From assembly GCF_030519475.1 (NCBI RefSeq), contig NZ_JAUMKD010000004.1, forward strand, positions 1 through 64,000: a DNA stretch of 64,000 bases, in the 5' to 3' direction. The stretch's first letter is position 1, and every line of letters begins with the position of its first letter. The notes beneath the pieces were generated by a model that worked only from the letters and a program-made list of their open reading frames with translations, was not told the DNA's origin and did no database searches. This document shows positions 1-64,000 of this stretch, one piece after another. Both the position numbers and the translations under genes were made by a program. Origin of the DNA: Micromonospora sp. C28SCA-DRY-2. GTDB taxonomy: Bacteria > Actinomycetota > Actinomycetes > Mycobacteriales > Micromonosporaceae.

Positions 1-47
1 ACCGCTCCCGGCCGCCGCCGGTCCGCCCGGTCGGCTGCGGGGGGGAC

Positions 48-202
48 GGCCGAGGTCGGCGTCGGCGGCCGCCCGGGCCGGAGTGGCGGTCACCGGCCGA
101 GGTCGGCGTCGGCGGCCGCCCGGGCCGGAGTGGCGGTCACCGGCCGAGGTCGGCGTCGGCGGCCGCCCGGGCCGGAGTGGCGGTCACCGGCCGAGGTCGG
201 CG
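48..202. repeat. 47-bp tandem repeat, three copies plus a partial one
   Basis: Three back-to-back copies of a 47-bp unit occupy 48-94, 95-141 and 142-188 and read as identical. A degenerate fourth start runs to about 202. Each unit begins GGCCGAGGTCGGCGTCGG and ends GTGGCGGTCACC. The stop codon of the neighbouring phosphodiesterase gene falls at the end of the third copy and its last codons lie in the partial fourth, so the array looks like an amplification of that gene's 3' end. The period is not a multiple of three. Bases 1-47 carry nothing I recognise. Confidence 0.95.
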
Positions 203-1008
203 GCGGTCGGTGGTGGTCGGCGGCCGAGCCGGGCGAGGGTGTGCGCCGGCCGGTCGGTGATGATCCCGTCCACCCCGGCGGAGAGCACCAGGTCCAGGTC
301 CGCCGGTTCGTTGACGGTCCAGACGTAGACCTGGTTGCCGGCCGCGCGCAGCGCGGGGACCAGCTGCGGGCGGGCCCGCACCAGGCCGATCCCCGGGCCG
401 GCGATCCGGCTGCCGAACGGCAGCCGACCCAGCCGCAGCCAGCGCGGCAGCACCTCCAGCAGCAGCACGGTGGGCAGCGCCGGGGCGAGCTCCCGCATCC
501 GGCGTACGGCCAGCGGGGAGAAGGACATCACGGTCACCCGCACCGGATCGTCCGGTTTCGGCTCGGCGAGCCCGTACCGGCGCAGCACGGCGACCAGCCG
601 GCGCTCGACGTCCCCGCCGTACCGGGACGGGTGTTTGGTCTCCACCAGCAGCCGCACCGGCCGGCCGGCGGCCAGTACGGCGTCGAGCAGCCGCTCCAGG
701 GTGAGCAGCCGGGTGTGCGACTCGTCGAGCACCTCGTCCCCGTCGGCCGGTACGCAGCCGGGGTGCCACGAGCCGAAGTCCAGCGCCTCGAGTTCGGCGA
801 GGGTACGCGCGCTGACCAGACCGCGGCCGTTGCTGGTCCGGTCCAGCCGGCGGTCGTGTACGCAGACCAGGTGCCCGTCCCGGGTCAGCCGGACGTCGCA
901 CTCCAGCCCGTCCGCGCCCTCGTCGAGGGCGCGCAGGTAGGCGGCGAGGGTGTGCTCCGGCAGGTCGTACGAGGCGCCGCGGTGCGCGAAGACCAGGGGT
1001 TCGGCCAT
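184..1008 (-). CDS. glycerophosphodiester phosphodiesterase family protein
   Basis: This is a 274-residue GDPD-family enzyme that would hydrolyse glycerophosphodiesters to glycerol phosphate and an alcohol. The metal and catalytic signature is complete: HRGA near residue 9, an E-x-D pair in LECDVR near residue 36, VHD near residue 50, and the closing GIITDRP near the C-terminus. No signal peptide is visible, so it is probably cytoplasmic. It lies 9 bp downstream of the rhodanese gene on the same strand, so the two are probably cotranscribed. Its last codons and stop are embedded in the 47-bp tandem repeat. The substrate cannot be told from sequence. Confidence 0.93.
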   Translation of the reverse strand: MAEPLVFAHRGASYDLPEHTLAAYLRALDEGADGLECDVRLTRDGHLVCVHDRRLDRTSNGRGLVSARTLAELEALDFGSWHPGCVPADGDEVLDESHTRLLTLERLLDAVLAAGRPVRLLVETKHPSRYGGDVERRLVAVLRRYGLAEPKPDDPVRVTVMSFSPLAVRRMRELAPALPTVLLLEVLPRWLRLGRLPFGSRIAGPGIGLVRARPQLVPALRAAGNQVYVWTVNEPADLDLVLSAGVDGIITDRPAHTLARLGRRPPPTAADLGR

Positions 1009-1017
1009 GCCGTCCGC

Positions 1018-1353
1018 CTAGAGGACCCGCCCCGGCTGCCCGTTGCCGTCGACCACCGGGCGGCCGGCGGCGGCCCACTCGCCCATCCCGCCCGCGACGT
1101 TGCGCACCTGGTCCCAGCCGTTGCGCGTCAGGTACGCGACGACCTGGGCGGAGCGCCCGCCGGAGCGGCAGATGACCGCCACGTCGCGGTCGGTGGGCAC
1201 CTCGGCCAGCCGGGCGGGCAGCTCCATCATCGGCAGGTGGTGGGCGCCGGGGGCGTGGCCGGCGGCCCACTCGTCGTCCTCGCGGACGTCGAGCAGGTAG
1301 GTGTCGTCGGCGATCTCGGGCACGGTCACGGTGGGAACCTGGGGTCCGAACAC
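1018..1353 (-). CDS. rhodanese-like domain protein
   Basis: This is a single rhodanese domain of about 111 residues. The active-site loop CRSGGRS with its nucleophilic cysteine is intact, preceded by the DVRE motif. Such stand-alone domains carry persulfide sulfur for transfer or detoxification. I chose GTG at 1353 because TAGGCT sits 8 nt before it, the leaderless layout repeated across this window. A TTG at 1362 would add three residues. It is the first gene of a probable pair with the phosphodiesterase. The sulfur acceptor is unknown. Confidence 0.88.
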   Translation of the reverse strand: MFGPQVPTVTVPEIADDTYLLDVREDDEWAAGHAPGAHHLPMMELPARLAEVPTDRDVAVICRSGGRSAQVVAYLTRNGWDQVRNVAGGMGEWAAAGRPVVDGNGQPGRVL

Positions 1354-1411
1354 GGGTACCAAGCCTAGATCCTGGCCGGGCCGACCGCCGCAGCCACGGT
1401 CGCCGGTCCGG

Positions 1412-2353
1412 TCACAACCGGGTCACCCAGCGGGGATTGGCCCGGGCCCAGTCGGCCACCCCGGCCCCCCGGACCGCCTCGAAGAGACCGTTGCCCCCGT
1501 TGTCCAGCAGCACGTACGAGACCTGGTCGATGGTCTGCGGGTAGGACGGGACCTGTACCCCGCGCAGCGCGTCGCTGGGCAGGTCGCGCAGCGCGAGCAG
1601 CAGATCCTCCAGCGGCACGCCGTTGGTGTCCACGGTCAGCGAACCGCCGACCGCGCGGATCACCTGGTCGAGCTTGACCGGGTTGGTGCGCAGCCGGTTC
1701 TCGGAGGCGCGTTCCAGCATCGCCCGGAGCAGTTGCTGCTGGTGGGTCTGCCGGTCGTAGTCGCCGCCGGGCAGGTCGTAGCGCTGGCGCACGTAGTCCA
1801 GCGCCTGCGCCCCGTCCATCTGCTGGCAGCCGGGGTGGTAGACCCGGTCGGTGTGGATCGAGCGGACCTCGGTCTGCACGCACATCCGGACACCGCCCAG
1901 CAGGTCGATCACCTTGCGGAGGCCGGAGAAGTCGATCAGCGCCGCGCCGTCGAACCGGATGCCGGTCAGCCGGGCCAGCGTGGCGGAGAGCAGTCGGGCG
2001 CCCCCCTCGCCGCCCCCGCCGTGCTCGTACGCGGCATTGATCTTGTCCGGCCCGCCGCCGAAGCCGTTCGCGCCGGCCGGGATGGCCACCAGCAGGTCGC
2101 GCGGGACCGAGACCAGGTACGCCTCGCGCAGCCCGGCCGGCACGTGCACGATGAGGATGGTGTCGGTGCGCTGGTCCGGGCCGGTGGCGCCGGGGCGCGC
2201 GTCGGAGCCGATGAGCAGGTAGTTCAGCGGCCCGTCGAGGTCGGTCCGGTCCCGCCGGGCGCTCGGGTCGAGCAGTTGCTCGCGGAGCACCGTGCGGTCG
2301 TACCGGTCGGTCAGGGCGCGGACGCCGAACACGGCGACCCCGGCCAGCACCAC
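1412..2353 (-). CDS. LCP (LytR-CpsA-Psr) family protein 1; start unresolved
   Basis: LCP proteins sit in the membrane and transfer lipid-linked glycopolymers to peptidoglycan. Family landmarks are present: LLIGSDARP, RTDTILIVH, the SVPRD loop and KINAAY, whose Asp and Arg residues bind pyrophosphate and metal. From the GTG at 2353 the protein has 313 residues, but this start has no ribosome site and cuts the membrane helix. The frame stays open to a stop at 2492 and encodes a typical basic tail plus the rest of the helix (RWSRVLLGVGLALVVLAG), yet with no ATG, GTG or TTG. A GTG at 2495 lies in the adjacent frame, and G-runs near 2460-2475 could hide a 1-bp frameshift. It is the most downstream of three LCP paralogues. 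Confidence 0.85.
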   Translation of the reverse strand: MVLAGVAVFGVRALTDRYDRTVLREQLLDPSARRDRTDLDGPLNYLLIGSDARPGATGPDQRTDTILIVHVPAGLREAYLVSVPRDLLVAIPAGANGFGGGPDKINAAYEHGGGGEGGARLLSATLARLTGIRFDGAALIDFSGLRKVIDLLGGVRMCVQTEVRSIHTDRVYHPGCQQMDGAQALDYVRQRYDLPGGDYDRQTHQQQLLRAMLERASENRLRTNPVKLDQVIRAVGGSLTVDTNGVPLEDLLLALRDLPSDALRGVQVPSYPQTIDQVSYVLLDNGGNGLFEAVRGAGVADWARANPRWVTRL

Positions 2354-2589
2354 CAGCGCCAGGCCGACGCCGAGCAGGACGCGGGACCAGCGCGGCGGCG
2401 CGGACCGGCTGCCCGCCCGGATCCGCTTCCGACCGTCCCGCCCCGACCTGGACGTGGCGCCCCCTCCCCGCCGCCCGTACGTGAAACCTGCTCACGTCAG
2501 GCTACGGTCGGGATGGCCCGGCCAGGCCCGGTTCGCCGAGATCCGCCCGGTCGCCCGGCCCTCGCCGGTCGCCGTCGGACCCACCGCCG

Positions 2590-3798
2590 CTACTTGCGGT
2601 TGGAGATCACTCCGGGGTTGGCGAAGACGAATTCGGCCAGCTTGTCCTCCTTGACCGCCCGGAACATGGCAAGGGTCTCCTCGCTGAGGGTCTCCTTGCC
2701 CGCGCCGTCGCCGTGGAAGGTGCCGCCGTTGGTCTTCAACATGGTCAACTCGTTGGCGGTGACCCCGCGCATGGTGAAGACGAAGTCGGCGACCGGCACC
2801 CCGCCGGTGTCCAGGATGAAGGCCTTGCCCGCCGCCTTGATCAGCTGGTTCAGCTTGACCGGGTTGGTCAGCGTGCCGTTGTCGCTGGCCTTGCGGGCCA
2901 TCGCCTTGATCAGCTGCTGCTGGTTCGCCTGCCGGTCGTAGTCGCCGTTCTTGAGGCTCTTGCGCTGCCGGGAGTAGTCCAGCGCCGCCCAGCCCTCCAT
3001 CTCCCGGCAGCCCTTCTTGTGCACCACCGGGGTCATCGGCTTGCCGGTCTTCTTGGCGTCCGCGTTCCACATCGGCTTGCCGTCGACGTACGACATGTGG
3101 ATCGAGGCGACCTCCTGCTTGACGCAGATCCGCACCGACCCGAGGGCCTCGATCACGTTCTTGAAGCCGCCGAAGTTGATGATCGCGGCGCCGTCGAAGC
3201 TGATCCCGGTCATCTTCTTGATGGTCTGCGCCATCAGCTGGGCGCCGCCCTCCCAGCCGCCGCCGTTGCGGGCGCCGGCCTGGAACGCCGCGTTGATCTT
3301 GTCGACCCCGCCGGCGTAGCCACTCTTCTTGAAGGCCGGGATGTGCGCCTCGGTGTCCCGGGGAATCGAGATCAGGTACGCCTGGTCGTGGGTCGCCGGG
3401 ATGTGCAGCACGATGATGCTGTCCGCGCGGACGTCGTCGGCGGCCCAGCGCTCCCGGGCGTCCACGCCCAGCAGCAGCATGTCGATCGGGCCGTCCAGGT
3501 TCGCGCCGCCCTCCGCGTCGGTCTTGCCGGCGTCACCGAGCAGGTTGCGCTGGGCGATGTTGCCGGTCGCCTGGCTGATCAGGGCCTTGCTGCCGACGAT
3601 GGCGACACCGCTGGTCATCATCAGCACCGCGCCGAAGACGACGGTGAGCCGGGCCCAGAGCGGGTCCTTGCGGCGCTTCCGCTTCTTCGCCGGGCCGCCG
3701 CCGCCCTTGCCGGGTGGTGCCGCGACGGCGGAGGACACCCGCACGGCGGCGCGGGGTGGCTCCAGCGACGAGGGGCGTCGGCTGGTCTGAACCGGCAT
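2590..3798 (-). CDS. LCP (LytR-CpsA-Psr) family protein 2
   Basis: This is a 402-residue LCP ligase with a cytoplasmic N-terminus rich in Lys/Arg (GPAKKRKRRKD near residues 40-50), one membrane helix (LTVVFGAVLMMTSGVAIVGS) and an extracytoplasmic catalytic domain. Motifs include LLLGVDARE, RADSIIVLHI, SIPRD and KINAAF. The ATG at 3798 has GGAG about 7 nt upstream. A possible -10 box (TACAGT) lies at 3834-3839, so this copy may have its own promoter apart from LCP3, from which it is separated by two hairpins. It is a clear paralogue of its two neighbours; the polymer it attaches is unknown. Confidence 0.93.
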   Translation of the reverse strand: MPVQTSRRPSSLEPPRAAVRVSSAVAAPPGKGGGGPAKKRKRRKDPLWARLTVVFGAVLMMTSGVAIVGSKALISQATGNIAQRNLLGDAGKTDAEGGANLDGPIDMLLLGVDARERWAADDVRADSIIVLHIPATHDQAYLISIPRDTEAHIPAFKKSGYAGGVDKINAAFQAGARNGGGWEGGAQLMAQTIKKMTGISFDGAAIINFGGFKNVIEALGSVRICVKQEVASIHMSYVDGKPMWNADAKKTGKPMTPVVHKKGCREMEGWAALDYSRQRKSLKNGDYDRQANQQQLIKAMARKASDNGTLTNPVKLNQLIKAAGKAFILDTGGVPVADFVFTMRGVTANELTMLKTNGGTFHGDGAGKETLSEETLAMFRAVKEDKLAEFVFANPGVISNRK

Positions 3799-3956
3799 GC
3801 GTGCTCCAGCTCGCGTGATCAGGGGGCGGGACCACTGTACGTACGCTTTCCCGTCCTGGCGAGTTCGTCCCACGGCAAATTTCCGTTGCCCTGTAGGCCA
3901 TCCAGGCGATCTGACCGAACGGACAGATCAATGCGACCGGTCGGCGGTTGGCCTCC

Positions 3957-4004
3957 CGGCGGCCGGAATCCGGCCGCCGACCGACGTCGACGACCGTCGA
4001 CGTC
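3957..4004 (-). terminator. two stacked hairpins after LCP3
   Basis: Two perfect inverted repeats follow the third LCP gene. One has 10-bp arms (CGGCGGCCGG / CCGGCCGCCG, 3-nt loop, 3957-3979). The other has 9-bp arms (GACGTCGAC / GTCGACGTC, 4-nt loop, 3983-4004). There is no T-tract, as is usual for terminators in GC-rich actinomycetes. Confidence 0.6.
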
Positions 4005-4046
4005 CGACCCGACGCGGTGGCGCCGGGCCGGTCGATCCGTGGCGGG

Positions 4047-5291
4047 TCAGCCGCCGTCGCCCGCGGCCGGCTTCTGGTTGGCCTTCACCCAGTCGCCCAT
4101 CGTGTCGCCGGCCATCGCCCGGTACATGGCGAGGGCCTTCTCCCGGTCGGAGACCACCACCGACTCCCCGTTGATCGTCTGGCTGCCCACGTGCGGGCTG
4201 GTGACGAAGGTGAGGTTCTCGCCGCGCAGGTTACGGAACTGCACCGCCATGTCCATCAACGAGAAGCCCTGGTCGACGGTGACCGCGTCGGTCACCGACT
4301 GGAGGAAGTCGTGCAGCTTCTTGGGATTGGTCAGCGTGCCCGTGCTCGCCGCCTTGTCCATCAGCGCGCGGAGGAACTCCTGCTGGTGCCGCATCCGGGC
4401 GAAGTCGCCGTCCGGGAACTGCTTGCGCTGCCGGATCCAGTCCAGCGCCTCGGCGCCGTCCATGTGGTTGACGCCCTTGGTGAACGTCCGGTACGGCTTG
4501 TGGATCGAGGTGATGGTCCGCTCCACCTTCAGGTCGACCCCGCCGAGCGCGTCGGTGACCTGCTTGAAGCCGGCGAAGTCGATCGCCATCACGTGGTCCA
4601 GCCGGACGTCGGTGAAGCACTCCACGGTCCGTACCGCGAGCGGCAGGCCGCCGAACGCGAACGCCGCGTTGATCTTTCCGCGCTGGCCGGAGCCGCACTC
4701 GGCGTTGGCGCTCTCCGGGATCGGCACGTACAGGTCGCGCGGGATGGAGACCAGGTAGGCCTGCTTGTGGTCGGAGGGGATGTGCATCACGATGATCGTG
4801 TCCGCCCGCCACTTGCTGCTCTGGTCGACCGGGGCGTCCGGGTCCCGGGAGTCGCTGCCGACCAGCAGGATGTTCAGCGCCCCCTCGACCGGCTTGGCCG
4901 GCCGACCACCGGTGATCTCCGAGAACGGGTCGGTGCGGGCCAGGTCGTTGTTCAGGTTGCGGGCGTAGAACCAGGCACCCACGCCGCCGAGCAGCGCGAG
5001 CACCAGCACGGCCACGCCGGCCACCATGGCGATCCGTCCCCAGCGCGGGCGCGGACCCCGCCGCTCCGGCCGGCCGGGGCGGCCCGGGCCACCGGGGCCG
5101 TCCGGGCCGATCGGGCCACCCGGGCCGCCGGGCCCGCCGGCCTGCGGCTGCTCGTCCGGCGCCGGGTACCAGCGCGCCTCACCCGGGCGGGCGCGTCCGG
5201 TGGCGCTCCGGCCGGAGCCGGGCACCGACGCGCGCCCGGCGCTGCGGTGCAGGTACGGGAGCGGAAGGCCGGCTGGCGTGGTCGCTGACAT
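4047..5291 (-). CDS. LCP family protein 3 with Gly-Pro-rich cytoplasmic tail
   Basis: This is a 414-residue LCP ligase. Residues about 45-80 form a Gly-Pro stretch of collagen-like triplets (GGPGGPGGPIGPDGPGGPG). A membrane helix follows (IAMVAGVAVLVLALLGGVGAW near residue 90), then the catalytic domain with LLVGSDSRD, RADTIIVMHI, SIPRDLYV and KINAAF. Three cysteines occur in the domain (ECGSGQ, VECF). The ATG at 5291 is preceded 7 nt upstream by TACCCT (5299-5304), so its mRNA is probably leaderless. It heads the LCP triplet and is divergent in sequence from the other two. Confidence 0.93.
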   Translation of the reverse strand: MSATTPAGLPLPYLHRSAGRASVPGSGRSATGRARPGEARWYPAPDEQPQAGGPGGPGGPIGPDGPGGPGRPGRPERRGPRPRWGRIAMVAGVAVLVLALLGGVGAWFYARNLNNDLARTDPFSEITGGRPAKPVEGALNILLVGSDSRDPDAPVDQSSKWRADTIIVMHIPSDHKQAYLVSIPRDLYVPIPESANAECGSGQRGKINAAFAFGGLPLAVRTVECFTDVRLDHVMAIDFAGFKQVTDALGGVDLKVERTITSIHKPYRTFTKGVNHMDGAEALDWIRQRKQFPDGDFARMRHQQEFLRALMDKAASTGTLTNPKKLHDFLQSVTDAVTVDQGFSLMDMAVQFRNLRGENLTFVTSPHVGSQTINGESVVVSDREKALAMYRAMAGDTMGDWVKANQKPAAGDGG

Positions 5292-5358
5292 GTAACTCAG
5301 GGTACGTAGCCCGAGCGAGTACCGCCCTGATCCGCGGGCCGGTGTGGCGTCGGCGCGG

Positions 5359-6336
5359 TTACCCTAGCCGCTCGCGGAAGTACTCGATCGTGCGTCGCAG
5401 GCCCTCTTCGGGCGCCACGGTCGGCTCGTATCCCAGCAGTTCGCGGGCCAGCGTCAGGTCGGGCCGGCGCATCTCCGGGTCGTCGGCCGCCCGGGTGACG
5501 TACGTCACCTCGGAGCTGCTGCCGGAGAGTGACACGATCGTCTCGGCCAGTTGCCGCATGCTCATCTCGTGCTCGGTGCCGCAGTTGATCGGCCCGGTCT
5601 CGGTCGAGTCGAGCAGCAGCAGGATGCCCCGGACGAGATCCTCGACGTAGCAGATCGAGCGGGTCTGGTTGCCGGTGCCGTGCACGGTGATCGGCTCGCC
5701 GCGCAGCGCCTGGGAGATGAAGGTGGGGATGGCCCGCCCGTCGTCCGGCCGCATCCGCGGGCCGTACGTGTTGAAGATCCGGACGATCGCGGCGTCCAGT
5801 CCCCGACTGCGGTGGTAGGCCATGGTGGCCGCCTCGGAGAAGCGCTTCGCCTCGTCGTAGACGCTGCGGATGCCGATCGGGTTGACGTTGCCCCAGTACG
5901 TCTCCCGCTGCGGGTGCTCCTTCGGGTCGCCGTACGCCTCGGAGGTGGAGGCCATCAGGAACCGGGCGCCGTCGGCGACCGCGCGGTCCAGCAGGTGCAG
6001 GGTGGCCACCGAGCCGACCCGCAGGATCTCCACCGGCAGCTTCTCGAAGTCCGTCGGGCTGGCCGGCGAGGCCATGTGCAGGATCGCGTCGAACCGCTCG
6101 GCCACCGCCGGGTGGTGGTTCGGCAGGCCGTCGGAGATGTCCGCCTCGACCAGGGTGAAGGTCGGTTCGTCCAGCAGGTGGGCGACGTTCTCCTTCGACC
6201 CGGTGACGAAGTTGTCCAGCGCGACCACCGTGCAGCCCCGGGAGATCAGCACGTCCACCAGGTGTGACGGGACGAAACCGGCGCCGCCGGTGACGAGGAT
6301 GCGGTGACCCGGTCCGAAGCGCGCTGCAACCTTCAT
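5359..6336 (-). CDS. NAD-dependent sugar epimerase/dehydratase, UDP-glucuronate decarboxylase-like
   Basis: This is a 325-residue extended short-chain dehydrogenase with an N-terminal Rossmann motif (VTGGAGFVPSHL) and the catalytic Tyr-x3-Lys as YDEAKR, preceded by STSEAYG. VRIFNTYGPRM and the overall pattern match UDP-glucuronate decarboxylase and dTDP-glucose dehydratase relatives, enzymes that supply nucleotide sugars for cell-wall glycans. The third position of GxxGxxG is Pro rather than Gly. I chose ATG 6336 because TAGGCT lies exactly 7 nt upstream (6344-6349); a GTG at 6354 is possible. The neighbouring LCP genes fit a role in cell-wall polymer supply. The exact substrate is not certain. 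Confidence 0.85.
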   Translation of the reverse strand: MKVAARFGPGHRILVTGGAGFVPSHLVDVLISRGCTVVALDNFVTGSKENVAHLLDEPTFTLVEADISDGLPNHHPAVAERFDAILHMASPASPTDFEKLPVEILRVGSVATLHLLDRAVADGARFLMASTSEAYGDPKEHPQRETYWGNVNPIGIRSVYDEAKRFSEAATMAYHRSRGLDAAIVRIFNTYGPRMRPDDGRAIPTFISQALRGEPITVHGTGNQTRSICYVEDLVRGILLLLDSTETGPINCGTEHEMSMRQLAETIVSLSGSSSEVTYVTRAADDPEMRRPDLTLARELLGYEPTVAPEEGLRRTIEYFRERLG

Positions 6337-6393
6337 GGTGGTCAGCCTACTCACCGGGCCGGTCCGGCACCCGGGGCCCGCGCCGCCGCGCGA

Positions 6394-6425
6394 AGGGGCC
6401 CCCGGTCGGTCGACCGGGGGCCCCT
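6394..6425 (-). terminator. perfect 14-bp hairpin after the symporter gene
   Basis: The arms AGGGGCCCCCGGTC and GACCGGGGGCCCCT pair perfectly around a 4-nt loop. The hairpin lies 14 bp past the stop of the symporter gene and before the epimerase promoter, so it should end symporter transcription. Confidence 0.8.
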
Positions 6426-6438
6426 GGCGCGGGCCGGC

Positions 6439-8112
6439 TCAGTGCGCGCCGGCTCCGGTGAGGGAGCGGACCTCCAGTTCGGCGTACTTCGCGTCGTCGC
6501 GTTCCTTGGAGATGACGGTGCCGATCCACCCGCACAGGAAGCCGAACGGGATGGACAGGATGCCCGGGTTGGACAGCGGGAACCACTGCCAGTCGTGGTC
6601 CGGGAACATCGACGTCGCGGCCCCGGAGACCACCGGCGAGAAGAACACCAGCAGCACGGCCGAGAGCAGGCCGCCGTAGATCGCCCAGACCGCGCCCGAG
6701 GTGTTGAACCGCTTCCAGAACAGGCTGTAGAGGATGGCCGGCAGGTTGCCGGAGGCGGCCACCGCGAACGCCAGCGCCACCAGGAACGCCACGTTCAGGT
6801 TCTGCGCGAAGATGGACAGCACGATCGAGATCGCGCCGATCACCAGCGCGGAGATCCGGGCCACCGCGACCTCCTGCCGCTCCGAGGCCTGGCCGTTCTT
6901 CATGACGTTGGCGTAGAAGTCGTGCGCGAGGCTCGACGACGAGGCCAGCGTCAGTCCGGCGACCACGGCCAGGATGGTGGCGAAGGCGACCGCCGCGATC
7001 ACCGCCAGCAGCGTCGCCCCGCCCAGGTCGCCGCCGAGGAAGTCCACGCCGAGCGCCTCGGCCAGCTGGGGCGCCGCGGTGTTGCCGGCCCGGTCCTGGG
7101 CGGTGATCGCCTCGCCGCCCACCAGGGCCGCCGCGCCGAAGCCGAGGGCCAGGGTGAGCAGGTAGAAGGTGCCGATGATGCCGATCGCCCAGAGCACGCT
7201 CTTGCGGGCCGCCTTCGCGGTCGGCACCGTGTAGAAGCGGATCAGGATGTGCGGCAGGCCGGCGGTGCCGAGCACCAGGGCGATGCCGAGCGAGAGCAGG
7301 TCCATCTTGTTGTAGAAGGTCTGCGTGGCGTTGCCGGCCACCTCGACCCCGTAGCGCAGCCCCGGCTCCAGGAACGCGCTGCCCTTGCCCGACGACGACG
7401 CGGCGTCGCCGAGCAGCGAGGAGAGGTTGAACTTGTACTTGGCCAGCACCAGCAGCGTCATGATGATCGCGCCGCCCATCAGCAGGAACGCCTTGACGAT
7501 CTGCACGTAGGTGGTGCCCTTCATGCCACCCACCGTGACGTAGATGATCATCAGGGCGCCGACCAGGATGATCGTGGCGATCTTGGCGGCGTCCGCGTCC
7601 ATGCCGAGGAAGGTCGTCCCGGGCTTGATGCCGAGCAGCAGCGCCACCAGCGCGCCGGCGCCCACCATCTGGGCCAGCAGGTAGAAGATCGACACGGTGA
7701 TGGTGGAGACCGCCGCGGCGGTCCGCACCGGGCGCTGGCGCATCCGGAAGGCCAGCACGTCGGCCATCGTGTACCGGCCCGAGTTGCGCAGCAGCTCGGC
7801 GACCAGCAGCAGCGCCACCAGCCAGGCGACCAGGAAGCCGATCGAGTAGAGGAAGCCGTCGTAGCCGTAGAGGGCGATCAGGCCGGCGATACCGAGGAAC
7901 GAGGCCGCCGACATGTAGTCGCCGCCGATCGCCATGCCGTTCTGGAAGCCGGAGAAGGACCGGCCGCCGGCGTAGAAGTCGGTGGCGGTCTTGGTCTGCC
8001 GGCTGGCCCAGATGGTGATGGCCAGCGTCACCGCCACGAAGACCAGGAAGAGGGTGATGGTCAGGTTGCGGGCGGTGGTGTCGCCCGCCTCAGCCGCGAG
8101 GACCGTGTTCAT
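6439..8112 (-). CDS. actP: sodium/solute symporter (cation acetate symporter-like)
   Basis: This is a 557-residue SLC5-type transporter with about 13 hydrophobic helices. Family landmarks include FYAGGRSFSGFQNGMAIGGD near residue 47 and GLPHILIRFYTVPTAKAARKS near the middle, matching ActP/MctC acetate and short monocarboxylate permeases. It sits in the membrane and would import acetate or pyruvate with sodium or protons. Its first 23 bp overlap the end of the DUF485 gene, the usual actP-yjcH pairing, so the two are translationally coupled. A perfect hairpin follows. A second, more divergent symporter lies at 13.8-15.5 kb. Confidence 0.9.
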   Translation of the reverse strand: MNTVLAAEAGDTTARNLTITLFLVFVAVTLAITIWASRQTKTATDFYAGGRSFSGFQNGMAIGGDYMSAASFLGIAGLIALYGYDGFLYSIGFLVAWLVALLLVAELLRNSGRYTMADVLAFRMRQRPVRTAAAVSTITVSIFYLLAQMVGAGALVALLLGIKPGTTFLGMDADAAKIATIILVGALMIIYVTVGGMKGTTYVQIVKAFLLMGGAIIMTLLVLAKYKFNLSSLLGDAASSSGKGSAFLEPGLRYGVEVAGNATQTFYNKMDLLSLGIALVLGTAGLPHILIRFYTVPTAKAARKSVLWAIGIIGTFYLLTLALGFGAAALVGGEAITAQDRAGNTAAPQLAEALGVDFLGGDLGGATLLAVIAAVAFATILAVVAGLTLASSSSLAHDFYANVMKNGQASERQEVAVARISALVIGAISIVLSIFAQNLNVAFLVALAFAVAASGNLPAILYSLFWKRFNTSGAVWAIYGGLLSAVLLVFFSPVVSGAATSMFPDHDWQWFPLSNPGILSIPFGFLCGWIGTVISKERDDAKYAELEVRSLTGAGAH

Positions 8113-8455
8113 GGGTCACCTCCCCGATCTCGGCGCGGATCCGGTCGGCGACCGGGTCGATCTTCCGGTCGGCGTGCCGGGAGTAGAGCCAGGCGATGAG
8201 GAAGGTGGAGACGAACTGGAGCAGGCCGAAGACGAGGGCGACGTTGATGTTGCCGAAGAGCTTCGTGCCCATGAACCCCCGCGCGTACGCGGACAGGATC
8301 ACGTAGAGCGCGTACCACAGGAAGAACGCGACGGTCATCGGGAAGACGAAGCCGCGCAGCGCGCGGCGCAACCCGGCGAACTCGTCCGACCGCTGTACGG
8401 CGAGATACCGGTCCGGCGTGGACGCGTCGGCCGGCGCGGGTGTGTCCGTGGACAT
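8090..8455 (-). CDS. DUF485 membrane protein, symporter partner
   Basis: This 121-residue protein has two membrane helices (GFVFPMTVAFFLWYALYVIL and NVALVFGLLQFVSTFLIAWLY) joined by a short loop, the DUF485 (YjcH) layout. Members are encoded directly before ActP-type symporters, as here with a 23-bp overlap. It is presumably an accessory subunit in the inner membrane; its molecular role is not known. The ATG is at 8455. It is likely the first gene of the transporter operon. Confidence 0.9.
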   Translation of the reverse strand: MSTDTPAPADASTPDRYLAVQRSDEFAGLRRALRGFVFPMTVAFFLWYALYVILSAYARGFMGTKLFGNINVALVFGLLQFVSTFLIAWLYSRHADRKIDPVADRIRAEIGEVTHEHGPRG

Positions 8456-8677
8456 CTGTGGATCACCACCTTCACAGGCATCGGGGATTTCCGCGCACGG
8501 TAGGAAGCGCGCTCCCCGCCGGGGAAGGCCGAGATCGACGCCGGTCGCCGGGTGCGCCGAACGGCACGGTGGCTGCGCCGAGTGACCCAGCTCACTCCGA
8601 CGAGCGGTCGCCGGACGGCAGCCCGGGCCGTCGACCGGGTCGTTCGGGCCGGCTCGGTCGGCTCGGTCCGGCGCTGG

Positions 8678-9208
8678 TCAGACCAGCTCGCGGTAGCGGC
8701 CCCGGTAGTGCAGCAGCGGGTCCGTCTCCTCGGCCAGCTCGACGGCCTCGATGGTGGCCTCCACCAGCAGGCCCCAGCCGAACTCCCGGGCGGTGTCCAG
8801 CCGGCAGCCGGCCCACCCGCCGGCGTCGGCCGGCACCGGCCCGTAGGGCGTGTCGGTCCACTCGCCGGTGGCGAAGAGGCCGCCGGGGGACGGGAAGAGG
8901 CCGGCGAACCGGTCGGCGAGCTGCCGGTGCGGCGGGCCCAGCGGGGCCACCGCGAACCGGCCGGCGGCCTCGGCCGCCGCCCACAGGTCGGACTCCGGGT
9001 CGACGAGGCCGAGCAGCCGGTCCGGCTCACCCTCGGCCACCAGGGTGGACGACACCGTCAGGCCCGCCGGGCCCGGCGCCGTCCAGAGCGTCACCGGCGC
9101 GGCCAGCCGACCCCGCAGCCGGCGTACGGGCGAGCGCTGCCCCGCCGGTACGGCGAACGGATCGGTGTGGTGGATCTCGGCACCCGGCTCATGATTCACG
9201 TGGAACAT
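8678..9208 (-). CDS. flavin reductase-like / FMN-binding protein
   Basis: This 176-residue protein resembles the flavin reductase split-barrel family: VTLWTAPGPAGLTVSSTLVAEGEP in the N-terminal third, LADRFAGLFP in the middle and the closing LLHYRGRYREL. Such proteins bind FMN and may supply reduced flavin to a monooxygenase or act alone; no partner monooxygenase is adjacent. No ribosome site is visible. Codons 1-6 overlap a parS-like 16-mer, which may constrain the N-terminus. It reads as a single-gene unit. Confidence 0.75.
   Translation of the reverse strand: MFHVNHEPGAEIHHTDPFAVPAGQRSPVRRLRGRLAAPVTLWTAPGPAGLTVSSTLVAEGEPDRLLGLVDPESDLWAAAEAAGRFAVAPLGPPHRQLADRFAGLFPSPGGLFATGEWTDTPYGPVPADAGGWAGCRLDTAREFGWGLLVEATIEAVELAEETDPLLHYRGRYRELV
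9192..9207. promoter_or_regulatory. parS-like site (ParB binding)
   Basis: TGATTCACGTGGAACA matches the bacterial parS consensus TGTTTCACGTGAAACA at 14 of 16 positions, keeping the central TTCACGTG core. It overlaps the first codons of the flavin reductase gene. parS sites bind ParB and cluster near oriC. This is a single near-match, so chance is possible. Confidence 0.5.
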
Positions 9209-9315
9209 TCTGCCGCTCGCCGCCGTCGCCCGTGCCGGCTCCGCACGCTGACGACGGCGAGGGCGCCCGGCGGAACCCAGCGCCTCCCACCCCGCTGAGC
9301 ACTCCGCAAGATCGT

Positions 9316-9376
9316 GCTCGATCCACGAAGTAGTGGCCTCCAGGCCGGTGGGAGGCCACTACTTCACTGATCGAGC
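9316..9376. terminator. long two-tier inverted repeat
   Basis: Inner arms GAAGTAGTGGCCTCC (9327-9341) and GGAGGCCACTACTTC (9351-9365) pair perfectly over a 9-nt loop. Outer arms GCTCGATC (9316-9323) and GATCGAGC (9369-9376) extend the hairpin. It lies 25 bp beyond the stop of the SRPBCC gene on the minus strand, which it should terminate. Confidence 0.75.
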
Positions 9377-9400
9377 GCGACCCTGGCCGGCAGATCCTGC

Positions 9401-9892
9401 TCAGTCGGGGGCGAGTGAACGGCGGGCGGCGGCCAGGACCTCGGGGTCGGTGCAGCCGGTGGCGTAGCCGGCGATCCGGCGACGGATGTCGCGGCCGAGC
9501 AGCCACACCCCGATCCGCTCGGCGACCGGGCGCAGGAACGCGGGACGGCAGCGGAAGCTGTAGCGCCAGGTGGCGATCGTGTGGCCCGGTTCCGGGGCCG
9601 GCGCGAACCGCCAACCGCCGGCGAAGATCTCGAAGAACCACGGCCCGCGCACCATCTTCATGCCGACGTGGCTCGGCGGAGCCCAGGAGACGTACTCGCT
9701 CACCATGACCAGCCCGTGCCGGGAGCGGGTGAAGGTGCGCACCCCCTTGCCGGGCCGGATCGCCCCGTCGGTGAAGTGCTGCTCCCGGACGAACGGGTCC
9801 CACCGGTAGCGGACCGGCGCGGTGGTCTGGGAGACCGCGAAGGCCAGCGCGGGTGGCACCGGCACGGTCGTCACCGCCTCGACGACAGGCAT
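9401..9892 (-). CDS. SRPBCC (START-like) ligand-binding protein
   Basis: This 163-residue protein starts MPVVEAVTTVPVPPALAFAVSQ, the typical first strand and helix of the SRPBCC/polyketide-cyclase fold, and continues with alternating strands (GKGVRTFTRSRHGLVMVSEYVSW, TIATWRYSFRCRPAF). Such proteins hold hydrophobic ligands in a helix-grip pocket; no catalytic residue can be assigned. The ATG at 9892 lies 35 bp after the permease gene on the same strand, so it may share the transporter transcript. A long inverted repeat ends the unit. Confidence 0.75.
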   Translation of the reverse strand: MPVVEAVTTVPVPPALAFAVSQTTAPVRYRWDPFVREQHFTDGAIRPGKGVRTFTRSRHGLVMVSEYVSWAPPSHVGMKMVRGPWFFEIFAGGWRFAPAPEPGHTIATWRYSFRCRPAFLRPVAERIGVWLLGRDIRRRIAGYATGCTDPEVLAAARRSLAPD

Positions 9893-9927
9893 CCGCCCAT
9901 TCTGGCCGCCCCCGGCAAACCGACCGG

Positions 9928-11637
9928 TCAGCGGCGGGGGGTCACGGTGGCGAGCAGTTCGGGCTGGCGGCGGTCGAGCACGTCCCCGACCAGGTACGCG
10001 CCGAGCAGCGCGGCGCCCAGGCCGTAGGCGGCGCCGACCGGCAGGGCCAGCCAGTGCCAGACGTCGCCGAGCAGCGCCGCGGCCACCACCATCGGCACCG
10101 CCGCGACCATCGTGCCGACCATGGCCAGCAGGGTGAGGAAACTCTTCGCCACGCCGGCGCCGCTGTTCAGCGCGAACGGGTTGCTCGTCTCCGGCAGCGC
10201 GTACGCACCGAGCACCGAGACGAGGCTGTTCACCGCCAGCCCGACGCCGTAGGTGGCGAGCAGGCTGCCGGAGGTCACCCCGACCCAGCCGGGCCGGCCG
10301 AGGATCACCGCCAGCGCGACCGAGACGACCGCCAGCATCGGCAGCACGTAGAGCGAGAACGCCGCCATCCGGGCCCGCAACTCCTGCTGGCCCGGTACGC
10401 CGGCGACCAGGTGCGCGGCGTACGCGCTGCCGTCGAAACCGAACTGGTTGGCCAGGGTGACCGAGGCGAGCACGCCCACGAAGACCATGGAGAGGCTGAC
10501 CAGCAGCGGTGACGAGGTGTCCGGCACGGCGAACCCCTGGGTGTCGCCGGCGGTGAGGTTGGCGCCACCCAGGTTGACCATGACGGGCACGAAGAGCCCG
10601 ACCACCGCCACGGTGACCAGGTTCGCCCGCCGCCGGGCGTCCCGCCACCAGTACCGGGCCTCCCGGGCCACCAGCGCGCCGAACCGGTCCCGCCGGGCCC
10701 AGCCCACCCAGCGCGGGAAGAGCTGCGCCACCGCGCCGCCGGCCGGGCCGCGCCGGGCCGGAGCCGGGCCGGCGCTGGCCGCACCGACCATCGCCGACTC
10801 CAGCGAGCGGGACCACCAGGCCAGCAGCGCCACCAGGGCCAGTGCGGTGATCAGCAGCTTGACCGGGGCGGCCCAGACCCGCCCCTCGGCCAGGTCGATG
10901 CCGGCCGTCCAGGGTGCGCCGAACGGGGTCCAGCCGACCACCTCCGCCATCGGATCGAGCCGGTCCCAGTCCGCGTCCCGCAACGCCGCCAGGCCGAAGA
11001 TCTGCAGCGGGCCGAGCAGCGCCGCGGCCACCGCGAGCAGCACGGCGGCCAGGTCACGGACCCGCCGCGAGCGGAGCATGGCGGCGAACGCGCTGGTGAC
11101 CGCCCGGGCGGCGGCGACGCAGAGCAGCACCCCGGCGAGCACCCCGACCACCTGCACCACGGCCGCCGACCAGCCACCCAGCGCGCCGGCGGTGACCACC
11201 AGCCCGGAGAGGGCCAGCAGTACCGCGACCGCTGGCACGCTCACCAGGGCGGCGGCGAGCAGCCCGGTGACCAGGGTGCGGCGCGGCAGTGGCAGCAACG
11301 CGAACCGGGCCGGGTCGAGGGTCTCGTCCACCCCGAAGAAGACCAGGGGCAGCAGCAACCAGCCGAGCACCGTCAGGCCGCCACCGAACGCGGCGATCAT
11401 CAGCGCGTACCGGTCGTTGCCGGCCAGCCCGGGCGCGGCGAAGAGGAAGAAGCCCGTGCCGGCGAACCAGAGCCCGAACACCGCGCCGACCACGTAGAGC
11501 GCGATCCGCCAGGCCTGGCCGCGGAAGTTGTTGACCATCACCCGGAGCTTGAGCCGGACGAAGTGGCGCGGGGACACCCGGTGGGTCGCCGCGGCCGTGG
11601 CGGTCGGGGCGGCCGGGGCGGTCACCGGGACAGCCAC
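9928..11637 (-). CDS. ABC exporter permease
   Basis: This is a polytopic membrane protein of 569 residues with about 12 hydrophobic segments. After a short Ala/Pro-rich head come VRLKLRVMVNNFRGQAWRIALYVVG and repeated helices such as LVTGLLAAALVSVPAVAVLLALSG. It forms the channel of an ABC-2-type exporter with the upstream ATPase. GTG 11637 has GAGGAG 5 nt before it and overlaps the ATPase gene by 16 bp; a second GTG at 11625 would give a GTGA overlap. The exported substrate is unknown. Confidence 0.85.
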   Translation of the reverse strand: MAVPVTAPAAPTATAAATHRVSPRHFVRLKLRVMVNNFRGQAWRIALYVVGAVFGLWFAGTGFFLFAAPGLAGNDRYALMIAAFGGGLTVLGWLLLPLVFFGVDETLDPARFALLPLPRRTLVTGLLAAALVSVPAVAVLLALSGLVVTAGALGGWSAAVVQVVGVLAGVLLCVAAARAVTSAFAAMLRSRRVRDLAAVLLAVAAALLGPLQIFGLAALRDADWDRLDPMAEVVGWTPFGAPWTAGIDLAEGRVWAAPVKLLITALALVALLAWWSRSLESAMVGAASAGPAPARRGPAGGAVAQLFPRWVGWARRDRFGALVAREARYWWRDARRRANLVTVAVVGLFVPVMVNLGGANLTAGDTQGFAVPDTSSPLLVSLSMVFVGVLASVTLANQFGFDGSAYAAHLVAGVPGQQELRARMAAFSLYVLPMLAVVSVALAVILGRPGWVGVTSGSLLATYGVGLAVNSLVSVLGAYALPETSNPFALNSGAGVAKSFLTLLAMVGTMVAAVPMVVAAALLGDVWHWLALPVGAAYGLGAALLGAYLVGDVLDRRQPELLATVTPRR

Positions 11638-12386
11638 GCCAGCTCCTCGCCGGTCGCCGTCCGCCCGCCGACCACCTCGACGAAGACCTCCTCCAGCGAG
11701 CGGTCGCCGCGTACCTCGGGCAGCGTGCCGACCCGCTTGATGGTGCCGGCGGCCAGGATCGCGACGTGCGAGCAGAGCCGCTCGACGACCTCCATCACGT
11801 GGCTGGAGAAGACCACCGTCCCGCCGCCGGCCACGTACCGCTGGAGGATGTCGCGGATGAGCGCGGCGGAGACCGGGTCGACCGCCTCGAACGGCTCGTC
11901 GAGCACGAGCAGCCGCGGCCCGTGCAGCAGCGCGCAGGCCAGGCCGATCTTCTTCTTCATGCCGGCCGAGTAGTCGACCACCAGGGTCCGGCCGGCGTCG
12001 CCGAGCGCGAGCACGTCGAGCAGCTCCGCCGCCCGCTGGTCGACCACCGCCGGGTCCATGCCGCGCAGCAGGCCGTGGTACGCGAGCAGCTCCGCGCCGC
12101 TGAGCCGGTCGAAGAGGCGTACGCCGTCCGGCATGACGCCGAGCAGCCGCTTGGCGGCGACCGGGTCGGCCCAGACGTCGTGCCCGAGCACCCACGCCCC
12201 GCCGGCGTCCGGCCGGAGCAGCCCGACGGCCATCGACAGGGTGGTGGTCTTGCCGGCGCCGTTCGGGCCGAGCAGGCCGTAGAACGAACCGGCCGGCACG
12301 TCGAGGTCGACTCCGGCCACGGCGATCTTGCCGTCGAACGCCTTCGCCAGGCCACGCAACGACAGGGCCGGCTGCTCACCAGTCAT
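11622..12386 (-). CDS. ABC transporter ATP-binding protein
   Basis: This is a 254-residue ATPase with Walker A GPNGAGKTTT near residue 40, an ABC signature in degenerate form (DYSAGMKKKIGLACAL), Walker B LLVLDEP and the switch His in FSSHVMEVVERL. It powers the adjacent exporter permease. The signature YSAGMKKK replaces the usual LSGGQ, as in many actinobacterial ABC-2 ATPases. The ATG at 12386 follows TACCGT (12394-12399) by 7 nt, so the operon is probably leaderless. It is divergent from the ECF sigma factor, with about 140 bp between them. Confidence 0.92.
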   Translation of the reverse strand: MTGEQPALSLRGLAKAFDGKIAVAGVDLDVPAGSFYGLLGPNGAGKTTTLSMAVGLLRPDAGGAWVLGHDVWADPVAAKRLLGVMPDGVRLFDRLSGAELLAYHGLLRGMDPAVVDQRAAELLDVLALGDAGRTLVVDYSAGMKKKIGLACALLHGPRLLVLDEPFEAVDPVSAALIRDILQRYVAGGGTVVFSSHVMEVVERLCSHVAILAAGTIKRVGTLPEVRGDRSLEEVFVEVVGGRTATGEELAWLSR

Positions 12387-12527
12387 GCGTACGACGGTAA
12401 CCGTCGGTGCCGAATACCTGGTCCGGCCGAGGGATGATCCGCCGTCATCCCGCAGTCGTACGCGCCGGCATGCAACCGGACACCCGGCTGGCGGGTGACA
12501 GGTGCAGGATCGGCGGTCGGAGGTGCG

Positions 12528-13028
12528 ATGAACACCGATGTCGGGTTCGAGGAGTTCTACCGGGCCACGAGACACCGGGTGGTCACCGTGCTCTACGCGC
12601 TCTGCGGCGACCTGACCGAGGCGCAGGACGCCGCCCAGGAGGCGTACGTGCGGGCCTGGCAACGCTGGCGACGGATCGGGGAGTACGGCGACCCGGAGGC
12701 GTGGGTACGCACGGTCGGGCATCGGCTGCTGGCCAACCGTTGGCGCAAGATCCGGAACGGGCGGCTCGCGTACCGCCGGCACGGCGCCGCCCCCGCGGTC
12801 GGGCCGCCGTCCGAGGACACCGTCGCGCTGGTGGCGGCGCTGCGCCAGTTGCCGGCCGAGCAGCGGGAGGCGGTCGTCCTGCACCACCTGGCCGACCTGT
12901 CAGTCGCCGAGATCGCCGCGCAGACCGGGGTGCCGACCGGCACCGTCAAGGCGCGCCTGGCCCGCGGCCGGAAGGCCCTGGCCGACCTGCTCGGCACCAC
13001 CCTTCCCGAGGAGGTCAGCAATGCCTGA
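12528..13028 (+). CDS. SigE-family ECF RNA polymerase sigma factor
   Basis: This is a 166-residue ECF sigma factor. Region 2 is GFEEFYRATRHRVVTVLYAL through DAAQEAYVRAWQRW, and region 4 is LRQLPAEQREAVVLHHLADL with the helix-turn-helix SVAEIAAQTGVPTGTVKARL. It would direct RNA polymerase to an envelope or stress regulon. ATG 12528 has GGAGG 4-5 nt upstream; an earlier in-frame start at 12495 lacks one. It overlaps the next gene by 8 bp, so that membrane protein is probably its regulator or sensor. No zinc-type (HxxxCxxC) anti-sigma factor is present. Confidence 0.93.
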   Translation: MNTDVGFEEFYRATRHRVVTVLYALCGDLTEAQDAAQEAYVRAWQRWRRIGEYGDPEAWVRTVGHRLLANRWRKIRNGRLAYRRHGAAPAVGPPSEDTVALVAALRQLPAEQREAVVLHHLADLSVAEIAAQTGVPTGTVKARLARGRKALADLLGTTLPEEVSNA

Positions 13029-13818
13029 TCCGCTCTTCGCCGGCCTGTACCGGGACACCGAGCAGCTGACCTGGGCATCGGCGGAGCAGCTGCGGGGCCG
13101 CGCCCGGCAGTTGAGCCGCCGGCGGGCCGCCGCGGTGCTGGCCGGCGTCGCCGCCGTGGCGGTGGTCGCCGCCGGCACGGTGGCCCTGGCCGGTCGCCCG
13201 GACGCGGCCCCCCGGCCGGTACCGCCCGCCACCGGCTCGCCCACCCCGTCGGTGGCGCCCACCCTGCCACCCGCGCCCTGGCCGGCTCCCGACCCGGACG
13301 AGCCGCCCGTCGAGGAGGCGGCCATGCTCCAACCGGGCGACGTGACGGCCGGTTACCGCCCGACCGGCGCCGAGGCGGACGAGGACGGGAGCTTCGGATC
13401 CCGGACGGTCCACTGCCTCGACCCGACCCACCCGTTGCGCCGGCACGTTCCGCCGCGGGCGGAACGGGAACAGACCTTCCAGCGGGGTGCGGACGAACTG
13501 ATCTTCGAGCGGGTGCAGCGGCACCTCAACACCAACCGGGTCCTGCTCGTGGTGCGGGCCACGGTCGAGGTCTGCCGCGACGAGGGGGTGGCGCTGACCG
13601 TCCTCGAGGACGTCCCCTTGCGGTCCCCGGACCAGTTGAAGGAGTTGCTGGTGGTCCGGGTCGATCACGCCGGCGGTGGCAGTTCGCTGCACGTCTTCGT
13701 CGCGGCGGGGGAGATGCTCGCCGAGGTGTGGGGACCCGGGCTGATCGATCCGGCGGAGGCCGGACGCCTCGCCCAGCGGGCCACCGAGCGGCTCTGCGAC
13801 GTGCAGCTCTACTGCTGA
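13021..13818 (+). CDS. single-pass membrane protein coupled to ECF sigma factor
   Basis: This is a 265-residue protein with a short cytoplasmic N-terminus (about 35 residues), one membrane helix (AAAVLAGVAAVAVVAAGTVALAG), a Pro-rich linker of about 35 residues and an extracytoplasmic domain of about 165 residues with two cysteine pairs (TVHCLD, VEVCRD, RLCD, QLYC). GAGGAGG precedes the ATG inside the end of the sigma gene, so translation is coupled. Topology and context suggest a sensor or anti-sigma role, but the cytoplasmic part is short and lacks a known anti-sigma motif. Its 3' end overlaps the convergent symporter gene by 10 bp. Confidence 0.75.
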   Translation: MPDPLFAGLYRDTEQLTWASAEQLRGRARQLSRRRAAAVLAGVAAVAVVAAGTVALAGRPDAAPRPVPPATGSPTPSVAPTLPPAPWPAPDPDEPPVEEAAMLQPGDVTAGYRPTGAEADEDGSFGSRTVHCLDPTHPLRRHVPPRAEREQTFQRGADELIFERVQRHLNTNRVLLVVRATVEVCRDEGVALTVLEDVPLRSPDQLKELLVVRVDHAGGGSSLHVFVAAGEMLAEVWGPGLIDPAEAGRLAQRATERLCDVQLYC

Positions 13819-15467
13819 CGGCCGGGCTGCAGGCGCAGCGACTCCGGGGTGTGCAGGCGGAGCATGGTGGCCCCGACGTCGGCCGGCGCCCGGCGGCGGG
13901 TGGCCAGCGACACCGCCACCATCACGGTGAAGGCGAGCGGCACCGTCCAGGCGGCCGGCTGCGCGGTGAGCGTGGCCGGCCAGCCGGACAGCGGCGGCCC
14001 GACCACGGTGACCAGCACCGCGACGATCGCGGCGCCGCCGCCGACCAGGATCCCGGCGGCCGCGCCGAGGTCGGTCAGCCCGCGCCACCAGATGCCGAGC
14101 ACCAGCAGCGGGCAGAAGCTGGACGCGGCGACCGCGAACGCCAGCCCGACCACCTGCGAGACGTCGAGCCCGGCGAGGTTGAGCGCGAGCACCGCCGGCA
14201 CCGCGCCGGCGATCACGGTGGCCAGCCGGAAGCCGCGTACCGAGCCGCGGCCGAGCACGTCCGTCGAGATCACTCCGGCGACGCTGGTGAGCAGCCCGGA
14301 CGAGGTGGAGAGGAAGGCCGCGAACGCGCCCGCGGCGACCAACGCGGCGAGCAGCCGCCCGGTGGTGCCGTGGCCGAGCACGGCCTCGGGGAGCAGCACC
14401 ACCACCGCGTCGGTCTGCCCGGTGACCAGCAGTTGCGGGGTGTAGATCCGGCCGAGCACCCCGTAGATCGTGGGGAGCAGGTAGAAGACGCCGACCAGGG
14501 CGAGCACCACCAGGGTGGTGCGCCGGGCAGCCGCGCCGTCCGGGTTGGTGTAGAAGCGCACCAGCACGTGCGGCAGCCCCATGGTGCCGAGGAAGGTCGC
14601 CAGGATCAGCGAGTAGGTGGCGAAGAGTCCCTGGTCGTCGTCGCCGGCCGTGCTGGGCAGCAGCCACTCGGCGGCGTCGGTGGCCACCCCGGAGACCTCC
14701 GGCACCGGGTCGCCGGCGGCGAAGCTCAGCTCGTCGCCGGGGCGTACCTCCCGGATCTGGCCGTCGGGCAGGGTGAGGGTCGCGTGATGCTCGACCACGA
14801 CGGTGGTCGCGGCGCGGAACGCCGGCCCGTCGGGCGGGGTCACCGCGGGCCGGGCGTCGGCCTGCCACTGCAACGCCAGGAAGATCGCGGGTACGGCGAG
14901 CGCGGTGAGCTTCAGCCAGTACTGGAAGGCCTGGACGAAGGTGATCGCCCGCATGCCGCCGAGCGCCACGTTGGCGGTCACCACCACGGCCACCACCAGC
15001 GCGCCGACCGGGTACGCCGAACCGGTGACGGTGCTCAGCGTCAGTCCGGCCCCCTGCAACTGCGGCACCAGGTAGAGCCAGCCGATGAAGATGACGAAGA
15101 TGGTGGCCAGGGTGCGCAGCCGACGCGAGCCGAGCCGCAGCTCGCAGAAGTCGGGCAGGGTGAACGCGCCGGAGCGGCGCAGCGGCGCGGCCACGAAGAG
15201 CAGCAGGGCCAGGTAGCCGGCGGCGAAACCGACCGGGTACCAGAGCACGTCCACGCCGTACTTGAGGATCAGCCCGGCGACGCCGAGGAAGCTCGCCGCG
15301 GAGAGGTACTCCCCGCCGATCGCCGCCGCGTTCCAGGTCGGACTGATCACCCGGGAGGCGACCAGGAAGTCGGAGGTGGTGCGGGCCAGCCGCAGCCCGT
15401 AGAAACCGATGCCGACGGTCACCAGGGTGACCGCGACGATCGCCGGTACGACGAACGAGTTGCCCAC
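13809..15467 (-). CDS. sodium/solute symporter, ActP-like, second copy
   Basis: This 552-residue SLC5-type transporter has 13 predicted helices and shares landmarks with the first symporter (FLVASRVISPTWNAAAIGGEYLS, GLPHVLVRFYTNPDGAAARRT). It differs by an extra extracytoplasmic loop of roughly 70 residues (about 210-280) bearing TTVVVEHHATLTLPDGQIREV, so the substrate may differ. GTG 15467 follows the stop of the partner gene by 1 bp, indicating coupling. Its 3' end overlaps the convergent sigma-linked membrane gene by 10 bp. Acetate, pyruvate or another monocarboxylate are possible substrates. Confidence 0.87.
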   Translation of the reverse strand: MGNSFVVPAIVAVTLVTVGIGFYGLRLARTTSDFLVASRVISPTWNAAAIGGEYLSAASFLGVAGLILKYGVDVLWYPVGFAAGYLALLLFVAAPLRRSGAFTLPDFCELRLGSRRLRTLATIFVIFIGWLYLVPQLQGAGLTLSTVTGSAYPVGALVVAVVVTANVALGGMRAITFVQAFQYWLKLTALAVPAIFLALQWQADARPAVTPPDGPAFRAATTVVVEHHATLTLPDGQIREVRPGDELSFAAGDPVPEVSGVATDAAEWLLPSTAGDDDQGLFATYSLILATFLGTMGLPHVLVRFYTNPDGAAARRTTLVVLALVGVFYLLPTIYGVLGRIYTPQLLVTGQTDAVVVLLPEAVLGHGTTGRLLAALVAAGAFAAFLSTSSGLLTSVAGVISTDVLGRGSVRGFRLATVIAGAVPAVLALNLAGLDVSQVVGLAFAVAASSFCPLLVLGIWWRGLTDLGAAAGILVGGGAAIVAVLVTVVGPPLSGWPATLTAQPAAWTVPLAFTVMVAVSLATRRRAPADVGATMLRLHTPESLRLQPGRQQ

Positions 15468-15468
15468 C

Positions 15469-15882
15469 TCAGCGCTCCGGCCGCTGGACCAGGTCGGTGA
15501 AGTCCTGCTCGTTGCGCTCGGCCAGCCGCACGTACGCCCAGCCGACCCCGATCAGGAACGGGAACGACACCACCCCGAGCAGCAGCCAGGGCAACTTGAC
15601 GCCGAGCACGGTGACCCGGCCGACCGCCGGCGCGATGGCGAACAGCCAGGGGAGCCCGCCCAGCCCGATCGCCACCACCAGCGAGAGCCGCAGGGCCAGC
15701 GCCAACTGGGCACGCACCAGGCCGCGGACCAGCGCCTCGCCGACCCGGGTCTGCTGGGCCAGCTCGGTGCGGGTGCGGTCGGCCCGGTCGTCCCGCCGGG
15801 ACACCTCGGCCAGCACGATCCGGGCACGCCGGGGCGGCTCCGGCGCCCGGGGCGCCGGTACGGGATCGTCGGCAGCGGCCAC
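15469..15882 (-). CDS. small two-helix membrane protein, symporter partner
   Basis: This 137-residue protein has a charged N-terminal half (residues 15-55, many Arg, possible coiled coil) and two helices (LALALRLSLVVAIGLGGLPWLFAI and VKLPWLLLGVVSFPFLIGVGWAY), ending ERNEQDFTDLVQRPER. The layout recalls the DUF485/DUF4212 partners of solute symporters but the sequence differs from the DUF485 protein at 8.1-8.5 kb. It is immediately upstream of the second symporter gene and almost certainly its accessory subunit. The GTG start has only a weak ribosome site. Confidence 0.75.
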   Translation of the reverse strand: MAAADDPVPAPRAPEPPRRARIVLAEVSRRDDRADRTRTELAQQTRVGEALVRGLVRAQLALALRLSLVVAIGLGGLPWLFAIAPAVGRVTVLGVKLPWLLLGVVSFPFLIGVGWAYVRLAERNEQDFTDLVQRPER

Positions 15883-15932
15883 CCGGGAAGTCTCGCCTGC
15901 TCAGCCCGAATGTCAAGGGGCGTCACGACCGC

Positions 15933-15972
15933 TGTGGACAACTTGTGGAAAACGCTTCACCCCTGTGGACAA
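15933..15972. promoter_or_regulatory. cluster of DnaA boxes
   Basis: TGTGGACAA occurs at 15933-15941 and 15964-15972, the exact complement of TTGTCCACA, the DnaA box favoured in high-GC actinomycetes. A related TTGTGGAAAA lies between them at 15943-15952. Three same-direction boxes in 40 bp are unlikely by chance in GC-rich DNA. No dnaA or dnaN gene is adjacent, so this may titrate DnaA or regulate a neighbouring gene. Confidence 0.6.
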
Positions 15973-16055
15973 CGCCGGGCACGAAGCTTTAAGGGACCAT
16001 TAAGTCCGGATTCGTCCGTCAGCTGTTTTACCCGGTCGTTCGGGCCGGATCGGCC

Positions 16056-16084
16056 TTGCCGGCATTGACCCCGACACCTACGCT
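16056..16084 (+). promoter_or_regulatory. promoter of secreted repeat protein 1
   Basis: TTGCCG (16056-16061), a 17-bp spacer and TACGCT (16079-16084) followed by GG. The same layout recurs before the two paralogous genes downstream. The start codon is 41 bp beyond the -10 box. Confidence 0.7.
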
Positions 16085-16125
16085 GGGGCGGCAATTCCCT
16101 ATTCCTCTTCTTCCACGGGGTTTCT

Positions 16126-17523
16126 ATGCGCAAATTCCGCACTCTGCTCGGCGCTACCCTCGCCGGCGCATGTGCACTCGCCGTGGTGCCGGGTACGGCC
16201 TCCGCGGCACCGGCCGCACCGCAGCAGGCGGCGGCGGCGATCGACGACACCACCGGTGCCTTCTACTCGCTCGCCCCGGCCCGCCTGCTCGACACCCGCA
16301 GCGGCGTGGGCGCGCCGGCCGGCGCGATCGGCGCGACCAAGAAGGTCGACCTCCTGGTCGCCGGGCGGGGCGGCGTTCCGGCCGTCGGCGTCGGCGCGGT
16401 CGTGCTCAACGTGACCATCACCGGTCCGACGTCGAGCAGCTTCGTCACCGCCTACCCGGCGGGCGAGGCGCGGCCGAACGCCTCCTCGATCAACTTCCCC
16501 AAGGGTTGGCTGGGCTCGAACAACGTCACGGTCAAGCTCGGCGCGGGCGGCAAGGTGTCGGTCTACAACCACTCCGGTTCGACCCACGTGGTGGTGGACG
16601 TCGTCGGCTTCTACGCCGCCGACAACAGCATGGCCAACCGCAACGGCGGTGAGTACCAGGCGTACATCCCGGAGCGGATGTTCGACACCCGCTACGACGG
16701 CACCGGCAAGATGCCGGCCGGCTCCTACATCGACTACGCGATCGACTTCGGGCCGGAGAACCCGAACGTCCGGAGCCTGGTCATCAACCTCACGGCGGTC
16801 TCGCCGGCGAAGGCGGGCTTCCTGACCGCCTGGTCCGGTGCGGGCAGCATGCCGACCGCGTCGACGGTCAACTACGGCGCCGGCAAGGTGGTGCCGAACC
16901 TGGCCTTCGTGCAGACCCGTCCGTGCTACGAGGACTGGTGCTCGGAGATCTGGGGCGCCCCGATGTTCCGGGTCTACACCTCGCAGTCCGCGCACTTCGT
17001 GACCGACCTGGTCGGCATGATGGACGACGGCAGCCTGGAGTACGGCCTGCGGTTCAAGCCGATCAGCCCGACCCGGATCGCCGACAGCCGGATCGGTCAG
17101 GGTTACCCGGCCATCCTCGGCCCGGGTGCGGTGCGCACCGTCGCCACCCCGTCCGAGCTGCTCACCGAGACGACCGACGTGCTGGCGATGAACATGACCG
17201 CCGTCGCGCCGACCAACAACACCGTCATCACCGTCTGGCCGTTCGGCTACCAGAACTTCCCGAAGCCGGGCACCAGCAACCTCAACCCCGCCGCCGGCCA
17301 GACCGTGTCCGGTGCGGTGCTGACCCCGATCGGGCCGGCCACGGCGACGCCGGCCCGCGCGTTCAACACGCACAACCTCTCGGGGAACGTGCACATGATC
17401 GCTGACGTGGTCGGCACGTTCTACTACCCGGAGCCCGTGTCGGCGACCGCCGCCGCGGCGCTCAAGGCCGGCAAGGCCGCTCCGGTGGCCGGTAAGGCGT
17501 TCCGGGCGTCGACCGCCAGCTGA
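16126..17523 (+). CDS. secreted three-module RLLDTR/LNVT repeat protein 1
   Basis: This is a 465-residue secreted protein of unknown function. It has a signal peptide (MRKFRTLLGATLAGACALAV, cleavage near TASA-AP) and then three modules of about 130 residues. Each opens with a P-x-R-x-x-D-[TS]-R motif (PARLLDTRSG, PERMFDTRYD, PTRIADSRIG), passes a V-x-N-[VLM]-T strand (VVLNVTITGP, VINLTAVSP, MNMTAVAP) and ends V-x-D-[VL]-V-G (VVVDVVGFY, VTDLVGMMD, IADVVGTFY). Similar modules occur at the ends of secreted actinobacterial FG-GAP proteins. The second module has a Cys pair (CYEDWC). It is the first of three tandem paralogues. Confidence 0.85.
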   Translation: MRKFRTLLGATLAGACALAVVPGTASAAPAAPQQAAAAIDDTTGAFYSLAPARLLDTRSGVGAPAGAIGATKKVDLLVAGRGGVPAVGVGAVVLNVTITGPTSSSFVTAYPAGEARPNASSINFPKGWLGSNNVTVKLGAGGKVSVYNHSGSTHVVVDVVGFYAADNSMANRNGGEYQAYIPERMFDTRYDGTGKMPAGSYIDYAIDFGPENPNVRSLVINLTAVSPAKAGFLTAWSGAGSMPTASTVNYGAGKVVPNLAFVQTRPCYEDWCSEIWGAPMFRVYTSQSAHFVTDLVGMMDDGSLEYGLRFKPISPTRIADSRIGQGYPAILGPGAVRTVATPSELLTETTDVLAMNMTAVAPTNNTVITVWPFGYQNFPKPGTSNLNPAAGQTVSGAVLTPIGPATATPARAFNTHNLSGNVHMIADVVGTFYYPEPVSATAAAALKAGKAAPVAGKAFRASTAS

Positions 17524-17539
17524 GCACCACCCGCGTCAA

Positions 17540-17571
17540 GGGGCGCCCCGGCCGGACGGCCGGGGCGCCCC
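17540..17571 (+). terminator. perfect 14-bp hairpin with short T-rich tail
   Basis: The arms GGGGCGCCCCGGCC and GGCCGGGGCGCCCC pair over the 4-nt loop GGAC, 16 bp after the stop, followed by CGCTTTGTGT. It separates the first and second secreted repeat proteins, so each has its own transcript. Confidence 0.85.
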
Positions 17572-17663
17572 CGCTTTGTGTCGCCCCGGCGGTGTGCGGC
17601 GTCGACCAACCACCATGGGTGCTCGGACGGGATCCGAAAGGGACTTGTGTGCAGGTCACGGTC

Positions 17664-17692
17664 TTGCCGGCATAGATGACCGACCCTAGTCT
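17664..17692 (+). promoter_or_regulatory. promoter of secreted repeat protein 2
   Basis: TTGCCG (17664-17669), a 17-bp spacer and TAGTCT (17687-17692) followed by GG. It is nearly the same as the first paralogue's promoter. Confidence 0.7.
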
Positions 17693-17733
17693 GGCGGGCG
17701 AAGCCCTGTCTCTCTCCTCCCCCGGGGTCCCTT

Positions 17734-19080
17734 ATGCGCACAGTCCGTGTCCTGCTCGCCGTGACCGCCGTCGGGGCGTGCGCGTTGGCCGGGCTGCCAG
17801 CGTCCGCCGCGCCCGTCACGAAGCCGGCCGCGGCGCCGGCGCGCTCCGCCGTCGCGGCCGACACAGTGGTCGGGACGTACTATCCGTTGGCGCCGGAGCG
17901 GCTGATGGACACCCGCAGCGGGCTCGGCGGGCGGACCGGCCCGCTCGGTGCCCGTACCACTGTCGAGCTGGCGGTGGCGGGAAGCGGCGGGGTTCCGGCG
18001 AGCGGAGCCGGCTCGGTCGTGCTCAACGTGACAGTCACCGGCCCGACCGCGAGCAGCTACCTGACCCTCTACCCGGCCGGGCAGACCCGGCCGACCGCGT
18101 CCTCGGTCAACTTCGGCGCGGGCTGGCTGGGCTCGAACAACGTCACGGTGAAGCTCGCGCCGAACGGCCGGGTGGCGATCTACCAGCATGCCGGCAGCGC
18201 ACACGTGGTGGTCGACGTGGTCGGCTTCTACGCCAGCAGCGACACGGTGCGTGGCAGCCACGGCCGGGGTGGGCAGTACCAGCGGGTCACACCGACCCGG
18301 TTGGTCGACACCCGGCGGGAGCGCGGCCCGATCGAGGGCAACACCCGGATCAACCGCTGGGTCGACTTCGGCCCGGTCAGCCCGCACGTCACGGCGCTGG
18401 TCCTGAACATCACCGCCGTCCGGCCGCAACGCTCCGGGTTCCTCAGCGCCTGGGCCGGCGACGGCCCGGTGCCCACCTCCTCCACTGTCAACTACGGCGC
18501 CGGCACGGTGGTGCCCAACCTGGCCTACGTGCGGACCGCCATCTGCCACGACTGCGGGCCCTGGTACGGGGTACCGATCTTCGCGGTGCACAGCCTGCGC
18601 ACCACCGACATCGTCGTCGACCTGGTCGGGGTGATCGACGACGGGTCCCTGCCGGGCGGCCTGCGGTTCACCCCGCTCGCCCCGACCCGCATCGTGGACA
18701 GCCGCATCGACGTCGGCACCTCGGGGGCGCTCGGCGCGAACGCGACCCGCCGGATCACGGCGCCCGCCACGGTGGCCACCGGCGCCACCCACGTGCTGGC
18801 GACGAACGTGACAGCGGTCGCGCCGACGGCCGACACCGTCGTCACGGTCTGGCCGGCCGACGCCGGCGTGGCCCGGCCGACGGCCAGCAACCTGAACCCG
18901 GCCGCCGGGCAGACCGTCTCCAACGCGGTGCTGGCCGGGATCGGCCCGACGGACGCGTTCGCGGCGCACAACCTCGCCGGCAGCACGCACCTGGTGACCG
19001 ACGTGGTGGGCACCTTCCACCTGCCGTCGGGGGCCGCGCCGGCCGACCCGCTGCGGGTCCTCGCCACCGGCGGCTACTGA
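17734..19080 (+). CDS. secreted three-module RLLDTR/LNVT repeat protein 2
   Basis: This 448-residue paralogue of the preceding protein has a signal peptide (MRTVRVLLAVTAVGACALAG, cleavage near ASA-AP), then three modules starting PERLMDTRSG, PTRLVDTRRE and PTRIVDSRID and closing VVVDVVGFY, IVVDLVGVID and VTDVVGTFH. The second module carries a cysteine pair (AICHDCGPW) where paralogue 1 has CYEDWC and paralogue 3 has CDGDLC, suggesting a conserved disulfide. It is transcribed from its own promoter. The function is unknown; it is extracellular by its signal peptide. Confidence 0.85.
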   Translation: MRTVRVLLAVTAVGACALAGLPASAAPVTKPAAAPARSAVAADTVVGTYYPLAPERLMDTRSGLGGRTGPLGARTTVELAVAGSGGVPASGAGSVVLNVTVTGPTASSYLTLYPAGQTRPTASSVNFGAGWLGSNNVTVKLAPNGRVAIYQHAGSAHVVVDVVGFYASSDTVRGSHGRGGQYQRVTPTRLVDTRRERGPIEGNTRINRWVDFGPVSPHVTALVLNITAVRPQRSGFLSAWAGDGPVPTSSTVNYGAGTVVPNLAYVRTAICHDCGPWYGVPIFAVHSLRTTDIVVDLVGVIDDGSLPGGLRFTPLAPTRIVDSRIDVGTSGALGANATRRITAPATVATGATHVLATNVTAVAPTADTVVTVWPADAGVARPTASNLNPAAGQTVSNAVLAGIGPTDAFAAHNLAGSTHLVTDVVGTFHLPSGAAPADPLRVLATGGY

Positions 19081-19140
19081 CGGCCTCGGTCCACAGCGGT
19101 TGATCAAGCCGAACGTTTCGGACCGTAGCGGGACGTGGCC

Positions 19141-19169
19141 TTGTAGCCCGTGGTCGTCGCTCCTAAGCT
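19141..19169 (+). promoter_or_regulatory. promoter of secreted repeat protein 3
   Basis: TTGTAG (19141-19146), a 17-bp spacer and TAAGCT (19164-19169) followed by GG. It has the third instance of the layout seen before the two upstream paralogues. Confidence 0.7.
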
Positions 19170-19209
19170 GGGCCGACCCATCTTCGCCCATCGTTCTTAC
19201 GGGGACCGA

Positions 19210-20499
19210 ATGCGAACACTCCGCGCACTGCTCGGCACCGGTGTCGCCCTGACCACGGCCTGCGCGCTCACGGCCGCCCCGGCCACCGCCCAGCCGCAGG
19301 CGGCGAGCGCCGCCGTGGACGTGACCGGCACCTACTACCCGGTCGCTCCGGCCCGGCTGATGGACACCCGAGCGGGTCTGGGTGCGCCACAGGCCACGAT
19401 CGGTCCGTCCGGCCAGGTCGACCTCCAGGTCGCCGGGCGGGGCGGCGTACCGGCCAGCGGGGTCGGTGCGGTCGTCCTCAACGTGACGATCACCGGCCCG
19501 ACCGCGGACGGCTTCGTCACCGTCTATCCAGCGGATCAGCCCCGCCCGAACGCATCCTCGGTCAACTTCGCCAAGGGCTGGTTGGGCTCCAACAACGTCA
19601 CCGTCAAGCTCGGCTCCGGCGGGCGCGTGTCGGTGTTCAACCGGAACGGCGACACGCACGTCGTGGTTGACGTGATCGGCTTCTACGCGGCGGACAACAC
19701 TCTGGCCAGCCGCGGCATGGGCAGCTTCTACCACCCGCACCGGCCGAGCCGGATCTACGACAGCCGGACCGACCCGGATCTGGGCGGCCGGAAGCGCGGG
19801 GCCGGCAGCTACCTGCACCTGACCCGGCTGCTCGGCGGGGACAACCCGCACACCCGGGCGCTGGTCCTGAACATCACCGTGGTCGACCCCGAGCAGGACG
19901 GCTTCGTCACGGCCTGGTCGGGTGCGGGCGAGCGACCCGCCGTCTCCACGGTGAACTTCCGCGCCGACACCGTCACGCCGAATCTCGCGATCGTGCAGAC
20001 CCGGGCCTGCGACGGTGACCTCTGCTCACCGGAGGGCGCCCCGACCTTCTCCATCTACACCTCGGCCACCGCACACATCGTGGTGGACGGCTTCGGGATG
20101 ATGGACGACGGGACGAAGCTCTACGGCTACCGGTTCCAGCCGTTGCACCCGACCCGGATCGTCGACAGCCGCACCGGCCTGGGCACGGCGGGCGCGTTCG
20201 GCGCCGGCGACATCCGCAAGGTGACCCCGCCGGCGGCGATGGGGACCACGGAGGACGTGGCGCTGGCGATGAACGTGACGGCCGTGGCGCCGACGGGGCA
20301 CACAGTGCTCACCGTGTGGCCGGCCGACTGGCCCGACTACGGCATCCCGGAGGCGAGCAACCTCAACCCGGCACCCGGGCAGACCGTGTCCGGCGCGGTG
20401 TTCGGCGAGCTCGGTCCGTACGGGAAGTTCAACGTACGCAACCACGCGGGCAGCGTGAACGTCGTCGTCGACGTGGCGGGCCGCTTCTACCGGTCGTGA
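19210..20499 (+). CDS. secreted three-module RLLDTR/LNVT repeat protein 3
   Basis: This is the 429-residue third paralogue. ATG 19210 is chosen because the signal peptide starts there (MRTLRALLGTGVALTTACAL, cleavage near TAQP) and GGGGA lies just upstream. Modules open PARLMDTRAG, PSRIYDSRTD and PTRIVDSRTG and close VVVDVIGFY, IVVDGFGMMD and VVVDVAGRFY. The second module has ACDGDLC. The three proteins have similar length, the same module order and one promoter type, so they arose by duplication but are now clearly diverged. No sortase motif or membrane anchor is visible at the C-terminus. Confidence 0.85.
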   Translation: MRTLRALLGTGVALTTACALTAAPATAQPQAASAAVDVTGTYYPVAPARLMDTRAGLGAPQATIGPSGQVDLQVAGRGGVPASGVGAVVLNVTITGPTADGFVTVYPADQPRPNASSVNFAKGWLGSNNVTVKLGSGGRVSVFNRNGDTHVVVDVIGFYAADNTLASRGMGSFYHPHRPSRIYDSRTDPDLGGRKRGAGSYLHLTRLLGGDNPHTRALVLNITVVDPEQDGFVTAWSGAGERPAVSTVNFRADTVTPNLAIVQTRACDGDLCSPEGAPTFSIYTSATAHIVVDGFGMMDDGTKLYGYRFQPLHPTRIVDSRTGLGTAGAFGAGDIRKVTPPAAMGTTEDVALAMNVTAVAPTGHTVLTVWPADWPDYGIPEASNLNPAPGQTVSGAVFGELGPYGKFNVRNHAGSVNVVVDVAGRFYRS

Positions 20500-20540
20500 G
20501 GTACTCCGGCATCCGTACCTGATAGGGCAGGGTCGACGTG

Positions 20541-20571
20541 GCGGGCGCCCCGGCAGCACCGGGGCGCCCGC
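20541..20571. terminator. bidirectional hairpin between convergent genes
   Basis: The 13-bp arms GCGGGCGCCCCGG and CCGGGGCGCCCGC pair perfectly over a 5-nt loop, between the third secreted repeat gene and the convergent DUF5701 gene. Confidence 0.8.
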
Positions 20572-20579
20572 CGCCGACC

Positions 20580-21230
20580 TCAGGCCAGGCCGATCCGTTC
20601 CGGGCGGGCAGAGGCGGAGCCGAGCCAGGTGTGCGGGTTGCCGTACCAGCACCAGCCCAGCTTCGGCGCGCCCTGGCTGATCCAGATCGCCGGCACCCGC
20701 TTGTCGCCGCAGCGCGAGCCGACCAGCGAGAAGCACTTGTTCTTCGCCAGTACCGCCGGGTACAGCGTGACGAAGGCCAGCCCCTCGTCGATGGTGAGCG
20801 GCAGCCGGTCCTGGGCAGTGATCACCTCCATCGCGTCCGCCGGGGCCAGGTTCAGCGTCTCCTCGCCCCGGTCGACGTCGAAGAGCAGGTACGTCGGGCC
20901 CTCGGGCACCTCCAGTTCCTTGATCGGGTCGAACTTCGGCAGGTCGTCCTCGGTGTAGTGCCGGTCGAGGACGCCGGGCTTGCGCTTGCCGGCCAGCGTG
21001 GTGAGCGCCAGCCGCTCCTCGACCGGCACCAGGTCGCGGGTGACCACCAGCAGGAACGGCACCCGTGCCTCGGTGGGCTCGGGCAGGCCCGCCGCGCCGG
21101 TGACGGCCGCCGCCCGCAGCGGGGCGACCAGTGCCCGGAAGGCGTCCTCGGTCAGGTTGGCGAGTGCCGGGTAGCCCAGGTCCACCAGGCGGTCGAGTTG
21201 GCGGTCGAATTCGGTCGCGGCGTCGAACAA
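20580..21230 (-). CDS. DUF5701 family protein
   Basis: This 216-residue cytoplasmic protein matches the actinobacterial DUF5701 family as I recall it: FDRQLDRLVDLGYPALANLTEDAF at the N-terminus, VPFLLVVTRDLVPVEERL in the middle and PAIWISQGAPKLGWCWYGNPHTWLG near the end. The function is unknown. The start is TTG at 21230, fixed by AGGAGG 6 nt upstream. Upstream lies a 16-bp palindrome shared with the divergent gene. It ends in a bidirectional hairpin. Confidence 0.8.
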   Translation of the reverse strand: MFDAATEFDRQLDRLVDLGYPALANLTEDAFRALVAPLRAAAVTGAAGLPEPTEARVPFLLVVTRDLVPVEERLALTTLAGKRKPGVLDRHYTEDDLPKFDPIKELEVPEGPTYLLFDVDRGEETLNLAPADAMEVITAQDRLPLTIDEGLAFVTLYPAVLAKNKCFSLVGSRCGDKRVPAIWISQGAPKLGWCWYGNPHTWLGSASARPERIGLA

Positions 21231-21246
21231 GGCGGCCTCCTTTCTC

Positions 21247-21262
21247 GTACGGAGTACCGTAC
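21247..21262. promoter_or_regulatory. palindromic operator candidate between divergent genes
   Basis: GTACGG-AGTA-CCGTAC is a perfect 6-bp dyad lying 16 bp upstream of the DUF5701 start and about 80 bp before the divergent gene. A further GCGTACG lies just to its right. No regulator is adjacent, so the binding protein is unknown. Confidence 0.45.
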
Positions 21263-21341
21263 AGCGTACGACATCCTGCTTCTATTCCCGCCCGCCAGCG
21301 GTTGCTGCAACCCTCTGCCGGGACTCGTCCGTCCTCAGGTC

Positions 21342-22028
21342 ATGAAGGTCATCCGGAAGCGGATCGGTGTGCCCCTCGCGGTTCTCCTCGGCCTGGCCCT
21401 GACCGGCGAGGTCGCCGTGATCGGTGCGCGCCCGACCGTCGTCGGCGGTGGGCCGCTGCCCGTCACCACGCCGGTCGTCAGCCCTCGGCCGGCGGACGCC
21501 CCGACGCCCGTCCCCACCGCACTGCCGGGCTCCGCACGGGCGCGACGGGTGGCGGTGACGGGGCGGCGGCTGGTCGTGCTGGTGCGCCAGGCGCTGCGTG
21601 CGGAGTTCCCGGACGCGGTGTGGGGCGCGAGCCCGGCGCACTCGGTGCGCACAGGGCGGGACGGCCGCACGACATCGGTACAGGTCGGCGCGCCGCTGGT
21701 GCACCAGGGCCGCCGGGGCGAACTCCGGGTGCGGGTCAGCTTCGGGCCACCGAGCTTCGACTGGTCCTGCCGGTCCGCCGACCGGCGCACGGGCGCGCTC
21801 TGCGACGAGTCTCCGGCTCCCGACGGCACCCGGACGAAGGTCCAGACGAGCGTCGGACGGGACGGCTCGGTCCGGCACCGGGTCGACGTCGAGTTGCCCG
21901 AGCACGGCCGGCTCCGGTTGGACGTGCACAACGGCTCCGGGGCGGTGCCACCCGCCGCGGACGCCCCGCTGCTGATGGAGGAGGCCCAGGCGGTGGCCCT
22001 CGACGTCGCCGCCCGGATCGGACCGTGA
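21342..22028 (+). CDS. membrane-anchored or secreted protein of unknown function
   Basis: This 228-residue protein has a basic start (MKVIRKRIG), one hydrophobic segment (VPLAVLLGLALTGEVAVIGA), a Pro/Thr-rich linker (residues about 40-65) and an extracytoplasmic domain of roughly 150 residues with two cysteines (SCRSADR, LCDESP) and conserved-looking strands (RHRVDVELPEHGRLRLDVHNG). I do not recognise a family. It is divergent from DUF5701. A short open frame further downstream shows faint similarity to its last 25 residues. Confidence 0.65.
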   Translation: MKVIRKRIGVPLAVLLGLALTGEVAVIGARPTVVGGGPLPVTTPVVSPRPADAPTPVPTALPGSARARRVAVTGRRLVVLVRQALRAEFPDAVWGASPAHSVRTGRDGRTTSVQVGAPLVHQGRRGELRVRVSFGPPSFDWSCRSADRRTGALCDESPAPDGTRTKVQTSVGRDGSVRHRVDVELPEHGRLRLDVHNGSGAVPPAADAPLLMEEAQAVALDVAARIGP

Positions 22029-22151
22029 CCCGCCGCGATCCAGGCCGGTCCGGTCCAACCTCGCCGCGCGATCGCTGCGTCGTACCGCCGTGATGGTCAG
22101 CGAAGGGGAACAGCGCGGTGAAGCGGGCCCCTCAGTGCGAGCGTCAGCAAC

Positions 22152-22259
22152 ATGGTGGGGGTCGACGAGCAGGCCGTCGCGGCCCAGCCGGAGACGCGGC
22201 TCTCCGCCGGACAGTTGATGGCGCTGGCGGTGCGGATCGCCGAGCAGATCAGGGCCTGA
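22152..22259 (+). pseudogene. possible C-terminal gene remnant
   Basis: This 35-codon open frame (MVGVDEQAVAAQPETRLSAG and on) ends LMALAVRIAEQIRA, an amphipathic helix that loosely resembles the C-terminus of the preceding protein (LLMEEAQAVALDVAARIGP). It has no clear ribosome site and may be the tail of a decayed duplicate or a small real gene. The rest of the gap 22029-22295 shows nothing else. Confidence 0.3.
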
Positions 22260-22295
22260 CAGCGGGCCCGCCGGCGGGCGGGACTGGGGCCGGGG

Positions 22296-23057
22296 TCACC
22301 GGTTCCAGTCCTGCTTCGCCGCCCGTACCAGCTTGTCCTTCAGCTCCCGGGTGTGCCGGCGGCTCACCGGTAGCTCGGTCGAGTCGATCACCACGACGTA
22401 CCCGGAGTTGACCAGCCGCAGCTCGGCGATCAGCTTGAGCTGCACCAGGTACGACCGGTGGATCCGGACGAAACCGGCATCCGCCCAGCGCTCGGCCAGG
22501 GTGGCCAGCGACACCCGGACCAGGTGGGAGCCGTCGGCGGTGTGCAGCCGGGCGTAGTCGCCCTGCGCCTCCACCCAGCGCACCGCCGAGCGGGGCAGCA
22601 TCCGGGTGGTGCCGGCCAGCTCGATCGGGATGGTCGGGTCCTCCTCGGCCCGGGCCAGCGCGGCCGGGTGCGAGGGCACCACCCGGGAGCCGATCACCCG
22701 GCGCAGCGACTCGGCCAGCCGCTCGGCCCGCACCGGCTTGCGGACGTAGTCGGTGGCGCCCAGGTCGAACGCGTCCACCGCGCCGTCGTCGTACGCGGTG
22801 ACGAAGACGATCGCCGGCGGCCGGGCGAACCGGCGCAGCACCCGGGCCAGCTCCATGCCGTCCAGCCCGGGCATCCGGATGTCCAGGAAGACCACGTCCA
22901 CGTCGCCGTCGCGGAGCACCCGCAGCGCCTCGGTGGCGTCGCCGGCGGTGTGCAGCCGGGCCACCCGGGGGTCCGACCGCAGGTGGTACGCCAGCTCGTC
23001 GAGCGCCGGCGGCTCGTCGTCGACGGCCAGCACCCGGAGGAACCCGGTCGCGTTCAC
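22296..23057 (-). CDS. LytTR-type response regulator
   Basis: This 253-residue response regulator has a receiver domain (VLAVDDEPPALDEL, phospho-acceptor Asp in VVFLDIRMPG, Lys in DYVRKPVRAE) followed by a LytTR DNA-binding domain (RSAVRWVEAQGDYARLHTADG, FVRIHRSYLVQL). The start GTG overlaps the kinase stop as GTGA, giving tight coupling. LytTR/kinase pairs of this kind often control solute carriers or carbon-utilisation genes in actinobacteria; two ActP-like symporters lie within 20 kb, a plausible but unproved target. Confidence 0.93.
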   Translation of the reverse strand: MNATGFLRVLAVDDEPPALDELAYHLRSDPRVARLHTAGDATEALRVLRDGDVDVVFLDIRMPGLDGMELARVLRRFARPPAIVFVTAYDDGAVDAFDLGATDYVRKPVRAERLAESLRRVIGSRVVPSHPAALARAEEDPTIPIELAGTTRMLPRSAVRWVEAQGDYARLHTADGSHLVRVSLATLAERWADAGFVRIHRSYLVQLKLIAELRLVNSGYVVVIDSTELPVSRRHTRELKDKLVRAAKQDWNR

Positions 23058-24274
23058 GAGCCCGCCCGGACGCCCGGGTGGAACTTCGGCACCCGCATGC
23101 TCACCTTCGTACCCGAGCCGAGCCCGGTCTCGACGACCAGGCCGAAGCCGTCCCCGAAGACCGACCGGAGCCGCTCGTCGACGTTGGAGAGGCCGACGTG
23201 CTGGCCCGGGTCGTCGCCCGGGTCACCGGCCGCCAACTCGGCGATGCCGGCGGTCAGCGTGGCCGGATCCATCCCCACCCCGTCGTCCTCCACCGTGATG
23301 TGGCACTCGGCGCCCGCGTCCCGGGCCTCGATGCTCACCATGCCCGTGCCGGGCTTGCGGGACAACCCGTGCCGGACGGCATTCTCCACCAGCGGTTGCA
23401 GGCAGAGGAACGGCAGCGTCACCGGCAGCACCTCCGGGGCGATCTGGAGCCGCACCTGGAGCCGGTCGCCGAACCGGGCCCGTTCGATGGTCAGGTAGCG
23501 GTCGATCGAGCGCAGCTCCTCGGCCAGCGTGGTGAACTCGCCGTGCGCCCGGAACGAGTAGCGGGTGAACTCGGCGAACTCCAGGATCAGCTCGCGCGCC
23601 CGCTCCGGGTCGGTGCGGACGAACGAGCCGATCGCGGTCAGCGCGTTGTAGATGAAGTGCGGGCTGATCTGGGCCCGCAGCGCCCGGATCTCGGCCCGGG
23701 CCAGCCGCTCCCGGGACGAGTCCAGCTCGGCGAGCGCGAGCTGGTTGCCGGCCCAGTGCGCGGTCTCCAGGGTGGCCTGCACCAGCCCGGGCGCGGGCGC
23801 GCCGTCGGCGATCGCGAGCAGCGCGCCGACCACCCGCCCGTCCGGTCCGGCCAGCGGCGCCACCACCGCGCCGCGGACCGGGCAGTCGACCCGGTCGCAG
23901 TGCAGCTCGGAGTCGCCGAGCACGGTCGAGCGTCCGGCCGCCACCGCCCGCCGGGCCGCCGCGAGCAGTTGCTCGCCGTGGTGCCCGCCCCGCCCGTCCA
24001 GGGCGAGCAGCTCCGCCCGGTCGGTCAGCGCCAGCCCGACCGCGCCCACCAGGGCGCGCAGATGGCGTACGGCCTTCGCCGCGTTCGCCGCGCCGAGCCC
24101 GGCCCGCAGCGGCTCGGCGGCCAGCCCGGCGGTGTGCAGCACCTCGTAGGTGGCCCGCTGGGTGGCGGTGGCGATGCCCCGCCGGCCGCGCAGCCGGACC
24201 ACCGCGAACAGGGCCGCGGCCAGCGCGGTGACCAGCGAGACGACGCCGAAGACGGCGGAGAGGTTGCCACCCAC
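23054..24274 (-). CDS. LytS-like sensor histidine kinase
   Basis: This 406-residue kinase has one N-terminal membrane helix (LSAVFGVVSLVTALAAALFAVV), a GAF-like domain (residues about 45-185) and a His_kinase catalytic region. The phospho-His lies in QISPHFIYNALTAIGSF, the N box is LVENAVRHGLS and the G boxes are DDGVGM and GLSNVDERL. A Cys pair (HCDRVDC) in the GAF-like part could bind a ligand or metal. It is coupled to the LytTR regulator by a 4-bp overlap. The stimulus is unknown. Confidence 0.92.
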   Translation of the reverse strand: MGGNLSAVFGVVSLVTALAAALFAVVRLRGRRGIATATQRATYEVLHTAGLAAEPLRAGLGAANAAKAVRHLRALVGAVGLALTDRAELLALDGRGGHHGEQLLAAARRAVAAGRSTVLGDSELHCDRVDCPVRGAVVAPLAGPDGRVVGALLAIADGAPAPGLVQATLETAHWAGNQLALAELDSSRERLARAEIRALRAQISPHFIYNALTAIGSFVRTDPERARELILEFAEFTRYSFRAHGEFTTLAEELRSIDRYLTIERARFGDRLQVRLQIAPEVLPVTLPFLCLQPLVENAVRHGLSRKPGTGMVSIEARDAGAECHITVEDDGVGMDPATLTAGIAELAAGDPGDDPGQHVGLSNVDERLRSVFGDGFGLVVETGLGSGTKVSMRVPKFHPGVRAGS

Positions 24275-24313
24275 GCCCAGATCCTGTCGGCTCCGGGCCC
24301 GGACGCCAAGAGG

Positions 24314-25897
24314 TCAGTAGGCGCCCTTGCGGGCGAGCACCACGCCGACCGTGCGCCACAGGATGCTCAGGTCGTAGGCCAGCGACCAGTTGTCGACGTA
24401 GTAGAGGTCGAGCCGGACCGCCTCGTCCCAGGACAGGTCGGAGCGGCCGGAGACCTGCCAGAGCCCCGTCATGCCGGGACGCACCAGCAGCCGGCGGCGC
24501 ACGTCGCCGAGGAAGTCGCCGTCGTCGGCGGGCAGCGGACGCGGCCCGACCAGCGACATCTCGCCCCAGAGCACGTTGATCAGCTGCGGCAGCTCGTCGA
24601 GCGAGGTGGCCCGCAGGAAGCGGCCCACCGGGAAGACCCGGGGGTCCTGCTTCATCTTGAACAGCATGCCGTCGGTCTCGTTCTGGTCGACCAGGCTGGC
24701 CAGCCGCTCCTCGGCGTCGACGTACATGGTCCGGAACTTCCACACCCGGAAGGTGCGGCCCTCGTGGCCCACCCGCGGCTGGCGGAAGAAGACCGGCCCC
24801 GGGTCGGAGATCCGGATCGCGATGGCGATGGCCACGAAGACCGGGATCAGCAGCAGCAGCCCGAGCCCGGCGGCCACCCGGTCCATCAGGTTCTTGGCCA
24901 GCAGCGCCGGCCCGGACAGGGTCGGCTCCTCGACGTGCAGCAGCGGCAGGCCCTCGATCGGGCGGATGTGCACCCGGGGGCCGGCGATGTCGGTCAGCTG
25001 CGGCGCCACGACCAGGTCGACGCCGGAGCCCTCCAGCTGCCAGGCCAGCCGGCGCAGCTCGCCCGGCTCGGCGCTGGCCGAGCCGCAGACCGCGATGGTG
25101 TCGCCGCCGACCTCGCGGACCAGGGCGAGCACGTCGCGGCCGGCGTACACCGGGACCGGGGTCTGCATGCCCCGGGCGGCCGCGTAGCCGTCGGTGACGT
25201 GGATGGCGACCGGCATCAGCCCGGCCGCCGGGTTGCGGGTGACCGCTGTGTAGACCTCGAGGCACTCCGGCAGGGTGCCGACCAGCACCATCCGGTGCCC
25301 CGCCTGGCCGATGTTGCGCCGGACCACGTGCAGCACGAAGCGGCAGAGGATCCGGTTCAGCAGGATCAGCATCAACGCCGCGAGCAGGGCGGTGCCGACG
25401 GTGTACCGGGACAGGTCGGTCTTGGTGGCGAAGGCCAGGAAGGAGACCGTGGCGGCCACCGCCACCCCGGCCCGGATCACCCGCTTGAACTCGTCCGGCC
25501 CGAGGCCCAGGTAGCGCCGGTCGTAGGCGCGGTTGCCCCAGAGGATCACCACCCAGCCGAGCGGCAGCAGCAGGAAGGCCACCGTGTGGAACCAGGTCGG
25601 GTCCTGCTCGGCGTTGTAGAAGCCGGCCCGGGACTGGTCGAACGCCTGGATGGCGATCAGGCTGGCCACCGCCGCCGCCGCGAAGTCGAGCAGCAGGAGC
25701 AGGGCGATGTAGGGGCGGTGCCAGCGCGACACCCGGCGGCGGGCCCGGGCCCACGCCGAACGCGGTACGCCGTTGTGGGACGGCGGCGCCGGCGGCTGGA
25801 TCTCGAAGCTGTCGACGTGCCGCACGAGTTTGCTCCGGCCTTCGTTGGTTACCGGGCGCTGGAGGCTTGTCGTCACCTCACCCATGTCCTCCCGCAT
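24314..25897 (-). CDS. polyprenyl-phosphate glycosyl-1-phosphate transferase
   Basis: This 527-residue enzyme of the WbaP/CpsE type starts exopolysaccharide or glycopolymer synthesis by moving a sugar-1-phosphate onto undecaprenyl phosphate. It has four N-terminal helices, a central nucleotide-binding-like domain and a C-terminal catalytic domain with the motifs FRVWKFRTMYVDAE, LRATSLDELPQLINVL, MSLVGPRPL and RPGMTGLWQVSGRS. The start is ATG 25897, or 25885. A TATAGT box at 26055-26060 would give a leader of about 150 nt. The nearby LCP, GT and UDP-sugar genes fit a shared envelope polymer route. Confidence 0.92.
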   Translation of the reverse strand: MREDMGEVTTSLQRPVTNEGRSKLVRHVDSFEIQPPAPPSHNGVPRSAWARARRRVSRWHRPYIALLLLLDFAAAAVASLIAIQAFDQSRAGFYNAEQDPTWFHTVAFLLLPLGWVVILWGNRAYDRRYLGLGPDEFKRVIRAGVAVAATVSFLAFATKTDLSRYTVGTALLAALMLILLNRILCRFVLHVVRRNIGQAGHRMVLVGTLPECLEVYTAVTRNPAAGLMPVAIHVTDGYAAARGMQTPVPVYAGRDVLALVREVGGDTIAVCGSASAEPGELRRLAWQLEGSGVDLVVAPQLTDIAGPRVHIRPIEGLPLLHVEEPTLSGPALLAKNLMDRVAAGLGLLLLIPVFVAIAIAIRISDPGPVFFRQPRVGHEGRTFRVWKFRTMYVDAEERLASLVDQNETDGMLFKMKQDPRVFPVGRFLRATSLDELPQLINVLWGEMSLVGPRPLPADDGDFLGDVRRRLLVRPGMTGLWQVSGRSDLSWDEAVRLDLYYVDNWSLAYDLSILWRTVGVVLARKGAY

Positions 25898-26054
25898 GAC
25901 ACGTGCCGCTCACTCGCCGTGAGGGCCCGGGTCGCCCACCGTCCCAGTCTCCCACGCGGCACCGACCCGGACGCCGACCCGGAGGACATTGCGCCTGGCT
26001 GGTGCGGCTGGGATCTGGCCGGCTCCGTGCCCTTTGGAAGCCGGGGACCGAGCC

Positions 26055-26060
26055 ACTATA
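26055..26060 (-). promoter_or_regulatory. -10 box candidate for the sugar transferase gene
   Basis: ACTATA on the plus strand reads TATAGT on the minus strand, an unusually AT-rich hexamer here. No convincing -35 is visible. It sits in the 251-bp gap between the sugar transferase and Fpg genes and would leave a leader of about 150 nt, in which I see no riboswitch class I know. Confidence 0.4.
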
Positions 26061-26148
26061 CCGATGGATGGCCGCCCTGGAAGAGAGCCGGACCGGAGGT
26101 TCGGCGATCGGAGTCCGATTCCTCTCCGTAACCACGGCGTGGTGTTAC

Positions 26149-27009
26149 TCACCGTACAAGCCGGGACAACCGTCGGTCCGCGAGCGGCTTGCCGCCGGTC
26201 TGGCAGGTCGGGCAGTACTGGAGGCTGGAGTCGGCGAAGGAGACCTCCCGGACGGTGTCCCCGCAGACCGGGCAGGGCTGCCCGGTACGGGCGTGGACCT
26301 TCAGCCCGGAGCGCTTCTCGCCCTTCAGTTCCGCCGCCTTCTGCCCCAGCGACCGGCGTACGGCGTCGCCGAGCACCTGCCGGGTGGCCTCGTGCAGCGC
26401 GGCCAGTTGCTCGTCGGTCAGCCGGTCGGTGATCGCGAACGGGGACAGCTTCGCCGCGTGCAGGATCTCGTCGGAGTACGCGTTGCCGACCCCGGCGAGC
26501 ACCGCCTGGTCGGTCAGCACCCCCTTGACCTGGCCCCGGCGGCTGCGCATCCGGGCGCTGAAGGTGGCCAGGTCGGCGGCGAGCGCGTCCGGGCCGAGCT
26601 TGGCCACCCCGGGTACCGTCGCCGGGTCGGTGACCAGGTAGACGGCGAGTTTCTTCTGGGTGCCCGCCTCGGTGAGGTCGAAGCCGGAGCCGTCGTCGAG
26701 GCGTACCCGCAGCGCGATCGGGCCCTTGCCGGGGCGCAGCGGCGCCGCGGAGGGGAAGCTCTCCCGGTAGTGCAGCCAGCCCGCCCGGGCCAGGTGGACC
26801 ACCAGGTGCAGGTCGCCGTCGAGCACCACGTCGAGGAACTTGCCGTGCCGGCCGGCGTCCAGCACCGCGCGCCCGGCCGCCGCGGTCGGCGCCGGGTCGT
26901 ACGTCTTCAGGGCGCTGATCGCGGCGACCTCCAGCCGGTCGACACGCCGCCCCACCGCGCGCTCGCGCAGGTAGCCCGCGAGCGCCTCAACCTCCGGGAG
27001 TTCGGGCAT
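26149..27009 (-). CDS. Fpg/Nei family DNA glycosylase
   Basis: This 286-residue base-excision repair enzyme keeps the N-terminal catalytic PELPEVE, the Lys in GRHGKFLDV, the helix-two-turn-helix GVGNAYSDEIL and a C-terminal zinc finger of C-x2-C ... C-x2-C form (CPVCGD ... YCPTC). It removes oxidised or fragmented purines/pyrimidines and cleaves the abasic site. ATG 27009 is preceded 6 nt upstream by TACCGT, so it is leaderless. That -10 box overlaps that of the divergent glycosyltransferase gene. It may be Fpg or Nei in specificity. Confidence 0.93.
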   Translation of the reverse strand: MPELPEVEALAGYLRERAVGRRVDRLEVAAISALKTYDPAPTAAAGRAVLDAGRHGKFLDVVLDGDLHLVVHLARAGWLHYRESFPSAAPLRPGKGPIALRVRLDDGSGFDLTEAGTQKKLAVYLVTDPATVPGVAKLGPDALAADLATFSARMRSRRGQVKGVLTDQAVLAGVGNAYSDEILHAAKLSPFAITDRLTDEQLAALHEATRQVLGDAVRRSLGQKAAELKGEKRSGLKVHARTGQPCPVCGDTVREVSFADSSLQYCPTCQTGGKPLADRRLSRLVR

Positions 27010-27033
27010 CAGCCAACGGTAGCCTTCTTTCCC
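27010..27033. promoter_or_regulatory. 24-bp region with two overlapping divergent leaderless -10 boxes
   Basis: Minus-strand TACCGT (plus ACGGTA, 27016-27021) serves the Fpg gene with 6 nt to its ATG. Plus-strand TAGCCT (27020-27025) serves the glycosyltransferase with 8 nt to its GTG. The two hexamers share the TA at 27020-27021, so polymerase probably cannot use both at once, and each -35 lies inside the opposite gene. Confidence 0.65.
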
Positions 27034-28308
27034 GTGAGAATCGTGGTGGCGCACAACCGGTACCGGGAAGCCCAGCCGTCCGGGGAGAACACCATCGTCG
27101 ACGCGGAGATCGCCCAGCTCACCGCGGCGGGCGTCGAGGTGCTGCCGTTCCTGCGCAGCTCGGACGAGATCCCGACGATGCCGAAGACGGCCAAGGCGCT
27201 GCTGCCGATCTCCCCGATCTACGCGCCCCGGGCCCAGCAGGAGCTGAGCCGGTTGATCACCGAGCACCGGCCGGACGTGCTGCACCTGCACAACCCGTAC
27301 CCGCTGCTCTCGCCGTGGATCGTGCGGACCGCGCACCGGCACGGCGTGCCGGTGGTGCAGACGGTGCACAACTACCGCCAGGTCTGCTCCTCCGGGCTCT
27401 ACTTCCGGGACGGGATGATCTGCCAGGACTGCCGGGGCCGGGCCCTGGGGGTGCCGGCGATCGTGCATCGCTGCTACCGGGGCTCCCGGGCGCAGAGCGC
27501 CCTGATGGCCACCACGCTGGCCGTGCACCGGGGCACCTGGCGCTCGGTGGACCGGTTCGTCGCGCTCACCTCGGCGGTCGCCGACCACCTGCGTGACTAC
27601 GGCATCCCGGCGGAGCGGATCGTGGTCAAGCCGAACGGCATCCCCGACCCGGGCCGGCCCGCGCCGCTCGGCGAGGGCTTCCTCTTCCTCGGCCGGCTCT
27701 CCCCCGAGAAGGGGCTGGACCTGCTGCTGGACGCGTGGCGGCGGCACCCGGACGGCGCCCTCGGCCCACTGCGGGTGGCCGGTGACGGCGAGCTGCGCCC
27801 GCTGGTCGAGGCGGCGGCCGCCGAGCGGGCCGACGTCACCTTCCTGGGCCCGCTGGACCGTGCCGGGGTGCGCGCCGCGCTGGAGTCCAGCGCCGTGGTG
27901 CTGGCCACCTCGACCTGGCACGACGTGCTGCCCACGGTGATCATCGAGGCGCTGGCCGCCGGCCGGCCGGTGCTCGGCACCGCCCTCGGCGGCATCCCCT
28001 ACCTGGTCGGCGCGGACACCCCCCGGGAGCCGGCCGGCACCGGGCCGGCGGCGGTGGCCTCCGCCGTCGCGGGCGACGGGATGGCCACCCTGCCGTCGGG
28101 CGTGGTCGCGGGCGAGGCGGGCTGGGTGGTGCCGCCGGAGCCGGCCGCCCTGGCCGCCGCGCTGCCGCTGGCCCGGGCGGGCGCCGGGACGCTGTCGGCC
28201 GCCGCCCGCGCCCGCTACGAGCGGACCTTCCACCCCGACGTGGTCACCAAGCAGCTCATCGACATCTACGCCGGCGTGATGCGCACCGGAACGCCCGTCG
28301 ACCGCTGA
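27034..28308 (+). CDS. GT4-type glycosyltransferase
   Basis: This 424-residue GT-B enzyme has an N-terminal acceptor domain (HNRYREAQPSGENTIVDAEI, DVLHLHNPYPLLSPW, QTVHNYRQVCSSG) and a C-terminal donor domain (VVKPNGIPDPG, FLGRLSPEKGLDLLLDAW, DVLPTVIIEALAAGRPVLGT). A cysteine cluster (CSSG, CQDC and a later C) is typical of a subgroup of envelope glycosyltransferases. It is cytoplasmic or membrane-associated. GTG 27034 follows TAGCCT by 8 nt. It probably adds a sugar to a lipid-linked glycan; donor and acceptor are unknown. A bidirectional palindrome follows. Confidence 0.88.
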   Translation: MRIVVAHNRYREAQPSGENTIVDAEIAQLTAAGVEVLPFLRSSDEIPTMPKTAKALLPISPIYAPRAQQELSRLITEHRPDVLHLHNPYPLLSPWIVRTAHRHGVPVVQTVHNYRQVCSSGLYFRDGMICQDCRGRALGVPAIVHRCYRGSRAQSALMATTLAVHRGTWRSVDRFVALTSAVADHLRDYGIPAERIVVKPNGIPDPGRPAPLGEGFLFLGRLSPEKGLDLLLDAWRRHPDGALGPLRVAGDGELRPLVEAAAAERADVTFLGPLDRAGVRAALESSAVVLATSTWHDVLPTVIIEALAAGRPVLGTALGGIPYLVGADTPREPAGTGPAAVASAVAGDGMATLPSGVVAGEAGWVVPPEPAALAAALPLARAGAGTLSAAARARYERTFHPDVVTKQLIDIYAGVMRTGTPVDR

Positions 28309-28479
28309 CCCCCACCCTCCCCTCCCGTCCCGCCTGCCCCGCCGTCCCCCCCGGCCCGTCTGCGCCGCCGTCCCGCCTCCTCGGCCAGCCCGGCTGGGCT
28401 CAGCCCTCGCTGCCCCCAGCCCGCCGGCTGCCACCCGCCCGTCAATCGAAACCGACGTTCCACTCACTGGGATGGCGGA

Positions 28480-28529
28480 AGATCTTGGTAGGAAACGGCC
28501 CCTATAGGGGCCACTTGCTACCAAGATCT
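28480..28529. terminator. two-part cruciform between convergent genes
   Basis: Outer arms AGATCTTGGTAG (28480-28491) and CTACCAAGATCT (28518-28529) flank 5-nt bulges and a perfect 16-bp palindrome GGCCCCTATAGGGGCC (28497-28512). It lies between the convergent glycosyltransferase and CDP-alcohol transferase genes. The rest of 28309-28479 is Pro-codon-like C-rich sequence without recognisable features. Confidence 0.75.
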
Positions 28530-28533
28530 CTCG

Positions 28534-28589
28534 GCGCGGGGCGCGGGGCGCGGGGCGCGGGGCGCGGGGCGCGGGGCGCGGGGCGCGGG
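28534..28589. repeat. 8 x 7-bp tandem repeat (GCGCGGG)
   Basis: Eight exact copies of the heptamer GCGCGGG end 1 bp before the stop codon of the CDP-alcohol transferase gene. Slippage could easily change copy number. It lies outside the coding region unless the stop is lost. Confidence 0.95.
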
Positions 28590-28590
28590 G

Positions 28591-29313
28591 TCAGCGGAGG
28601 GAGGCGCGGGCCGAGAAGGCGATGCTGGCCAGCAGGAAGCCCCCGTTGACCACGGTGAAGGCGACCACCACCCAGAACGCCAGGGCGGGGGCGAGCAGCA
28701 GCACCAGCGCGGCCACGAAGATCACCGCGCCGTAGTCGCGGACCAGCTTCACCAGGCGTACCGGCAGCGAGGTCGAGGTGACCATGCTGGCCGCGTTCGG
28801 ACCGGCCTGCATGACCGAGGTGACCAGGTTGACCATCCAGGTGCCGGCGAAGGCCGCGACCAGCCAGGTGGGCGTCGACGGCTCCTGCGCCACGGCCGTG
28901 GCCGCCAACGCGGCGACCAGGGCGATCTGGGCGGCCACGTCGCAGAGCACGTCGACCCGGGCGCCGGCCGCGCTGCCCTGCCCGGTCACCCGGGCCAGCT
29001 GACCGTCCGCGCAGTCCAGGGCGTACGCCACCTGCCAGCCGACCAGCGCGAGCAGCCCGACCACCCAGGCCGGTGTGTCCCCGTCGGCGACCGGCCCGGC
29101 GAGCGCCACCACGGTCACCGAGGTGGCCAGGCCGAGCACCAGGTTGGTCATGGTCAGCGCGGTGGGCGGCAGCCCGAGCCGCTGGGCGACGAGCGCGAAG
29201 ACCGCGCCCAGCCACTGGCTGATCGATTCGCTGAACAGGCCGCCACCGCGGTTGACCCGGTGGAAGTCGGCGACGGTGGGGCGGGGCTCAGCCAAGCTGG
29301 TCGCGGATTGCAC
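28591..29313 (-). CDS. CDP-alcohol phosphotransferase
   Basis: This 240-residue integral membrane enzyme joins an alcohol to the phosphate of a CDP-activated alcohol with release of CMP. The CDP-alcohol transferase signature D-x2-DG-x2-AR-x8-G-x3-D-x3-D is complete (DCADGQLARV followed by GARVDVLCD). About six helices follow and precede it. GTG 29313 lies inside the end of the dehydrogenase gene, so it is coupled to the two-gene pathway upstream. Possible products are a phospholipid or a soluble phosphodiester such as a glycerophospho-polyol. A heptamer repeat abuts its stop codon. Confidence 0.9.
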   Translation of the reverse strand: MQSATSLAEPRPTVADFHRVNRGGGLFSESISQWLGAVFALVAQRLGLPPTALTMTNLVLGLATSVTVVALAGPVADGDTPAWVVGLLALVGWQVAYALDCADGQLARVTGQGSAAGARVDVLCDVAAQIALVAALAATAVAQEPSTPTWLVAAFAGTWMVNLVTSVMQAGPNAASMVTSTSLPVRLVKLVRDYGAVIFVAALVLLLAPALAFWVVVAFTVVNGGFLLASIAFSARASLR

Positions 29314-30355
29314 CGGCGTAGTCTGCCAGCCGTTCCCGCGTCTCGGTAGGCGTCATCGCGAGGTGTTCGAGGATGGTGTAGCGGTCCGGCCGGGTGGCCG
29401 GCGCGAACTGCACCGCCTCGGTGAACTGCTCGTCGGTCAGCCCCAGCTCGGCCGGCGTGGTGGCCAGACCGTGCCGGTGCAGGCAGCGGGCGAGCCGACC
29501 GAACCGGTCCAGATCTCCGCGCAGGAAGGTGCAGAACAGGGCACCGAGCCCGACCTGCTCGCCGTGCGAGCCGGTGCCGGGATAGAGCCGGTCGATCGCG
29601 TGGGAGATCTCGTGGTCGCCACCGCTGGCCGGGCGGGTCGACCCGCACACCGAGCTGGCGATCCCGCCCAGGATCAGCGCCTCGGCCAACGTGGTGAGGA
29701 AGCCGTCGTCGGTGATCTTGCCGGGGTGGTTGAGCAGGGCCTCGGCGCCGGTGCGGGCCAGGGTGACGGCGAGCCCGTCGATCGGCTCGCCGCGTACCTC
29801 GTGGGCGAGTTCCCAGTCGGCGCAGGCGTTCAGGTTGCTCACCGCGTCGCCGATGCCGGCCTGGGTCTGCCGGTCCGGGCCGGTCTCCACGAAGTCGAGG
29901 TCGACCATGACCGCGATCGGGATGTGCACCCCGTAGGAGCCCTTGCCGCCCTCGTGGTCGAGCGAGGCGGTGGGTGAGGCGATGCCGTCGTTGGCCAGGC
30001 TGGTCGCCACGGTCACCATCGGGATGCCGTACCGGGTGGCCGCGTACTTGGCGGTGTCGATGGTCTTGCCGCCGCCGATGCCGACCACCGCGTCGTACTG
30101 GCGGCGGCGCAGCCGGTCGCCGAGTTCGTTGGCGGCGTCGATGGTGCCGCCCGCGACCGTGAACACGTCGGCCGCGCCGAGCGACGGCCGGCACAGCTCG
30201 ACGATCTTCTCGCCCTGGCCGGGACCGACCACCACGGCGACGTCGCCACCGGCGGAGATCCGCCGGTCGGCCAGGAGCGGGCCCAGGTCGGCCACCGCCC
30301 CCCGCCGGACCTCGATGGCCAGCGGGGTGTTGACCGTACGGGCTAGTAGCGGCAC
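29288..30355 (-). CDS. sn-glycerol-1-phosphate dehydrogenase-like enzyme (AraM/EgsA family)
   Basis: This 355-residue member of the iron-containing alcohol dehydrogenase fold shows the archaeal-type glycerol-1-phosphate dehydrogenase pattern: VVGIGGGKTIDTAKYAATRYG for NAD(P), then TSLANDGIASPTASL, and three metal ligands in GIGDAVSNL (Asp), GDHEISHAID (His) and SHGEQVG (His). It would reduce dihydroxyacetone phosphate to glycerol-1-phosphate. GTG 30355 has GGGAG upstream and overlaps the nucleotidyltransferase gene by 13 bp; the next gene overlaps its end by 26 bp. 2-Deoxy-inosose-synthase-like or other polyol roles cannot be excluded. Confidence 0.85.
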   Translation of the reverse strand: MPLLARTVNTPLAIEVRRGAVADLGPLLADRRISAGGDVAVVVGPGQGEKIVELCRPSLGAADVFTVAGGTIDAANELGDRLRRRQYDAVVGIGGGKTIDTAKYAATRYGIPMVTVATSLANDGIASPTASLDHEGGKGSYGVHIPIAVMVDLDFVETGPDRQTQAGIGDAVSNLNACADWELAHEVRGEPIDGLAVTLARTGAEALLNHPGKITDDGFLTTLAEALILGGIASSVCGSTRPASGGDHEISHAIDRLYPGTGSHGEQVGLGALFCTFLRGDLDRFGRLARCLHRHGLATTPAELGLTDEQFTEAVQFAPATRPDRYTILEHLAMTPTETRERLADYAGAIRDQLG

Positions 30356-31074
30356 GCGATCTCCCGCGCCCGGGCCAGGTCGGCGTGGTTGTCCACCTCG
30401 ACCCAGGAGACGTCCCCGATCGGCGCGGCCCGCACCTCGCCGCCCCGGTCGGCGAACTCCTGGTAGCCGTCCTCGTAGTAGAGGTTCGGGTCCCGCCGCC
30501 AGGTGGCCTCCAGCGCGTCGGCCAGGGCGTCGGCCACCTGCGGCTCGATCAGCGTCGCGCCGATGTACTCGCCGTACGCCTCGCCCGGGTCCATGATCTT
30601 GGTGATCCGGGTGAGCTGGCCGGCCGCGTCGAAGGTGGTCTTCATCTCCTCCTCGGCCAGCGCCTTGATCGTGTCGACGGCGAGCAGGATGCCCGGCCCG
30701 CGCTCGGCCAGCAGCGTCTTCTCCACGCTCACCGGGTGCACGGTGTCGCCGTTGACCAGCAGCACGCCCCGGGAGAAGTGCTCCCGGGCCAGCCAGAGCG
30801 AGTAGGCGTTGTTCCACTCCTCGGCCTTGTCGTTGTGCACCAGGGTGAGCGTGACGCCGTACCGCTTCTCCAGGTCGGCCTGCCGCTCGCGGACCGCGTC
30901 CGCCGCGTAGCCGACCACGATCACGATCTCGGTGAGCCCCACCTCGGCGAGGTTGCGCAGCGCGATGTCCAGGATGGTGGTCTCACCGTCCACCGGCACC
31001 AGCGCCTTGGGCAGGGTGTCGGTGTACGGGCGCAGCCGGCGCCCCGCCCCGGCCGCGAGCACCATCCCGATCAT
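30343..31074 (-). CDS. sugar/polyol-phosphate nucleotidyltransferase
   Basis: This 243-residue nucleotidyltransferase has the N-terminal signature MVLAAGAGRRLRPYT followed by PKALVPV, a NGDTV metal site and VEVDNHADL near the end. Such small single-domain members (COG1213-like) activate phosphocholine, inositol-1-phosphate or glycerol phosphate with CTP. ATG 31074 is set by GGAGGA 7 nt upstream; a longer version from 31107 lacks one. It is the first gene of a three-gene overlapping operon with the dehydrogenase and CDP-alcohol transferase, which suggests it makes the CDP-activated alcohol they use. Confidence 0.88.
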   Translation of the reverse strand: MIGMVLAAGAGRRLRPYTDTLPKALVPVDGETTILDIALRNLAEVGLTEIVIVVGYAADAVRERQADLEKRYGVTLTLVHNDKAEEWNNAYSLWLAREHFSRGVLLVNGDTVHPVSVEKTLLAERGPGILLAVDTIKALAEEEMKTTFDAAGQLTRITKIMDPGEAYGEYIGATLIEPQVADALADALEATWRRDPNLYYEDGYQEFADRGGEVRAAPIGDVSWVEVDNHADLARAREIACRY

Positions 31075-31189
31075 TGAGGCGTCCTCCCTCGTACGACTCC
31101 CGGTCACCGGTGGAGGATAGCGCTGCGTGACAGGCCGACCGTGGCCAACCGGGCAGCGGCGGCCGGCCCGGGGGCGTCCGGACGCCCGG

Positions 31190-31960
31190 TCAGCCGGGCA
31201 GTGCCGCGAGGTCGGCGAGCATGGTCAGCCGCTCCTCGGCGGTGAGCACCAGGTACGGCGGGGCGGCCCGGCGGTCGGTCTCCAGCTCGATGGCGAGCCG
31301 CTCAGGTCCGGCCGGCAGGGCGGCCACGCTCGACGCGGTGTGCCCCGCTGCGGTCCACGCGGCGGCGTGCGCGTCGGCCCGGTGGTAGCGCAGCGTGCCG
31401 AGCCGGTTGAGCAGCAGCACGCCGGGCGGGGTGCCGTCCGGCTCGTACGGCGGCGCCATCGCGCCGAACGCCGCGCCCGTGCCGTCCCCCTCCTCCTCGG
31501 CGTGGACCAGCGCGTACGTCAGCAGCCGGCCGAGCGCCTCCACCAACCGGGCCACCCGCTCCTCGTGCCCGGCCCAGAGTTCCCCGGTGACCTGCGCGTG
31601 CACCTGCCACAGCTCGGCGAGGAAGGCCGCGCCCCGGTCGGTGGCGGAGAGCCCGCCGTCCGGCCGGCGGTGGATCATCCCGTACGCGACCTGTTTGTCC
31701 AGCGCCCGCTGGCAGGCGGCCGGGTCGCGGTAGCGGGTGACCGCGGCGAACCCCGCCCCGTCCACGCTGCCGCCGGGCACGGCCAGCCGGGTGCGGAACT
31801 CCACCAGGAACCCGGTCGCGGCCGGCCCGCCGTAGCGCTGGCTGAGCTCGGCGCCGCCGCCGTCGCGGCCGGCCAGCATGGCGGCGACGAAGACCCGGTC
31901 GACCGCCGGGGCCACCAGCCCGGCGAACCGGTGCGGCGGCAGCTCGACGGCGTCGCTCAC
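31190..31960 (-). CDS. SCO6745-like winged-helix protein
   Basis: This 256-residue protein recalls the actinobacterial SCO6745-type family, marked by LLNRLGTLRYHRADAHAAAW in the C-terminal half. A winged-helix-like segment (AYGMIHRRPDGGLSATDRGAAFLAEL) lies near residues 92-118. These proteins are predicted regulators or ligand-binding proteins with no known target. GTG 31960 overlaps the NUDIX stop as GTGA, so the two are cotranslated. I am moderately sure of the family. Confidence 0.65.
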   Translation of the reverse strand: MSDAVELPPHRFAGLVAPAVDRVFVAAMLAGRDGGGAELSQRYGGPAATGFLVEFRTRLAVPGGSVDGAGFAAVTRYRDPAACQRALDKQVAYGMIHRRPDGGLSATDRGAAFLAELWQVHAQVTGELWAGHEERVARLVEALGRLLTYALVHAEEEGDGTGAAFGAMAPPYEPDGTPPGVLLLNRLGTLRYHRADAHAAAWTAAGHTASSVAALPAGPERLAIELETDRRAAPPYLVLTAEERLTMLADLAALPG

Positions 31961-32406
31961 AGACCGATCGAGCGCAGGGCGGCGAAGGCCTCCTCGGCGA
32001 TCCGCCGGATCAGGCCGTCGTTGACGTCGCGGTGCTCATCGAGCACGGCCAGCTCGTCGGCGCGCAGCCAGCGGAACTCGGTGTGCTTGCCCGCCTCCAG
32101 CCGGGGCCGGGACAGGTCGCCGTCGACCCGGACCAGCCAGTCGCTCTCCACCCGGGGCAGGCCGTCGTCGCCGACGTAGCGGTACTCGCCGACCGGGCCG
32201 AGCACGTGCGAGACGGTCCAGCCGGTCTCCTCGGTCACCTCGCGGCGCAGCGCGTCGTCGACGTCCTCGCCGGGCTCCAGGTGACCCCCGACGATGTCCC
32301 AGCAGTTGGGAAAGAGACGCCGGTCGGCGGACCGCCGCTGGAAGAAGAGGCGGCCGTCGTCGTCGACGATCAGGGCGCCGGCGCAGCGCAGGGGCTCGGT
32401 GGACAC
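31957..32406 (-). CDS. NUDIX hydrolase
   Basis: This 149-residue hydrolase has a full NUDIX box (GGHLEPGEDVDDALRREV then TEETGW) that binds magnesium and cleaves nucleoside diphosphates linked to another group. The N-terminus (MSTEPLRCAGALIVDDDGRL) fits the family. GTG 32406 follows TACTGT (32413-32418) by 6 nt, so it is probably leaderless. It is the first gene of a coupled pair. The substrate is unknown; sanitation of oxidised nucleotides is one option. Confidence 0.92.
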   Translation of the reverse strand: MSTEPLRCAGALIVDDDGRLFFQRRSADRRLFPNCWDIVGGHLEPGEDVDDALRREVTEETGWTVSHVLGPVGEYRYVGDDGLPRVESDWLVRVDGDLSRPRLEAGKHTEFRWLRADELAVLDEHRDVNDGLIRRIAEEAFAALRSIGL

Positions 32407-32517
32407 GCCACGACAGTAGCGAGCGGTCGGGCCTGGCGGCGATGCCCGGTCTTGTCCCGGAAACATCCGGGGTCCACGATGTCCGTACCGGGTGCCACCG
32501 TCCCACAGGGGTGATGC

Positions 32518-32913
32518 GTGATGCAGGTTCGGGAAGCGATGTCCAGCGAGGTTCTCGTGGTCGGCCCGGAGCACACGCTCCGTCAGGCGGCCCGGATGAT
32601 GACGGCCCGCGGCGTCGGGTCGGCGGTCGTGATCGACCCGGACTCCGAAGGGGTCGGGATCATGACGGAACGTGACGTGTTGAAGGCCATCGGGGCCGGG
32701 CTGGACTGCGACGTCGAGCGCACCGGTGAGCACCTGACCTGGGACGTCGTCTACGCCGGACCGGACTGGACGGTGGAGGAGGCGGCCGCCGCGATGGCCC
32801 GGGGCGGCTTCCGGCACCTGGTGGTGCTCGACGGTCGCGAGGTGGCCGGGGTCATCTCGGTCCGGGACATCATGCGGGTCTGGGCCGGCAGCCGGATGGT
32901 CGGCACCGGCTGA
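32518..32913 (+). CDS. two-CBS-domain protein
   Basis: This 131-residue protein consists of two CBS motifs (residues 1-60 and 68-125), each with the signature of an adenosyl-ligand site: MTERDVLKAIGAG and VISVRDIMRVWAG. Stand-alone CBS pairs sense AMP, ATP or related nucleotides and are often stress-linked in actinomycetes. GTG 32518 and ATG 32521 are both possible, with AGGGG just upstream. It is divergent from the NUDIX gene and followed by a strong hairpin. Confidence 0.9.
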   Translation: MMQVREAMSSEVLVVGPEHTLRQAARMMTARGVGSAVVIDPDSEGVGIMTERDVLKAIGAGLDCDVERTGEHLTWDVVYAGPDWTVEEAAAAMARGGFRHLVVLDGREVAGVISVRDIMRVWAGSRMVGTG

Positions 32914-32922
32914 GCCGGGGCT

Positions 32923-32949
32923 CCGCCCGGCGGGCGCCCCGCCGGGCGG
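32923..32949 (+). terminator. perfect 12-bp hairpin after the CBS gene
   Basis: The arms CCGCCCGGCGGG and CCCGCCGGGCGG pair over the 3-nt loop CGC, 9 bp beyond the stop. The remaining gap to the aminotransferase holds only its -10 box (TACGCT, 33095-33100). Confidence 0.8.
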
Positions 32950-33108
32950 CGCGGGGCCGTTCCCGGTCCGCGCAGCACGACCCGCTCGGCCTTCCGGTCC
33001 GACTTGCCGACCACCGGTTGACGCAGGTCACCCGACCCGGTGGCTCAGGATGCGGACATCGCCGTGCCGTCGGCGCGCACCCCGCCGCCGCCCGTACGCT
33101 GAACAGCC

Positions 33109-34203
33109 ATGACCGCCGAGCAGCTGATCTCCTTCGCCCGTGGCGCTCCCTCGCTGGACATCGTCGATGTCGAGGGGCTCAAGGCCGCCGCCGTCCGCGC
33201 CTTCGACGCCGACCCCGCCGGGGTGACGGCGTACGGCACCTCCGTCGGCTACCTCCCGCTGCGCGAGTGGATCGCCGCGAAGCACGGGGTGCGGCCCGAG
33301 CAGGTGCTGGTCACCAACGGCTCGTTGCAGGCCGACGCGTTCCTCTTCGACCACCTGGTCCGGCCCGGCGACGCGGTGGTGGTCGAGCGGCCGACCTACG
33401 ACCGGACCCTGCTCAACCTCAAGCGGATGGGCAGCGAGCTGCACGGGATCACCATCCAGCCGGACGGGCTGGACACCGCCGAGCTGCGCAAGCTGCTGGA
33501 GTCCGGGGTGCGCCCCCGGCTGGCCCACGTCATCCCGAACTACCAGAACCCGGCCGGCGTGACGCTCTCCCTGGAGAAGCGCCGCGAGCTGCTCGACCTC
33601 GCCGCCGAGTACGGGTTCACCATCTTCGAGGACGACCCGTACGCCGACATCCGGTTCCGGGGCGAGCCGCTGCCGTCGATGCTGTCGCTGGACACCCGCG
33701 GGGTCGTGGTGCACGCGTCCAGCTTCACCAAGACCGTCTGCCCCGGCGTGCGGGTCGGCTACCTGGTCGGGCCGGCTGACCTGATCGCCGACATCGCCAA
33801 GAACGCGACCAGCCTCTACATCTCGCCCGGCATGGTCTCCGAGGCGATCGTCCACCAGTTCTGCGTCTCCGGTGACATCGACCGCTCGATCGAGACCGTC
33901 CGCGCCGCGCTGGGCGAGCGGGCCCGGGTGCTCGCCGAGTCGCTGCGCCGGCACATCCCGGAGGCCCGGTTCGTGGAGCCGGACGGCGGCTACTTCCTCT
34001 GGATCGAGCTGCCCGAGGACGTGCTGGTCGACCGGCTCGCCCCGGCCGCCGCCGAGCGCGGGGTGGCCGTGGTCAAGGGCAGCGACTTCGTCGTCGAGGG
34101 CGGGCAGCACGCCCTCCGCCTGGCGTTCTCGGCGGTCACCGCCGACCGGATCGACGAGGGTGTCCGGCGGCTGGCCGAGGCAGTCGCGGCCGTCCGGGGC
34201 TGA
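33109..34203 (+). CDS. PLP-dependent aminotransferase (class I/II)
   Basis: This 364-residue fold-type I aminotransferase has the cofactor motifs TNGSLQADAF, IPNYQNPAGVTLS, EDDPYADIRF and the Schiff-base lysine in SSFTKTVCPGVRVGY. It is closest in style to LysN/2-aminoadipate and MocR-related aminotransferases but has no N-terminal DNA-binding domain, so it is an enzyme. The ATG at 33109 lies 8 nt after TACGCT, implying a leaderless mRNA. The amino-acid substrate cannot be told. A hairpin series follows. Confidence 0.9.
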   Translation: MTAEQLISFARGAPSLDIVDVEGLKAAAVRAFDADPAGVTAYGTSVGYLPLREWIAAKHGVRPEQVLVTNGSLQADAFLFDHLVRPGDAVVVERPTYDRTLLNLKRMGSELHGITIQPDGLDTAELRKLLESGVRPRLAHVIPNYQNPAGVTLSLEKRRELLDLAAEYGFTIFEDDPYADIRFRGEPLPSMLSLDTRGVVVHASSFTKTVCPGVRVGYLVGPADLIADIAKNATSLYISPGMVSEAIVHQFCVSGDIDRSIETVRAALGERARVLAESLRRHIPEARFVEPDGGYFLWIELPEDVLVDRLAPAAAERGVAVVKGSDFVVEGGQHALRLAFSAVTADRIDEGVRRLAEAVAAVRG

Positions 34204-34207
34204 ATTC

Positions 34208-34268
34208 TGTCGGGTTTCCGACAATAAAGCGATACCGGCCGTCCCGGGACTCCCGCCGGGGCGGCCGG
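34208..34268 (+). terminator. two inverted repeats after the aminotransferase
   Basis: TGTCGG-GTTT-CCGACA (34208-34223) is followed by AATAAAG, and a larger hairpin pairs CCGGCC GTCCCGG (34235-34247) with CCGGGGC GGCCGG (34256-34268), one G-T pair included. Both probably end aminotransferase transcription. The rest of the 353-bp gap to 34556 holds a -10 candidate TAACCT (34517-34522) for corA and otherwise nothing I recognise. Confidence 0.6.
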
Positions 34269-34556
34269 CGGCCCACAATGCTGCGAGCGTCACTCACCAC
34301 CTGTAGCGGAGTCCGGTCTCGCGCAGCGCCCCCGCGCCCACCGGCGCGTACGCGGGCCACCCGAGCCGCCGTCACGGTGAGTGGCGTGACCAGCACAACC
34401 CCCGCCCCCAAAGGGTGCCGGGTGGGCCGTGTCGTCCCTCACCCCCCGATGCGACCCGGCCCGCCCGGCGCCACCCCCGCACCTGATCATCACGGGCGGT
34501 GACGGGCGCGGCGGCGTAACCTGCAAGCCGCAGCGGAGCGTGGGAAGGGGGGCACG

Positions 34557-35699
34557 ATGACGGACCGTGTCGAGCGGGTGGCACCGCCGAGCGCCGGCCG
34601 GGTGCTCAAGCCCCGGGCCTGGGTGGCGCCGGTACGGGCGATGGCCCGCCGCCGCAGCGCCGACGACTCCCGGGACACCGCCCCGCCCAGCGGCCCCGGC
34701 CGCAGCGCCGTGGTCGACTGCGCGCTCTACGTCGACGGCCGGCGGCAGCCCGGCGACTGGGACTACGCCGAGGCGCTCCACGCCGCCCGCGAGGCGGAGC
34801 ACGGCTTCGTCTGGCTCGGCCTGCACGAACCGTCGCTGGACGAGATGACCGCCATCGCCGCCACCTACGGGCTGCACGAGCTGGCGGTCGAGGACGCGGT
34901 CAAGGCCCAGCAGCGTCCCAAGCTGGAGCTCTTCAACGAGGTCAGCTTCCTGGTGCTGCGCACCGCCCGGTACTGCGAGCACGCCGAGCTGACCGAGACC
35001 TCCGAGGTGGTCGAGACCGGCCAGGTGATGCTCTTCATCGGGCCGAACTTCCTGGTCAGCGTCCGGCACGGGGACGCCTGCCGGCTCTCGCCCGTCCGGG
35101 CCGACCTGGAGACCAAGCAGGAACTGCTGCTCCAGGGCCCGTGGGCGGTCGCGTACGCGATCACCGACCGGGTGGTGGACCTCTACCTGGAGGTGGCCGA
35201 CCGGCTGGAGGACGACCTCGACACGCTGGAGGCCGAGGTGTTCGACCGCCAGGCCAGCGGCCGGATCCAGCGGATCTACCAGATGAAGCGGGAGCTGGTG
35301 GAGTTCAAGCGGGCGGTGACCCCGCTGCAACGGCCGCTGACGACGCTCACCTCGCAGATGAACCGGGACGTGCCCAAGGAGGTGCGCCGCTACTTCCGGG
35401 ACGTGCAGGACCACCTCAGCCGCACCGTCGAGCAGGTCAACTCCTACGACGACCTGCTCAACTCGATCCTTCAGGCGCGGCTGGCCCAGGTGACGGTCGA
35501 CCAGAACAACGACATGCGCAAGATCGCCGCATGGGCGGCCATCGCCGCGGTCTGGACCGCCATCGCCGGCATCTACGGCATGAACTTCGACGTCATGCCC
35601 GAGCTGCGGATGACGTACGGCTATCCGGTCGTGCTCGCGCTGATGCTCGCCATCTCGCTCGCGCTCTACCGCTGGTTCCGCCGCAACGGCTGGCTCTGA
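34557..35699 (+). CDS. corA: CorA-type magnesium/cobalt transporter
   Basis: This 380-residue divalent-cation channel has a cytoplasmic domain of about 310 residues and two C-terminal helices. The first ends in the selectivity motif YGMNF and the second is YPVVLALMLAISLALYRWF; the periplasmic loop between them is MPELRMTYG. The N-terminal 50 residues are basic and disordered-looking, longer than usual. The ATG is preceded by AAGGGGGGCACG. CorA forms a pentamer and imports Mg2+. No M-box riboswitch is seen in the leader. It is a single-gene unit. Confidence 0.95.
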   Translation: MTDRVERVAPPSAGRVLKPRAWVAPVRAMARRRSADDSRDTAPPSGPGRSAVVDCALYVDGRRQPGDWDYAEALHAAREAEHGFVWLGLHEPSLDEMTAIAATYGLHELAVEDAVKAQQRPKLELFNEVSFLVLRTARYCEHAELTETSEVVETGQVMLFIGPNFLVSVRHGDACRLSPVRADLETKQELLLQGPWAVAYAITDRVVDLYLEVADRLEDDLDTLEAEVFDRQASGRIQRIYQMKRELVEFKRAVTPLQRPLTTLTSQMNRDVPKEVRRYFRDVQDHLSRTVEQVNSYDDLLNSILQARLAQVTVDQNNDMRKIAAWAAIAAVWTAIAGIYGMNFDVMPELRMTYGYPVVLALMLAISLALYRWFRRNGWL

Positions 35700-35770
35700 C
35701 CGCCCGCCGTCGGGCCTCGCCTGCCCGACGCGCGCCCGCCGTAAGCCGGGCCCGGGGCCCGGACGCGGAA

Positions 35771-35808
35771 GCGCCGGCGTCACGGGGTGACCCCCGCCTC
35801 GCCGGCGC
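35771..35808. terminator. hairpin between convergent corA and DUF5324-like genes
   Basis: GCGCCGGCG (35771-35779) pairs with CGCCGGCGC (35800-35808) over a 20-nt loop that itself contains GGGGTGACCCC. It lies between two convergent genes. Confidence 0.55.
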
Positions 35809-35848
35809 CTCCCGCGGCCCTCCGGTCCGCAGCGCCCTGACCCGCGGG

Positions 35849-36610
35849 TCAGCGGCGCCCGTTGGTCCGGGCGGTGTTCTTGCCCAGCGCCTTGCTCAGG
35901 TCGTCCGCCGGCCGGCCGGAGACGTCCCGGGCACCCTCGGCCACCGAGGGGACCTTCTCGGTCGCCTGGATGGTCGGCTGCACCCCGGGCGAGGTGGTGG
36001 AGGCGCTGTCGCCGCCGGCCACCGCCGAGCTGCCGGCCCCGGTCGGGCCGCCGGCCACGCCCGAGCCGCTGGACATGGTGGACGCGTCGGTCACCCCGCT
36101 GCCGCCGCCGGAGCGGGTCTTCACCTCGATGGTGTCGACCTCGTCGCGCATCGGCTCCAGCGTGCGGGTCGGGTCGTACTCGGCCCACTCCTGCTGTTCC
36201 CGGCGCCGACGCATGGCCATCGCGCCGGCCAGGCCCGCCACCGCGCCCGCGGCGAGCAGACCGGTCATCATGGACCCGCGACGGCGGGGCTGCTTCTTCT
36301 TTCCAGTGATCCGCATGTTCTTCGCCTTGGCCTTCCTGGTCATCGAGCCCGCCTGGCCGGCACCGTCACGAGCGACCGCCGCCAGCGGCGCGAGCGTGGT
36401 GAGCGTGGTCCCCCAGCCGGTCGCGGCCCGGTCACGCACCTTCGCCGCCGTCGGCGCGACGAAGCCCCGGGCCGCCTGGACCCGCGGGCCGACGCTCGCG
36501 CCGGCGCCCTTCGCGGCATGGTTGGCCGCCTGCATCAGGTGGCTGATGCTCTGGTTCAGCTCGGCCCTGGCGAGCTGCCCCTGGGACTTACGCCGCCCGA
36601 TTCCAAACAC
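35849..36610 (-). CDS. DUF5324-like membrane-associated protein
   Basis: This 253-residue protein has an amphipathic N-terminus (GRRKSQGQLARAELNQSISH), a polybasic stretch (KAKAKNMRITGKKKQPRRRG), a hydrophobic segment (SMMTGLLAAGAVAGLAGAMAM) and a Ser/Gly/Thr-rich tail. GTG 36610 is chosen because GGAGGT sits 6 nt upstream; ATG 36643 would add 11 residues. Divergent from cyclophilin and near rhomboid, it occupies the position of DUF5324 genes in streptomycetes as I recall. The function is unknown. Confidence 0.6.
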   Translation of the reverse strand: MFGIGRRKSQGQLARAELNQSISHLMQAANHAAKGAGASVGPRVQAARGFVAPTAAKVRDRAATGWGTTLTTLAPLAAVARDGAGQAGSMTRKAKAKNMRITGKKKQPRRRGSMMTGLLAAGAVAGLAGAMAMRRRREQQEWAEYDPTRTLEPMRDEVDTIEVKTRSGGGSGVTDASTMSSGSGVAGGPTGAGSSAVAGGDSASTTSPGVQPTIQATEKVPSVAEGARDVSGRPADDLSKALGKNTARTNGRR

Positions 36611-36727
36611 GGTCCCACCTCCTGGGAGTTGTTCCTCCGTCATCCTCCACCTTCGGATGCCTCCGCATGGCCAGATCGGGCACATGGGAGGATCCGCATG
36701 GAACTGACCGACAAGTGAGGAGTACCC

Positions 36728-37258
36728 GTGGCCGAGGCTGTCTACGCCACCCTGCACACCAACGCCGGCCCGATCCGGCTGGAGCTCTTCCCCAACCACG
36801 CGCCGAAGACCGTCCGCAACTTCGTCGAGCTGGCCCAGGGCAAGCGCGAATACATCGACCCGCGTACCGGCCAGCCGGGCAGCGGTCCGTACTACGACGG
36901 CACCATCTCGCACCGGGTGATCGCCGGTTTCATGATCCAGATGGGCGACCCGACCGGCACCGGTCGCGGCGGGCCGGGCTACAAGTTCGCCGACGAGTTC
37001 CACCCGGAGCTGCGCTTCGACCGGCCGTACCTGCTGGCGATGGCGAACGCCGGGCCGGGCACCAACGGCTCGCAGTTCTTCATCACCGTCTCGCCGACGC
37101 CGCACCTGAACAACCGGCACACCATCTTCGGCCAGGTCGCCGACGAGGCGTCGGCGAAGGTCGTGGACACCATCGCCAACACCCCGACCGGTCCGAGCGA
37201 CCGGCCGCTGCAGGACGTGGTCATCGAGCGGGTCGAGATCGAGGGCGGCGAGGGCTGA
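36728..37258 (+). CDS. cyclophilin-type peptidyl-prolyl isomerase
   Basis: This 176-residue cyclophilin catalyses cis-trans isomerisation of prolyl bonds. Active-site elements are present: SHRVIAGFMIQMGDPTGTG (Arg, Phe, Met, Gln), GTNGSQFFITV and HTIFGQV. No signal peptide is present, so it is cytoplasmic. GTG 36728 has GGAG upstream. It precedes the rhomboid gene by 81 bp, which contain a tiny open frame. In actinomycetes this cyclophilin-rhomboid pair usually lies close to gyrA and oriC. Confidence 0.96.
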   Translation: MAEAVYATLHTNAGPIRLELFPNHAPKTVRNFVELAQGKREYIDPRTGQPGSGPYYDGTISHRVIAGFMIQMGDPTGTGRGGPGYKFADEFHPELRFDRPYLLAMANAGPGTNGSQFFITVSPTPHLNNRHTIFGQVADEASAKVVDTIANTPTGPSDRPLQDVVIERVEIEGGEG

Positions 37259-37270
37259 GCCCCGGCGAGG

Positions 37271-37276
37271 TACCTT
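37271..37276 (+). promoter_or_regulatory. -10 box for the leader peptide/rhomboid transcript
   Basis: TACCTT sits exactly 7 nt before the ATG of the 19-codon leader frame, the leaderless layout seen at many starts in this window. Confidence 0.5.
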
Positions 37277-37283
37277 TGCTCGC

Positions 37284-37343
37284 ATGACTGAGCGCTCCGG
37301 AGGGCGGGGCCGGACGGGCCCGGACGGAAGGTCGGCGCGGTGA
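37284..37343 (+). CDS. 19-residue leader peptide overlapping the rhomboid start
   Basis: ATG 37284 opens a 19-codon frame (MTERSGGRGRTGPDGRSAR) that stops at TGA 37341-37343. That TGA overlaps the rhomboid GTG (37340-37342) as GTGA, so ribosomes ending here could restart directly on the protease gene. The peptide is Arg/Gly-rich. It may be a genuine small protein, a translational coupler or an arginine-supply sensor; no conservation can be checked here. Confidence 0.5.
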   Translation: MTERSGGRGRTGPDGRSAR

Positions 37344-38251
37344 GCGAGTCGCCACCGACCACCCCGGTCTGCTACCGGCACCCGGGCCGGCAGACCTACG
37401 TCCGGTGCACCCGCTGCGACCGGCCGATCTGCCCGGACTGCATGCGGGAGGCGTCGGTCGGGCACCAGTGCCCGGAGTGCGTCAACGAGGGACGCCGTAG
37501 CGTGCGGCCGGCGCGTACCGCCTTCGGTGGCGGTGCCGCCGGCCGGCACGGCTACGTGACCAAGGCGCTGATCGCGCTGAACGTGCTGCTGATGCTGCTC
37601 TCCATCGCCTCCGACCGGGGCGGGGACGCCGCCCTCGGCGGTTCCGGCTTCGGTGGCCTGCTGGGCGGCAGCACCCCGCTCACCGACTGGGGTTCGGTGC
37701 TGGGCGGGGCGATCTTCCCGGACGGCACGGTCGGCGGCATCGCCGAGGGCCAGTGGTACCGCCTGCTCACCGCGATGTTTCTGCACTTCGGCGTGGTCCA
37801 CCTGCTGCTGAACATGTGGGCGCTCTGGGTGCTCGGCCGGTCGCTGGAGGCCAACCTCGGGCCGCTGCGCTTCCTGTCGCTCTACCTGGTCGCCGGGTTC
37901 GGCGGGAACGTCGCCGCCTACCTGTTCAGCGAGCCGAACGTGACCACCGCCGGCGCCTCCACGGCCATCTTCGGGCTCTTCGCCGCGCTCATCGTGATCG
38001 AACGCAAGATGGGCCGGGACATCTCCCAGGTCATCCCGATCCTGGTGATCAACCTGGTCTTCACGCTGACGGTGCCGGGCATCTCCATCCCGGGGCACCT
38101 GGGCGGCCTGGTGGTCGGCGCGGCGATGGCGCTGGTGCTGGCGTACGCCCCGCGGTCGCGGCGCTCGCTGGTGCAACTCGCCGGCGGCGCGATCCTGGTG
38201 CTGGCGCTGCTCGGCCTGGCGCTGGTCCGCACCGCCGCCCTGGTCGGCTGA
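37340..38251 (+). CDS. rhomboid family intramembrane serine protease with N-terminal zinc finger
   Basis: This 303-residue protease has an N-terminal B-box-like zinc module (CYRH ... CTRCDRPICPDCM ... HQCPEC, residues 11-50) and a six- to seven-helix rhomboid core. Catalytic Ser is in GASTAIFG and His in PGHLGGLVVG; FLHFGVVHLLLNMWAL supplies the conserved H-x3-N. It cleaves membrane proteins within the bilayer. GTG 37340 overlaps the upstream leader frame. Substrates are unknown. No own ribosome site is clear, supporting coupling. Confidence 0.93.
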   Translation: MSESPPTTPVCYRHPGRQTYVRCTRCDRPICPDCMREASVGHQCPECVNEGRRSVRPARTAFGGGAAGRHGYVTKALIALNVLLMLLSIASDRGGDAALGGSGFGGLLGGSTPLTDWGSVLGGAIFPDGTVGGIAEGQWYRLLTAMFLHFGVVHLLLNMWALWVLGRSLEANLGPLRFLSLYLVAGFGGNVAAYLFSEPNVTTAGASTAIFGLFAALIVIERKMGRDISQVIPILVINLVFTLTVPGISIPGHLGGLVVGAAMALVLAYAPRSRRSLVQLAGGAILVLALLGLALVRTAALVG

Positions 38252-38331
38252 CCGGCGGCTCGGCCCGCCACGCCACCTCGGCCCGGCGGGCGGACGCGGG
38301 CCGCTCGGCCGGCGGGTGGATCGCGGACCGC

Positions 38332-38757
38332 TCAGCCGGCGGGGCGGGCGGCGCGCAGCGCCTCGGCCACCTCGGCCGGCTCGGCGCCCAGGTCGGAGCG
38401 GCCGAACAGGTGCAGCGACTCGCCGGCGTCGATCTCCAGCACCTCGTTGGCCAGGCCCAGCCGGCCCCGGCGAGCTACGGTGATCGCCTCCACCGCGGCC
38501 CAGGGCAGCCGGCGGTGCCCGGCATAACCCTGGATCACCGTGACGCCCTCCGGGTCGACGGCGAGCCGGACCGGGGCGACCACGTCGCGCAGCGCCCAGC
38601 CGAGCAGCCCGGCCGCGGCCAGCCCGGCGAGCACCAGTTGGACCGGGTCACCCCCGGCGAGGAGCAGCCCGAGCGCCACCAGCGCGAGCGCGCCGACGGC
38701 CTTCAGCGCCGGTAGCGCGGCGGGCACCCGCCACTGCCCGGAGGACTCTGCTGGCAT
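38332..38757 (-). CDS. PH-domain membrane protein
   Basis: This 141-residue protein has two hydrophobic segments (ALPALKAVGALALVALGLLLAG and VQLVLAGLAAAGLLGWAL) and a C-terminal bacterial PH-like domain (VAPVRLAVDPEGVTVIQGYAG, HRRLPWAAVEAITVARRG). Such proteins sit in the actinobacterial membrane with unknown partners. ATG 38757 is preferred; a frame upstream to 38829 lacks support. It is divergent from the thiolase gene. Confidence 0.8.
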   Translation of the reverse strand: MPAESSGQWRVPAALPALKAVGALALVALGLLLAGGDPVQLVLAGLAAAGLLGWALRDVVAPVRLAVDPEGVTVIQGYAGHRRLPWAAVEAITVARRGRLGLANEVLEIDAGESLHLFGRSDLGAEPAEVAEALRAARPAG

Positions 38758-38846
38758 GCGCCCAGCATGCCAGCGCACCCGGGGGCGGACGACCACCGCA
38801 CCGAGGACGTAGACTCGGGACCGAGCCAAGTTACCGGGGAGTAGAC

Positions 38847-40019
38847 ATGAGTGACGCGGTTATCGTCGGCGCCGTACGCACCCCGGTGGGGCGACGCAAG
38901 GGCAGCCTGGCCACGGTGCACCCGGTGGACCTGTCGGCGCACGTGCTGCGCGCCCTGGCCGAGCGCACCGGCATCGACCCGGGGCAGGTCGACGACGTGG
39001 TCTGGGGCTGCGTGTCGCAGGTCGGCGAGCAGTCCTGGAACATCGCCCGCAACGGCGTGCTGGCCGCCGGCTGGCCGGAGTCGGTGCCCGGCACCACGCT
39101 CGACCGGCAGTGCGGCTCCAGCCAGCAGGCGCTGCACTTCGCCGCGGCCACCGTGCTCTCCGGTCAGGCCGACCTGGTGGTCGCCGGTGGCGTCGAGTCG
39201 ATGACCCGGGTGCCGATGGGCTCCAGCGTGGCCGGCGGGATGCCCTTCAGCGACCAGGTGCGCGACCGCTACCGGGGCGTGGAGGGCTTCGCCGACGAGT
39301 CCCCGCTGCCGTTCAACCAGGGCGTCGGGGCCGAGCTGATCGCCCAGCGCTGGCGCTTCTCCCGCACCCAGCTCGACGAGTACGCGCTGGCCAGCCACGA
39401 GAAGGCGGCCGCCGCGCAGGACGCCGGCGCGTTCGACGCCGAACTCGCCCCGGTGGCCCTGGCCGACGGTGGCAAGTTCGCCGCCGACGAGGGCATCCGG
39501 CGGGACACCTCGCTGGCCAAGCTCGGCGAGCTGGCCACCCCGTTCCGGCCCGACGGCGTGGTCACCGCCGGCTCCGCCTCGCAGATCTCCGACGGCGCGG
39601 CGGCGCTGGCGGTCACCACCTCCGAGTGGGCCAGCCGGCACGGCCTGCGCCCGCTGGCCCGGATCCACACCGCCGTGGTCGCCGCCGACGACCCGGTCAC
39701 CATGCTCACCGCGCCGATCCCGGCCACCGCGAAGGCGCTGCGCCGCGCCGGGCTGGGCATCGAGGAGATCGGGGTGTACGAGGTGAACGAGGCGTTCGCC
39801 CCGGTGCCGCTGGCCTGGCTGGCGGAGACCGAGGCCGACCCGGAGCGGCTGAACCCGCGCGGCGGCGCGATCGCGCTGGGCCACCCGCTGGGCGCGTCCG
39901 GCGCCCGGATCATGACCACGATGCTCGCCCACATGCGCGACAACGGCATCCGCTACGGCCTGCAGACGATGTGCGAGGGCGGCGGCATGGCCAACGCCAC
40001 CATCGTCGAGCTGCTCTGA
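38847..40019 (+). CDS. acetyl-CoA C-acyltransferase (thiolase)
   Basis: This 390-residue thiolase has the acyl-enzyme Cys at about residue 89 (TLDRQCGSSQQA), NEAFAPVPLAW, the catalytic His in GGAIALGHPLGASGA and the second Cys in LQTMCEGGGMANATIVE. It condenses or cleaves acyl-CoA, probably in fatty-acid breakdown. The ATG has GGGGAG upstream and a -10 candidate TAGACT near 38812-38817. It is a single-gene unit with no beta-oxidation partners adjacent. A hairpin follows. Confidence 0.96.
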   Translation: MSDAVIVGAVRTPVGRRKGSLATVHPVDLSAHVLRALAERTGIDPGQVDDVVWGCVSQVGEQSWNIARNGVLAAGWPESVPGTTLDRQCGSSQQALHFAAATVLSGQADLVVAGGVESMTRVPMGSSVAGGMPFSDQVRDRYRGVEGFADESPLPFNQGVGAELIAQRWRFSRTQLDEYALASHEKAAAAQDAGAFDAELAPVALADGGKFAADEGIRRDTSLAKLGELATPFRPDGVVTAGSASQISDGAAALAVTTSEWASRHGLRPLARIHTAVVAADDPVTMLTAPIPATAKALRRAGLGIEEIGVYEVNEAFAPVPLAWLAETEADPERLNPRGGAIALGHPLGASGARIMTTMLAHMRDNGIRYGLQTMCEGGGMANATIVELL

Positions 40020-40031
40020 CCCCACCGTCCC

Positions 40032-40059
40032 GGCCGGCCGCCCGATCCGGCGGCCGGCC
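40032..40059 (+). terminator. 11-bp perfect hairpin after the thiolase gene
   Basis: The arms GGCCGGCCGCC and GGCGGCCGGCC pair over a 6-nt loop, 12 bp after the stop. The rest of the gap to 40231 shows no other clear signal. Confidence 0.7.
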
Positions 40060-40231
40060 CGGCGCACTCCCGGTCGGGCGACAGCGGGACGCGGCCTGAC
40101 CGGACGGCGACCACGGGTACGAACTGGACAGTGGCCGGTCGGGCGGGGATGATCCGAACGCGGCGTGCGGGAGCGGGTGCCGACCCGCCGGTTCCGCCGC
40201 CTTCCCGCCCCGTCGTCAGATCGGGAGACCC

Positions 40232-41152
40232 TTGACGCTCCTCGCCAGCCGGCTCGCCCTGCGCCGTGCCGCCCGACGGGTCCTCGCCGTGGCCGCGGTG
40301 GCCACGCTGCTCGCCGGCGCCGCCGTGGTCGACCGGCCCGCCCCGGCCACCGCCGCCGGCTACACCGGCCCGCACCCGGGCACCTTCACCGGCCTGGGCT
40401 TCGACACCTGCGCGGCACCGTCGAACGCGGCGATGAAGGCCTGGCTCCAGTCGCCGTACCGGGCGGTGGGCATCTACATCGGCGGGGTCAACCGGGGCTG
40501 CGCCCAGGCCAACCTGACCAAGGAGTGGGTCAGCACCCAGCAGGCCGCCGGCTGGCGGTTCTTCCCGCTCTACGTCGGACTCCAGGCGCCCTGCTCCAGC
40601 TACCAGCGCCGGATCGACCCCGCCCGGGCCGCGACCCAGGGCCGCGAGGCGGCCGACGACGCGGCGACCAGCGCGCGGAACCTCGGACTCGCGGCGCGGA
40701 GCACGATCATCCTGGACCTGGAGCGCTACCCGGCCGGCGACGCCACGTGCACCGGCGCGGTCGACACCTTCGTGAGCGCCTGGACCGGCCGGCTGCACGA
40801 GCACGGGTTCCTGGCCGGCGTGTACACCTCGGTCGAGTCCGCCGGCCTCCGTGACCAGGTGGCCGCCTACGCGCGGCCCGGCTACGCCCGCCCGGATCTG
40901 ATCGACTTCGCCCGCTGGGACGGCATCCGGACGGTGTCGGACGAGGCCATTCCCGCGTCCTACTGGCCGAAGCGCCGGATGAAGCAGTACCGCGGCGACC
41001 ATCACGAGACCTGGGGCGGGGTCCGGATCAACATCGACAGCAACTATCTGGAACTCGAGCAGCCGGCGTACGCGGTCCGTACGGCGCAGCCGCAGCTGCG
41101 CAGGTACGGCACCCTGTCCGGGACGCTCCGCCGGTTGACGCCGGTGCGGTGA
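40232..41152 (+). CDS. secreted DUF1906 glycoside-hydrolase-like protein
   Basis: This 306-residue exported protein has a twin-basic signal region (LRRAARRVLAVAAVATLLAG, cleavage near ATAAG) and a DUF1906 domain, a TIM-barrel-like fold: YTGPHPGTFTGLGFDTCAAP, YRAVGIYIGGVNRGC, ILDLERYPAG and the closing NIDSNYLEL. These are predicted glycoside-hydrolase-like enzymes acting on cell-wall or environmental polymers. Four Cys are placed for disulfides. TTG 40232 has GGGAGA 4 nt upstream. Its stop overlaps a GTG of the next frame as GTGA. Confidence 0.85.
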   Translation: MTLLASRLALRRAARRVLAVAAVATLLAGAAVVDRPAPATAAGYTGPHPGTFTGLGFDTCAAPSNAAMKAWLQSPYRAVGIYIGGVNRGCAQANLTKEWVSTQQAAGWRFFPLYVGLQAPCSSYQRRIDPARAATQGREAADDAATSARNLGLAARSTIILDLERYPAGDATCTGAVDTFVSAWTGRLHEHGFLAGVYTSVESAGLRDQVAAYARPGYARPDLIDFARWDGIRTVSDEAIPASYWPKRRMKQYRGDHHETWGGVRINIDSNYLELEQPAYAVRTAQPQLRRYGTLSGTLRRLTPVR

Positions 41153-41238
41153 CCGCCGCGGCCGCCGCCGTCGCACAGGCGGTGCGACGCGGCGTCGTGG
41201 AACTTCCAAAATCCCCCTGTGAGCCGCGTCACTGCGGG

Positions 41239-41772
41239 ATGGCCGTCGTTGGGCAGGGCATGGACGTGTTCTCCCGTACGTTCCTCCCGGCCGCCGCCGA
41301 GGCCGGACTGGCGGCGCAGACCGTCGCCCGGCACATGCCGGTCTTCCGTGGCTGCGTCGGATCCGGCGACGCGACCATCCTGGTCGGCCGGTGCAACCGT
41401 CCCGACCGCCCGATGGCCGGCGAGTACCTGCTGCTGCTGACCCACCGCCGGCTGGTCGTCACCCAGCAGACCCGGGTGCTGCACCGGCTGCGCCTGCACC
41501 TCAACACCGAACTGCGCGAGCTGAGCAACGTCACCTGGAGCCCGGACCCCCGGCTGCACTCGGTCGAACTGGCCGCCACCGCTATCGACGGGGTCCGCGA
41601 GCGGTTCGTCATCCGTACCCAGCACCCGAAGCAGGTGTGGCAGCTCGACGCCCTGCTCAACCACGCCTTCCGGACCCGGCTGCGCAGTGCCCGGGAGCGG
41701 ATCGTGGCGACCATCGGCGAGGCACCGGCCACCGCGCGACCGGCCACCCTCCGCCCCGCCACGGTCCGCTGA
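41239..41772 (+). CDS. PH-like domain protein of unknown function
   Basis: This is a cytoplasmic protein of about 177 residues. The core YLLLLTHRRLVVTQQTRVLHR through LHLNTELRELSNVTW and RFVIRTQHPKQVWQLDALLN resembles the strand-strand-helix pattern of bacterial PH/GRAM-like domains. The start is uncertain: GTG 41149 overlaps the previous stop but would add a low-complexity head, and ATG 41239 or 41260 are more natural. It may be cotranscribed with the DUF1906 gene. I do not recognise a named family. Confidence 0.6.
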   Translation: MAVVGQGMDVFSRTFLPAAAEAGLAAQTVARHMPVFRGCVGSGDATILVGRCNRPDRPMAGEYLLLLTHRRLVVTQQTRVLHRLRLHLNTELRELSNVTWSPDPRLHSVELAATAIDGVRERFVIRTQHPKQVWQLDALLNHAFRTRLRSARERIVATIGEAPATARPATLRPATVR

Positions 41773-41866
41773 GCACCGGCCGGGGCGGCCCGCCCCGGCG
41801 TCTCCTTACCGAATCCGAACATCCGCCGGCGTCCGTACCGCCGCCGGTGTCGGCAATCATGGGCCG

Positions 41867-42556
41867 GTGACCGCCGACGCCCAACCGCGCGGGCTCGTCC
41901 TCGTGGTCGAGGACGAGCCGGCCATCGCCGACCTGGTCCGGCGCTACCTCAGCCGGGACGGCTTCGGCGTACACCTGGAGCGGGACGGGATGGCGGGGCT
42001 GGCCGCCGCCCGCCGGCTGCGCCCGGTGGCCTGTGTGCTCGACATCGCGCTGCCCGGCCTGACCGGCACCGAGATCTGCCGGCGGCTGCGCGAGGCGGGC
42101 GACTGGACCCCGGTCATCTTCCTCACCGCCCGCGACGACGAGGTCGACCGGGTCGTCGGCCTGGAACTGGGCGCGGACGACTACGTCACCAAGCCGTTCA
42201 GCCCGCGCGAACTGGTCGCCCGGGTGCGGGCGGTGCTGCGCCGCACGGCCGGGCCGCCCGAGGTGGACCGGCCGCGGGTGGTCGGCCGGGTGACCCTCGA
42301 CCCGGTCCGCCGGACGGTCGCCGTCGCGGGCGCCCCGGTCCAGCTGACCAGCACCGAGTTCGACCTGCTCGCGCACCTGATGGCCCGCCCGGGCCGGGTG
42401 TTCACCCGGGAGGAGCTGCTGGCCGCGGTCTGGGGCTACGCCGCGCACGCCGGCACCCGGACCGTCGACGTGCACGTGGCGCAGGTCCGGGCCAAGCTCG
42501 GCGCGGCCAGCGTGATCCGGACCCACCGGGGCGTGGGGTACGCCGCCGATGGCTGA
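41867..42556 (+). CDS. OmpR/PhoB-family response regulator
   Basis: This 229-residue regulator has a receiver domain (LVLVVEDEPAIADLV, phospho-Asp in CVLDIALPG, Lys in DDYVTKPFSPRELVARV) and a winged-helix DNA-binding domain (LTSTEFDLLAHLMARPGRVF, TVDVHVAQVRAKLG, HRGVGYAADG). GTG 41867 is the best start. The gene overlaps its kinase by 8 bp, so both are coproduced. It likely controls the following lipoprotein gene and others; the targets are unknown. Confidence 0.94.
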   Translation: MTADAQPRGLVLVVEDEPAIADLVRRYLSRDGFGVHLERDGMAGLAAARRLRPVACVLDIALPGLTGTEICRRLREAGDWTPVIFLTARDDEVDRVVGLELGADDYVTKPFSPRELVARVRAVLRRTAGPPEVDRPRVVGRVTLDPVRRTVAVAGAPVQLTSTEFDLLAHLMARPGRVFTREELLAAVWGYAAHAGTRTVDVHVAQVRAKLGAASVIRTHRGVGYAADG

Positions 42557-43985
42557 GCCGACCCTCGCGCTGCCGGTGGTCGGCCCGCCGCCGGCCCCGC
42601 CGCGCCGCCGGTTCGGCCGTACGCTGACCGCCCGCGCGGTGCTGGTCACCTGCGCGGTCGCCCTGGTCTCGGTGCTGGTCACCGCGATCGTCGCGGTACC
42701 GCTGGCGGTGCGGGGCGTGGAACGGCGGGACCAGGAGGCGCTGGCCGCCCAGGCCCGGCTGGCCGCCGAGGTGCTGCGTCCCCGGCTGGCCACCGGCCGC
42801 ACCGCCGACGAGGAGCGGCTGCTCCGCCAGCTGCGGGCGCAGGGCATCGACGCGTACCTGATCCGGCGGGGTGTGCCGGACCGGGCCGGGCTGCCGCCCC
42901 GGGTGGTGCAGCGGGTCGCCGAGGGGCGCAACGTCTCGACCCGCCGGCCGGTCGACGGGCGGCGCACCCTGGTCGAGGGGCGCGCGTTGCCGGGCGGCAA
43001 CGGGGTGGTGCTGACCCGCCGGGTCAACGCACCGTGGCGGCAGGTGCTGCCCGGCCTCTGGCTCCCGCTGCTCGCCGGGCTCGGCGCCGGGGTGGTCGCC
43101 GGGCTGCTGCTCGCCCGCCGGCTGGCCCGGCCCGTCCGGCGGGCCGCCGAGGCCGCCGCGCGGCTGCGCGCCGGGGACCGGACGGTACGGGTGCCGGTGG
43201 AACCGCCGGAGGAGACGGCCGACCTAGCGTACGCGCTGAACGGGCTGGCCGCCGCGCTGGCCACCAGCGAGGGCCGGCAGCGGGAGTTCCTGCTCTCCGT
43301 CTCGCACGAGCTGCGCACCCCGCTGACTGCGATCCGCGGGTACGCCGAGGCGCTGGCCGACGGCGTGATCCCGCCGGACGAGGCGGCCGGCACCGGGCGC
43401 ACCCTGCTCGCCGAGGCGGAACACCTGGACCGCCTGGTCAGCGACCTGCTGGCGTTGGCCCGGCTGGAGGCGGCCGACTTCCCGCTGGAACCGGCGCCGG
43501 TCGACCTGACCCGGCTGGCCGCCGACGCGGAGCGGACCTGGGCCGGGCGCTGCGCGGCGATCGGGGTGTCCTTCCGGGTCGAGGTGCCGGACCGGCCGGT
43601 GCCCGCGTACACCGACCCGGGCCGGATCCGGCAGGTGGTCGACGGGCTGCTGGAGAACGCGCTGCGGGTCGTACCGCCGGGGGCGCCGGTGGTGCTCGCG
43701 GTCCGGCTGGCGGGCGCGGACGCGGCCGCCGGCGGGGTGGTCGAGGTCCGCGACGGCGGGCCCGGCTTCACCGACGACGACCTGGCGGTGGCCTTCGAGC
43801 GCGGCGCGCTGCACCAGCGCTACCGCGGGGCGCGCAAGGTGGGCAGCGGGCTGGGGCTGGCGCTCGCCGCCGGCCTGGTCCGCCGGCTCGGCGGGGAGAT
43901 CGTGGCGGGGCACGCCCCGGAGGGCGGCGCCGCCTTCACGGTCCGGCTGCCGCCGGATCCTTACCCGGCTCGAACATCGGCCTGA
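42549..43985 (+). CDS. membrane sensor histidine kinase
   Basis: This 478-residue kinase has two membrane helices (AVLVTCAVALVSVLVTAIVAVP; LPLLAGLGAGVVAGLLLA), a 110-residue extracytoplasmic sensor between them, a HAMP domain (RRLARPVRRAAEAAARLRAG), a phospho-His box (FLLSVSHELRTPLTAIRGYA) and an ATP domain (LLENALRVV, RDGGPGF, GSGLGLALAAGLV). It is translated with the OmpR-type regulator through an 8-bp overlap. The signal is unknown. A lipoprotein gene follows 56 bp on. Confidence 0.94.
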   Translation: MAEPTLALPVVGPPPAPPRRRFGRTLTARAVLVTCAVALVSVLVTAIVAVPLAVRGVERRDQEALAAQARLAAEVLRPRLATGRTADEERLLRQLRAQGIDAYLIRRGVPDRAGLPPRVVQRVAEGRNVSTRRPVDGRRTLVEGRALPGGNGVVLTRRVNAPWRQVLPGLWLPLLAGLGAGVVAGLLLARRLARPVRRAAEAAARLRAGDRTVRVPVEPPEETADLAYALNGLAAALATSEGRQREFLLSVSHELRTPLTAIRGYAEALADGVIPPDEAAGTGRTLLAEAEHLDRLVSDLLALARLEAADFPLEPAPVDLTRLAADAERTWAGRCAAIGVSFRVEVPDRPVPAYTDPGRIRQVVDGLLENALRVVPPGAPVVLAVRLAGADAAAGGVVEVRDGGPGFTDDDLAVAFERGALHQRYRGARKVGSGLGLALAAGLVRRLGGEIVAGHAPEGGAAFTVRLPPDPYPARTSA

Positions 43986-44041
43986 CGCTCCGCTCGCCGA
44001 CGCGGGGCAGGCTGGCAGCACCACGGACGAGAGGAAGACTC

Positions 44042-44632
44042 ATGGCACGTTGGGGAATCGCCACCACCACCCTGCTCGCGGCCGTCGCGCTGGGCGTCGG
44101 CGGGTGCGGCGCCGACCAGGTGGGCGGCCAGCCGGTCCGGGAGACCTCCGTCGAGGTGGCCGCGGCGATGGGCGCGGAGGGCCAGGCGCTCGCCGCGCTC
44201 GGCTTCGACGCGGGCGACCTGGACGTCGACGCCCTGGCCGCGCCCGCCTCGCCGGCGGCCTCGCCGTCCGCGACCGGGGCGAAGCCGCGGCGCGAGCGCG
44301 GCGAGGAGGGGCGCGAGCGCCGCAAGGCCCGGGTGCTGCTGCGCCGCAACATGCTGCACGGCGAGGCCGTGGTGCGGACCAAGGACGGTACGAAGACGGT
44401 CGCCGTGCAGCGCGGCGAGGTGACCGCCATCGACGCCGACTCGATGACCGTGAAGTCCACCGACGGCTTCACCATGACCTGGACCTTCGGCGACAAGCTG
44501 CGCGTCGTGGAGCGCCGCACCACTATCCAGTCGACCGACGTCACGGTCGGCACCACGGTCGGCGTGGCCGGCGCCAAGGAGGGCGACGGCGGCCTGGCCC
44601 GTCTGATCGTCGTGCCGGCCCGCCAGAAGTAG
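44042..44632 (+). CDS. putative lipoprotein
   Basis: This 196-residue protein has a signal peptide ending in a lipobox (LGVGGC, Cys at about residue 22), an Ala/Ser/Pro-rich linker with a highly charged stretch (RRERGEEGRERRKARVLLRR) and a C-terminal strand-rich domain (AVVRTKDGTKTVAVQRGEVT, DADSMTVKSTDGFTMTW) that looks like a small beta-barrel. GAGGAAG lies upstream of the ATG. It directly follows the two-component genes and may be their target or signal partner. The function is unknown. A convergent hairpin follows. Confidence 0.8.
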   Translation: MARWGIATTTLLAAVALGVGGCGADQVGGQPVRETSVEVAAAMGAEGQALAALGFDAGDLDVDALAAPASPAASPSATGAKPRRERGEEGRERRKARVLLRRNMLHGEAVVRTKDGTKTVAVQRGEVTAIDADSMTVKSTDGFTMTWTFGDKLRVVERRTTIQSTDVTVGTTVGVAGAKEGDGGLARLIVVPARQK

Positions 44633-44666
44633 GCCCCCCGCAGCCCGGCCAGCGTCGGCGCACGTT

Positions 44667-44712
44667 CAGCGAAAGAGTGGCCATTCCGCGGGAAATGGCC
44701 ACTCTTTCGCTG
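44667..44712. terminator. perfect 19-bp hairpin between convergent genes
   Basis: CAGCGAAAGAGTGGCCATT (44667-44685) pairs exactly with the opposite arm at 44694-44712 over an 8-nt loop containing CCGCGG. It lies midway between the lipoprotein and lipase stops, so it can serve both strands. Confidence 0.85.
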
Positions 44713-44729
44713 TACGCGCGTGCGTGGGG

Positions 44730-46328
44730 TCAGTACACCCGGGAGCCGATGAAGTCGTCGTGCCCGTAGCCGACCGGGTTGGCGAAGGTGCGGGACTCGA
44801 ACGACCACTGCTGGCGGGTGCTCGACGAGCAGGTGGCCAGCCGCAGCCGTGGGCTGCCCAGCAAGGGGCTGTCGAACGCCAGGCAGAGGTTGGTGTTGCC
44901 GGCCGTCTTGATCTGGTTGCCGGCGAGCACGAACTTCTGGTTCGCGCCGCCGTGGCAGTCGTAGATGTTGACGGCCGTGCCGGCGCTCAGCGTGCCGCCG
45001 GCCACGTCCAGGCAGCGGTCGTGGGAGAGCTCGGAGTGCAGCGACTGCCGGGTCGGGTCGTACCAGAAGCCCTGGTTACGCCCGCCGTGGCAGCCGTACG
45101 ACTGCTGCGGGGTGCTGTTGCGCGAGTCGTACCCCTTGCCGTCCACGCAGGTGCCGGTGGCCACGTTGCGCAGCTGCTTGAACTCGAACAGCCCCGGGTA
45201 GAGCGCGCCGCTGCCGGTGCTGGCCGGGTCGACGCAGGTGGCCCGCTGTTGACCGGAGTTCCAGAACTGGGTGATGCACTGGGCGAACATGCCGTGCCCC
45301 CGGTAGTTCGGGTGGAACGACTGCCGCGCCGCGTTCTCGTCCCAGATGCCGACCTCGATGTAGAGGCCCCGGACCGCTGTGTTGTCGGTGCACACCTCGT
45401 GGCCGTGGAAGAGCCGGCTGGCGTCCAGGTAGCGGGTGCCGGTGTTGGTGGCCGCCGCCCGGATGGCCGCCTCGAACAGCGGCACCGCCTTGTTCCGGGC
45501 GAACGCCGCGTCGGCCAGGTAGAGCAGGCAGCCGCCGCCGTACCAGCCGGGGAAGTTCGGGTTGTCCTCCACGTCCGGGCTGCCCGGGCTCGGGTACGAC
45601 ATGAGCACCAGCTCGTAGTCCGAGCGCAGGTAACCGGCGTCGGTCATGGTCCGCCGGATGTCGGTGAGCGCGTCCTCCACCGCTCGCCGGCTGCCGTCGG
45701 TGCGGACCGTCCACTGGTCGGTGTAGGTGGGGTAGCACGGGCCCTGGAAGAAGACCCGGCGGATGGTGCAGTCGGTGGCGACCGGGCCGAACTGGATAGT
45801 GCCGTCGCCGTTCGCGCCGACCACCACCCAGATCAGCTTGAGGTGCGTGTTCCGCGCCTTGATCGCCAGGTGGTCGCCCTGGTTCAGCTCGTTGTGCTGG
45901 GTCGGCCCGCCCCGGATCAGGTTCCACGGGGTCGCCCCGGAGCAGGCGATGTTGTACTTCTCGTCGGCGGCGATGCCGGTGCGGAACACCGCCTGGTCGT
46001 ACGAGCGGTCGCACCAGTTGCCGGGTTCGTGGGTGCCGGGGACGTAGTTGCCCACCCCCTCACCCGAGATCTCGCTGTCGCCCATGGTGATCAGCGCGGT
46101 GCGGCGCTGTTCGATCGGGCGGATGGCGGGCGTGCCGTAGAGCGCGGTGGCCTCGGCGGCACGGATCGCCTCCAGGTTGGCGGGGAGCGGCTGGATGGCC
46201 GGGCGGTCCGCCGCGGAGGCGGGGGTGGCCGGACCGGCGAGCATCGGCAGGACGAGAGCGGCGGCGAAGACGGCGGTGAGGCTCCGTCGTCGGGTCGCAC
46301 GTTCGCGCCTGGCAGGGGAACCAAGCAT
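44730..46328 (-). CDS. secreted SGNH hydrolase (lipase/esterase) with ricin-type lectin domain
   Basis: This 532-residue exported enzyme has a signal peptide (RRRSLTAVFAAALVLPMLAG, cleavage near ASA-AD), an SGNH domain (GDS block as TMGDSEISGEG, ACSGAT, Asn in VGANGDG, terminal His in SFHPNYRGHG) and a C-terminal beta-trefoil lectin from about residue 400 (QxW-like repeats NQGFWYD, NQKFVLA, RQQWSFE). It would bind a polysaccharide and cleave an ester. ATG 46328 has AAAGGAG 7 nt upstream. Many Cys suggest disulfides. Confidence 0.9.
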   Translation of the reverse strand: MLGSPARRERATRRRSLTAVFAAALVLPMLAGPATPASAADRPAIQPLPANLEAIRAAEATALYGTPAIRPIEQRRTALITMGDSEISGEGVGNYVPGTHEPGNWCDRSYDQAVFRTGIAADEKYNIACSGATPWNLIRGGPTQHNELNQGDHLAIKARNTHLKLIWVVVGANGDGTIQFGPVATDCTIRRVFFQGPCYPTYTDQWTVRTDGSRRAVEDALTDIRRTMTDAGYLRSDYELVLMSYPSPGSPDVEDNPNFPGWYGGGCLLYLADAAFARNKAVPLFEAAIRAAATNTGTRYLDASRLFHGHEVCTDNTAVRGLYIEVGIWDENAARQSFHPNYRGHGMFAQCITQFWNSGQQRATCVDPASTGSGALYPGLFEFKQLRNVATGTCVDGKGYDSRNSTPQQSYGCHGGRNQGFWYDPTRQSLHSELSHDRCLDVAGGTLSAGTAVNIYDCHGGANQKFVLAGNQIKTAGNTNLCLAFDSPLLGSPRLRLATCSSSTRQQWSFESRTFANPVGYGHDDFIGSRVY

Positions 46329-46345
46329 CGACGCACTCCTTTCGC

Positions 46346-46406
46346 CTCGATCGTTGGGTGTCGATCGAGTTACCGGAAGGTAACGCGCGTGACGCAGGTA
46401 TGTGAA
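46346..46406 (-). promoter_or_regulatory. lipase promoter with two operator-like dyads
   Basis: Minus-strand -35 TTCACA (46401-46406), a 17-bp spacer and -10 TTACCT (46378-46383). The -10 lies inside the dyad GTTACC-GGAA-GGTAAC (46369-46384). A second dyad CTCGATCG-N8-CGATCGAG (46346-46369) abuts it downstream. A repressor there could block the lipase start. The remaining gap to 46574 is featureless. Confidence 0.5.
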
Positions 46407-46574
46407 TACGGTTCGGAATCCTTGCGCGCGGTCTGCCGAACCGGGCGATCCCGGCAATCCGCCCCGCCGACGGCCCGGCTGGGACCATCTCGCCCGGCAG
46501 GCGGGCCGTCCCGCTCGGCCGGCGGCGGTGGGCGCCGTCCCGTTCGGCCGGCGAGCGGCAGTGGGGCTTCGTGC

Positions 46575-48770
46575 TCAGCCGGCGGGCGGCAGCGCGTAAC
46601 CGACGTAGCCGCGGAACTCCAGCCGCCAGCCGGGCGGCACCAGCCGGGTGCAGGTCGGCCGGCTGCCGGTGCAGACGATCGCGTCCACCGAGGCCGGGTC
46701 GGCCGGCGGGCGCTCGGGCAGCACCGACTGGAGCGCGACCAGTTCCGGCGGCCGGCCGTCCGGTTCGCGCAGCAGCAGCCACCAGGGGTACTCCCAGTTG
46801 TCGTTCTGCTGCACCAGGCCGATCCGGCGGGCGTCGGCCGCCCGGACCGCCTCCGCCGCCCAGCGGAACTCCGCCGTCCACTGCGGACGCCGCAGGAACC
46901 GGGTCTCCCAGTCGCCGGTGGTGAAGACCGAGCCGGTGCCGACCAGCCGACGCGGGAAGCCGTACGACACCGCGAGCACCCCGGCCAGCGCGCTGGTCGC
47001 CAGCACGGTGACCGCGAGCCCCACCGCCATCGAGCGCCGCCCACCCGGGCCGGTGGCGGCGGCGGTGGTGGCGGTGGCGGCGGACCGGCGGTGGATCAGG
47101 GCGTCCAGCCAGACCCCGGCCAGCGGCACGGCCAGCACCAGCGCGTAGAGCAGCAGCCGGTTGCCCCACGGCTGCCACTTGATCATGGCGGTGTGCAGCA
47201 GCACCGCGCCCACCACCACCACCGCGTACGCGCGCAGCGTCCCCGCCCGCTCCGGGCTGAGCCGGCCGGGCCGGGCCAGCGCGAACCCCGCCCCGAGCAG
47301 GGCCAGCGCGCCGGCCAGCGGGAAGGCCACCCGGTCCTCGTCCGGATACCAGGACGGCACCGGGAAGGTCTCCCGCCCGAAGGTGGTGGCCCGGTCCTGC
47401 GGGTCCACCCCGATCAGCCCGGCCACGCCGACGATCGCCTCCGCGCCGGCCCGGCGCAGCGGCGCCAGCGGGGTGTCGAACGCGGTGTGCCCGATGCGCA
47501 GCGCGTTGACCACGATGGACCCCGGATCGTGCCGCTCCATCGGGATGGACTCGCGCAGTCGGGGCGGGCCGAGCGGGTGGCCGAACTCGACGGTCACCCG
47601 GGCCAGGAACGGCCCGACCACCGCCGCGGCGACGGTCAGGATGAGTAGCGACCCGGCGACCGTACGGGCCGTGCCACCCATCCGGGCCGCGCCCCGGTCG
47701 CGGTACGCCAGCCGCAGCTGGGCGAGCCCCCAGAGCACCAGCAGCGGACCGACAGCGATCAGCCCGCTGGTCTTGGTCACCGCGGTCAGCCCGGTGGCCG
47801 CGCCCAGCCCGAGCAGGGTGCCCGGCCCGGTGCGCCGGTGCAGCCCGTCCAGCGCGAGGGTGGCCGCGCAGGCCACCCACGCCGCGCAGACCAGGTCGGT
47901 CTGGGTGCTGGTCGCCTGGAGCGCCACCATCGGCGTGGTGGCCAGCACGAAAGCGGTGAGCAGCTGGGCCCGCCGGCCGCCGCCGAGCTGGGCGGTGATC
48001 CGGGCGCCGACCAGCAGGCAGCCCACCATGGCGGCCCACTGCACCAGGTTGTGCAGCGCGTCCCCGCCGGTGAACAGGCGCAGGTGCAGCAGCAGGTACT
48101 CGGCACCCGGCGGGATGGTCACCTGCCGGTGGATGGCGGTGGGCCAGAAGTCCAGGTCGCCCTGCGCCACCCAGTGCTCCACCTTGGGCAGGTGGTAGGT
48201 CTGCGAGTCGAAGTTGTTCGGCTCGGCCAGCAGCGCGACCAGCAGCTCGACCAGGACCAGCCCGCCCACGGTGCCGGCGAGCAGCCGCTCGCCGCGGCCC
48301 GCCGTACGCCACCACTCGGCCAGCCGGGTCGACCAGCGGGCGCGGTCCGTGCCGTCGGGGCCGGGCTCGGCGGGTGGGTGGGCGGCGGATCCGGGCCCGG
48401 CGGTGGCCGGCAGGCCGGCGCCGCTCGCGCGGGCCGGCTCGGCGACCGCCCCGACCAGCGCGTCGGATCGGGCGGCGACGACCGGCCCGGCCGGTCGCGC
48501 CGCGTCCCGGCGGCGGCGCCAGCCGGCGGCCGCGCCGGCGGCGGCCAGGAAGAGCAGCCAGGCGACCGCGAACGCGGGCCGGGTGAGCAGCCGCAGCGCG
48601 CCGAGCAGTTCCACGGCGAGCACCGCGAACGCACCGGTGACCAGCGCGGCCCGGACCACGGCCAGGCGCAGCGGCGCCACGGCGCCCGGCGCGGCCGGTC
48701 GCAGCGCGACGGTCAGCAGGAGAAGCGCGGCGACGGGCGCCAGGGCGAGCGGGTAGCCGGCTGCCGACAT
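46575..48770 (-). CDS. GT-C-type membrane glycosyltransferase
   Basis: This is a 731-residue protein with 11-13 helices and a large Pro/Ala-rich cytoplasmic loop (residues about 85-150). The extracytoplasmic loop after the second helix group has an acidic site in EPNNFDSQTYHLPKVEHW, in the place of the catalytic Asp of PMT/ArnT-type transferases, which use lipid-linked sugars. The C-terminal periplasmic part ends VPPGWRLEFRGYVGYALPPAG. ATG 48770 is the best start. It is divergent from the GT2 gene, which may make its donor. The acceptor is unknown. Confidence 0.8.
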   Translation of the reverse strand: MSAAGYPLALAPVAALLLLTVALRPAAPGAVAPLRLAVVRAALVTGAFAVLAVELLGALRLLTRPAFAVAWLLFLAAAGAAAGWRRRRDAARPAGPVVAARSDALVGAVAEPARASGAGLPATAGPGSAAHPPAEPGPDGTDRARWSTRLAEWWRTAGRGERLLAGTVGGLVLVELLVALLAEPNNFDSQTYHLPKVEHWVAQGDLDFWPTAIHRQVTIPPGAEYLLLHLRLFTGGDALHNLVQWAAMVGCLLVGARITAQLGGGRRAQLLTAFVLATTPMVALQATSTQTDLVCAAWVACAATLALDGLHRRTGPGTLLGLGAATGLTAVTKTSGLIAVGPLLVLWGLAQLRLAYRDRGAARMGGTARTVAGSLLILTVAAAVVGPFLARVTVEFGHPLGPPRLRESIPMERHDPGSIVVNALRIGHTAFDTPLAPLRRAGAEAIVGVAGLIGVDPQDRATTFGRETFPVPSWYPDEDRVAFPLAGALALLGAGFALARPGRLSPERAGTLRAYAVVVVGAVLLHTAMIKWQPWGNRLLLYALVLAVPLAGVWLDALIHRRSAATATTAAATGPGGRRSMAVGLAVTVLATSALAGVLAVSYGFPRRLVGTGSVFTTGDWETRFLRRPQWTAEFRWAAEAVRAADARRIGLVQQNDNWEYPWWLLLREPDGRPPELVALQSVLPERPPADPASVDAIVCTGSRPTCTRLVPPGWRLEFRGYVGYALPPAG

Positions 48771-48893
48771 GGCCGGAAGTAAACACCATCCGCGGCCGGC
48801 TGCCACGGCCGACGCCCGCGGTGGCGGCCACCGCGCCGCTGACCTGCCAGGCTACGCTAGGCCCGACGTATTGTCGCCACCGTGGAGATTCCC

Positions 48894-49601
48894 GTGAAGC
48901 TCTCGATCCTCATGCCGGTCTACAACGAGGAAGAACGCATCGCGGATGCCCTGAAGCAGGCATTGGCGGTCGATTACCCGTGCGAGATCGAGCTGGTCGT
49001 GGTCGACGACGGCAGCCGGGACGGCACGGGGGAGATCCTCGGCCGCGCCGACGACGCGCGGCTGCGGGTGGTCACCCACCCGCGCAACGCGGGCAAGGGC
49101 GCGGCCATCAAGACCGCCGTCGACAACGCCGAGGGCGACTACATGGTCATCCTCGACGCCGACCTGGAGTACGACCCGCAGGACATCCCCAAGCTGCTCG
49201 ACCCGGTGCTGGACGGCCGGGCCACGGTGGTCTACGGCAATCGCACCTTCGGCAGTCACAGCGCGTACAGCTTCTGGTACGTGATGGGCAACAAGGGCGT
49301 CACGATGGCGGCGAACGTGCTGTTCAACTCCTACATCGGTGACCTGGAGACCTGCTTCAAGCTGATGCCGGTGGCCCTCTACCGCTCGCTCGACATCCGC
49401 TCCCGCGGCTTCGGCATGGAGGCCGAGGTGACCGGCAAGCTGCTGCGCCGCCGGATCCGGCCGTACGAGGTGCCGATCAGCTACCGCGCCCGCGGTCGCG
49501 AGGAGGGCAAGAAGATCACCTGGAAGGACGGGGTCGAGGCGCTCTGGATCCTCGGCCGCGAACGCACCCGCCGCCGCCCCGCCGGCACCCCGGCCCGCTG
49601 A
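48894..49601 (+). CDS. GT2-type glycosyltransferase (polyprenol monophosphosugar synthase-like)
   Basis: This 235-residue GT-A enzyme has MKLSILMPVYNEEERIADAL, VVDDGSRDGT, NAGKGAAIKTAV and the metal-binding DADLEYDPQDI, as in dolichol/polyprenol-phosphate mannose or glucose synthases without the membrane domain. GTG 48894 has GGAG 6 nt upstream and is preferred to GTG 48882. A -10 candidate TACGCT lies at 48853-48858. Its probable product, a polyprenyl-phosphate sugar, is what the divergent GT-C enzyme would use. A 28-bp repeat spans its stop codon. Confidence 0.88.
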   Translation: MKLSILMPVYNEEERIADALKQALAVDYPCEIELVVVDDGSRDGTGEILGRADDARLRVVTHPRNAGKGAAIKTAVDNAEGDYMVILDADLEYDPQDIPKLLDPVLDGRATVVYGNRTFGSHSAYSFWYVMGNKGVTMAANVLFNSYIGDLETCFKLMPVALYRSLDIRSRGFGMEAEVTGKLLRRRIRPYEVPISYRARGREEGKKITWKDGVEALWILGRERTRRRPAGTPAR

Positions 49602-49639
49602 CCCTCGGCCCGCCCCGCCGGCACCCCGGCCCGCTGACC
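49576..49639. repeat. 28-bp direct repeat spanning the GT2 stop codon
   Basis: An identical 28-bp sequence beginning GCCCCGCCGGCACC and ending GCTGACC occurs at 49576-49603 and 49612-49639, 36 bp apart. The first copy encodes the last residues (PAGTPAR) and the stop of the glycosyltransferase; the second repeats them out of the gene. Confidence 0.9.
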
Positions 49640-49676
49640 AGTAGCCGCCCCTCGACGGCCCGCTCCGCGTGGCCGC

Positions 49677-50579
49677 TCAGCGGCCGGCCGGCGTCAGCGC
49701 CGGTGCCAGGAATCCGCTCACCGAGCGGCGCAGCCCGGCCGCGTCCAGCCCGTGCCAGCGGGTGTGGTCGTCCGGCGAGCCGTAGCGGCGCAGCTCCTGC
49801 CGACCCACGCCGAGCGCCAGCAGCCGGTGCGGCCGGTCGGCCAACGCCGCCGACACCACCCGCGCGGACGTACCGGCCAGGTAGGGCTCGACCAGGATCA
49901 CCTCGGTGCCGGCCAGCGCCCGCAGGCCCGCGACGTCGAACGGCCGGGGCCGGTGGGTGTACGCCACCGAGACCCCCAGATCCGCCACCGCGGCGACCGC
50001 GGCGTCCAGCACCGGCCCGACCGCGACCAGCAGCGGCGCGCCCGGCCCGGCGTCCCGGACCAGGTCCAGCGAACCGTCGCCGGCGCGCGGCCGGTCGTTG
50101 TGCAGCGTGGACAGGCGCAGGTACGCCGAGCCCTCGGCGGCCACCGCGCCCCGCAGCAGCGCCGGCACCTCGCCCGGGTGCCCGGGAACGTGCACTGTCC
50201 AGTCGTGCAGCGTGTCGATCAGCGACACGTCGGCCGGGGCGAGGTGGGTGCGCCCGGCGGCCGCCCGGTCGTACGACGCGCCGACGCTGACCAGCACCGC
50301 GCTCGCCCCCTGGTGGTCCAGGTCCAGCTTGAGCTGCTCGTACGCCCGCTCGACCAGGAACGGGGCGTAGCTGTGCACGATCGGCCGCAGCCCGGTCAGC
50401 GCGAGCCCGCCCGCCACGCCGACCATCAGTTGTTCCCGGATCCCGACGTTGAGCACCCGGTCCGGGTGCCGACGGGCGGCCGCGGCGAACGCGGCGGCGG
50501 AGATGTCGGCGAGCACCAGCGCGGTACGCGGATCCTCGGCCAGCAACGCGGTGGTGGTGTCGACGAAGGTCTCCCGCAT
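49677..50579 (-). CDS. transketolase-like C-terminal (pyrimidine-binding) subunit
   Basis: This 300-residue protein corresponds to the Pyr and C-terminal domains of transketolase/DXS. The catalytic Glu lies in NVGIREQLMVGVAGGLALTG, and YAPFLVERAYEQLKLDLDHQG completes the domain. It pairs with the TPP-binding N-subunit encoded just upstream to form a split thiamine-diphosphate enzyme. ATG 50579 has GGGGAG 5 nt before it; GTG 50585 would overlap the previous stop as GTGA. The pair is SoxR-linked. Its sugar substrates are not predictable. Confidence 0.9.
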   Translation of the reverse strand: MRETFVDTTTALLAEDPRTALVLADISAAAFAAAARRHPDRVLNVGIREQLMVGVAGGLALTGLRPIVHSYAPFLVERAYEQLKLDLDHQGASAVLVSVGASYDRAAAGRTHLAPADVSLIDTLHDWTVHVPGHPGEVPALLRGAVAAEGSAYLRLSTLHNDRPRAGDGSLDLVRDAGPGAPLLVAVGPVLDAAVAAVADLGVSVAYTHRPRPFDVAGLRALAGTEVILVEPYLAGTSARVVSAALADRPHRLLALGVGRQELRRYGSPDDHTRWHGLDAAGLRRSVSGFLAPALTPAGR

Positions 50580-50581
50580 GG

Positions 50582-51310
50582 TCACTCCCCGGAGTCGACG
50601 ACCGCGACGACGACGTGCGGCCGGTGGTTGTCCTGCCCGGTCAGGGCGGTGTGCAGGGCGTCGTGGTCGCGCCCGTCGACGGTGGCGGCGGTCCAGCCGT
50701 TCACGGTGAACCGGGCCGCCGCGCCACCCGGCCAGCCGTGCGTGGCCGAGGAGTTGTCCACCACCACGGCGGTCAGGTTGGCCAGCCCGGTCGCCCCGGC
50801 GTACGCGATCGCCTCGTGGTTGGAGCCCTCGTCCAGTTCGGCGTCGCCGAGCAGCACGTACACCCGGGGGGTGAGCAGGCCCTGGGCGCGCAGCCCGAGC
50901 GCGGTGCCCACGCCGAGCCCCAGGCCGTGGCCGAGCGAACCGGAGCCGATCTCGACGCCGGGCACCAGCAGCCGGTCCGGGTGGTCGCCGAGCCGGCTCG
51001 TCGGGCCGCCCTGGTCGTCGAGCCAGTCGAGCGGGACGAAGCCCTTCGCGGCGAGCACCGCGTAGTAGCCGGCCACGGCGTGGCCCTTGGAGAGCAGGAA
51101 GCGGTCCCGTTCCGGGGCCTCGACGGTCTCCGGGGTGATCCGGAGGATCCGGTCGTAGAGCACCCAGAGCACGTCGACGGTGGAGTAGACGTTGGCGCCG
51201 AACTCCCGGCCGGCCCGGATCCGGTCGAGCAGCGGCGCCACGGGCGCGGGGAGCCGTGGCCCGGGCGGGGCGGCGCCGGCCCGGCCCGTACTGGCGGTCA
51301 TCGTGGTCAT
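50582..51310 (-). CDS. transketolase-like N-terminal (thiamine diphosphate-binding) subunit
   Basis: This 242-residue PP domain has FLLSKGHAVAGYYAVLA and a thiamine-diphosphate metal site GDAELDEGSNHEA (the GDG motif reads GDA). Together with the downstream subunit it makes a heteromeric transketolase. ATG 51310 lies 6 nt after a -10 (CAGGCT) whose 19-bp spacer holds a SoxR-type operator, so the mRNA looks leaderless and redox-controlled. Split transketolases in actinomycetes often belong to secondary or sugar-branch pathways; no other pathway gene is beside it. Confidence 0.88.
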   Translation of the reverse strand: MTTMTASTGRAGAAPPGPRLPAPVAPLLDRIRAGREFGANVYSTVDVLWVLYDRILRITPETVEAPERDRFLLSKGHAVAGYYAVLAAKGFVPLDWLDDQGGPTSRLGDHPDRLLVPGVEIGSGSLGHGLGLGVGTALGLRAQGLLTPRVYVLLGDAELDEGSNHEAIAYAGATGLANLTAVVVDNSSATHGWPGGAAARFTVNGWTAATVDGRDHDALHTALTGQDNHRPHVVVAVVDSGE

Positions 51311-51316
51311 GCGGAT

Positions 51317-51347
51317 AGCCTGCAAGTTGAAGCGCACTTCAACTCAA
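51317..51347 (-). promoter_or_regulatory. SoxR-type operator in a 19-bp promoter spacer
   Basis: Minus-strand -35 TTGAGT (51342-51347) and -10 CAGGCT (51317-51322) are 19 bp apart, the overlong spacing typical of MerR/SoxR-activated promoters. The dyad AGTTGAAG-CGCA-CTTCAACT (51325-51344) fills the spacer with perfect 8-bp arms. The soxR gene starts 11 bp beyond on the other strand. Confidence 0.7.
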
Positions 51348-51357
51348 GGCGAACGTG

Positions 51358-51819
51358 ATGCACGAGTCTCTGACCATCGGCCAGCTCTCCGAGCGCAGCG
51401 GGGTGGCGCCGTCGGCGCTGCGCTACTACGAGCGGCTCGGGCTGATCCGGGCCGAGCGCACCGGCGGCAACCAGCGCCGCTACGCCCGCAGCGAGCTGCG
51501 TCGGGTGGCGTTCATCCGGATCTCCCAGCAGGTCGGCATCTCGCTGGACGAGATCCGGGCGGCGCTGGAGTCGCTGCCCGCCTCGCGTACGCCCACCGCT
51601 GAGGACTGGTCGCGGCTCTCCACCATCTGGCGGGAGCGGCTGGACGAGCAGATCCGGCTGCTGACCAAGCTCCGCGACGACCTCGACAGCTGCATCGGCT
51701 GCGGCTGCCTGTCGTTGCAGCGCTGCACGCTCAGCAACCCCAGCGACGCGCTGGCCGGTGAGGGCCCCGGCCCGCGCCTGATGCTGCGCCGCCCGGCCGC
51801 CGACGCGGCCCGCGCCTGA
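51358..51819 (+). CDS. soxR: redox-sensitive MerR-family activator SoxR
   Basis: This 153-residue regulator has a MerR helix-turn-helix (LTIGQLSERSGVAPSALRYY), a dimerisation helix and the SoxR [2Fe-2S] ligand set C-x2-C-x-C-x5-C as SCIGCGCLSLQRC. Oxidation of the cluster by redox-active compounds switches it on. ATG 51358 or GTG 51355 are both possible. A matching operator lies directly upstream in the divergent transketolase promoter. A quinone reductase gene lies convergently downstream. Its last 15 residues are encoded inside a 29-bp repeat. Confidence 0.95.
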   Translation: MHESLTIGQLSERSGVAPSALRYYERLGLIRAERTGGNQRRYARSELRRVAFIRISQQVGISLDEIRAALESLPASRTPTAEDWSRLSTIWRERLDEQIRLLTKLRDDLDSCIGCGCLSLQRCTLSNPSDALAGEGPGPRLMLRRPAADAARA

Positions 51820-51870
51820 TCCTGCCCCGCCCGGCTGGTCCGGCCCGCGCCTGATGCTGCCCCGCCCGGC
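51769..51870. repeat. 29-bp repeat, three copies across the soxR 3' end
   Basis: Copies beginning GGCCCGCGCCTGAT and ending CGCCCGGC lie at 51769-51797, 51807-51835 and 51842-51870, with 1-2 mismatches. The first is inside soxR, the second carries the soxR stop codon and the third is intergenic. Confidence 0.85.
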
Positions 51871-51906
51871 CGCCGGTCCGGCCCGCGCCGGACAGGCCGT
51901 GCCCGG

Positions 51907-52884
51907 TCACCCCGTGGTGAGCAGGACCTTGCCCACGTGCTCGTTCGTCTCGCACAGTTGGTGCGCCTCGGCGGCCCGGCTCATCGGCAGCCGGCGGTCC
52001 ACGATCGGGCGGATCCGGCCCGCCTCGATCAGCGGCCAGACCTGCTCGCGTACGCCCCGGACGATCTCCGCCTTCTCCGCGACCGGCCGGGACCGCAGCG
52101 CCGTCGCGGCGATCGTGCCCCGCTTGGCCAGCAGCGCGCCGAGGTCCAGCTCGCCCTTGCGCCCGCCCTGCATGCCGATCACCACCAGCCGGCCGCCGGT
52201 GGCCAGCGCCGCCACGTTCCGGCCCAGGTAGGAGGCGCCCATGATGTCGAGGATCACGTCCGCGCCCCGGCCGCCGGTGACCCGCCGGACCTCCTCGACG
52301 AAGTCCTGCTCCCGGTAGTCGACGGTGTGCGCGGCGCCCAGCTCGCGCAGCACCGGGTGCTTGGCCGACCGGGCGGTCACCACCACGGTCGCGCCCAGCG
52401 CCGCCCCGAGCTGGATGGCGAAGGTGCCGATCCCGCTGCCGCCGCCGTGCACCAGCAGCGTCTCGCCCGCGCCGAGCCCGGCCAGCCGCACCACGTTCGA
52501 CCAGACGGTGCAGGCCACCTCGGGCAGCGCGGCGGCGTCGACCGGGTCGACCCCGGCCGGCACCGGCAGCAGCTGGCCGGCCGGCACGGCGACCCGCTCC
52601 GCGTAGCCGCCGCCGGCCAGCAGCGCGCAGACCTCCTGGCCAACCCGCCACCCGGTCACGTCCGGACCGAGCGCGCCGATCACCCCGGCGCACTCCAGCC
52701 CGGGATACGCCGACGCGCCCGGCGGCGGCGGGTAGTGCCCCTGCCGTTGCAGCAGGTCCGCCCGGTTGACAGCGCTGGCGCGGACGTCCACCACCACCTC
52801 GCCCGGCCCGGGTTCGGGGTCGGGGACCTCGCTCCAGACCAGTGCCTCGGGCCCGCCGGGTTCGGAGATCGTGATCGCACGCAT
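51907..52884 (-). CDS. NAD(P)H quinone oxidoreductase (PIG3/zeta-crystallin type)
   Basis: This 325-residue medium-chain reductase without zinc ligands has MRAITISEPGGPEALVWSEV, ASAVNRADLLQRQGHYPPPP and the NADPH motif LLVHGGGSGIGTFAIQL. PIG3-type enzymes reduce quinones with one electron. ATG 52884 follows TAGACA by 6 nt. It lies convergent to soxR and 9 bp after the kinase gene. Quinone reductases are common SoxR targets in actinomycetes, but I see no SoxR box at this start. Confidence 0.92.
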   Translation of the reverse strand: MRAITISEPGGPEALVWSEVPDPEPGPGEVVVDVRASAVNRADLLQRQGHYPPPPGASAYPGLECAGVIGALGPDVTGWRVGQEVCALLAGGGYAERVAVPAGQLLPVPAGVDPVDAAALPEVACTVWSNVVRLAGLGAGETLLVHGGGSGIGTFAIQLGAALGATVVVTARSAKHPVLRELGAAHTVDYREQDFVEEVRRVTGGRGADVILDIMGASYLGRNVAALATGGRLVVIGMQGGRKGELDLGALLAKRGTIAATALRSRPVAEKAEIVRGVREQVWPLIEAGRIRPIVDRRLPMSRAAEAHQLCETNEHVGKVLLTTG

Positions 52885-52893
52885 GTGTCGTGT

Positions 52894-53445
52894 CTACCCC
52901 ACCTGGCCGTCGGTCCACGCCCGGGCCAGGATCTCGTCCACCGTCCGCTCCGGGGTCTGCGCCGAGGTGTCCAGCCAGAGCCCGATCCGGGGCGTCCCCG
53001 AGCGCAGGTCGGCGTCGAGGTCGGCTACCGGCCAGTCCCCGTACCCCTTCTTGGGGCGGTCCCGCTCGCGGGCGGCGACCACCTCCGGCCGGGGCGCGAG
53101 CACCACGACGGCGAGCGGCCGGTGCCGGATCCGGCCGACCATGGCCGGCAGGTCGGCGCCGATGACGATGTCCTGGAGCACCACCGTGAAGCCGGCGGCG
53201 GCGTAGCGGTCCGCCGCCGCGGCCGCCAGGTCGTAGCGCAGCCGCAACTGTTGGTACGCCTCCTCGGACGGCTCGGCGGTCATCTCGGCCCGGCCGCTGA
53301 CCACCATCTTCCGGAACACGTCGCCGCGCAGGTGCACCGCGCGGGGCAACCGGCGGGCCAGCGCCTCGGCCACTGTGGACTTGCCGGCGGCCATGATCCC
53401 GGTGATCAGCACGATGGCCGGGGTCTCCCACATGGCGTCGATCAT
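52894..53445 (-). CDS. P-loop kinase (AAA/chloramphenicol phosphotransferase-like)
   Basis: This 183-residue protein has Walker A GIMAAGKSTV, a putative acceptor-binding DVFRKMVV, VVLQDIVIGADL and a lid-like arginine stretch (AARERDRPKKGYGDW). It resembles small P-loop kinases such as shikimate/chloramphenicol-type phosphotransferases. The substrate is unknown. The start is ATG 53445 or 53433. It precedes the quinone reductase by 9 bp on the same strand. Confidence 0.8.
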   Translation of the reverse strand: MIDAMWETPAIVLITGIMAAGKSTVAEALARRLPRAVHLRGDVFRKMVVSGRAEMTAEPSEEAYQQLRLRYDLAAAAADRYAAAGFTVVLQDIVIGADLPAMVGRIRHRPLAVVVLAPRPEVVAARERDRPKKGYGDWPVADLDADLRSGTPRIGLWLDTSAQTPERTVDEILARAWTDGQVG

Positions 53446-53531
53446 CCCAGCCGGGGTGGCGTGCCCGCTCGCCCGGACGCCAGCCGTGGCAGACTAGGCA
53501 CGGACGCGTACCCCGTCGGGTCCGTGGCCCG

Positions 53532-53623
53532 GGAGGGTTCGCCTAGTGGCCGATGGCGCTGGTCTTGAAAACCGGTAAGGGCAGCGATGTCCTTCGTGGG
53601 TTCGAATCCCACACCCTCCGCCA
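53532..53623 (+). tRNA. tRNA-Ser (UGA anticodon)
   Basis: The acceptor arms GGAGGGT (53532-53538) and ACCCTCC (53613-53619) pair perfectly, followed by G and an encoded CCA. The anticodon loop CTTGAAA gives TGA at 53566-53568, reading UCA. The long variable arm (roughly TAAGGGCAGCGATGTCCTT) is the serine-type class II arm, and the T arm is GTGGGTTCGAATCCCAC. It is a single gene. Confidence 0.97.
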
Positions 53624-53684
53624 CCGAACAGGGCCGTACCGAGCGCGGCGACGATCATCGGTCGCACGACGGCACCCCACGGGG

Positions 53685-54026
53685 TCAGAGCGGCGGGCCG
53701 CCGAAGCCGATCTCGTTCCCGTCGGGATCGACGTAGATGGCCTTCCGGACCCCGTTCTCGTACGTCTCCCGCCTCGCCGGTTCGAGTCCCCGCCCGGCCG
53801 TCTCGGCCAGCAGGGCGTCGAGGTCGTCGACGAAGACGGTGTGCATGGCGTGGCCGGCCCGGTCGGGATGCCGCTCGATGTACACCCACCGGTGTTCGGC
53901 GAGCCCCCACACCGCCTCGTGGTCGTTCGGGACGAAGGCGGGCGGGGAACCGAACAGCCGCTCGTACCAGGCCAACGCGGCGGCGTAGTCGCTGACCGGA
54001 ATCCCGGCGAACAGGTCGAGGGCCAT
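53685..54026 (-). CDS. VOC-family (glyoxalase/bleomycin-resistance-like) protein
   Basis: This 113-residue single-domain protein has two beta-alpha-beta-beta-beta units: LFAGIPVSDYAAALAWYERLFG, HRWVYIERHPDRAGHAMHTV, and the closing KAIYVDPDGNEIGFGGPPL. Such proteins bind a metal or small ligand and act as dioxygenases, isomerases or drug-binding proteins. ATG 54026 follows TACCCT (54033-54038) by 6 nt, so it is probably leaderless. The substrate is unknown. Confidence 0.85.
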   Translation of the reverse strand: MALDLFAGIPVSDYAAALAWYERLFGSPPAFVPNDHEAVWGLAEHRWVYIERHPDRAGHAMHTVFVDDLDALLAETAGRGLEPARRETYENGVRKAIYVDPDGNEIGFGGPPL

Positions 54027-54074
54027 AGCCCGAGGGTAACGGCTCATGGACCACGGCAGATGCCTGGCGGGCCG

Positions 54075-54257
54075 TCAGCCCTCGTCCGCCGGTTCCGCCC
54101 GGCGGTCCGGTCCGGCGGATCGCCGTTCCTGCTCGCGGATCTTCTCCTCGGCGAGCCGCCGCACCGCCCGCCCGCGCTCGGCGCGCAGCGCCGCCTCGTC
54201 GGGGCGGCGGACCGCGGCGACGAGGGCCTTGCAGAAGTCACGCCAGATGGAAGTCAA
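54075..54257 (-). CDS. small hypothetical protein
   Basis: This 60-residue charged protein (MTSIWRDFCKALVAAVRRPD start) is mostly helical with many Arg/Glu and ends EPADEG. TTG 54257 has GGGAGGA 7 nt upstream. That ribosome site can pair with an upstream TCCTCC over a 3-nt loop, so it may be masked. No family is recognised. Confidence 0.6.
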   Translation of the reverse strand: MTSIWRDFCKALVAAVRRPDEAALRAERGRAVRRLAEEKIREQERRSAGPDRRAEPADEG

Positions 54258-54404
54258 GGGGTGGTCCTCCCGAGGAGGATTGTTCCGTGGCAACGGTCCG
54301 GCCCGGACCGGCGGATCGGCCGGACAACGGGAGCTTCCGGTCGATAGTCGGGCGACGGCGAGGTAAGAAGGGGCAGGAAACCGTTCACCGGAAGGACCCG
54401 TTCG

Positions 54405-54938
54405 ATGACCCTGGAACGACCGATCGCCCCGGACCCGTACGAGCTGCTACCGACCGTCTCGTCGTTCAACCTCACCAGTGACGACGTGCAGAACGGCGAG
54501 CCGATGGACGCCACCTTCGCGCACGGCAGCGTCGGGGGCGACAACCTCTCGCCGCAGCTCGCCTGGTCCGGCTTCCCGGCGGAGACCCGGGGCTTCGTGG
54601 TGACCTGCTTCGACCCGGACGCGCCGACCGGCAGCGGATTCTGGCACTGGGTGCTGGTCAACCTGCCGGCCGACGTGACGTCGCTGCCGCGCGGGGTGGC
54701 CGAGGCGGACCTCGGCGGCGCGTTCACCGTGCGCAACGACTACGGCGAGCGGGGCTACGGCGGGGCCGCGCCGCCGGCCGGCGACCGGCCGCACCGCTAC
54801 GTCTTCGCGGTGCACGCGCTCGACGTCGACCGCCTCGACCTCACCCCCGACGCCTCCCCCGCCTACGTCGGCTTCAACCTCACCTTCCACACCCTCGCCC
54901 GCGCCGTGACCCGCCCGACCTACCAAATCAAGCAGTAA
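54405..54938 (+). CDS. YbhB/YbcL-type PEBP family protein
   Basis: This 177-residue phosphatidylethanolamine-binding-like protein has the family signature GDNLSPQLAWSGFPAETRGF, CFDPDAPTGSGFWHWVLVNLP (Asp, Pro, His of the ligand pocket) and GYGGAAPPAGDRPHRYVFAVH. Bacterial members are cytoplasmic and of uncertain role. ATG 54405 has AAGGA upstream. It is divergent from the small hypothetical gene and ended by a long palindrome. Confidence 0.94.
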   Translation: MTLERPIAPDPYELLPTVSSFNLTSDDVQNGEPMDATFAHGSVGGDNLSPQLAWSGFPAETRGFVVTCFDPDAPTGSGFWHWVLVNLPADVTSLPRGVAEADLGGAFTVRNDYGERGYGGAAPPAGDRPHRYVFAVHALDVDRLDLTPDASPAYVGFNLTFHTLARAVTRPTYQIKQ

Positions 54939-54960
54939 CCCACTCCCACCCGACTCCAGC

Positions 54961-55021
54961 GTTGATCATGAGGTTGGCGGCGATCGAGGAGATCGACATC
55001 GCCGTCAACCTCATGATCAAC
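54961..55021. terminator. 24-bp-arm inverted repeat between convergent genes
   Basis: Arms at 54961-54984 (GTTGATCATGAGGTTGGCGG and on) and 54998-55021 pair with a single mismatch over a 13-nt loop. It lies between the convergent PEBP and methyltransferase genes. Confidence 0.85.
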
Positions 55022-55068
55022 GGGGTGAGTCCGGGTTGGGGTGAGTCCGGGTTGGGATGAGGGCGGGG

Positions 55069-55779
55069 TTAGGCGGGGACGCGGGCTACGGCGAAGACGG
55101 ACTGGCCGAAGGGTGGGCGGACCAGCTGCTCGGCGGCCTTGGTGGCGGGCAGCACGAGGGTGTCGTAGACCTTCACCATCGGGCCCTCCTTCGGCATCAG
55201 CCGGAAGACCTTGGTGGCCATGAAGTAGCCGATCAGCCCGAGCGCGTTGGCGTAGTGGATCGTCTCGACCTCAAGACCGGCCTCGGTCATCGCGGCGGCC
55301 AGCGTCTTCTTGGTGTAGCGCCGGACGTGGCCGGTGGCGATGTCCGCCGGGCTCATGGCGAACTGGAACGCGGGCACGATGATGATCACGGCGCCGCCGG
55401 GGCGGACCAGGTCGCGCATGCTGCGCAGCGCGCCCACGTGGTCCTCGATGTGCTCCAGCACGTTGTACGACACGGCCGCACTGTAGTCGCCCCGCTCCGA
55501 GTGCGGCAGCAGCATCTGCCGGACCTCGATGGTCGGCTGCTCGGCGAGGCGCTCCTTGAGCGAGACCAGCCGGTCCGGGTCGGCCTCGGTGGCGGTGAAC
55601 CGGGGCAGCCGGGTGGCCCACTCCAGGGCGTAGTCGCCGAGGCCGCTGCCGATCTCGATCGGGTTGTCACCGAGGTACGGCAGGGCGAGCTCGACGAACC
55701 AGCGACGGTGGTTGACCGCTGTCGCGAGGCCCTCCAGGACCTCGGACTGGACGCGCTGATCCCCGGTGATTTCTGCCAT
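55069..55779 (-). CDS. SAM-dependent methyltransferase (class I)
   Basis: This 236-residue methyltransferase has the SAM-binding loop PIEIGSGLGDYALEWA, acidic TEADPDRLVSLKERLA and the post-motif VSYNVLEHIEDHVGALRSMRDLV followed by RPGGAVIIIVPAF. It is a class I fold similar to enzymes that modify sugars or lipids in envelope clusters. ATG 55779 has GAGG about 9 nt upstream. It is divergent from the GT-C-like membrane gene, with which it may work. Confidence 0.88.
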   Translation of the reverse strand: MAEITGDQRVQSEVLEGLATAVNHRRWFVELALPYLGDNPIEIGSGLGDYALEWATRLPRFTATEADPDRLVSLKERLAEQPTIEVRQMLLPHSERGDYSAAVSYNVLEHIEDHVGALRSMRDLVRPGGAVIIIVPAFQFAMSPADIATGHVRRYTKKTLAAAMTEAGLEVETIHYANALGLIGYFMATKVFRLMPKEGPMVKVYDTLVLPATKAAEQLVRPPFGQSVFAVARVPA

Positions 55780-55989
55780 GCGTCGATTCCTCACGATATG
55801 ACTCGACCCGCGCCTGAACCGACAGAGTGAATCATCCGCACAGGGGGCGGAAGAATCGGGGCACCGTGGTGGCCGAAATGCGGTCGGGGGTCGGGCGCGT
55901 GATCGCGGGCGGCGAACCCGGCACATGGTAGTGCAGTACCCCGAAACATGTCACGGTGCCGCCTTCCCGTGACTACGCTCCGAATTGTC

Positions 55990-57816
55990 ATGACTACTCC
56001 CGAATCGGACCTCCCCGCCGGCGAACCCTCGCCCGGGGCGCCGGAGGGCGGGCCCGACCGGGGCGTACGCCGCCGGACGGGCTGGTGGACCGACCTCGCC
56101 GCGGTGCTGAGCTTCGTCGCGCTCGCCTTCTGGATCACCGCGCGGCTCTGGCTCGATCCGCGCCAGGGCCTCCGGGACAACCCGTCGGACCAGGCGCAGT
56201 TCGAGTGGATGATGGCCCACGGGGCACGGGTCGTGACCGATTTTGCCTATCCGTTCTTCTCCGACCGGATGAACGTTCCGGATGGCGTCAATTTGATGGC
56301 AAATACATCGGTATTATCCGTTTCATTGCCAATGACGCCGATCACCGTCCTGCTCGGTCCCCGCGCCGCTTTCCTGCTCTTCCTCACCGCGGGGATGATC
56401 GCCACGGCCACCGCCTGGTATCTCGTCCTCTCCCGGGTGCTCGTCGGGGCTCGCGGGCCGGCCTGGCTGGGTGCCGCCTTCTGCGCGTACGCGCCGGCGA
56501 TGGTGTCGCACGCCAACGCCCACCCGAACATCGTGTCCCAGTTCGTGGTGCCGCTGATCGTCTGGCGCACCGTACGGCTGGCCGAGCCCGGCCGCTGGCT
56601 GCGCAACGGGTTGCTGCTCGCGCTGGTGATCGTCTGGCAGTCCTTCCTCAACCTCGAGATCCTGCTGATGACCGCGATCGGACTGGGCGTGGTGGTCGCC
56701 GCGCTCGCCCTCGGCCGGCCCGCCCTGCGCCAGCGGACCCGACCCTTCCTCGCCGGGCTGGGCGTGGCCGCGGCGGCCAGCGCGGTGGTCCTGGCGTACC
56801 CGCTCTACGTGCAGTTCTTCGGTCCCGGCGCCTACCAGGGGCTGTCCCGGCTGATCCGCGGCTACTCCACCGACCTGGTGTCGTTCGTCGCCTTCTCCCG
56901 GGAGTCGCTGGCCGGCGACAACCGCAGCTCAGCCGGCCTGGCCAAGAACCCGACCGAGGAGAACGCCTTCTTCGGCTGGCCGCTGATGGTGCTGGTGGTG
57001 GCGCTGGTCTGGTGGCTGCGGCGCAACGTGGTGGTACTCGGACTGGCCGCGCTCGGGCTCTTCTTCGGCCTGCTCTCGCTGGGTCGGGAGATCCGCTTCA
57101 ACGGCCGGGAGACCGGCATTCCCGGCCCGTGGGCGGCGCTGGAGAACCTGCCGATCCTGCACTCGGTGGTGCCGACCCGGTGGTCGCTGGCGCTCACCCC
57201 GGTGATCGGGCTGCTGCTCGCGTACGGCGCGGAGTGCGTCCGTACGCTCGCCGCCCGGTTCCCCACCGCCCGCCCGCAGCTCCGCTTCGCCACCGCCACC
57301 GTGCTGACCATGGCCCTGCTCCCGCTGCTGCCCACTCCGCTGCCGGCGGAACGGCTCGACCCGGTGCCCGCCTTCGTCACCTCGGGCGCCTGGCGGCCGT
57401 ACGTGGCCGGGGGTCGGAGCGTGGTGACGCTGCCGCTGCCGGACACCAACTACGCCGAACCGCTGCGCTGGTCGGCGACGACCCGGCTGGAGATGCCGAT
57501 CGCCCGCGGCTACTTCCTCGGGCCGGACACCCGCCCGGGCAGCGAGGAGCGGGGAGCCGCCCTGTTCACCGCCCCACCCCGGCCGACCAGCAGCTTCTTC
57601 GCGGTCATCCGGAGCACCGGCGCGGTGCCACCGATCACCCCGCAGGCGCGGGTGAACGCGGTCGACGACCTGCGGTACTGGCGGGCGGGCGTGGTGATCC
57701 TCGGCCCGCACCCGCAGGCCGCCGCGCTGCGCCGGGGGATGACCGAGCTGACCGGGATCCGGCCGACGCGCACCGGGGGGGTCTGGGTCTGGGACGTCCG
57801 CCCGCTCACCGACTGA
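55990..57816 (+). CDS. GT-C-like polytopic membrane protein
   Basis: This is a 608-residue protein with about 11 helices and a large extracytoplasmic C-terminus (from about residue 440). The first loop holds DNPSDQAQFEWMM and FSDRMNVPDGVNLMANTS, a conserved-looking acidic region at the position of the GT-C active site. It would transfer a sugar from a lipid-linked donor, though no activity is certain. ATG 55990 lies 10 nt after TACGCT. Codon 109 is TTA, and about 100 bp around it is AT-rich compared with the rest. Confidence 0.75.
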   Translation: MTTPESDLPAGEPSPGAPEGGPDRGVRRRTGWWTDLAAVLSFVALAFWITARLWLDPRQGLRDNPSDQAQFEWMMAHGARVVTDFAYPFFSDRMNVPDGVNLMANTSVLSVSLPMTPITVLLGPRAAFLLFLTAGMIATATAWYLVLSRVLVGARGPAWLGAAFCAYAPAMVSHANAHPNIVSQFVVPLIVWRTVRLAEPGRWLRNGLLLALVIVWQSFLNLEILLMTAIGLGVVVAALALGRPALRQRTRPFLAGLGVAAAASAVVLAYPLYVQFFGPGAYQGLSRLIRGYSTDLVSFVAFSRESLAGDNRSSAGLAKNPTEENAFFGWPLMVLVVALVWWLRRNVVVLGLAALGLFFGLLSLGREIRFNGRETGIPGPWAALENLPILHSVVPTRWSLALTPVIGLLLAYGAECVRTLAARFPTARPQLRFATATVLTMALLPLLPTPLPAERLDPVPAFVTSGAWRPYVAGGRSVVTLPLPDTNYAEPLRWSATTRLEMPIARGYFLGPDTRPGSEERGAALFTAPPRPTSSFFAVIRSTGAVPPITPQARVNAVDDLRYWRAGVVILGPHPQAAALRRGMTELTGIRPTRTGGVWVWDVRPLTD

Positions 57817-57843
57817 CCGTGACCGGCGGCACCGGCGGCCCGG

Positions 57844-58638
57844 TCAGGACTGGCGGACGCAGCAGCCCTGGCAGATCTTCGGCTTGGGCAGGGTGAAGGC
57901 CAGGCAGCAGGTGCGCCGCTGCACCGTCGGCTCGCCGGCCGGGCCGGGCACCAACTCCACCAGGTCGCGCAGGTCGAGCGCGCCGAGCAGGGTGTCGATG
58001 GTCTCGACGGAGGAGCCGGGCAGCCCGTCGGCGGCCCGCAGGATGCCGTGGGCGATGCCGGAGGCCACCGACCCGAGCAGGGTGCGGGTGCCGATCCGCA
58101 CCTCGGCCTGGATCGCCTCGATCATCGGGGCCAGGTGGGCGTCGAGCAGGGAGGCGCGCAGCAGGCCGAGCAGCTCCGCCTCGCCGGCCACCACCCGCAC
58201 CTCGGGCAGGCCGGAGACCGCCAGCGGGTCGCCGGGCAGCACCGCGACGGTGGTCGAGCGGCGCAGGCCCAGGGTGAGCAGCGGGCGGTGGTCCTCGAAG
58301 TGGATCAGCACGTCGGCCGGGTCGAACAGCGGCACCCGGCGGGCGGACGCCCAGCCGAGCACCACCGGCAGCGCGGTCCAGTAGCTGTACGACTTCCAGG
58401 CCAGCGCGGCGCAGGCGTGCGGGGTGCCACCCCAGCGCAGCGTCGCGGCGTGCAGGAACTCGGGCAGCTTGCTGCCGTCGACGAGGGTGGTCGCGGGGCT
58501 CCAGCCGTACTCGTCGGTGACCAGCAGGCCGGGCATCAGGCCGGGCACGTCGTCGGTGCCGAACATGGCCCGCAGGGTGGCGGTGACCGGCGCGAGCGGT
58601 GCGGTGGCGACCTGGCGCCCCGGCATCACCGCTGTCAT
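57844..58638 (-). CDS. FhuF-like ferric siderophore reductase
   Basis: This 264-residue protein ends in the FhuF [2Fe-2S] signature C-C-x10-C-x2-C (TCCLAFTLPKPKICQGC). The rest has HACAALAWKSYSYWTALPVV and an iron-uptake-type acceptor domain. It would reduce Fe(III)-siderophores in the cytoplasm to release iron. ATG 58638 has GGGGGA about 9 nt upstream. Two tandem IdeR/DmdR1-type iron boxes lie just upstream, so it should be repressed when iron is plentiful. Confidence 0.93.
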   Translation of the reverse strand: MTAVMPGRQVATAPLAPVTATLRAMFGTDDVPGLMPGLLVTDEYGWSPATTLVDGSKLPEFLHAATLRWGGTPHACAALAWKSYSYWTALPVVLGWASARRVPLFDPADVLIHFEDHRPLLTLGLRRSTTVAVLPGDPLAVSGLPEVRVVAGEAELLGLLRASLLDAHLAPMIEAIQAEVRIGTRTLLGSVASGIAHGILRAADGLPGSSVETIDTLLGALDLRDLVELVPGPAGEPTVQRRTCCLAFTLPKPKICQGCCVRQS

Positions 58639-58674
58639 CCGAATCGTCCCCCGTCCGAAGCGCCCTCGCTGAGC

Positions 58675-58722
58675 TAAGGCTAGCCTAACCATGCCTCGGG
58701 CGCTAAGGGAAGCCTCACCTGG
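58675..58722 (-). promoter_or_regulatory. two tandem iron boxes (IdeR/DmdR1 type)
   Basis: TAAGGCTAGCCTAACCATG (58675-58693) matches the DtxR/IdeR 19-bp consensus TTAGGTTAGGCTAACCTAA at 14 of 19 positions on the minus strand. TAAGGGAAGCCTCACCTGG (58704-58722) matches at 13 of 19. They lie 29 bp apart, 37 bp upstream of the fhuF start. Confidence 0.75.
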
Positions 58723-58866
58723 GTCGGCGGGGGAGGCCCCGGTCACTCCGGTCGGCCGGCCTCGGCCTACTACCCGGCGGTCGGGACGGAAAACGCCGCC
58801 GGTACCGGCGGCGGGGCACAGTATCGACGGACGTCGCTGACCAGTCAAGCCTCGTGTCGGCAAGGT

Positions 58867-58920
58867 GGCAGTTTCGTATCTGCCCGGCCACGGAACGTGA
58901 AACTGATACTCCCGGCCACG
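58867..58920 (+). promoter_or_regulatory. operator-like repeats upstream of the XRE-deformylase gene
   Basis: GGCAG-TTTCGTAT-CTGCC is a dyad at 58867-58884. CCCGGCCACG is repeated at 58883-58892 and 58911-58920, and AGTTTC at 58870-58875 pairs with GAAACT at 58899-58904. These may bind the gene's own N-terminal helix-turn-helix domain. Confidence 0.45.
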
Positions 58921-58929
58921 AGGAAGCTG

Positions 58930-60444
58930 ATGACGACCTCACCGCTCGATCGGGCTGCCGACTCCTTCGCCGCCGAACTCGCGCGGCAGCGAACCGGGCG
59001 GGGGCTGTCCAAGAAACAGCTCGCCACCCTGATGGGGTTCGACCCGTCCTACGTCAGCCATGTCGAAGGGCGCCGGCACCGGCCCACCGAGGACTTCGCC
59101 CGCCGCGCGGAGGCGGTGCTGGAGGCCAGCGGCGCGATCTGGCAGCGCTTCCGGGAGTACGACGAACTCCGGCACGCGCGCGCCGAGAAGGGCCACCGGG
59201 ATCCCCCGCTGCCCGGCCAGTGGCTGCCACCGGGCACCGGCCTGGTGGTCGAGCGGGAACTGGCCACCCTCACCCACACCGACGACGGCTACCGCTGCGT
59301 CATCCGCCGGGAGCTCTACAACGCGGGCACCGAACCGGTCACCCGGTACCTGGTCCGGGTGGCCGTCGACCGGTACCCGAACGATCCCGGCCGGTCCAAC
59401 CGGCACCACCGGGAACACCCGCTCACCTTCGCCGAGCTGCAACTGCGGGCGTACCGGGAGGACGGCGGCGAGCGCGAGGCGATGCACTGGCGGGCCAAGC
59501 ACGACCGGGACGCCTTCAAGGAGATCTGGCTGCTCTTCGAGAACGGCGACCGGCGGTTCCCGCTCTACCCGGGCGACCGGGCCACCATCGAGTACGCGTA
59601 CCACGTCGGGCAGGACAAGTGGGGCCCCTGGTTCCAGCGGGCGGTCCGGCTGCCCACCCGGCACCTCGCCGTACGCCTGGACCTGCCGGCGGACCTCGAC
59701 CCGCAGGTCTGGGGCGTGGAGACCTCGCTCTCGGCGGAGGAGGGCCCGCTGCGCACCCCGGTGAGCCGGCGCGAGGCGGGTGAGCGGGCGCTGTTCGACT
59801 GGGCCACCGACGACCCGCCGCTGAACGCCCGCTACCGGTTGCAGTGGCGGTTCCGCGGCCGGCCCGAGCCCGAGCCGGACGCGGGCCGGATCCGCCCGAG
59901 TGACCGGATGCGCGGCATCGGCATCGTGCAACGCGGCGCCGACCTGCTCCGCCAGCCGGCCCGCCCGTTCGACCTGCCTCGCGAGGAGCGGGTGGCCCGG
60001 GCCGTGGTCGACCGGCTCTGCGCGGTGCTGGTCCGCCTGGACGAGCTGCACCCGTTCAGCAAGGGCGTCGGCGTCGCCGCGCCGCAGCTCGGCATCGGCT
60101 CGGCCGCCGCGGTGGTCCGGCCGCCGGACCGCACCGCCGAGCCGGTGGTGCTGCTCAACCCCCGGGTGGTCGACGCCGCCCCGGACACCGACGAGCAGTA
60201 CGAGGGCTGCCTCTCCTTCTTCGACCACCGTGGCCTGGTGCCCCGGCCGCTGCGGATCGACGTGGAGCACGCCCAGTACGACGGCAGCCGGATCATCACC
60301 TCGTTCGAGTTCGGCATGGCCCGCCTCGTCGCGCACGAGATCGACCACCTGGAGGGGCGGCTCTACGTCGACCGGATGGCACCCGGCGTGCCGCTGGTGC
60401 CGATCGAGGAGTACCGCGAGACCGGGCACCCCTGGCGCTACTGA
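58930..60444 (+). CDS. XRE helix-turn-helix / peptide deformylase fusion
   Basis: This 504-residue protein joins an XRE DNA-binding domain (residues about 8-75: LSKKQLATLMGFDPSYVSHV, EGRRHRPTEDF) to a strand-rich middle domain of about 230 residues and a C-terminal peptide deformylase. All three deformylase motifs are intact: GVGVAAPQLG (about 379), EGCLSF (Cys about 427) and HEIDHLEG (His about 469 and 473). Deformylases remove the formyl group from new proteins, but this fusion suggests a regulatory or stress-linked variant. ATG 58930 has GAGGAAGCTG upstream. Repeats upstream suggest autoregulation. Confidence 0.85.
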   Translation: MTTSPLDRAADSFAAELARQRTGRGLSKKQLATLMGFDPSYVSHVEGRRHRPTEDFARRAEAVLEASGAIWQRFREYDELRHARAEKGHRDPPLPGQWLPPGTGLVVERELATLTHTDDGYRCVIRRELYNAGTEPVTRYLVRVAVDRYPNDPGRSNRHHREHPLTFAELQLRAYREDGGEREAMHWRAKHDRDAFKEIWLLFENGDRRFPLYPGDRATIEYAYHVGQDKWGPWFQRAVRLPTRHLAVRLDLPADLDPQVWGVETSLSAEEGPLRTPVSRREAGERALFDWATDDPPLNARYRLQWRFRGRPEPEPDAGRIRPSDRMRGIGIVQRGADLLRQPARPFDLPREERVARAVVDRLCAVLVRLDELHPFSKGVGVAAPQLGIGSAAAVVRPPDRTAEPVVLLNPRVVDAAPDTDEQYEGCLSFFDHRGLVPRPLRIDVEHAQYDGSRIITSFEFGMARLVAHEIDHLEGRLYVDRMAPGVPLVPIEEYRETGHPWRY

Positions 60445-60450
60445 CGCACC

Positions 60451-60569
60451 GACCACGCCCGCCCGGGTGGGAACGGACGGCCGGGCGGGCGTGGTCGGGC
60501 GGGCGGTGCCGGTCCGCCCGATCGGGGGCCGGGGCGCGTGCCCCAGGGGGCAGGGGCACGCGCCCCGGC
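60451..60569. terminator. two strong hairpins between convergent genes
   Basis: GACCACGCCCGCCCGG (60451-60466) pairs perfectly with 60481-60496 over a 14-nt loop. GCCGGGGCGCGTGCCCC (60528-60544) pairs perfectly with 60553-60569 over an 8-nt loop. They separate the convergent deformylase-fusion and flavohemoprotein genes. Confidence 0.85.
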
Positions 60570-60585
60570 ATGGGGGGAGAAATGC

Positions 60586-61701
60586 CTAGATGCTGCCGAA
60601 GGTGTCGTACCGGGTGTGCTCCGGCGGGACGTCGTCGGCGGCGAGCACCCGCAGGGTGGCCCGGACCATCGGGGCCGAGCCCGAGACGTAGCAGTCGTGC
60701 GTGGTCCACGGGCCGTACCGGCTGACCACCTCGGAGACGTCGCCCAACTCGCCGTCGAAGTCCGGGTCCTCGCTGCACGCCGGGGTGACCGACAGCCAGG
60801 GGTGCTGGGCGACCAGTTCCCGCAGCCCGGCCAGCCCGTACAGGTCGGCCTCGGTACGCGCGCCGTAGAAGACGTGCACCCAGCGGGTCCGGTTGTAGCT
60901 GGCCAACTCCTCCACCAGCGCCTTGATCGGGGCCAGGCCGACCCCGCCGGCGACGCAGAGGATGTCCCGGTCCGACGAGCGGTCCAGCGTCATCGAGCCC
61001 ATCGGGGCGGCCACCCGGATCAGGTCGCCCGGCTTGACCCGGCGGACCAGCGCGCCGGAGACCCAACCGGCGCCGGGCGTACGGACGTGGAACTCCAGCA
61101 CGTTGTCGTCGTTCGGGGCGTTCGCCACCGAGTAGGTCCGCCACACCCGGGGGTGGTAGCGGGGCACCTCGACGCTGACGTACTGGCCCGCCTTCCAGGG
61201 CAGCGGGTGCTGCAGGGCCCGGCAGGTGAGCACGGCGGTGTCCGAGCCGTGCCGCTGGTGGGTCAGCACCTCGGCGTGCCAGTAGGGCGGGTTCTCGTCC
61301 GCCGCCGCGCCGGCCAGCATCTTCTCCGAGATGGCCGCGTACGCGTCGCGCCACGCCTGGTCGTACTCCAGGTTCCAGCCGTCGCCGGCGGTGCTGCGCA
61401 GCGCGTCCAGCAGCGCGACGCCCATGGTCGCGTAGTGCGCCGCCTCGACATGGAACTTCCGGTGGTCCCGGCCGAGCGCGCGCAGGTACTCGTCGAAGCT
61501 CTCCGGGTCACCGACCGTCTGGCTCGCGGTGACGATCGCCTCCAGGATGCGGTCGCCCTGCCCGGACATCTGGACCGGGAAGAGGTTCCGCAGTTCCGGG
61601 TCGAGCAGGAAGAGGCGAGCGTAGAAGTGGTCGCTCAGCCGCTCCCGGTGCTCCTCGACCAGGGTCCAGCTCTCCTTCAGCAGCCGCGCGAAGTCGTCCA
61701 C
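60586..61701 (-). CDS. globin/flavohemoprotein (nitric oxide dioxygenase-like)
   Basis: This 371-residue protein combines a globin domain (residues 1-135: VDDFARLLKESWTLVEEH, Tyr in DHFYARLF, proximal His in DHRKFHVEAAHYATMG) with an FNR-like FAD/NAD module (RTYSVANAP near 190, VAGGVGLAPIKAL and a terminal DTFGSI). It would oxidise nitric oxide to nitrate with NAD(P)H. GTG 61701 has AAGGAG 9 nt upstream. It ends at two convergent hairpins. The C-terminal reductase lacks nothing obvious. Confidence 0.9.
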   Translation of the reverse strand: MDDFARLLKESWTLVEEHRERLSDHFYARLFLLDPELRNLFPVQMSGQGDRILEAIVTASQTVGDPESFDEYLRALGRDHRKFHVEAAHYATMGVALLDALRSTAGDGWNLEYDQAWRDAYAAISEKMLAGAAADENPPYWHAEVLTHQRHGSDTAVLTCRALQHPLPWKAGQYVSVEVPRYHPRVWRTYSVANAPNDDNVLEFHVRTPGAGWVSGALVRRVKPGDLIRVAAPMGSMTLDRSSDRDILCVAGGVGLAPIKALVEELASYNRTRWVHVFYGARTEADLYGLAGLRELVAQHPWLSVTPACSEDPDFDGELGDVSEVVSRYGPWTTHDCYVSGSAPMVRATLRVLAADDVPPEHTRYDTFGSI

Positions 61702-61847
61702 CGGGCGCGCTCCTTGACCTGTCGGGGGATCGGGCACGCACAGCATGACCACGCAGCGTGCCCACCGGTCGCACAGAATGTGCGACCGGCTCACGAGGGC
61801 CGCTCAGGCGCGTGCCGCCGGCGGTCGCGGTCGGGCAGAGTGGTGCG

Positions 61848-62618
61848 GTGACCGTTGAGCTCGCCCGCCCGGTGTCCCGCAGCACCCTGGGCACCGAGAC
61901 GCTGCTGGTGCTCGGGCTCTCGCTCGGGCAGTCCGCCGTCTACGCGATGGTGTCGATCATCGCGAAGCTGACCGCCGAGGGGCCGCTGTCGAAGCAGACC
62001 GCGTCGCTGAACACGTCGGTGTCGCCCCGGCCCTGGCTGGACCTGACGTACCAACTGCTCGGCATCGTCTTCGCGCTGCTGCCGGTGCTGCTCGCCGTAC
62101 ACCTGATCGCCCGCGACCCCGGCGACCCGGCCCGCACCCTCGGCCTGGACGCCCGCCAGCCCGGGCCGGACCTGGCCCGCGGCGCCGGACTGGCGGCGCT
62201 GATCGGGCTGCCCGGGCTGGCGCTCTTCTGGGCCGCGGCGCAGCTCGGCGTGAACGCCACGCTGGTGCCCGCCGCGCTGCCGGACTTCTGGTGGACGGTG
62301 CCGGTGCTGATCCTCGCCGCCGTGCAGAACGCCGTGCTGGAGGAGGTGATCGTGGTCGGCTACCTGGTCACCCGGCTGCGCCAGCTCGCCTGGCGGACCG
62401 GCGCGATCATCGCGACGAGCGCGCTGCTGCGCGGCTCCTACCACCTCTACCAGGGCTTCGGCGCGTTCCTCGGCAACGTGGTGATGGGCGTGGTGTTCAG
62501 CCTGGTCTACCTGCGCACCCGGCGGGTGATGCCGCTGGTCGTGGCGCACGCGCTGCTCGACATCGTGGCCTTCGTCGGCTACGCCCTGCTGCCCAAGGAG
62601 TGGTTCTCCTGGCTGTGA
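61848..62618 (+). CDS. CPBP-family intramembrane metalloprotease-like protein
   Basis: This 256-residue membrane protein has about 8 helices. The CPBP/Abi motifs are recognisable: EEVIVVGYLVTRL (EE-x3-x3-R), YHLYQGFGAFLGNVVMG and a final HALLDIVAFVG. The family includes prenyl-protein proteases and immunity proteins. GTG 61848 is the best start, with no strong ribosome site. It is divergent from the flavohemoprotein gene. The substrate is unknown. Confidence 0.85.
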   Translation: MTVELARPVSRSTLGTETLLVLGLSLGQSAVYAMVSIIAKLTAEGPLSKQTASLNTSVSPRPWLDLTYQLLGIVFALLPVLLAVHLIARDPGDPARTLGLDARQPGPDLARGAGLAALIGLPGLALFWAAAQLGVNATLVPAALPDFWWTVPVLILAAVQNAVLEEVIVVGYLVTRLRQLAWRTGAIIATSALLRGSYHLYQGFGAFLGNVVMGVVFSLVYLRTRRVMPLVVAHALLDIVAFVGYALLPKEWFSWL

Positions 62619-62720
62619 CGGGTGCCGGCGGGCTCACCCGGCTCGATCGACTCCGGATGCGGCAGGACGCGGCATCGACGGCCCCGCGGACCGCGGCGTA
62701 CCGCACCTCGCGTGGATCTC

Positions 62721-64000
62721 CTAGCGCGACCGGGGCGGCCGGTAGCTGCTGACCGCCCGGGCGGCCAGCCGCGCGGCGGCCGCGGAGTCGCCGGCCGCCG
62801 CCGCCAGCACCGCCGCGCCGGGCAGCACCCGGGACGCCAGCCGCAGCACCAGCCACCCGCCCGCCTGCGCGGCGAGCGGCGCGGCCAGCCGCCAGGCCGC
62901 CTCCACCGCCCGCGACCAGGGCTCGTCACCCGGCCCGTCCGCCGCCCGGGCCGCCGCCAGCGCCGTCCGGGCGCTCTCCGCGTCCGGGTGCACCTGGGTC
63001 AGTACCAGCAACTCCGCGGCCCGGTCCGGGTGGGCCGGGTCCCGGCCGTACGCCGCCGCCAGGTGCAGCACCAGGTTCGCCTGGGTCCAGAGCACCGCCG
63101 CCAGCTCGGCCAGCGGGGCGAAGGCGCCGGCCAGCGCGGCGGTCGCCCCACCCGCCCCGGCCTGCCGGACGAACCGCCGGGTGGCGAGCCGGGCCAGGCC
63201 GTCCGGCGAGGCATCCGGGTACGCCGACCGCAGCCGGTCGGCCCACTCCCGGGCGCGCGGCCCGACCGCCTCGACGGCGGCGAGGGCGAGCAGCTCCGGC
63301 GCGAAGCCCGGGTGCTCGACCACCCGGGCGAGGGCGGCGCGCAGTTCCGGCGTACGCGTCGGTGGCGCGACCTGTCGGATCTCGCTCGGGCGCTCCAGGA
63401 CGGCGTCCGTCTTCTTCGCGGCGGTGGCCTTCTTCACCGGCGTCGCCTTTCCGGCCGCCGGCGTGGTCGTCTCGGCCGGGGTGACCGTCTGCCGAGCGGG
63501 AGGCGTAGCCGTCTGGGCGGTCGGCGTGGTCGTGGTCTCGGCCACGGCGGCCGGCGTCTCGGCCGGGGTGGCCGTCTGCTGAGCTGCGGTGCTCGCCGTT
63601 CCGGTCGAGGTGGTCGCGGTGGCCGGGGTTGTCCCGGGGGGCGGTGTGGCCGTCTCGGTCGGCGGCCGGGTGGCCGTGGTCGCCTTCTTCGCCGGCGCCG
63701 CCTTCTTGCCGGCGGCCTTCCTCGCCCGGCTGGGCTTGGCCGGAACATCCTCGGCCGCAGCCGCCTTCCGCGGTGCCGCTGCCTTCCGCGGCGCGGCCTT
63801 CTTCGCCGGGCCGGCCTTGGTCGGCGCTGCCGGGGCGGGATCTTCCCCGGCTGGGTCGACCGTGCCCGGATCCGCCCCGGTCTGCCGCGTGGCGGCGGTG
63901 TCGGGGGTCGGCTGCGCCGGTCCGGCGTCGGAACCGGGGGCGGCGGAGCCCGAGGGCGCGGTGTGGTTCGGATCACTGGCGCTGTCTGACCGGTCAGCCC
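62721..64000 (-). CDS. Lys/Ala-rich protein with helical C-terminal domain (5' end outside window)
   Basis: The frame is open from the right edge to a stop at 62721, so at least 426 residues are present and the start lies beyond 64000. The visible N-terminal half is disordered and low-complexity: Ala/Pro/Thr with histone-H1-like Lys repeats (KKAAPRKAAAPRKAAAAED, KAAGKKAAPAKKATTATRP). The C-terminal 220 residues form a helical domain (ELRAALARVVEHPGFAPELL, FVRQAGAGGATAALAG) that loosely recalls EcsC-like proteins. The Lys-rich tail could bind DNA or RNA. Confidence 0.7.
   Translation of the reverse strand, partial: ADRSDSASDPNHTAPSGSAAPGSDAGPAQPTPDTAATRQTGADPGTVDPAGEDPAPAAPTKAGPAKKAAPRKAAAPRKAAAAEDVPAKPSRARKAAGKKAAPAKKATTATRPPTETATPPPGTTPATATTSTGTASTAAQQTATPAETPAAVAETTTTPTAQTATPPARQTVTPAETTTPAAGKATPVKKATAAKKTDAVLERPSEIRQVAPPTRTPELRAALARVVEHPGFAPELLALAAVEAVGPRAREWADRLRSAYPDASPDGLARLATRRFVRQAGAGGATAALAGAFAPLAELAAVLWTQANLVLHLAAAYGRDPAHPDRAAELLVLTQVHPDAESARTALAAARAADGPGDEPWSRAVEAAWRLAAPLAAQAGGWLVLRLASRVLPGAAVLAAAAGDSAAAARLAARAVSSYRPPRSR

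What the first reader, a model, noticed from the sequence alone, without database searches (positions are those of the whole stretch)
28591..31074. Coupled G1P dehydrogenase / CTP-transferase / CDP-alcohol transferase operon: possible new polyol-phosphodiester pathway
Three genes overlap in one operon. The first is a small nucleotidyltransferase with PKALVPV and NGDTV. The second shows the archaeal-type glycerol-1-phosphate dehydrogenase pattern (GGGKTIDTAKY, DGIASPTAS and a complete metal triad). The third is a CDP-alcohol transferase with an intact DG-AR motif. In order they could make glycerol-1-phosphate, activate it as a CDP-glycerol, and join it to another alcohol. Bacterial AraM proteins otherwise feed PcrB lipids; this combination recalls di-glycerol-phosphate or glycerophospho-inositol solute synthesis, or an envelope polyol. 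The product is inference.
Basis: partly seen in the sequence, partly recalled or inferred. Interest (0 to 1): 0.7.

Follow-up and report, generated by a model that had tools for sequence, protein, structure and literature searches.

The report
G1P-type CDP-glycerol operon for envelope polymer
Three overlapping genes in a Micromonospora-like bacterium look like a separate route to activated glycerol, starting from the archaeal mirror form of glycerol phosphate, and relatives in other actinobacteria often sit among envelope-polymer genes, so it probably supplies a cell-envelope polymer and can be tested at the bench.

Summary
In detail: three minus-strand genes overlap by 13 and 26 nt: an NTP-transferase, a glycerol-1-phosphate-dehydrogenase-like Fe-ADH, and a CDP-alcohol phosphotransferase (PT) with intact motif. 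NTP and ADH are a fixed pair: 73 of 77 ADH places in 296 class genomes have NTP directly upstream; PT follows in 77 of 80 named loci. Outside Micromonosporaceae the pair often lies near a DUF5941/PT protein and a GT2, in some lineages also an ABC-2 exporter; one locus has NTP-ADH-ABC2-ABC-(GT2-TagF) in a row. TagF-family polymerases occur in 69 of 72 carriers against 47 of 224 others; TagD at >=100 bits in 0 of 72 against 22 of 224. No PcrB was found in this genome. Best reading: ADH makes sn-glycerol-1-phosphate, NTP activates it to CDP-glycerol, and a teichoic-acid-type polymer or its lipid anchor uses it. The solute reading is less supported. Substrates are inferred; the genome also has a CDP-ribitol-synthase-like protein; co-occurrence is confounded by phylogeny; in Micromonosporaceae the operon stands alone. 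A 2026 paper lists the Streptomyces synteny with tagGH; in the passages seen it proposes no pathway.

The parts
30343..31074 (-). NTP-transferase, proposed CTP:sn-glycerol-1-phosphate cytidylyltransferase (243 aa)
   Evidence: Pfam NTP_transferase 52 bits; best PDB relative LicC CTP:phosphocholine cytidylyltransferase 1jyk, E 9.7e-16; 60-97% identical to 14 homologues
29288..30355 (-). Fe-ADH of the G1PDH/AraM type, proposed sn-glycerol-1-phosphate dehydrogenase (355 aa)
   Evidence: NCBIfam G1PDH model 245.7 bits, best of the 11 listed but below its cut-off of 413; GldA model 70.8 bits; PDB G1PDH 4rgq E 2.7e-43, while the top hit 3ce9 (E 2.4e-44) is labelled glycerol dehydrogenase; G1PDH signatures conserved
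28591..29313 (-). CDP-alcohol phosphotransferase (240 aa) with intact D1xxD2G1xxAR..G2xxxD3xxxD4 motif
   Evidence: Pfam CDP-OH_P_transf 38 bits; AF2 model pLDDT 91.5; VIA Z 19.2 to AF2299, 17.8 to IPCT-DIPPS, 14.8 or less to CPT1 and PIPS
28480..28529 (.). 50-bp near-perfect palindrome between the convergent PT and GT4 genes; possible transcription end, function not shown
   Evidence: arms 25 nt, 88% complementary, no loop; the consensus scan found no T-run terminator

Best explanation
An alternative CDP-glycerol supply line of archaeal stereochemistry for an actinobacterial envelope polymer. Step 1 (inferred from family and residues): the Fe-ADH reduces dihydroxyacetone phosphate to sn-glycerol-1-phosphate (G1P). 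Step 2 (inferred from family and the fixed pairing): the LicC/IPCT-like NTP-transferase couples G1P to CTP, giving CDP-glycerol with the phosphate on sn-1, the enantiomer of TagD's product. Step 3 (inferred from context): the CDP-glycerol feeds a teichoic-acid-type system of GT2-TagF polymerase, DUF5941/PT protein and an ABC-2 exporter; in Micromonospora that system sits at a second locus (G000:C1, about 1.561-1.567 Mb). Step 4 (weakest): the membrane PT moves glycerol phosphate from CDP-glycerol onto a membrane acceptor, such as diacylglycerol or a polyprenyl-linked sugar, as primer or lipid anchor. Shown here: gene content, order, conservation, folds, co-occurrence. Not shown: any substrate or product. 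My split: step 1 0.8, step 2 0.65, envelope use 0.6, membrane acceptor 0.4. (Envelope use and the total were lowered slightly on recheck, because 25 of 26 named loci outside Micromonosporaceae show no exporter within 7 kb.)
For: Pairing: 73 of 77 ADH places in 296 class genomes have NTP immediately upstream on the same strand, 64 of them with the same 10-nt overlap of the coding matches. 80 of 80 named loci have the pair and 77 of 80 also a PT next. Same genus: 37 of 37 genomes carry the ADH (E <= 4.6e-148; one, G014, in two pieces). ADH: the G1PDH model outscores GldA by 175 bits in the window's protein; 16 of 16 homologues match the G1PDH model, best E 1.4e-77, and also GldA, best E 3.3e-26 (ranking per member not printed). 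The [NH]DG..SP and RP.SG..H signatures are kept in 16 of 16 homologues and shared with PDB G1PDHs 4rgq and 5fb3; the RP.SG stretch is missing in three of three GldA rows. No PcrB hit in this genome, while B. subtilis and four archaeal controls ring. Envelope context: of 40 loci that I chose from 37 genomes (35 of the 72 class carriers plus G018 and G036), 21 have both ABC-2 genes within 7 kb, 27 a DUF5941/PT-type hit, 30 a GT2 downstream; of 26 named loci outside Micromonosporaceae, 24 have the DUF5941/PT-type hit and 23 the GT2. L070 has NTP-ADH-ABC2-ABC-(GT2-TagF) on one strand. Micromonospora locus B carries ABC2-ABC-(PT-DUF5941)-(GT2-TagF), its exporter genes 44% and 61% identical to those clustered with the pair in L080. 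Co-occurrence: TagF family in 69 of 72 carriers vs 47 of 224 non-carriers; TagD >=100 bits in 0 of 72 vs 22 of 224. PT model nearest to AF2299 (Z 19.2) and IPCT-DIPPS (17.8), above CDP-DAG users.
Against: The ADH does not reach the G1PDH equivalog cut-off (245.7 vs 413). No substrate pocket was modelled for ADH or NTP. In 54 of 54 loci L128-L181 (Micromonosporaceae by record title, except L139, an Actinomycetales MAG) the three genes stand alone: no exporter or DUF5941 hit within 7 kb, no GT2 downstream, no TagF within 10 kb, some contigs being short. Of 26 named loci outside Micromonosporaceae only 1 has an ABC-2 pair within 7 kb. TagF lies within 10 kb in 5 of the 40 chosen loci and 0 of 80 named ones. 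Three carriers lack TagF at E<=1e-20: G299 (100% complete), G155 (91%), G217 (68%). Carriers fall in only 9 families, so the counts are not independent. Nine carriers, all of family f33, have a weak TagD-like hit (62.8-68 bits) that could be another CDP-glycerol source. The window's genome also has an IspD+SDR fusion like a CDP-ribitol synthase beside a second ABC-2 pair, so its TagF could use CDP-ribitol. The PT outside Micromonosporaceae is only 21-29% identical to the window's and in the four rows aligned has D4 changed to H.
Confidence: 0.52

Rival explanations
1. Compatible-solute route: CDP-glycerol is joined by the PT to a water-soluble alcohol phosphate, giving a diglycerol-phosphate or glycerophospho-inositol type solute.
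For: The NTP + PT pair resembles the archaeal IPCT-DIPPS protein: its NCBIfam model hits both proteins (52.6 and 28.6 bits), and the PT model is near 4mnd (Z 17.8). In 54 of 54 loci L128-L181 the operon stands alone.
Against: Outside Micromonosporaceae the pair lies with GT2 and DUF5941/PT genes, in part with an ABC-2 exporter, in L070 with TagF. Both hits are far below the IPCT-DIPPS cut-off of 580. I did not search for solute genes.
Confidence: 0.17
2. Membrane lipid route: the PT couples CDP-glycerol to diacylglycerol and makes phosphatidylglycerol or a related headgroup lipid in one step, independently of any polymer.
For: The PT is a helical membrane-type CDP-alcohol phosphotransferase whose phmmer hits are choline/ethanolamine phosphotransferases. 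Phosphatidylglycerol carries its free glycerol phosphate as sn-1 (PMC7086022 passages), which G1P would give directly (inference).
Against: The genome has 8 CDP-OH_P_transf matches, this one included, so a usual route is likely there too (they were not sorted by function). GT2 and exporter neighbours elsewhere are not needed for a plain lipid.
Confidence: 0.15
3. Another polyol: the Fe-ADH reduces a ketose phosphate other than dihydroxyacetone phosphate and the NTP makes another CDP-polyol for teichoic-type polymers.
For: Cut-off for G1PDH not reached; the NTP family is broad (LicC, IPCT, MurU, AglF).
Against: The G1PDH signature residues are kept in 16 of 16 homologues; a CDP-ribitol route in this genome looks filled by an IspD+SDR fusion.
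Confidence: 0.13

Closest known systems
TagD/TagF wall teichoic acid pathway (Bacillus)
   Same: Proposed product CDP-glycerol; TagF-family polymerase in 69 of 72 carriers and an ABC-2 pair with the own genome's GT2-TagF
   Different: Cytidylyltransferase of another family (Pfam NTP_transferase), paired with a G1PDH-like enzyme; stereochemistry would be sn-1 instead of sn-3; TagD at >=100 bits in 0 of 72 carriers
AraM-PcrB archaeal-type lipid route (Bacillus)
   Same: G1PDH-type Fe-ADH
   Different: No PcrB found in this genome; ADH is fixed to an NTP-transferase
IPCT-DIPPS (archaeal di-inositol phosphate synthesis)
   Same: NTP-transferase plus CDP-alcohol phosphotransferase as a pair; PT fold Z 17.8
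   Different: Separate proteins far below the IPCT-DIPPS cut-off; third gene is a G1PDH-like dehydrogenase; GT2 and DUF5941/PT context elsewhere
AF2299 CDP-alcohol phosphotransferase
   Same: Closest solved fold, Z 19.2, rmsd 3.1 over 218 residues; motif intact
   Different: 14% identity; AF2299 is longer (332-341 residues in the chains); its physiological role is not known to me
LicC CTP:phosphocholine cytidylyltransferase
   Same: Best PDB sequence relative of the NTP gene
   Different: Only about the first 100 residues align well; choline genes were not searched for
Streptomyces syntenic region with araM, tagG, tagH, CDP-alcohol PT, GT2 and nucleotidyltransferase (PMC13118837, passages seen)
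   Same: Same gene set, tied there to teichoic acid biosynthesis and secondary metabolism
   Different: In the passages seen, no pathway, stereochemistry or TagD/TagF pattern is proposed; the paper is about Streptomyces

Membership tests
G1P dehydrogenase (EgsA/AraM) | Curated score of NCBIfam NF002022 (413 bits) | tested here: not met
   245.7 bits, though the best of the models listed; so described as G1PDH-like, not filed as a proven G1PDH
G1P dehydrogenase (EgsA/AraM) | Signatures shared with solved G1PDHs 4rgq and 5fb3 ([NH]DG..SP, RP.SG..H) and aligned D, H, H metal positions (ligand roles recalled) | tested here: met
   D170 is E in one of 16 homologues (L076)
G1P dehydrogenase (EgsA/AraM) | Tree position with solved G1PDHs | tested here: inconclusive
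   The actinobacterial clade is firm (100/99), but GldA rows join among the G1PDH rows by long branches
G1P dehydrogenase (EgsA/AraM) | Dihydroxyacetone phosphate -> sn-G1P activity | not testable with these tools
   needs enzyme assay
CDP-alcohol phosphotransferase (PF01066) | Pfam cut-off and complete motif | tested here: met
   38 vs 22 bits; D100, D103, G104, A107, R108, G117, D121 invariant, D125 near-invariant in 43 rows
CDP-alcohol phosphotransferase (PF01066) | CDP-AP fold | tested here: met
   pLDDT 91.5, Z 19.2 to AF2299
IPCT-DIPPS | Curated score of NF041135 (580 bits) for the bifunctional protein | tested here: not met
   52.6 and 28.6 bits on two separate proteins
TagD glycerol-3-phosphate cytidylyltransferase | TIGR01518 cut-off 165.4 bits | tested here: not met
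   best hit in own genome 40.3 bits; the operon's NTP gene belongs to another Pfam family
Teichoic acid polymer system | TagF-family polymerase and ABC-2 exporter in the same genome | tested here: met
   own genome GT2-TagF 397 bits plus ABC-2 pair at G000:C1; not linked to the operon
Teichoic acid polymer system | Glycerol-phosphate polymer in the envelope | not testable with these tools
   needs chemistry
AraM-PcrB lipid route | PcrB in the genome | tested here: not met
   no hit with PF01884 at E <= 0.001; controls ring in 7 of 14, B. subtilis among them

The most novel reading that the evidence does not exclude
Many actinobacteria (Micromonosporaceae, Streptosporangiales and others) build glycerol-phosphate envelope polymers from CDP-sn-1-glycerol made by the ADH-NTP pair instead of TagD. 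Their intracellularly made polymer would then have the G1P configuration otherwise known from LtaS-made lipoteichoic acid, which would explain how actinobacteria without LtaS and TagD make both polymers with one machinery, and would give archaeal-type G1P a bacterial role beyond PcrB lipids.
Probability: 0.38. Interest if true: 0.82.

Novelty: new variant of a known kind. Interest (0 to 1): 0.62.

Why it matters
Lipoteichoic acid has been isolated from Streptomyces hygroscopicus although clear LtaS orthologues are missing from actinobacterial genomes, and its chain is very close to that organism's wall teichoic acid, so one shared machinery was proposed but not proven (PMC3196553, abstract and passages). 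Wall and lipoteichoic glycerol polymers of B. subtilis are enantiomers (PMC7086022, abstract and passages). A G1P-based CDP-glycerol supply would name candidate donor enzymes, predict the handedness of the actinobacterial polymer, and give AraM-type enzymes a second role. Each point can be tested with three small enzymes and a stereospecific hydrolase.

Tried and rejected
PcrB-lipid use of G1P: rejected for this genome, no PcrB hit.

Ordinary glycerol dehydrogenase or 3-dehydroquinate synthase: rejected, G1PDH model 245.7 bits vs 70.8 and 37.3; signatures differ. Against this, the top PDB hit 3ce9 is labelled glycerol dehydrogenase; in it the motif reads SPASG in place of RP.SG.

TagD present elsewhere in the genome: best hit 40.3 bits.

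'NTP is the only CDP-polyol source here': dropped after an IspD+SDR fusion was found at G000:C3.

First PT model from 9 rows was poor (pLDDT 53.5) and was not searched; the 43-row model replaced it. Families missing from the VIA list were not taken as excluded.

Tree of Fe-ADHs: 16 actinobacterial ADHs used of 77 places listed; L126 (shikimate kinase/AroB fusion) and 4rfl (near-duplicate of 4rgq) left out. I do not rest on its deeper order.

Counts: four genomes with weak ADH hits (G086, G170, G318, G319; E 8.0e-18 to 1.2e-22) dropped, leaving 72 of 76. NTP is listed in 71 of the 72; the other, G142, has only a fragment at a contig end, which one search counts as a pair. TagD set at >=100 bits: 22 of 41 genomes with a hit; the 19 weaker ones were not counted, nine of those are carriers. 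Fisher p (6.6e-32 for TagF) treats genomes as independent and overstates the case.

The labels are best tblastn queries; PT and DUF5941/PT share a domain, so their counts can trade: PT downstream in the 40 loci is 24 and 28 by my reading.

Literature: searches returned no paper; others returned, judged by titles and abstract starts and by passages of seven papers, none describing this pathway; PMC13118837 describes the synteny. The Thermobifida LTA paper and the AF2299 structure paper are not held and are recalled only.
Full report
What is there. On the minus strand lie three genes: an NTP-transferase (31074-30343), an Fe-ADH (30355-29288) and a CDP-alcohol phosphotransferase, PT (29313-28591). 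They overlap by 13 and 26 nt. Pfam assigns all three above cut-off. The host is a Micromonospora-like genome (6.65 Mb, 19 contigs): by the ADH, the nearest named records are Micromonospora phytophila (93%) and M. costi (91%).

The dehydrogenase. The NCBIfam G1P-dehydrogenase model is by far its best match (245.7 bits; GldA 70.8; AroB 37.3), though below the curated cut-off of 413. Sixteen of 16 aligned homologues match that model, best E 1.4e-77; all 16 also match the GldA model, best E 3.3e-26; the ranking per member was not printed. Solved G1PDHs match at E 2.7e-43 (4rgq) and 9.4e-37 (5fb3); the top hit, 3ce9 at 2.4e-44, is labelled glycerol dehydrogenase. The [NH]DG..SP and RP.SG..H signatures are shared with 4rgq and 5fb3, and three of three GldA rows lack RP.SG. 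Positions D170, H248 and H264 align with the metal ligands as I recall them. I call it G1PDH-like; the activity is inferred.

The nucleotidyltransferase and the phosphotransferase. The NTP gene's best solved relative is LicC, with IPCT proteins further down; neither fixes the substrate. The PT carries the complete CDP-AP motif. A good AlphaFold2 model (pLDDT 91.5) is closest to AF2299 (Z 19.2) and IPCT-DIPPS (17.8), above CPT1 (14.8), PIPS (14.6) and PGP synthase (9.8). I read this as a lean towards a water-soluble CDP-polyol donor over CDP-diacylglycerol; the fold alone does not prove it.

Conservation. Same genus: 37 of 37 genomes have the ADH (one in two pieces); 0 of 24 other genomes of the order do, their best hit being 5.8e-10. 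In 296 class genomes, 72 have it at E < 1e-90 (tallied). Of 77 ADH places, 73 have NTP directly upstream, 64 of these with the same 10-nt overlap of coding matches. In 80 named loci the pair is present 80 times and a PT follows 77 times. So NTP+ADH is the core unit and PT a frequent partner; in L070 no PT was found beside the pair.

Surroundings. In 54 of 54 loci L128-L181 (Micromonosporaceae by title, except MAG L139) the three genes stand alone. Elsewhere the context is of an envelope type, with limits. Of 40 loci that I chose from 37 genomes, 21 have both ABC-2 genes within 7 kb, 27 a DUF5941/PT-type hit, 30 a GT2 downstream and 5 a TagF within 10 kb. Of 26 named loci outside Micromonosporaceae, 24 have the DUF5941/PT-type hit and 23 the GT2, but only 1 the ABC-2 pair and none a TagF (Pfam). 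In L070 the order is NTP, ADH, ABC2, ABC, GT2-TagF on one strand with gaps of at most about 100 nt. In the window's own genome the matching parts lie at another place: ABC2, ABC, PT-DUF5941 and a GT2-TagF fusion at G000:C1 1.561-1.567 Mb. The same arrangement is found in the two other Micromonospora genomes looked at (L113, L114). I infer that the operon and this locus work together; they are unlinked here.

Phyletic pattern. TagF family (PF04464, E <= 1e-20): 69 of 72 carriers, 47 of 224 non-carriers. TagD (TIGR01518, >=100 bits): 0 of 72 carriers, 22 of 224 non-carriers. Among 116 TagF genomes, 69 have the pair, 14 have TagD, 33 neither, none both. Against: carriers fall in nine families only, so this is a pattern of few independent events. 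G299 is 100% complete and has no TagF at that threshold; G155 and G217 also lack it and are less complete. Nine f33 carriers have a TagD-like hit of 62.8-68 bits; by coordinates seven of these hits lie within 1 kb of a PT relative. The window's genome has an IspD+SDR fusion beside another ABC-2 pair and a distant TagF-like protein, a likely CDP-ribitol system that could also feed TagF.

Mechanism proposed. Dihydroxyacetone phosphate -> sn-G1P (ADH); G1P + CTP -> CDP-sn-1-glycerol (NTP); use by a teichoic-acid-type polymerase and exporter, with PT placing glycerol phosphate on a membrane acceptor. Steps 1 and 2 rest on family, residues and fixed pairing; step 3 on context and co-occurrence; step 4 on fold and membrane nature only. 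The PT outside Micromonosporaceae has the fourth aspartate changed to histidine in the four rows aligned and in many motif matches, so the PTs may not all do the same thing. That AF2299 was solved with CDP-glycerol, and that D4 is the catalytic base, are recalled, not seen.

Relation to print. PMC13118837 (passages) reports the Streptomyces synteny of a CDP-alcohol PT, GT2, tagG, tagH, araM and a nucleotidyltransferase and ties it to teichoic acid biosynthesis and secondary metabolism; I saw no pathway proposed there. PMC3196553 (abstract and passages) reports Streptomyces lipoteichoic acid, the missing LtaS, and the idea of an overlap with wall teichoic acid synthesis. PMC7086022 (abstract and passages) shows the opposite handedness of the two Bacillus polymers. 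Searches returned no paper; 35, 49, 54 and 75, judged by titles, abstract starts and passages, none describing a G1P-specific cytidylyltransferase.

Verdict. The most likely role is a G1P-type CDP-glycerol supply for an envelope polymer, at about 0.52, lowered slightly on recheck for the missing exporter in 25 of 26 named loci. It is a new variant of a known kind.

Noticed in passing
window 29288-30355 compared with L138, L140, L142, L146, L148, L153: The ADH gene alone is replaced by a divergent type inside the operon in many Micromonospora: in the six loci listed, NTP bins are 90-97% identical to the window (DNA) and ADH bins 69-82%. The other type is nearer to Paractinoplanes (L140 vs L155 ADH bins 79-91%).
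   Followed up: partly
window 28480-28529: 50-bp near-perfect palindrome, arms 25 nt without loop, single in the window; of 228 loci only the two own-genome ones covering this place match.
   Followed up: partly
window 28533-28590: 7-bp tandem repeat (GGCGCGG, 8.3 copies, 100% matches) directly downstream of the PT stop codon.
   Followed up: no
L112 7295-12382 (G000:C3): Second teichoic-type cluster in the same genome: IspD+SDR fusion like a CDP-ribitol synthase, an ABC-2 pair (69% and 50% identical to the pair in L083) and a distant TagF-like protein.
   Followed up: partly
L080, L072, L085, L086 and others: The small PT downstream of ADH outside Micromonosporaceae has the fourth motif aspartate changed to histidine in the four rows aligned; motif matches with H: 20 in the 26 loci L182-L207, 19 in the 40 loci L067-L106, 1 in the 54 loci L128-L181.
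   Followed up: partly
L211, L212, L219, L220, L221, L223, L226, L227: By the coordinates, in these 8 of the 18 loci fetched a PT relative of the window's PT lies within 1 kb of a weak TagD-like gene: another cytidylyltransferase family paired with the same kind of PT.
   Followed up: partly
L110 13231-15423: The DUF5941/PT protein begins with what looks by eye like a degenerate NTP-transferase domain (AIVLAAG start), recalling IPCT-DIPPS architecture; no Pfam hit supports this.
   Followed up: no
window 24314-25897 and 27124-28308: A Bac_transf sugar-phosphate transferase and a GT4 glycosyltransferase lie next to the operon but are kept there in only 2 of the 4 other Micromonospora loci compared (L068, L106; not L067, L105).
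   Followed up: partly
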